From: Akkermansia sp.
Lineage (GTDB): Bacteria; Verrucomicrobiota; Verrucomicrobiia; Verrucomicrobiales; Akkermansiaceae
Length of the DNA stretch: 14,528 nucleotides
Reading direction: 5' to 3'
Assembly (NCBI GenBank): GCA_020047775.1
Contig: JAIFNK010000003.1
Coordinates: 1-14,528, forward strand
This document shows positions 1 to 14,528 of the stretch, piece by piece. The notes below the pieces were generated by a model that made no database searches, had not been told where the DNA came from, and saw nothing but the letters and a program-made list of their open reading frames with translations. Position 1 is the stretch's first letter. Every line of letters starts with the position of its first letter. A program made the translations under genes and the position numbers.

Positions 1-3000
1 GTCGCCATATCCCTTGGGTCCGATGACCATGCGACGGACGGCATGGGGTCCGAGGATTTGCGCGCGCTTGGGGTTGGCAGCGGCGAGGTCGAGCATGACT
101 TGGTCCGCCTCGCGGGAGGGTGAATAGGAAAGCGCGAGAATGACGCGGTTGAATGCCGTGGCATTGTCGGTGGCGGCTGCTTTGCGGAGGATATCGATGC
201 ATTTCGCGTCGCCGATGCGGGCGATGAGATAGTAGAGGCTATCGAGAAGATCCGGTGAAGCTCCGGATTGCAGGCTGATCAGGCGGTCGGCAACGCGCCC
301 GGCAGCGGCTGGATCAGCGATCCGCGCCAGCAAAGCATCTTCGCAAGCGATACGCTCCGCCTTGGTCTCGGCGGATTTGAGGAATGTGAGGATTTCCTCG
401 GTGACGGCATCGCCGCCGAGCGAGGAGAGTGCGTGCACGGCAGAAGCGCGCACGGCAGATGATTCATGCTTCAGTGCCTGCTTCGCGGTGTCGAGTCCTG
501 CCTTGGGCTTGGCGAGAGCTAACAATTCGAGAAGGCCGGCCCTGGCCTGGTTGTCGGCGGCGGAAGAAAATAGTTTGGCGATTTCCGCGCCCGCCATGGC
601 CTTGACAAGCGGGCTGGCCACGCGGCGGGAATGCTCGCGCAGGCGCCAGTATTCATGCCCCAAATAGGGCAGCAGGTCTTCCAGCGCATCGGGGCCGCCC
701 AGTTCGACGAGATCATCCATGGCGGCGATCTTGTGGAACGTGTCCATGCGTTCCGGGTTTGCCAGAGTGTCGCGGCAAAGCTTCATTTTCGCGCCGGTTC
801 CCTCCGCGGCATTGAGTTCAGCTTGAAAGATGCGGCGCACGTCATCGCCAATGCTGGGCATCGTGGCCGGTTTCTTGTTCTCCTCGATGGTCCTCAGCAC
901 CTTGCTGAGCGGGGTCGTCACTGCCAGCCAGTTGGTGGAATCGTCCTTGACCACGATTTCCTCCAGCGGGTTGTCGATGAGGATGGTCTTGATTTCGTGG
1001 GTGAGTCCGGCAAACACCCCGGGATTCCTGGCGACAACATCCGGATAGATGAGCGGATCCTTGAAGCCCGCTTCGGCGCGGATGTGGCGGGGAATTCCCG
1101 CCTTTTTCCGGATGCGGTATCCGTTAGACTGCGCGGATTCCAGATAACCGAACTTGCCGAGCATCGCCTGTGCGGCCGCATTCCTGGCTCCGAACATTTG
1201 GTCGAATACCTGCTCTTCCTCCGCGATGTAGGTGAGCGGGCCAGCTAGGCGGATGACGGTGTCCTTGTCCCACTCCTTGATCTTGGATTGCACCAGAGGT
1301 CCACCACCCGTGTCTTCGAGGATGAGATTGGTGAGCGCCTGCTCGACCAGGTTCTTGTCGAAGCCTGCTTGGAACGGCGCTTGGCTGAGAGCGATCTTGG
1401 AAGCCATGAAACTGGCCTGAACGGCATTGCGCACACTGTTAGGAGCAGCCGTGGACTGATTCGCCACGGTCGTCTTGAGAAGTGCGAGCTGCACCTCCTT
1501 GTCATCGGTCGCTTTGGAAACCACCTCGACGGCGGTGATCCGGATAAAGTCCTGGGGAGCCCCCAGCAACGGGATGATCTTGGACAGGTTGGAGAGCATC
1601 ACATCATTTCCACAGGCATCCAGACCACACAGGGCACCGTGGCGCATGCGGGCGTTTTCATGGGTGAGCAATGCGACAAGACGAGGCGCGATCGCGGCTT
1701 CTCCGGCCTTGAACCGTTTGCCCAACTCTGCGGCTATCGCCTTTCGAGCCTTGGGCATGAATATATCCAATAGATCAAAAACCTCGTCGGTGGAGCGTTC
1801 CACCCAAGGTTTGCCAGCAAGACCCTTGAGCCAGTCATTGTTGAACTGTGGGGCGGCGCTGGCGAGAAGCTGCTTCATTTCCCGCTCCGTAGGATAATAA
1901 CTTTCATTGGCATCCTTGCCGGTAATGAGGGTTTGTTTCAGAGTGACCGCCTGGTGAAAAATCTCGGTGGCGGTGGGGTCGCGCAGTGTCTTGTATTTGC
2001 CGGTGGGCGAATGGTAAACGAAGCTGCCGTCGTACATCCGGCAGATCGTGCGGCGCCAGCGGAGGTTGCGCTCGTTGTAGGCGCGCACCTGCGGTCCGCA
2101 AAGCCCGGCGGCCCAGGACGACCACTCGCCGTGATAGTCATGGGCGTGTCCGCCACGGCGGGTGAAGGCGCAGTGGCTGGACATCATGGCGAAATATTTT
2201 GCGCTGTAGTCGTCGCCGAGCAGTTTCATGGCGAAGGCGATACCGGTGTTTTTGCCGTTGCTATCGTCCACGCCGGCGGCGGGATGGTCGCCGTAGGGAA
2301 TCGCACCTTGATCGACATACGATCCGAAAAACCGATGGGCGCGCTTGATGGCGGCATCGATTTCCGGATGCTCGACACCGAGTTTTTTGGCGAGGACGAT
2401 GAGGAAGAAGCAGCGGTTGCCGGCGGCGTTGAGCGCACCATAGCCGGGATTCATCATGTGGAGCTGGCCGCCATTGAAGGATGGAAAGGCGAAGGTATGC
2501 CCCCAGGTGCCCGACTGGCTCTGTCCCATCGCCGTTTCTATCGCGTATTTGCGCAGGGCGGGCAGCACATACTCATCGCCGGTGGCCTCATAATACAGAG
2601 CGCAATTCAGACCGATGAAACCGTGATGCCAGCTTTGGTATCCCTTGTAGCCCTTGTAGCCCGGTTCGAACATGGCGCCAATGGCTTCGGTGGGCGGCTG
2701 CCATGGACAGTTTTTGCCGCGCACCCAGTCGTGGACGATTTTACGATGCTCGGGCTTGCCGGAGGCGATGAGTGCCATGGCTTCGATGACACCGCCTTTG
2801 CCGGAGCCAGGCATTTTGGGGTCCACGACAAACCGCTGTTCCAACACTTTCCAGGCGTCTTCGAGGATTTGCCGTGTCTTGGGGCAGTCGTAAGGGGCGG
2901 TGTCGGCGTAGGCGGGGAAGGTGCGGATTTTCAGTTCCACATCGAGGGCGACGGGGTCGATGGGGAATTTCCCCAAATCCAATTTTTTGACCTCTTCCTT

Positions 3001-3576
3001 GCGCTCTTCCTCGGGTTTCCAGTCGTAGAGCGAGTTGTCGTTTTCCGCCTCGGTGATCAGTTTGTCGATATCAGTTCCGGAGATATCCTTTTTGCCGGTG
3101 CGTGCTGGATAATTCTTATCGCGCCCGACCTGGAAGACCATTTTTCCGCCATGGTCCTCTTTTTCCGCTTCGATGATGGCGTTGCCGATGGTCTCGCCGA
3201 GATGTCCACCGGCTTGAAATTTCACGCCGTTGATTCCGGTGATGACGTCGCCGGGAAGGAACTTGCCTTCCGCCGGGGAGCCTTTGACCGCACCTGTTAC
3301 AAAGAGTTGGTCACCGGGGAACCCACCCGACATGATGCAGGAGATGCCGGTGGGGCCGAGGTGCCAGATTTGTGGCGGATTCTTGGAAACCGGGAGGGGT
3401 TGGCCCTTGGTGAGGTCAGGGAGGTTTTTGGGACGCTCCATCACATTCTCCGTCAGATCACCCCCTGCGGCGACAGCCGCCTGTTGTTCGGGCGTGACCT
3501 CGCGCTCATCGGCAGACACAGGCAATGCCATCGCCGCCAACAGCAGCATGAGGAATGGGAGAAGGAATATTTTCAT
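1..3576 (-). CDS. Secreted PDZ / DUF6288-like / HEAT-repeat protein, C-terminus beyond left edge
   Basis: The frame is open without a stop from the ATG at 3576 to base 1 (1192 codons), so the 3' end lies outside the window. Residues 1-22 form a signal peptide (MKIFLLPFLM, a hydrophobic run, then VSA before DE), which supports this ATG although no clear Shine-Dalgarno precedes it. Residues about 73-152 are a PDZ domain with the typical PGDVITGINGVKF stretch. Residues about 200-560 are rich in Gly, His and aromatics (SWHHGF, GGHAHDYHGEW near 473-485) and resemble the DUF6288 family that follows PDZ domains in Verrucomicrobia and Planctomycetes; that name is from memory, not a search. Residues about 600-700 and 950-1192 are helical HEAT-type repeats (for example HENARMRHGALCGL and HESSAVRASAVHALSSLGG). 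It is an exported protein, probably a scaffold or peptide binder. No protease or other catalytic triad is evident. It is the last gene visible in the operon, 50 bp after its neighbour. Confidence 0.85.
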   Translation of the reverse strand, partial: MKIFLLPFLMLLLAAMALPVSADEREVTPEQQAAVAAGGDLTENVMERPKNLPDLTKGQPLPVSKNPPQIWHLGPTGISCIMSGGFPGDQLFVTGAVKGSPAEGKFLPGDVITGINGVKFQAGGHLGETIGNAIIEAEKEDHGGKMVFQVGRDKNYPARTGKKDISGTDIDKLITEAENDNSLYDWKPEEERKEEVKKLDLGKFPIDPVALDVELKIRTFPAYADTAPYDCPKTRQILEDAWKVLEQRFVVDPKMPGSGKGGVIEAMALIASGKPEHRKIVHDWVRGKNCPWQPPTEAIGAMFEPGYKGYKGYQSWHHGFIGLNCALYYEATGDEYVLPALRKYAIETAMGQSQSGTWGHTFAFPSFNGGQLHMMNPGYGALNAAGNRCFFLIVLAKKLGVEHPEIDAAIKRAHRFFGSYVDQGAIPYGDHPAAGVDDSNGKNTGIAFAMKLLGDDYSAKYFAMMSSHCAFTRRGGHAHDYHGEWSSWAAGLCGPQVRAYNERNLRWRRTICRMYDGSFVYHSPTGKYKTLRDPTATEIFHQAVTLKQTLITGKDANESYYPTEREMKQLLASAAPQFNNDWLKGLAGKPWVERSTDEVFDLLDIFMPKARKAIAAELGKRFKAGEAAIAPRLVALLTHENARMRHGALCGLDACGNDVMLSNLSKIIPLLGAPQDFIRITAVEVVSKATDDKEVQLALLKTTVANQSTAAPNSVRNAVQASFMASKIALSQAPFQAGFDKNLVEQALTNLILEDTGGGPLVQSKIKEWDKDTVIRLAGPLTYIAEEEQVFDQMFGARNAAAQAMLGKFGYLESAQSNGYRIRKKAGIPRHIRAEAGFKDPLIYPDVVARNPGVFAGLTHEIKTILIDNPLEEIVVKDDSTNWLAVTTPLSKVLRTIEENKKPATMPSIGDDVRRIFQAELNAAEGTGAKMKLCRDTLANPERMDTFHKIAAMDDLVELGGPDALEDLLPYLGHEYWRLREHSRRVASPLVKAMAGAEIAKLFSSAADNQARAGLLELLALAKPKAGLDTAKQALKHESSAVRASAVHALSSLGGDAVTEEILTFLKSAETKAERIACEDALLARIADPAAAGRVADRLISLQSGASPDLLDSLYYLIARIGDAKCIDILRKAAATDNATAFNRVILALSYSPSREADQVMLDLAAANPKRAQILGPHAVRRMVIGPKGYGD

Positions 3577-3621
3577 GAAAAATCGGTTGGATGAAGGCGT
3601 TCGATGGACTGCCAAACTGCA

Positions 3622-3640
3622 CGGAATCAGGCGGATTCCG
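3622..3640 (-). other. Perfect 7-bp inverted repeat over a stop codon
   Basis: CGGAATC (3622-3628) pairs with GATTCCG (3634-3640) around a 5-nt loop. The hairpin spans the TGA stop (3627-3629) of the 390-aa gene. On the minus strand it is followed by mixed sequence without a U-tract, so it is not a standard intrinsic terminator. It might act as an mRNA processing or stability element before the last gene, or be chance. Confidence 0.3.
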
Positions 3641-4799
3641 GGGATGGCAGCATGTCGCGGGATGCGAATAGCGAAAAGCCGTTCGCTTTCGCGAGGCGGG
3701 AAAAGGATTCAAGCTCGCGTTCCGCAAGGGGGCGTTTCAGATCCCACACCACGTGCACGGTTTGGCTCACACTTGCCCGGACTTTCTTGCGCTCTTCCAG
3801 CAGTTCAAGGAACCGCGCCAGCATCCGCCCGGCGCGTTCCGGGGAATCGACCACAAAACAAGAGCGACCATACCAAAGCGCCTCAAACACGAACTCATCG
3901 CTGATGCGCCCGCCGTCCACACGCAGGACATCGACCGGGCACCAGGCCTTTCCTAACCGGGGCAGGGTCGGCGGAACCGCGGCTGCGGCCGCCGCATCGT
4001 CGGTGAGATACACAAAGCAGTCGCCGCGTTTCGCGAGCCATGCCAATTCGGCAGGCATGGCGCGGCGGGCGGGAGTGGAGCGCTCGACCACCGGAGGAAT
4101 CGCGGTGATGGAGTTGAGCCATGAACTCGGCAGCGGCAGCGGCGTGATGGCTTGCGCGTAAACATTCGCTCGTCTGAGGTAATCGACAATAATCATCAGC
4201 AGCGCCAACAGGACCAGGACGCGGATCACGGTGAGGTTCAGTCCATCGAGCCGGTGCGCCATCGCCAGATCCGCATCGGACATCAGGATCGGCGGCTTTT
4301 CCTGCTTTTTCTCCAAAGCCTCGGTCTTCACTCCGTTGATGGCTTCATCACCGCCGAGCGCGGCATCGAGGCTGCCATCGCCATCATTTGCGCCGCTGCG
4401 GGTTTTCTTCTTCTTTTTCCATTCCGGTTCGGATGCGCCATCCAGGCTTTCCAGGTATTTGAGGTCGCCCTGGTTCATGCCGGCCTTGTCGAGGAAATCT
4501 CCCGAGCCATCCTCGGCGAAACGAACATCCGCCACCTGGTCACCGCGGCCTTGTTCCGCGACTTTCAGTTTCTTCTCCTCCAGCGCCCGCGCGCTTTCCA
4601 TCTGCGCGCTGCGGTCCGGTTCGATCCGGTTCACATGCGTCTCCGAATTGATCTTCGCAAACAACAGGGAACCCAAGGCCAGCGCCAGCGCCGCCGGGCA
4701 AACCCAGTGCGAACGCCGCCTCAGCAGCCACAGCAACGGCACGCCAAACCATAACAGCACGCTGAGGTACCCAAGAAGACTGAAGGAGTTCCAATTCAT
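3627..4799 (-). CDS. Three-span membrane protein of unknown family with charged periplasmic loop
   Basis: This 390-aa protein is not recognised. Predicted membrane segments are at about residues 7-27, 33-49 and 187-208. Positive charges after segment 1 (RRRS) and segment 3 (YLRR) place residues 50-186 in the periplasm and residues 209-390 in the cytoplasm. The loop is strongly charged and low in complexity, with a run of six lysines near 128 and Asp/Gly-rich stretches. The C-terminal part looks like a compact alpha/beta domain of unknown function. The ATG at 4799 was chosen over an in-frame GTG at 4829 because its ATGA overlaps the DUF4159 gene's TGA, the usual sign of translational coupling. 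No Shine-Dalgarno is visible, which also fits coupling. Its position suggests it is a partner of the DUF4159 protein in the same inner-membrane complex. Confidence 0.8.
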   Translation of the reverse strand: MNWNSFSLLGYLSVLLWFGVPLLWLLRRRSHWVCPAALALALGSLLFAKINSETHVNRIEPDRSAQMESARALEEKKLKVAEQGRGDQVADVRFAEDGSGDFLDKAGMNQGDLKYLESLDGASEPEWKKKKKTRSGANDGDGSLDAALGGDEAINGVKTEALEKKQEKPPILMSDADLAMAHRLDGLNLTVIRVLVLLALLMIIVDYLRRANVYAQAITPLPLPSSWLNSITAIPPVVERSTPARRAMPAELAWLAKRGDCFVYLTDDAAAAAAVPPTLPRLGKAWCPVDVLRVDGGRISDEFVFEALWYGRSCFVVDSPERAGRMLARFLELLEERKKVRASVSQTVHVVWDLKRPLAERELESFSRLAKANGFSLFASRDMLPSPESA

Positions 4800-6442
4800 T
4801 TTTTCGCTTTCGCCACCGCGTCGTTCCACTGGTTGAACGCGTAATACACCAGATTGATACCGAGGTTCATGGCCGCCTCGCGCATTTCGGGAGTCACATC
4901 GGTATATCCCTGCGACTTCCAGGCGTCGTTCATGTCGCCCGGATGATAGAAGGCGATCCAGCGGCCCTCATGTTTGATACCCTGCGCGCGACGCCCGCCG
5001 TGATGCCAGAATGCGGGAGCGCCGTCGGGAAAGCCGTAGGGAAGCTGATAAATCATGTCGTCATCGGCGATGTCCATCATCGGCTTGTCCGGAAACACCA
5101 GGCGTATGAAGTGCATGAACGACTGGTGAAAGCGGGCGCTGCCGGCATCGGCGATCAACATGCCCCCGTTGAGGCAGTAGTCGCGCAGGATCTTGATGTC
5201 CGCCGGGCTGACGTTCCCCATATCCGTGTTGCCGGTGAGGAAAACAAATGGCGGGAAGCCATCCTTCGGATACTTTTTGAGCAGGGCGATCGAATGACTT
5301 TCACCCTTGCTGGCAATCTTCTTGAAGCCCGTGGCTTGCGCGAAAGCGCGCAGGAAATTGATGTCCGCGTTGGTCTGGTCCATGCCGTCATCCCAACCAC
5401 CGCCGCCGTGTTCGAGCCGGATGAAGCGCAGTTTGTAGTCCTCCATGCCCTCAGGCCAACCGCCCTCGGTCCCGCCGCCCTTGCCCATTTTCCCTCCTTT
5501 TCCTCCCTTGGTTCCCTTGGTGTTCGATGCCTGATAGGTCGCCTGGGTCTGCTCTTCCATATTCTGATCCACTTCGGCATCATCAAGGTCGGGAGTCTCG
5601 AAGATGATCGCGGAGTTAGGTCGCAGGCTGAGGGTCTTCTTCTTGGTCTTTTTCTTTTGTTTGACCATCTTGACCATCGCCACCGCCTCCACCGCTGCAG
5701 TGCCGCTGCCCTTGGGCAGTTTGTAAGCCTCCACGCTACAACCACGAAAGCTGAGAATGTAGGGGATGATGACGAGAATGATGATGTGGGTGAATACACT
5801 CGCGTAGAGACTCCGGCGATGCCGGGGATCGCGACCGTGTGTGCGAACGTCCTCAAGCACACGGTCACCAGCCATCGGGGCGCCACTCTCACGGGTGAAT
5901 GCCGCATGGACCGAGCGGCTGCGCAACATGACGTGCAGCCACGCGGCGTATCCGGCGGCCGCCAAAGCCGGCCAGCTCACATCCCACCAAAGGAACAAAT
6001 TCGCCACACTGTCCTGCTTGGCTCCATCGACATCCAGTCCGTTAGCAAGAACCGAGGAACATGCCCGCCACGTGACCCAAACGTAAAATCCTACCAGCAG
6101 ATACACTCCATAGAGCGGCAGCCGCAATGCCAGAAACGACAACCGGTTGCGCACCAGGCTACCCGCACCCGTGAGCGCACACAACACGGCCAGCACTCCG
6201 AACAGTTGGAAAACCAGCTTGATCAACGACGTGGTGTGGTCGCTCTGGAACTGGATCGCGATTCCTCCATTCCGCGTGAGGAAGGCATCAAGAGCCGGAG
6301 GCAGCCAGAAAAACGCCGCAGCAGCCAGGCCCGCCAGCATGAACACGGCGATGCTGACCAAACGCGCCTTGAAGACGGATGGACTCGTCGGAATCTCATC
6401 CATCCACTCGACGGGAATCTCGGCTGTTTTGTTTCTTATCAT
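4796..6442 (-). CDS. Membrane-anchored DUF4159-domain protein
   Basis: This is a 548-aa protein with five predicted membrane segments (about 27-47, 72-94, 106-128, 150-170 and 214-232). A Lys-rich stretch follows (KQKKKTKKKT, 261-270), then an acidic and Gln-rich stretch and a Gly/Lys linker (about 308-328). The C-terminal domain (about 335-540) matches what is known of DUF4159: an FIRLEHGGGGWDDG entry motif, then YPKDGFPPFVFLTGN, then LRDYCLNGGMLIADAG and a FHQSF...RLVFP stretch. DUF4159 is often compared with glutamine-amidotransferase-like folds, but I see no convincing catalytic Cys-His pair, so a binding role is more likely. An odd number of spans puts the N-terminus and the DUF4159 domain on opposite sides; the basic loops suggest the domain is periplasmic. 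Attachment to five membrane spans beside ExbB/ExbD is notable. The start at 6442 has only a weak GCGGA before it; Met14 is an alternative. Confidence 0.88.
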   Translation of the reverse strand: MIRNKTAEIPVEWMDEIPTSPSVFKARLVSIAVFMLAGLAAAAFFWLPPALDAFLTRNGGIAIQFQSDHTTSLIKLVFQLFGVLAVLCALTGAGSLVRNRLSFLALRLPLYGVYLLVGFYVWVTWRACSSVLANGLDVDGAKQDSVANLFLWWDVSWPALAAAGYAAWLHVMLRSRSVHAAFTRESGAPMAGDRVLEDVRTHGRDPRHRRSLYASVFTHIIILVIIPYILSFRGCSVEAYKLPKGSGTAAVEAVAMVKMVKQKKKTKKKTLSLRPNSAIIFETPDLDDAEVDQNMEEQTQATYQASNTKGTKGGKGGKMGKGGGTEGGWPEGMEDYKLRFIRLEHGGGGWDDGMDQTNADINFLRAFAQATGFKKIASKGESHSIALLKKYPKDGFPPFVFLTGNTDMGNVSPADIKILRDYCLNGGMLIADAGSARFHQSFMHFIRLVFPDKPMMDIADDDMIYQLPYGFPDGAPAFWHHGGRRAQGIKHEGRWIAFYHPGDMNDAWKSQGYTDVTPEMREAAMNLGINLVYYAFNQWNDAVAKAKK

Positions 6443-6476
6443 TCCGCGCTTATCAAACGGGCTGCACCATGATCAC

Positions 6477-6489
6477 CGGGCATCGCCCG
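6477..6489 (-). other. Small GC-rich inverted repeat in the gap before the DUF4159 gene
   Basis: CGGGC and GCCCG flank a 3-nt loop in the 49-bp gap between the stalk gene and the DUF4159 gene. No T-run follows on the minus strand, so it is not a normal terminator. It may be chance in GC-rich DNA. Confidence 0.2.
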
Positions 6490-6491
6490 CT

Positions 6492-7010
6492 TCACTTGAA
6501 GAGATCCTCCTTCTCGTCTCCGATGGAGGGCAATTCCGGCCCCGCTTCCTTGGTGTTGATCTCCTTTTCAATTTCGGACTTGGGCTTCTCCGGCACATTC
6601 GCCGCATTCGGCGTTTCTGTTTTCGGAGCTTCCGTTTTTGGCGCTTCTACTTTCGGCGCATCCGTGGCGGTGTCCTCCGCTGCCGCCTTGGGTGCCTTGC
6701 TCGCGAACCGGTCGCTGAGCTCCTGCGGCTTCAGCCCGTGTTTGCTGGCGATGTCGCGCAGGGATGCCGTCGCCTCCGTTGCCGCGAGTTCCAAGCGCTT
6801 TTCCTCACTCAATTTCGAGGAATCATCGCCCGCCACCAGTTTCCAAAGGTATGAGGTGCTCGTTAAGGTCAATCCCACCACGTGCACAACCAGTGTGAAC
6901 ATGACGATCGACTTCATGCTGCGACCCCGGAAGTTATCCATCAAATGGTCCGGGGTTGTTTCATCGATATGTATGTCTTTGGTGACTCTTGATTCGTTCA
7001 TTGGTTGCAT
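6492..7010 (-). CDS. Single-span TonB-like stalk protein without a TonB C-terminal domain
   Basis: This 172-aa protein has a cytoplasmic N-terminus of about 33 residues (ending FRGRSMK), one membrane span at about 34-57, and a periplasmic tail. The first part of the tail (about 68-105) is probably helical, and its segment LRDIASKHGLKPQELSDRF faintly resembles a LysM motif. The tail continues into an Ala/Pro/Lys/Glu stretch with APKTE-type repeats (about 118-135) and ends in a charged tail. TonB and TolA share this layout of one anchor plus a Pro/Lys/Glu or Ala-rich spacer, but the folded C-terminal domain they use to touch outer-membrane partners is missing. It could be a spacer, a regulator or an adaptor for the ExbB/ExbD motor. 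It lies 33 bp after the second exbD. The start at 7010 is supported by AAGGAG 4 nt upstream; the next Met, four codons in, is too far from that site. Confidence 0.82.
   Translation of the reverse strand: MQPMNESRVTKDIHIDETTPDHLMDNFRGRSMKSIVMFTLVVHVVGLTLTSTSYLWKLVAGDDSSKLSEEKRLELAATEATASLRDIASKHGLKPQELSDRFASKAPKAAAEDTATDAPKVEAPKTEAPKTETPNAANVPEKPKSEIEKEINTKEAGPELPSIGDEKEDLFK
6611..6664 (-). repeat. 15-bp tandem repeat encoding APKTE-type pentapeptides
   Basis: Three imperfect 15-bp units (6611-6625, 6626-6640, 6641-6655) and a partial fourth encode the Ala-Pro-Lys-Thr/Val-Glu pentapeptides of the stalk protein. Tandem units in phase with the reading frame let the stalk length change by slippage without a frameshift. 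Confidence 0.65.
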
Positions 7011-7014
7011 GGTT

Positions 7015-7020
7015 CTCCTT
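7015..7020 (-). promoter_or_regulatory. Shine-Dalgarno AAGGAG of the stalk gene
   Basis: On the minus strand AAGGAG stands 4 nt before the ATG at 7010. It is one of the two clearest ribosome-binding sites in the window and decides the start in favour of MQPMNE over the internal Met at 7001. Confidence 0.65.
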
Positions 7021-7043
7021 GATTTTTGTTAGGTTGTCCCGGC

Positions 7044-7466
7044 TTATTTTTCAGACTTTTCGCCCACTGCCTCGATGATGCCCCCGGCTTCGGCGATAGC
7101 CTGCAATATGGGTTCGAACGCCTCTTTGGATTGTAACTTGTCGCACTTGAACTGCACGTGGCGTTGATCATCGGCCACCGTGTTCGTGAGAAGGTTGCGG
7201 ACGCCCCACTCGACATCCTTGGCGCTGTCCACTTTCACGCCGTCGAAATAGATCTGCCCCGTCCCATCGAGCGCCACCCTCGCCACCACCGTGGTCTTTT
7301 GCTTCGCGACGTGCTCGGAATATGGCAGTTTCACATCAAGGTCGCTCTTGTCCTTGGAGGCCTCACTGCAGACGAGGAAGAAAATGATGAGCAGGAACGC
7401 GATGTCGCCCATGCTCGCCGTGGGGAGGGCGATCGGCTTCCGTTTTTTTCTGCGTGATCGTCTCAT
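7044..7466 (-). CDS. ExbD/TolR-family biopolymer transport protein (second copy)
   Basis: This 140-aa protein is the usual ExbD size. It has a very basic cytoplasmic start (MRRSRRKKRK), then one membrane span (about 20-34, GDIAFLLIIFFLVCSE) with Asp21 where ExbD and TolR carry their essential proton-accepting Asp. The periplasmic domain follows (about 42-135), including LDVKLPYS and a C-terminal AIAEAGGIIEAVGEK. In this family ExbD dimers sit in the pore of an ExbB pentamer and convert proton flow into movement. The ATG at 7466 is preferred to a longer in-frame start at 7511 because it follows the first exbD's TGA by one base, has GAGAAG 4 nt before that base run, and gives the normal basic N-terminus. 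It shares only the general fold with the first ExbD, so the two are old paralogues rather than a recent duplication. Confidence 0.93.
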   Translation of the reverse strand: MRRSRRKKRKPIALPTASMGDIAFLLIIFFLVCSEASKDKSDLDVKLPYSEHVAKQKTTVVARVALDGTGQIYFDGVKVDSAKDVEWGVRNLLTNTVADDQRHVQFKCDKLQSKEAFEPILQAIAEAGGIIEAVGEKSEK

Positions 7467-7467
7467 G

Positions 7468-7884
7468 TCACTTCTCGTTTTCCACAATCGCCACCACGCC
7501 GCCGTGCGCACTGATGGCGGCCAGGGCCTGGAAATAGTTTTCGTATGAAGTGCCCCGTGCGGATTCCAACATGATCACCCGCTTGTTGCCATCCTGCTCG
7601 CCCAGGTTCAATGCCGCCAGACGCTCGTTGAGCGCGCCAATTTCCATCTTCTGGTCATTGAAGAAAAGCTCCGAACCGCGCAGGTTCACGATCGACGTCT
7701 TCTCAGGCTGAGCCTGTGTTGTCTTCTCGCCGGAAGGCAGATCAGCGGTGATGGACCTCACCTTGGTCAAGGTGGTCGCCAGGATGAAGTAAATGATCAG
7801 AAGAAACGCGATGTCGGAAAACGAGTCCGTTGGAATCGCGAGGTCGCGATTCTTCTTCTCCTTGGTGTGGCGTTTCCGGGGCAT
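7468..7884 (-). CDS. ExbD/TolR-family biopolymer transport protein (first copy)
   Basis: This 138-aa protein begins with a basic cytoplasmic tail (MPRKRHTKEKKNRD), then IPTDSFSDIAFLLIIYFI. Asp24 is at the position of the essential membrane Asp of ExbD and TolR. The periplasmic part carries ITADLPSGE just after the span and ends in QALAAISAHGGVVAIVENEK, a typical ExbD C-terminal fold. Its ATG shares one base with the ExbB stop (TGATG), so the two are translated in tight coupling, as expected for subunits of one complex. Family knowledge places it in an ExbB5-ExbD2-type motor driven by the proton motive force. Whether it pairs with itself or with the second ExbD cannot be told from sequence. 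Confidence 0.94.
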   Translation of the reverse strand: MPRKRHTKEKKNRDLAIPTDSFSDIAFLLIIYFILATTLTKVRSITADLPSGEKTTQAQPEKTSIVNLRGSELFFNDQKMEIGALNERLAALNLGEQDGNKRVIMLESARGTSYENYFQALAAISAHGGVVAIVENEK

Positions 7885-8528
7885 CAGTGGTGCGTCAGAA
7901 TGAACTCCATGACCTCGCCGGTCGCCTTTTCAATCTCAAGTTCGATCTCGTCGGACCAGCGGTTGTAAACGCTTTGGGGGATGACCGCGGAGAGGGCGAT
8001 GAGCAGTCCCGCCGCGGTGGTGATCAATGCCTCGGCAATCCCGTTAGCCACCGTACTGCCTCCGCCGCCGACACTGCCCGCCTCGGCCAGACCGGCGAAG
8101 GACGCGATCATACCGGTCACGGTTCCCGTCATTCCCAACAAGGGGGCGGCCACGCCGACCGTGGTCAGCACATCGAGGCGCTTGCCCACAAGGCTGATGG
8201 CCTGCGCACTGTAGTCCTCCATCACTTGTCCGACAACCATACGCATGGTCTCCGCGCTCTCGTTTCTGGAACTGAGGAGTTTGTAGGAGAGCAGGCCCGC
8301 CAGCAGGACCGAAGCAATCGGACCGCTGGAAGCTTCGCACTCGGAGATCGCGCCGGAGACGTTGTTCTCACGCAAATGAGCGAGCACATTGGAACGCAGT
8401 GACCGTGTATCAATCTTGCGATTCGCCCGGAAGGCCTGCCAACGGTCGTAAACCACCGCCAAGCTGACCAAACTGCACAGCATCAACGGATACATACATC
8501 CGCCGCCTCTAATAATGGTATCTATCAT
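7884..8528 (-). CDS. MotA/TolQ/ExbB-family proton channel protein
   Basis: This 214-aa protein has three predicted spans (about 12-30, 122-146 and 163-188) with a cytoplasmic region between the first two. Hallmarks are VAAPLLGMTGTVTGMIASF at the second span and GIAEALITTAAGLLIALSAV at the third, both diagnostic of the MotA/TolQ/ExbB family, including the polar Thr residues that line the channel in ExbB. It is close to TolQ and ExbB in length and lacks the long N-terminal extension of some marine or Bacteroidetes homologues. The protein forms the pentameric stator around the ExbD pair. It starts 15 bp after the 126-aa gene, with only a weak GGA upstream, and its stop overlaps the first exbD. 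ExbB, TolQ and AglR-type roles cannot be told apart here, so no symbol is given. Confidence 0.95.
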   Translation of the reverse strand: MIDTIIRGGGCMYPLMLCSLVSLAVVYDRWQAFRANRKIDTRSLRSNVLAHLRENNVSGAISECEASSGPIASVLLAGLLSYKLLSSRNESAETMRMVVGQVMEDYSAQAISLVGKRLDVLTTVGVAAPLLGMTGTVTGMIASFAGLAEAGSVGGGGSTVANGIAEALITTAAGLLIALSAVIPQSVYNRWSDEIELEIEKATGEVMEFILTHH

Positions 8529-8543
8529 GTTTTTATTTCCGGA

Positions 8544-8924
8544 TCAGGGTTGGGTAGTCAGAGTTCGCTTATCAGGTTTCATCAACCTGTGTTCATGAGG
8601 CATTGCAAGAAGATCAAGAACGCTCAGGGCTTCACCGGGTTTCAGGGCCAAGCGGTTGAAGCGGAGGGTCTCAACAGGTTTGATCATCAATTCGCCGACA
8701 GCGTGGCTATAGTAGCTGGCTTGGCAATCCGCAATCGCGACGCGCTCGAAATAACGGCGGCGGGCGACGGCGAGAAGGATCAGTTCGTCGCCGACGACGC
8801 ACAACCAGACCGGAGTGCGCCGCCACCAGCGACCGGCGTCGATGCGGGTCCCGGTGCGGATGCGGAGTCTCGGCTCGGCACCGCCGGTTTCCTCGCGCAG
8901 AAGTTGTTGCTCGAGCTCGTTCAT
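8544..8924 (-). CDS. Small protein of unknown function, coupled to the giant TPR gene
   Basis: This 126-aa protein is not recognised with confidence. It lacks a signal peptide and a clear membrane span; the one hydrophobic stretch (VWLCVVGDELILLAVA, about 39-54) looks like paired beta strands. The central part (about 25-105) alternates strands and ends in a helix (GEALSVLDLLAMP), a pattern resembling bacterial PH-like domains; this is a guess from pattern only. It is probably cytoplasmic or bound to the inner-membrane face. Its ATG overlaps the TGA of the giant gene (ATGA), and a perfect AGGAGG lies 10 nt upstream, so translation is both coupled and independently primed. Sitting between the large exported protein and ExbB, it could be a cytoplasmic regulator of the motor. 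Confidence 0.75.
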   Translation of the reverse strand: MNELEQQLLREETGGAEPRLRIRTGTRIDAGRWWRRTPVWLCVVGDELILLAVARRRYFERVAIADCQASYYSHAVGELMIKPVETLRFNRLALKPGEALSVLDLLAMPHEHRLMKPDKRTLTTQP

Positions 8925-11900
8925 TTCTTCCGCGCCTCCTTGAGTGATTCGATCATGCGTTCACGCTCCTCGTTTTCAGCATTGATGATCTTCTCGAACA
9001 CCGGATCGGCAAGCCTGCCGCGGGCGTATTTCGCCCAGACGCTGTCCGGGAAGTCGAAGGTGACGCGGCGGTAGAGCTGATAGGCGGAGCCGATGGCTTC
9101 CCCGCGGCCTTTCCAGTTGTCCTCGGACATCAGGCCGGCGAGACGCTCGTGACTGAGGCCGCACCAATAAACCGCCTGCGAGCGGATTTCCCGGTCATCG
9201 TAGGTCTCGTTTTCAAACGCGATGGTAAACGCCTTGATTGCCTTCTCATACTGGAGGGCGCGCATGTAGTTCTGCGCGGCGCGCAAGCCGGCGAGTCCGG
9301 CGAGCGGGTCTTCCGGGAAACGCTGCTGCATCTTCGCGAAGACCATGGCGGCATTAAGGAACTCCGGATAGGAAAGCCCGTCGAGGCGCAGCACCTCCGC
9401 TAGGGATGCTTCATCCTTTTTTTCGCGCAGCGCATCGGCCTGTTTCTTGAATGAAAGCCCCTTCTCCTGGAAGTAGCCGCCCAAGCGGGACATCACCGAG
9501 GGGATCAGTTCGTTGTCCGGATATTTGTAAGCGAGCTTCACATATTCTTCGACGGCATTCTCGGTCTCGCCCATCTTTTCATAGACGAGCGCGGTCTTGA
9601 ACTGGGCCTTGGGAGCGAACTCGGTATCCGGATAATCGCTGGGGATTTTCGAAAACCTCGCGAGCGCGTCCTGATACATCGGAAGCTTGGCCTCCTCGTT
9701 CTTCGAGAGGTCCGCATACTCCTGAGCGAGGTTTCCCAACAAATACTCGGCGTGGGCGCGCATCCCGTCATCGCGATGGGTGGCGATGGCCTCGGCCAGT
9801 AATTTCCGCGCCTGTGCCATCTCGCGGCGGGCGAGGCTTTCCTGATCCATCTCGCGGTGTTTCTTCGCGAGTTCGAAGAAGCATTCCGCGAGGGTGAAGC
9901 TGGTTTTCACCGCCATCTCGTCGCCGGTGAAACGCTTGCTGAAGGGCTCGATGAGACCATCCGCGCCCATGTTCACCGTGATGGAGTGGGACTGGGTTTG
10001 TCCGTTTGCGGCATAGGCGATTTCCACTTGGTCGCCGTAGCGCACCGGGAAGCCGTTGAGGGCGACCGGCGGCAATTTCGCGGGTAATTGCTCCGCGGCG
10101 TAGCTGAGAGAGAAGACCCCTTTGAAAATGCCGCTGTGGGATTCGGTTTCCTGGAGTTGATAGTCCGTCTTCGCGCCGCTCTCCGCCTTGAGGGAGACCG
10201 AGGCCATGTCGCGATCCGGCCCCCGGTCGAGGCCGCGGTCAATCAGGCGGATGGAGATCTTTTCCCCGACGAATGCCTGGGCGAGCGCGTCATGATAGCT
10301 TCCTTCCATCACGTCGAGGAAGGCATGGCTTTCCACCTTGAACGCGGTGGTTTTCCACTGGATCTGATCCTTCGCATCCTTGTAGGGGTAGCCCACGTGA
10401 ATGAGATCTCCGGCCTTCACTGCAAGTCCGTCGGGGATCGCGGAATCCGCCAAGGCCTCGGCGGCATTCGTCGCAAAACTGCGGTCCGGCAGATCGCCGA
10501 GGATCAATGGAATGGAGAACGTGAAGCGCCCTTCTTCGAGTGGCGGCTCATTGGTGGGGGCAACCGGACCTTTGCCGATCTGATAGCCACTTGGCACCAG
10601 CACTTCCTGTTTGGTGAGTGCGCCCTTCAATTTGAGCGTGCCCGGCGCGGCGACATCGAAGGGCGGCTTCGCGCCCTCCTTGACCGCCTTGCGTCCGGCA
10701 TCCGTCTGGACATAGGCGTTGATTTCGCTGCTGCCGGCCAAGGCGAGATGCGGCACCACCACATCGAAGCGCAGGCTGGCACCGACCACCGCGACGTGTG
10801 AATCCCCGGCTTTATCCGCATGATTGTAGTTGAGCGTGCGGCGGGGCGCGACGACTTCCGCATTTGACGCCTTGGTGGTTTTGGCGGACGGAGAGGCGGC
10901 GGACGCCGCGGCCTTGGGCAGCGCATCGCTGGTCATGTGATACGCCGCCAGCACGGGCTCCTGATAGGTGGCTTGTTCGATCACCACCGTGCGCTCGGTA
11001 GGGATTCCCGGGCTGAGGTTTTCCACATCGCGATAGGTTACGGTTAGATGCCCACCCTCGGCGACGGTCACTTCGGATGCGCGCGCCGGCGCGCCGGTCA
11101 CGGGGAAGACCCGGCCGAGGAAGCGGCCGCTGTGTTCCTCGGTCTCCACCGCCTGGATGGTGGCGGTGCCGCCGCTGCTGCTTGCCACCTTGAGCTCGAC
11201 GATGTCCTTGTCCGGACCGCTGTCCATGTCCGCGTCGTCGATGACGATCGCGACGGCATCGTCGTAGCGGAAACGGCGGATCGGCTCCAACAACAGTTCG
11301 CGGCCGGCTTCGGTGGTCTTGTAATTGAGGAATGAGGCGGTGATGACCGCGTCATTGAAGGCCACGGTCAGTCGTTGTTCGTGGCGGCTGCGCTTCGGAG
11401 TCGCCGAGCGCGCATCCTCGTAACGGGCGGTGATCTGGTCGCCGGGCAGCACCTCAAGCTGGGTGTTTTCCCGCAGCGACATGTAGTCTTGTGAAACAGG
11501 CAGAAGCGCTTTGCCGCCGCGGTCGGTTAGGGTGACTTTGCGGATCGTCGGCGCGACACCTTCGAAGCCGTGGATCACCAGACGGACCAACCGCGCTTGG
11601 GTTTTGTCGCCGAAGGCAACAGCCATCATGCCATCAGCGGATGGCGTGAGCGTTGCGAGCTGAGGAATCATCGCCCGCGCATCATCCGGGAATTTCGCGG
11701 GATCGAACATCGTGTCCGGGCATGGAACGAGATCCTCTTTTCCGGATTCATCCCCCATCAGAACAGGCTTGGATTTCAGCAAAGCATCTCGTCCCGCGTT
11801 GCGCCAGATCTGGATCTCATGCAGACCGGGGCCAAGCTCGCGCTCGATGAGCAGCGGGTTTTCCGCATCCTTGGCGGCGGGCGTGCCGTCCAGCAGGAAA

Positions 11901-14528
11901 ATCGTCTGGCCGTCATCAGGATAACCCGTGAGTTGGAAGCGGCGGATGGCGGCGGCGGGTTGATGGAAGAGCGCGCGGTAACGGATGAGCGCTCCGTAGG
12001 CGGGGTGGCTGGGCATGACGACCGGCAGTGGTTCCGCAGAGAGGGATTTCACCTTGGCGGAAAGGTAGGTGATGGAACTACGGTTTGAAGAGTATTCCAT
12101 GATCTCCCGCCAGTCGGCGGGGAGTTCGCGGCTTACCGGTTTGGTGATGGCCATGGAATTTGTGCCAAAGAGTGGGAATGAAGTGACGAGCGGCGAACCA
12201 TCCCACACGGGAGTGGTCTCCGGGTAGCGCGCGCGAGTGGTCCAGTTCTTGCCGTCCATCGAGGTTTGGAGAACGAAGCGCGTAAGCCGCTGACCCGCCT
12301 CGCCCATGTCGATGTTCATCTTGTCGAGCGCGACATTGTCGTTGAGGTCGATGCCGAAGATGCGGGCGGTTTCCGCGTTGCCGACATTCCCTTGCCATCC
12401 GGGATATTCCTTGGCGCTGATCGCCATGTTAGGATCGCGGCCGGGCGCGCTTTCCGAAGCAAAGGCGAGCGCCTGGGCACCGGTGGTCGGCACCACGCCC
12501 TCGAACTCGCCGCTGAACGACGAGGTTTCCTTGAGCACAAGCTGGCGGATGACATCGCCGCTGGAAGTTTGCAGGCTCACGGTAACCTCGTCGATCTGTG
12601 GTGTGATGCTGTGGTCGGGATCGGTGACGCGCAGATAGACCGGATTCCCCGGGCGCACGGCGCGGGTGCCAAGAGCGGCCTGCGCGGTGGAAAGCCCGAG
12701 TTCCTCGATGTTGAGGCGGCGCTCGCCCTCCCGCGGTGGAAATGCGCCGGCGGAAAACGCGAGCCGCGCATCGGACGCCACGCCGATCACCACATTCGGA
12801 TTGGCGGGCAGATCCTTCATCTTGGCGCGGAAACGTTCCGAATAACCGAAGCGGATCTCATCCTCGCCGAGAATTTGTAAAATCTTGTCACCGGGTGTCG
12901 GTGGTCCGAGAGCGGTGGGCACTTCGGCGCGGAACTTCTCCTTGCTGTCGCCGAGTTGATAGAGAAGCACGCGTTCGCTGTCGCCGGATTTCGCCCGGAT
13001 CTCGACTTCGATGTCGGCGCCGACGCCGGAGACGTTGAGCGTGGGGTCGCGCAGGTTGATTTTCACCGCCTCACCGGGAACGATCATGGTTTTGTCCTGC
13101 GAGGGTCCGAGTTCGATCTCGGAGGCCTCGACGAGCTTGCGCATTTCGAAGTGGATCTGGCCGCGGAGGATCAGCGCGTCCGCGTGCTTGGGTTCCTGGC
13201 GCAGGACCTGCTCGATTTCCTCCAGCGCCTCGGCATAACCCTCCTGATCCATCAACACCTCGGCACGCGCATAGCGGACCCGTTTGCGGAAATCCGGATT
13301 CTTGAGCTTCATCAGGATGTCGAGCTCGGTCATCGCGGCACCGAAGTTTCTTGAAACGCGATCCACCTTCACCGATCCGAGGGCGGCGATGAGGTGCATT
13401 TCCGAGCCTTCATATTCGGCGGCTTCGGCGACCTTGCGATACCATGCCCGTGAGGTGGGAAGCGCGCCCTTGCGGAATGCCAGGTCGGCATAGGCGATCT
13501 TGAGCCGCGCGTCTTGTTCGAGGCTGAAGGTCCCCTCGGCCTGGCGCGACCAGATCGTGAATTCCTTGATCAGGTTCTCGGCGTCCTGGTCGCGGCTTTC
13601 GTCGATGTTGCGCTGAAGCAGCCAGAATCCGTATTCCACCGAAAGCGAACGCAGCACGGGGATGAGTTGATCCTTGTGGGCGAGATAGAGCTGCCATGCG
13701 GACTCCGTGTTTCCTAACACAAACTCGGAATTCGATTTGTAGATCGGCCAGGCGGGATTGGTCTCATCAACGGGAATCTCAACAGCACCGAGAGCGGCGG
13801 CGGTTTTACCGGCCAACTGGCGGAGGCGGCCGTTGATCTGGACAACGGACGGTTCCGTGCGGACCGCCATCGCCTTCACCGCTCCGCTCTTGAGCCCGAT
13901 GCGCGCCACCGTCATGGCGGCGGATGAGGCACCGGCTTCATTCGCGGCTTCGGCGAATTTGAGCAGCGCATCGACACCCGCATAAAGGCGTTCGTCATCG
14001 GTGGAACCCGCCGCCTTCCACAGGCCGGCGGCATAGGGTTCGATGGCACCCCATTGCTTTTGTTCCCGGAACTCCTTCGCCAAACGCACCACCAACGACT
14101 CGTAGCCAGCACGAGCCGGATAGGCGGCAAGCGGCGCATTCTCGCGGAATAGGGACAACACGAGATTGCGCGACCCCGGAGACCATTCTGGCATGGAGGC
14201 AACCGCTTGCAGTCCCGTCACCGTCACCACCCTGGCGGGCGTCTTGGAAACACGTCCCATCACCGCTTGAAATGCGGCCTCCACCTGGGCGGGAGCGGAG
14301 TTCGGCGGCAGGGCAAGCAGCTCGCGGCTGATGTCGCCCCCGGCATCTCCAGTTAGAGGTCCGAAGTGCTGGACGTCCACCGCCACGGCGCGGTAGTCGG
14401 CACCGAGTTTGGCATAGGCGGGCGAACCGCGCAGCGATTCGAACAACTCGCGGGCTGCCGGCGTGCGCGGGTCCACACTGTGCAACCACATGCCAAAAAT
14501 GGTTTCGGAAATCTGCCCGGCCTGGGCC
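8921..14528 (-). CDS. Giant TPR and beta-sandwich envelope protein, N-terminus beyond right edge
   Basis: The frame is open to the right edge. The first in-frame ATG (14491) has no Shine-Dalgarno or signal peptide, and the codons before it read as ordinary protein, so the true start is probably outside; at least 1856 residues are present. Numbered from that Met, residues about 130-460 are helical, with a clear TPR at 400-455. Four divergent beta modules follow at about 474-526, 615-672, 1078-1131 and 1411-1461. The last three share a D-x-D start (VTDPD, DDADMD, DRGLDRGPD) and an ET..hSG.F.G ending, like repeats in large bacterial surface proteins. Residues about 695-800 resemble a discoidin-like sandwich, and 834-898 (YPDDGQTIFLLDG, then GPGLHEIQIW) a PA14-like domain. 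Residues about 1530-1835 are TPRs of the YbgF/BamD type (GETENAVEEYVKLAYKYPDN). It is likely a periplasmic or outer-membrane scaffold of the ExbB/ExbD system. Confidence 0.88.
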   Translation of the reverse strand, partial: AQAGQISETIFGMWLHSVDPRTPAARELFESLRGSPAYAKLGADYRAVAVDVQHFGPLTGDAGGDISRELLALPPNSAPAQVEAAFQAVMGRVSKTPARVVTVTGLQAVASMPEWSPGSRNLVLSLFRENAPLAAYPARAGYESLVVRLAKEFREQKQWGAIEPYAAGLWKAAGSTDDERLYAGVDALLKFAEAANEAGASSAAMTVARIGLKSGAVKAMAVRTEPSVVQINGRLRQLAGKTAAALGAVEIPVDETNPAWPIYKSNSEFVLGNTESAWQLYLAHKDQLIPVLRSLSVEYGFWLLQRNIDESRDQDAENLIKEFTIWSRQAEGTFSLEQDARLKIAYADLAFRKGALPTSRAWYRKVAEAAEYEGSEMHLIAALGSVKVDRVSRNFGAAMTELDILMKLKNPDFRKRVRYARAEVLMDQEGYAEALEEIEQVLRQEPKHADALILRGQIHFEMRKLVEASEIELGPSQDKTMIVPGEAVKINLRDPTLNVSGVGADIEVEIRAKSGDSERVLLYQLGDSKEKFRAEVPTALGPPTPGDKILQILGEDEIRFGYSERFRAKMKDLPANPNVVIGVASDARLAFSAGAFPPREGERRLNIEELGLSTAQAALGTRAVRPGNPVYLRVTDPDHSITPQIDEVTVSLQTSSGDVIRQLVLKETSSFSGEFEGVVPTTGAQALAFASESAPGRDPNMAISAKEYPGWQGNVGNAETARIFGIDLNDNVALDKMNIDMGEAGQRLTRFVLQTSMDGKNWTTRARYPETTPVWDGSPLVTSFPLFGTNSMAITKPVSRELPADWREIMEYSSNRSSITYLSAKVKSLSAEPLPVVMPSHPAYGALIRYRALFHQPAAAIRRFQLTGYPDDGQTIFLLDGTPAAKDAENPLLIERELGPGLHEIQIWRNAGRDALLKSKPVLMGDESGKEDLVPCPDTMFDPAKFPDDARAMIPQLATLTPSADGMMAVAFGDKTQARLVRLVIHGFEGVAPTIRKVTLTDRGGKALLPVSQDYMSLRENTQLEVLPGDQITARYEDARSATPKRSRHEQRLTVAFNDAVITASFLNYKTTEAGRELLLEPIRRFRYDDAVAIVIDDADMDSGPDKDIVELKVASSSGGTATIQAVETEEHSGRFLGRVFPVTGAPARASEVTVAEGGHLTVTYRDVENLSPGIPTERTVVIEQATYQEPVLAAYHMTSDALPKAAASAASPSAKTTKASNAEVVAPRRTLNYNHADKAGDSHVAVVGASLRFDVVVPHLALAGSSEINAYVQTDAGRKAVKEGAKPPFDVAAPGTLKLKGALTKQEVLVPSGYQIGKGPVAPTNEPPLEEGRFTFSIPLILGDLPDRSFATNAAEALADSAIPDGLAVKAGDLIHVGYPYKDAKDQIQWKTTAFKVESHAFLDVMEGSYHDALAQAFVGEKISIRLIDRGLDRGPDRDMASVSLKAESGAKTDYQLQETESHSGIFKGVFSLSYAAEQLPAKLPPVALNGFPVRYGDQVEIAYAANGQTQSHSITVNMGADGLIEPFSKRFTGDEMAVKTSFTLAECFFELAKKHREMDQESLARREMAQARKLLAEAIATHRDDGMRAHAEYLLGNLAQEYADLSKNEEAKLPMYQDALARFSKIPSDYPDTEFAPKAQFKTALVYEKMGETENAVEEYVKLAYKYPDNELIPSVMSRLGGYFQEKGLSFKKQADALREKKDEASLAEVLRLDGLSYPEFLNAAMVFAKMQQRFPEDPLAGLAGLRAAQNYMRALQYEKAIKAFTIAFENETYDDREIRSQAVYWCGLSHERLAGLMSEDNWKGRGEAIGSAYQLYRRVTFDFPDSVWAKYARGRLADPVFEKIINAENEERERMIESLKEARKK
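8935..8940 (-). promoter_or_regulatory. Shine-Dalgarno AGGAGG of the 126-aa gene
   Basis: On the minus strand AGGAGG lies inside the end of the giant gene, 10 nt before the ATG at 8924. It confirms that the small gene is translated and that its start is the ATG overlapping the upstream stop. Confidence 0.6.

Follow-up and report, generated by a model that had tools for sequence, protein, structure and literature searches.

A compact set of genes in the window, the whole 14,528-nt stretch of Akkermansia sp. DNA analysed here, quite probably encodes an accessory, proton-driven force machine that spans the cell envelope. The basis of this reading in sequence is the conservation of ExbB and ExbD residues, the histidine-bearing helices of a stalk and a DUF4159 protein, and exported giants with TPR and S-layer-like domains. 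Among periplasmic force systems with this kind of motor, Ton and Tol have been studied most. Named strains carry the locus, which pairs a transducer bearing a different head with its probable load, the giants, and which places DUF4159, a three-helix family and the giant TPR proteins in a single, testable context.

Gene order and distribution

Eight co-directional genes lie on the minus strand with neighbours no more than 49 nt apart. The gene for an exported giant (giantB; 8921..14491), with TPR, S-layer-like and discoidin-like parts, overlaps by 4 nt that for a small soluble protein (8544..8924); an ExbB/TolQ/MotA-type motor subunit (7884..8528) follows after 15 nt and overlaps by 1 nt the first of two ExbD/TolR-type subunits (ExbD1, 7468..7884). 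The second (ExbD2, 7044..7466) lies 1 nt further on, the stalk (6492..7010) 33 nt beyond it and the DUF4159 protein (4796..6442) another 49 nt away, the last overlapping by 4 nt the gene for a three-span protein (3627..4799). A DUF6288 gene on the same strand (1..3576) follows after 50 nt. Gene spacing makes 4799 the more likely start of the three-span protein, and 7466 rather than 7511 the more likely start of ExbD2. The window is an entire contig of a metagenome-assembled genome of 57% completeness, so the contig ends remove the N-terminus of the giant and the C-terminal end of the DUF6288 gene. We looked for a sigma-70-like site within 3300–9200 as an operon break and found none; terminator-like sites numbered 17, against 5.9 (sd 2.8) in shuffled sequence, such matches not counting as evidence of function.

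The same gene order was seen in 79 named loci and in additional genomes, using family models built from the window and from fetched stretches; ten of the 79 loci lie on the same contigs as those stretches (L107, L108, L112, L115, L129, L140, L151, L158, L180 and L182). Counting, for each gene, only loci of named genomes with sufficient flank, we found ExbB upstream of DUF4159 in 59/62 loci, ExbD in 62/65, the stalk in 61/72 and the giant in 50/57, with the three-span gene downstream in 51/66. The small protein is present in 43/60. Loci counted as lacking the giant are L142, L143, L145, L162, L163, L172 and L175; at L162 and L163 a giant is visible further upstream than the distance limit of the count, and L142, L143 and L175, which are also the three loci without ExbB/ExbD, are matched by the DUF4159 query only from residues 318, 296 and 268, respectively, that is, over roughly the DUF4159 domain. 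Distant genomes retain this order, so the arrangement is more than chance; the neighbours do not vary freely around ExbB/ExbD, as the sequence-only reading had expected, and the spacing of −4 to +49 nt across eight genes agrees with its description of joined, overlapping or near-touching genes.

Relatives add two exported TPR proteins upstream, and often a second giant too; in the window's own genome, both TPR genes and that of a second giant are on contig C332. We considered one of these proteins, TPR1, as a counterpart of the three-span protein and ruled it out, since Pfam identified it as TPR. At the other end, the DUF6288 gene was found in 27/59 loci, every one in the window's own Verrucomicrobiales-like branch. 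We conclude that the DUF6288 protein belongs to the unit only in that branch, and that the predicted unit, common to distantly related PVC bacteria, is one of about 10–12 genes. Thus, the eight-gene set that had been delimited at 3627..14528 is real, but its limits are not: it extends downstream to the DUF6288 gene and upstream to a pair of TPR proteins and another giant.

Giant and membrane DUF4159 protein also occur together, a kind of co-conservation that the sequence-only reading had proposed as a test. Matches to the giant above 100 bits and to membrane DUF4159 at E <1e-50 pick out an identical set of 14 among 288 genomes of the phylum (Fisher p 4e-24, uncorrected for kinship), a joint count that assumes that the DUF4159 search covers the 288 genomes of the giant search. 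The giant search scored only two candidates per genome, such that a giant could be missed; at E <=0.001 it gave matches in 79/288 genomes, those beyond the 14 being weak and mostly to TPR. The DUF4159 search gave E <=1e-10 in 118/387 genomes and E <1e-50 in 24. Within the genus, a full-length DUF4159 protein was found in 7 of 25 genomes, the window's own included, several of the genomes being incomplete. Named strains among the carriers are Haloferula helveola and Rubritalea profundi. We take the gene set to be accessory and patchily distributed. Carriage on plasmids was considered and rejected, the sole match in 72,556 plasmid records being confined to the DUF4159 domain and covering 28% of the query.

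These data bear on two other explanations. If the genes were neighbours through common regulation only, with no mutual action, one would not expect distant groups to share the order, starts and stops to overlap, and the genes to be present or absent together; we regard this explanation as very unlikely. Alternatively, the set could serve Tol-Pal-like envelope upkeep by coupling the inner membrane to the wall and the outer layer as cells grow and divide. Two matches, neither reaching its cut-off, point this way: TolQ is the best model for ExbB (TIGR02796, 96.6 bits against 221), and a YbgF/CpoB-like TPR lies near the C-terminus of the giant (58.2 bits against 90.1). However, the patchy distribution described above, both in the phylum and in the genus with its several incomplete genomes, and the absence of the Pal and TolB families from the window proteins make upkeep a decidedly unlikely role.

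Motor and candidate transducers

The expected one ExbB and two ExbDs were borne out by Pfam (PF01618, E 1.3e-22; PF02472, E 2.6e-15 for ExbD1 and 4.5e-14 for ExbD2, the latter scanned from 7511). ExbB matches solved ExbB and TolQ structures and ExbD1 matches solved ExbD (E 6.2e-5); for ExbD2 alone, the structure search found no solved relative. We counted residues only in ORFs best labelled as the family in question, leaving out DUF4159 rows shorter than 350 aa. In ExbB, T136 is kept in 66/66, E166 in 63/66 and T171 in 66/66; the membrane Asp of ExbD, present in both subunits here, is found in 140/142 ExbD ORFs, the other two being gapped at that position. We take these conserved residues to be those of the proton path. 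Judged by its sequence, the ExbB/ExbD motor is thus intact-looking.

The stalk has one helix near its N-terminus, a low-complexity arm rich in Pro, Ala and Lys, and a conserved acidic C-terminal tail. It has no Pfam match over cut-off and no convincing relative among solved structures (best E 0.16), and neither it nor the DUF4159 protein matches TonB_C in Pfam at E up to 1. The description of the stalk as TonB-like with no TonB domain therefore stands, with one addition: its helix carries a TonB/TolA-like histidine, His43, in 66/67 sequences, with Ser51 in 67/67. Ser or Thr lies four residues before the His in 47/67, and the second Ser is at +8. In TonB the second Ser is at +11.

The DUF4159 domain (Pfam E 2.9e-29) forms the C-terminal part of its protein. 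The AlphaFold model has five long membrane-type helices (23–57, 70–97, 100–133, 145–173 and 212–232), in line with the five spans read from the sequence; hydropathy gives four segments. The last helix carries S-x3-H and is followed by a low-confidence linker of about 90–100 residues and then the DUF4159 head, which resembles a glutamine amidotransferase (PDB 4i66). This is the plan of TonB and TolA: helices, low-confidence linker, globular head. The helix-5 His, again TonB/TolA-like, is found in 66/78 sequences, and the Ser four residues before it in 69/78 (Ser or Thr in 70/78). Ten of the 12 sequences without the His belong to the second branch of the tree. There is also a further Verrucomicrobiales type, in which the His is missing from both stalk and DUF4159 protein (L077, L080) or from the DUF4159 protein (L078). 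A Gly-Cys after helix 5, kept in many rows and absent from others (L074, L085), is a possible lipobox. Among the TonB_C proteins of these genomes in which the helix is visible (n=11), judged by eye, eight have no His and three (L230, L234, L235) have one only at the edge, L231 being left out for want of an ORF; since canonical TonB_C helices here mostly lack it, the His motif is no sure mark of a transducer in these genomes. We found no paper on DUF4159 among open-licence PubMed Central papers.

Exported giants and a proposed mechanism

In close relatives the giant is about 2460–2550 aa long. Its TPR content, already read from the sequence, is upheld by Pfam matches over cut-off (TPR_16 and YfiO); F5/8-type-C is below its cut-off. 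Further domains are S-layer-like and discoidin/CBM32-like. The S-layer likeness applies to domains and not to the whole chain (Foldseek TM 0.12–0.16), and the list of discoidin folds includes an APC/C subunit, discoidin folds binding non-sugar partners too. Complement-type Ig-like chains in the giant's Foldseek list (TM 0.10–0.12 on the model) were set aside as generic folds.

The small protein (126 aa, probably cytoplasmic) has no hydrophobic segment, no Pfam match and no relative in the solved-structure search. The three-span protein has the three hydropathy segments expected of it and, between the second and third helices, a FAED segment that is conserved; it matches no Pfam family and no solved structure convincingly (best E 0.33), and of its 270 relatives, one of the 120 listed has a precomputed Pfam domain. 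The DUF6288 protein (PF19805, E 1.1e-80) is an exported protein with PDZ and HEAT parts, its signal peptide being judged by eye. A Zorya-like anti-phage role was considered and rejected, since PADLOC, run on nine window proteins at E <=0.01, matched nothing but a HEAT-repeat model, with E 0.0003, in the DUF6288 protein.

We propose that ExbB and an ExbD1–ExbD2 pair would form a motor of the 5:2 type, on which the His helices of the stalk and the DUF4159 protein would dock. Proton flow would then set the arm of the stalk and the head of the DUF4159 protein in motion in the periplasm. The acidic stalk tail may be held by a TPR module, the candidates being the giant's CpoB-like TPR and the two TPR proteins, and the giant, through its discoidin/CBM32-like and S-layer-like domains, could relay this motion outward to a target that bears glycans. 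The set includes no recognised outer-membrane barrel, a point against the outward part of this proposal. As to use, our best guess is that the machine captures or handles glycan polymers on the cell surface.

Gliding or surface movement, with the motor dragging the exported giants along the wall after the manner of AglRQS/Glt or GldLM, would also suit proteins that have S-layer-like and discoidin-like domains. The one ExbB and two ExbD types are reminiscent of AglR with AglQ and AglS (PMC9389320), and the TPR part of the giant has a very weak match to PorW/SprE (E 0.0054, 15.4 bits, cut-off 250). However, no motility family exceeded its cut-off in our scans, in which Glt and Gld proteins were not among the queries, and the giants are well conserved (giantB 63–71%, giantA 54–61%), apparently better than expected of adhesins; this conservation also counts towards the force-machine reading. 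We consider movement unlikely.

Slightly less improbable, though still unlikely, is a specialised TonB-like uptake system in which the motor works an outer-membrane polymer channel and the giant is a substrate-binding scaffold. We recognised no TonB domain, plug or outer-membrane barrel in the gene set, and in the nine genomes scanned the matches to plug and TonB_C are located away from it. Because the contigs of the window's own genome are short, receptor adjacency is better tested in relatives. TonB_C, plug and OmpA/Pal gave no match on the operon's contig in the nine genomes except G291 and G353; in these two single-contig genomes the nearest such match is >150 kb from the operon. For the plug of TonB-dependent receptors specifically, there was none on the operon contig in the other seven genomes and none near the operon in G291 and G353, and OmpA-family matches lie away from the operon in the genome scans. 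In the genomes scanned there is thus no sign of a TonB and receptor set just outside the operon, one of the possibilities that the sequence-only reading had raised against itself.

Comparison with known force systems

By its own genes the set is neither Ton nor Tol-Pal, as first read from the sequence. With Ton it has in common the motor families, the proton-path residues and the helix His in its likely transducers; the TonB C-terminal domain and receptor are absent, and canonical Ton genes sit at other places in these genomes. With Tol-Pal it shares TolQ-like and CpoB-like matches, both below cut-off, whereas the window proteins include no TolA, TolB or Pal Pfam family and the set is patchy in distribution. 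The gliding motor AglRQS has one MotA/TolQ-type and two MotB/TolR-type subunits (PMC9389320), the same one-plus-two plan as here; no partner protein was recognised in common, in searches whose queries did not include Glt proteins.

The closest published relative, described in a 2025 paper, is the vWA force transducer (PMC12204202). There, the transducer is preceded by TPR, TolQ-like and two different TolR-like genes, as the DUF4159 protein is here; it has a helix His (SHLS motif), a disordered linker and a head that is neither TonB nor TolA; PVC bacteria are among its carriers; and more periplasmic force systems were argued to exist in them. Hence the term 'undescribed', first applied to the locus, holds for the gene set, which we did not find in open-licence papers, but not for its general plan. 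The present set is distinguished by its head, which is not a vWA fold but DUF4159 on a five-helix protein, and by its further members, namely the separate stalk, the small and three-helix proteins and the S-layer-like giants. In seven genomes examined for vWA genes near the operon, VWA_2 matches are common, with no consistent link to it: in G059 one lies beside a separate ExbB ~17 kb past the operon, and in G168 two lie ~2–3 kb past it. We suggest, tentatively and as something short of probable, that Ton, Tol and vWA have a further counterpart, a class of proton-driven periplasmic force machine whose TolQR-like motor would act through two transducers at once, the stalk with its tail and the DUF4159 protein with its glutamine-amidotransferase-like head, to move 2500-residue, often paired TPR/S-layer-like scaffolds, the whole being encoded by a cassette of scattered PVC bacteria.

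Gene order and its extension in relatives

In order of transcription, on the minus strand, the window encodes a giant protein, a small protein, ExbB, ExbD1, ExbD2, a stalk (TonB-like, lacking the TonB domain), a DUF4159 protein, a three-helix protein and a DUF6288 protein, with intergenic distances of -4 to +50 nt. The window spans contig C283 of a 57% complete metagenome-assembled genome end to end; the giant lacks its N-terminus and the DUF6288 protein is truncated by the contig end. Pfam supports ExbB, ExbD1, ExbD2, DUF4159, DUF6288 and TPR within the giant; the scan gave no family above cut-off for the stalk, small and three-helix proteins.

The eight-gene unit claimed by the sequence-only reading recurs in relatives as a gene set, but the unit is larger. 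Close relatives have the order TPR1 (~600 aa), TPR2 (~775 aa), giantA, giantB (the window's giant), small protein, ExbB, ExbD, ExbD, stalk, DUF4159, three-helix protein, DUF6288. All 10 relatives of this type with sequence reaching that far (G304, G317, G291, G288, G353, G168, G059, G270, G276 and G098) have TPR1 and TPR2 upstream; in G270, TPR2 is placed between two giants, and G168, G059, G276 and G098 have a single giant, their version comprising ten genes and lacking DUF6288. The window's genome carries TPR1, TPR2 and the initial portion of giantA on a separate contig (C332); these are 56-70%, 72-80% and 54-61% identical, respectively, to those of five compared relatives. A second arrangement (giant, TPR1, TPR2, ExbB, ExbD, ExbD, stalk, DUF4159), without the three-helix and small proteins, is common in a separate 16-row branch of the DUF4159 tree; two loci of that branch, L172 and L174, have other genes upstream.

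Very large ORFs adjoin the operon at L223:255-8090 (PQQ/MG2-type, 2611 aa) and L151:12967-17109 (PA14-type, 1380 aa). At L218:1551-12745 and L163:11421-18736, a further ExbB unit that also encodes TPR proteins and a squalene-cyclase-like one lies near the DUF4159 operon.

Conservation and distribution

A DUF4159 alignment search among 84,980 species genomes matched 109 stretches, 101 of which encode a relative; the best 80 were kept, giving 79 named loci. Counting same-strand neighbours at loci with enough flank, we found ExbB near DUF4159 in 59/62 loci, ExbD in 62/65 (at least two in 61), the stalk in 61/72, the giant in 50/57, the three-helix protein in 51/66, the small protein in 43/60 and DUF6288 in 27/59. 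At these loci the neighbours are largely retained. ExbB and ExbD are missing at L142, L143 and L175, where the alignment covers roughly the DUF4159 domain only.

Submitter titles assign the 79 loci to Verrucomicrobiota, Planctomycetota, Lentisphaerota, Kiritimatiellota and others, some of which may be wrong bins, and loci with different labels are not cleanly separated in the DUF4159 tree. Six loci titled Planctomycetota (L125, L130, L131, L132, L135 and L139) form one clade within the Verrucomicrobiales-like branch, reflecting either transfer or wrong bin labels.

The giant (>100 bits; two candidates scored per genome) and the membrane DUF4159 protein (E <1e-50) occur in the identical 14 of 288 phylum genomes, a match uncorrected for kinship, and a full-length DUF4159 protein in 7 of 25 genus genomes, own included. 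Given this distribution, we conclude that the unit is accessory. In another genome of the genus, G309, the DUF4159 protein is diverged and is accompanied by an ExbB, ExbDs, TPR proteins and a giant of its own. The machine also occurs in Verrucomicrobiales genomes as a diverged second copy (loci L077, L078, L080, L090, L092 and L222), whose stalk-like protein is a different one of 150 aa.

Motor, probable transducers and proposed mechanism

In agreement with the sequence-only reading, the unit is by its own genes neither Ton nor Tol-Pal: Pfam matched none of the window proteins to a TonB domain, plug, TolB or Pal. Nor does a Ton set adjoin the operon in the nine genomes scanned; in seven of them, the matches to TonB_C, plug and the OmpA family are confined to contigs other than the operon's, and in the single-contig genomes G291 and G353 they are >150 kb away. 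The window's genome has an ordinary Ton system on contig C250 (L089), where layout and Pfam place a TonB-dependent receptor, a TonB_C protein, ExbB and ExbD in tandem.

The window ExbB matches solved ExbB and TolQ structures and keeps Thr, Glu and Thr at positions aligning with the ExbB proton path, which we take to be the proton-path residues; the membrane Asp is kept in ExbD1 and ExbD2. The stalk has a single helix and a low-complexity arm, and ends in a conserved acidic tail of EDLF type in the window's branch and LGISLDDT type in others. Its helix carries a His in 66/67 proteins and a Ser at +8 from the His in 67/67; the last DUF4159 helix has a His in 66/78, and a Ser four residues before it in 69/78. 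A 2025 paper on vWA force transducers reports that TolA and TonB have in common residues required for motor binding, and that vWA transducers use a conserved His at this position (PMC12204202). The helix His should not be over-read as a transducer mark, since, judged by eye, the N-terminal helix lacks it in 8 of 11 TonB_C proteins from the same genomes (within L225-L236) and has it at the edge in 3.

A conserved, lipobox-like Gly-Cys directly follows DUF4159 helix 5 (window 5738-5743), inside a multi-helix membrane protein. The DUF4159 membrane protein of Haloferula helveola (P0084) is listed in public records as a lytTR family transcriptional regulator, most likely wrongly.

Proton flow through ExbB and the two ExbDs likely drives movement of the stalk and DUF4159 helices, whose docking on the motor is suggested by their motifs. 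The stalk tail and DUF4159 head would then pass force to exported TPR and giant scaffolds, which may hold a glycan-bearing target. As to load and purpose, our guesses are, in order, glycan polymer handling, movement and envelope upkeep.

Relation to vWA force transducers

In G059, a vWA protein gene neighbours an ExbB gene distinct from the operon's own, ~17 kb beyond the DUF4159 operon (contig C117:57523-59074), a pairing that resembles published vWA systems. The DUF4159 unit itself, compared with the published vWA transducers (PMC12204202), has the same plan but a different head and additional parts, and we therefore do not count it as a member of the vWA force transducer family.
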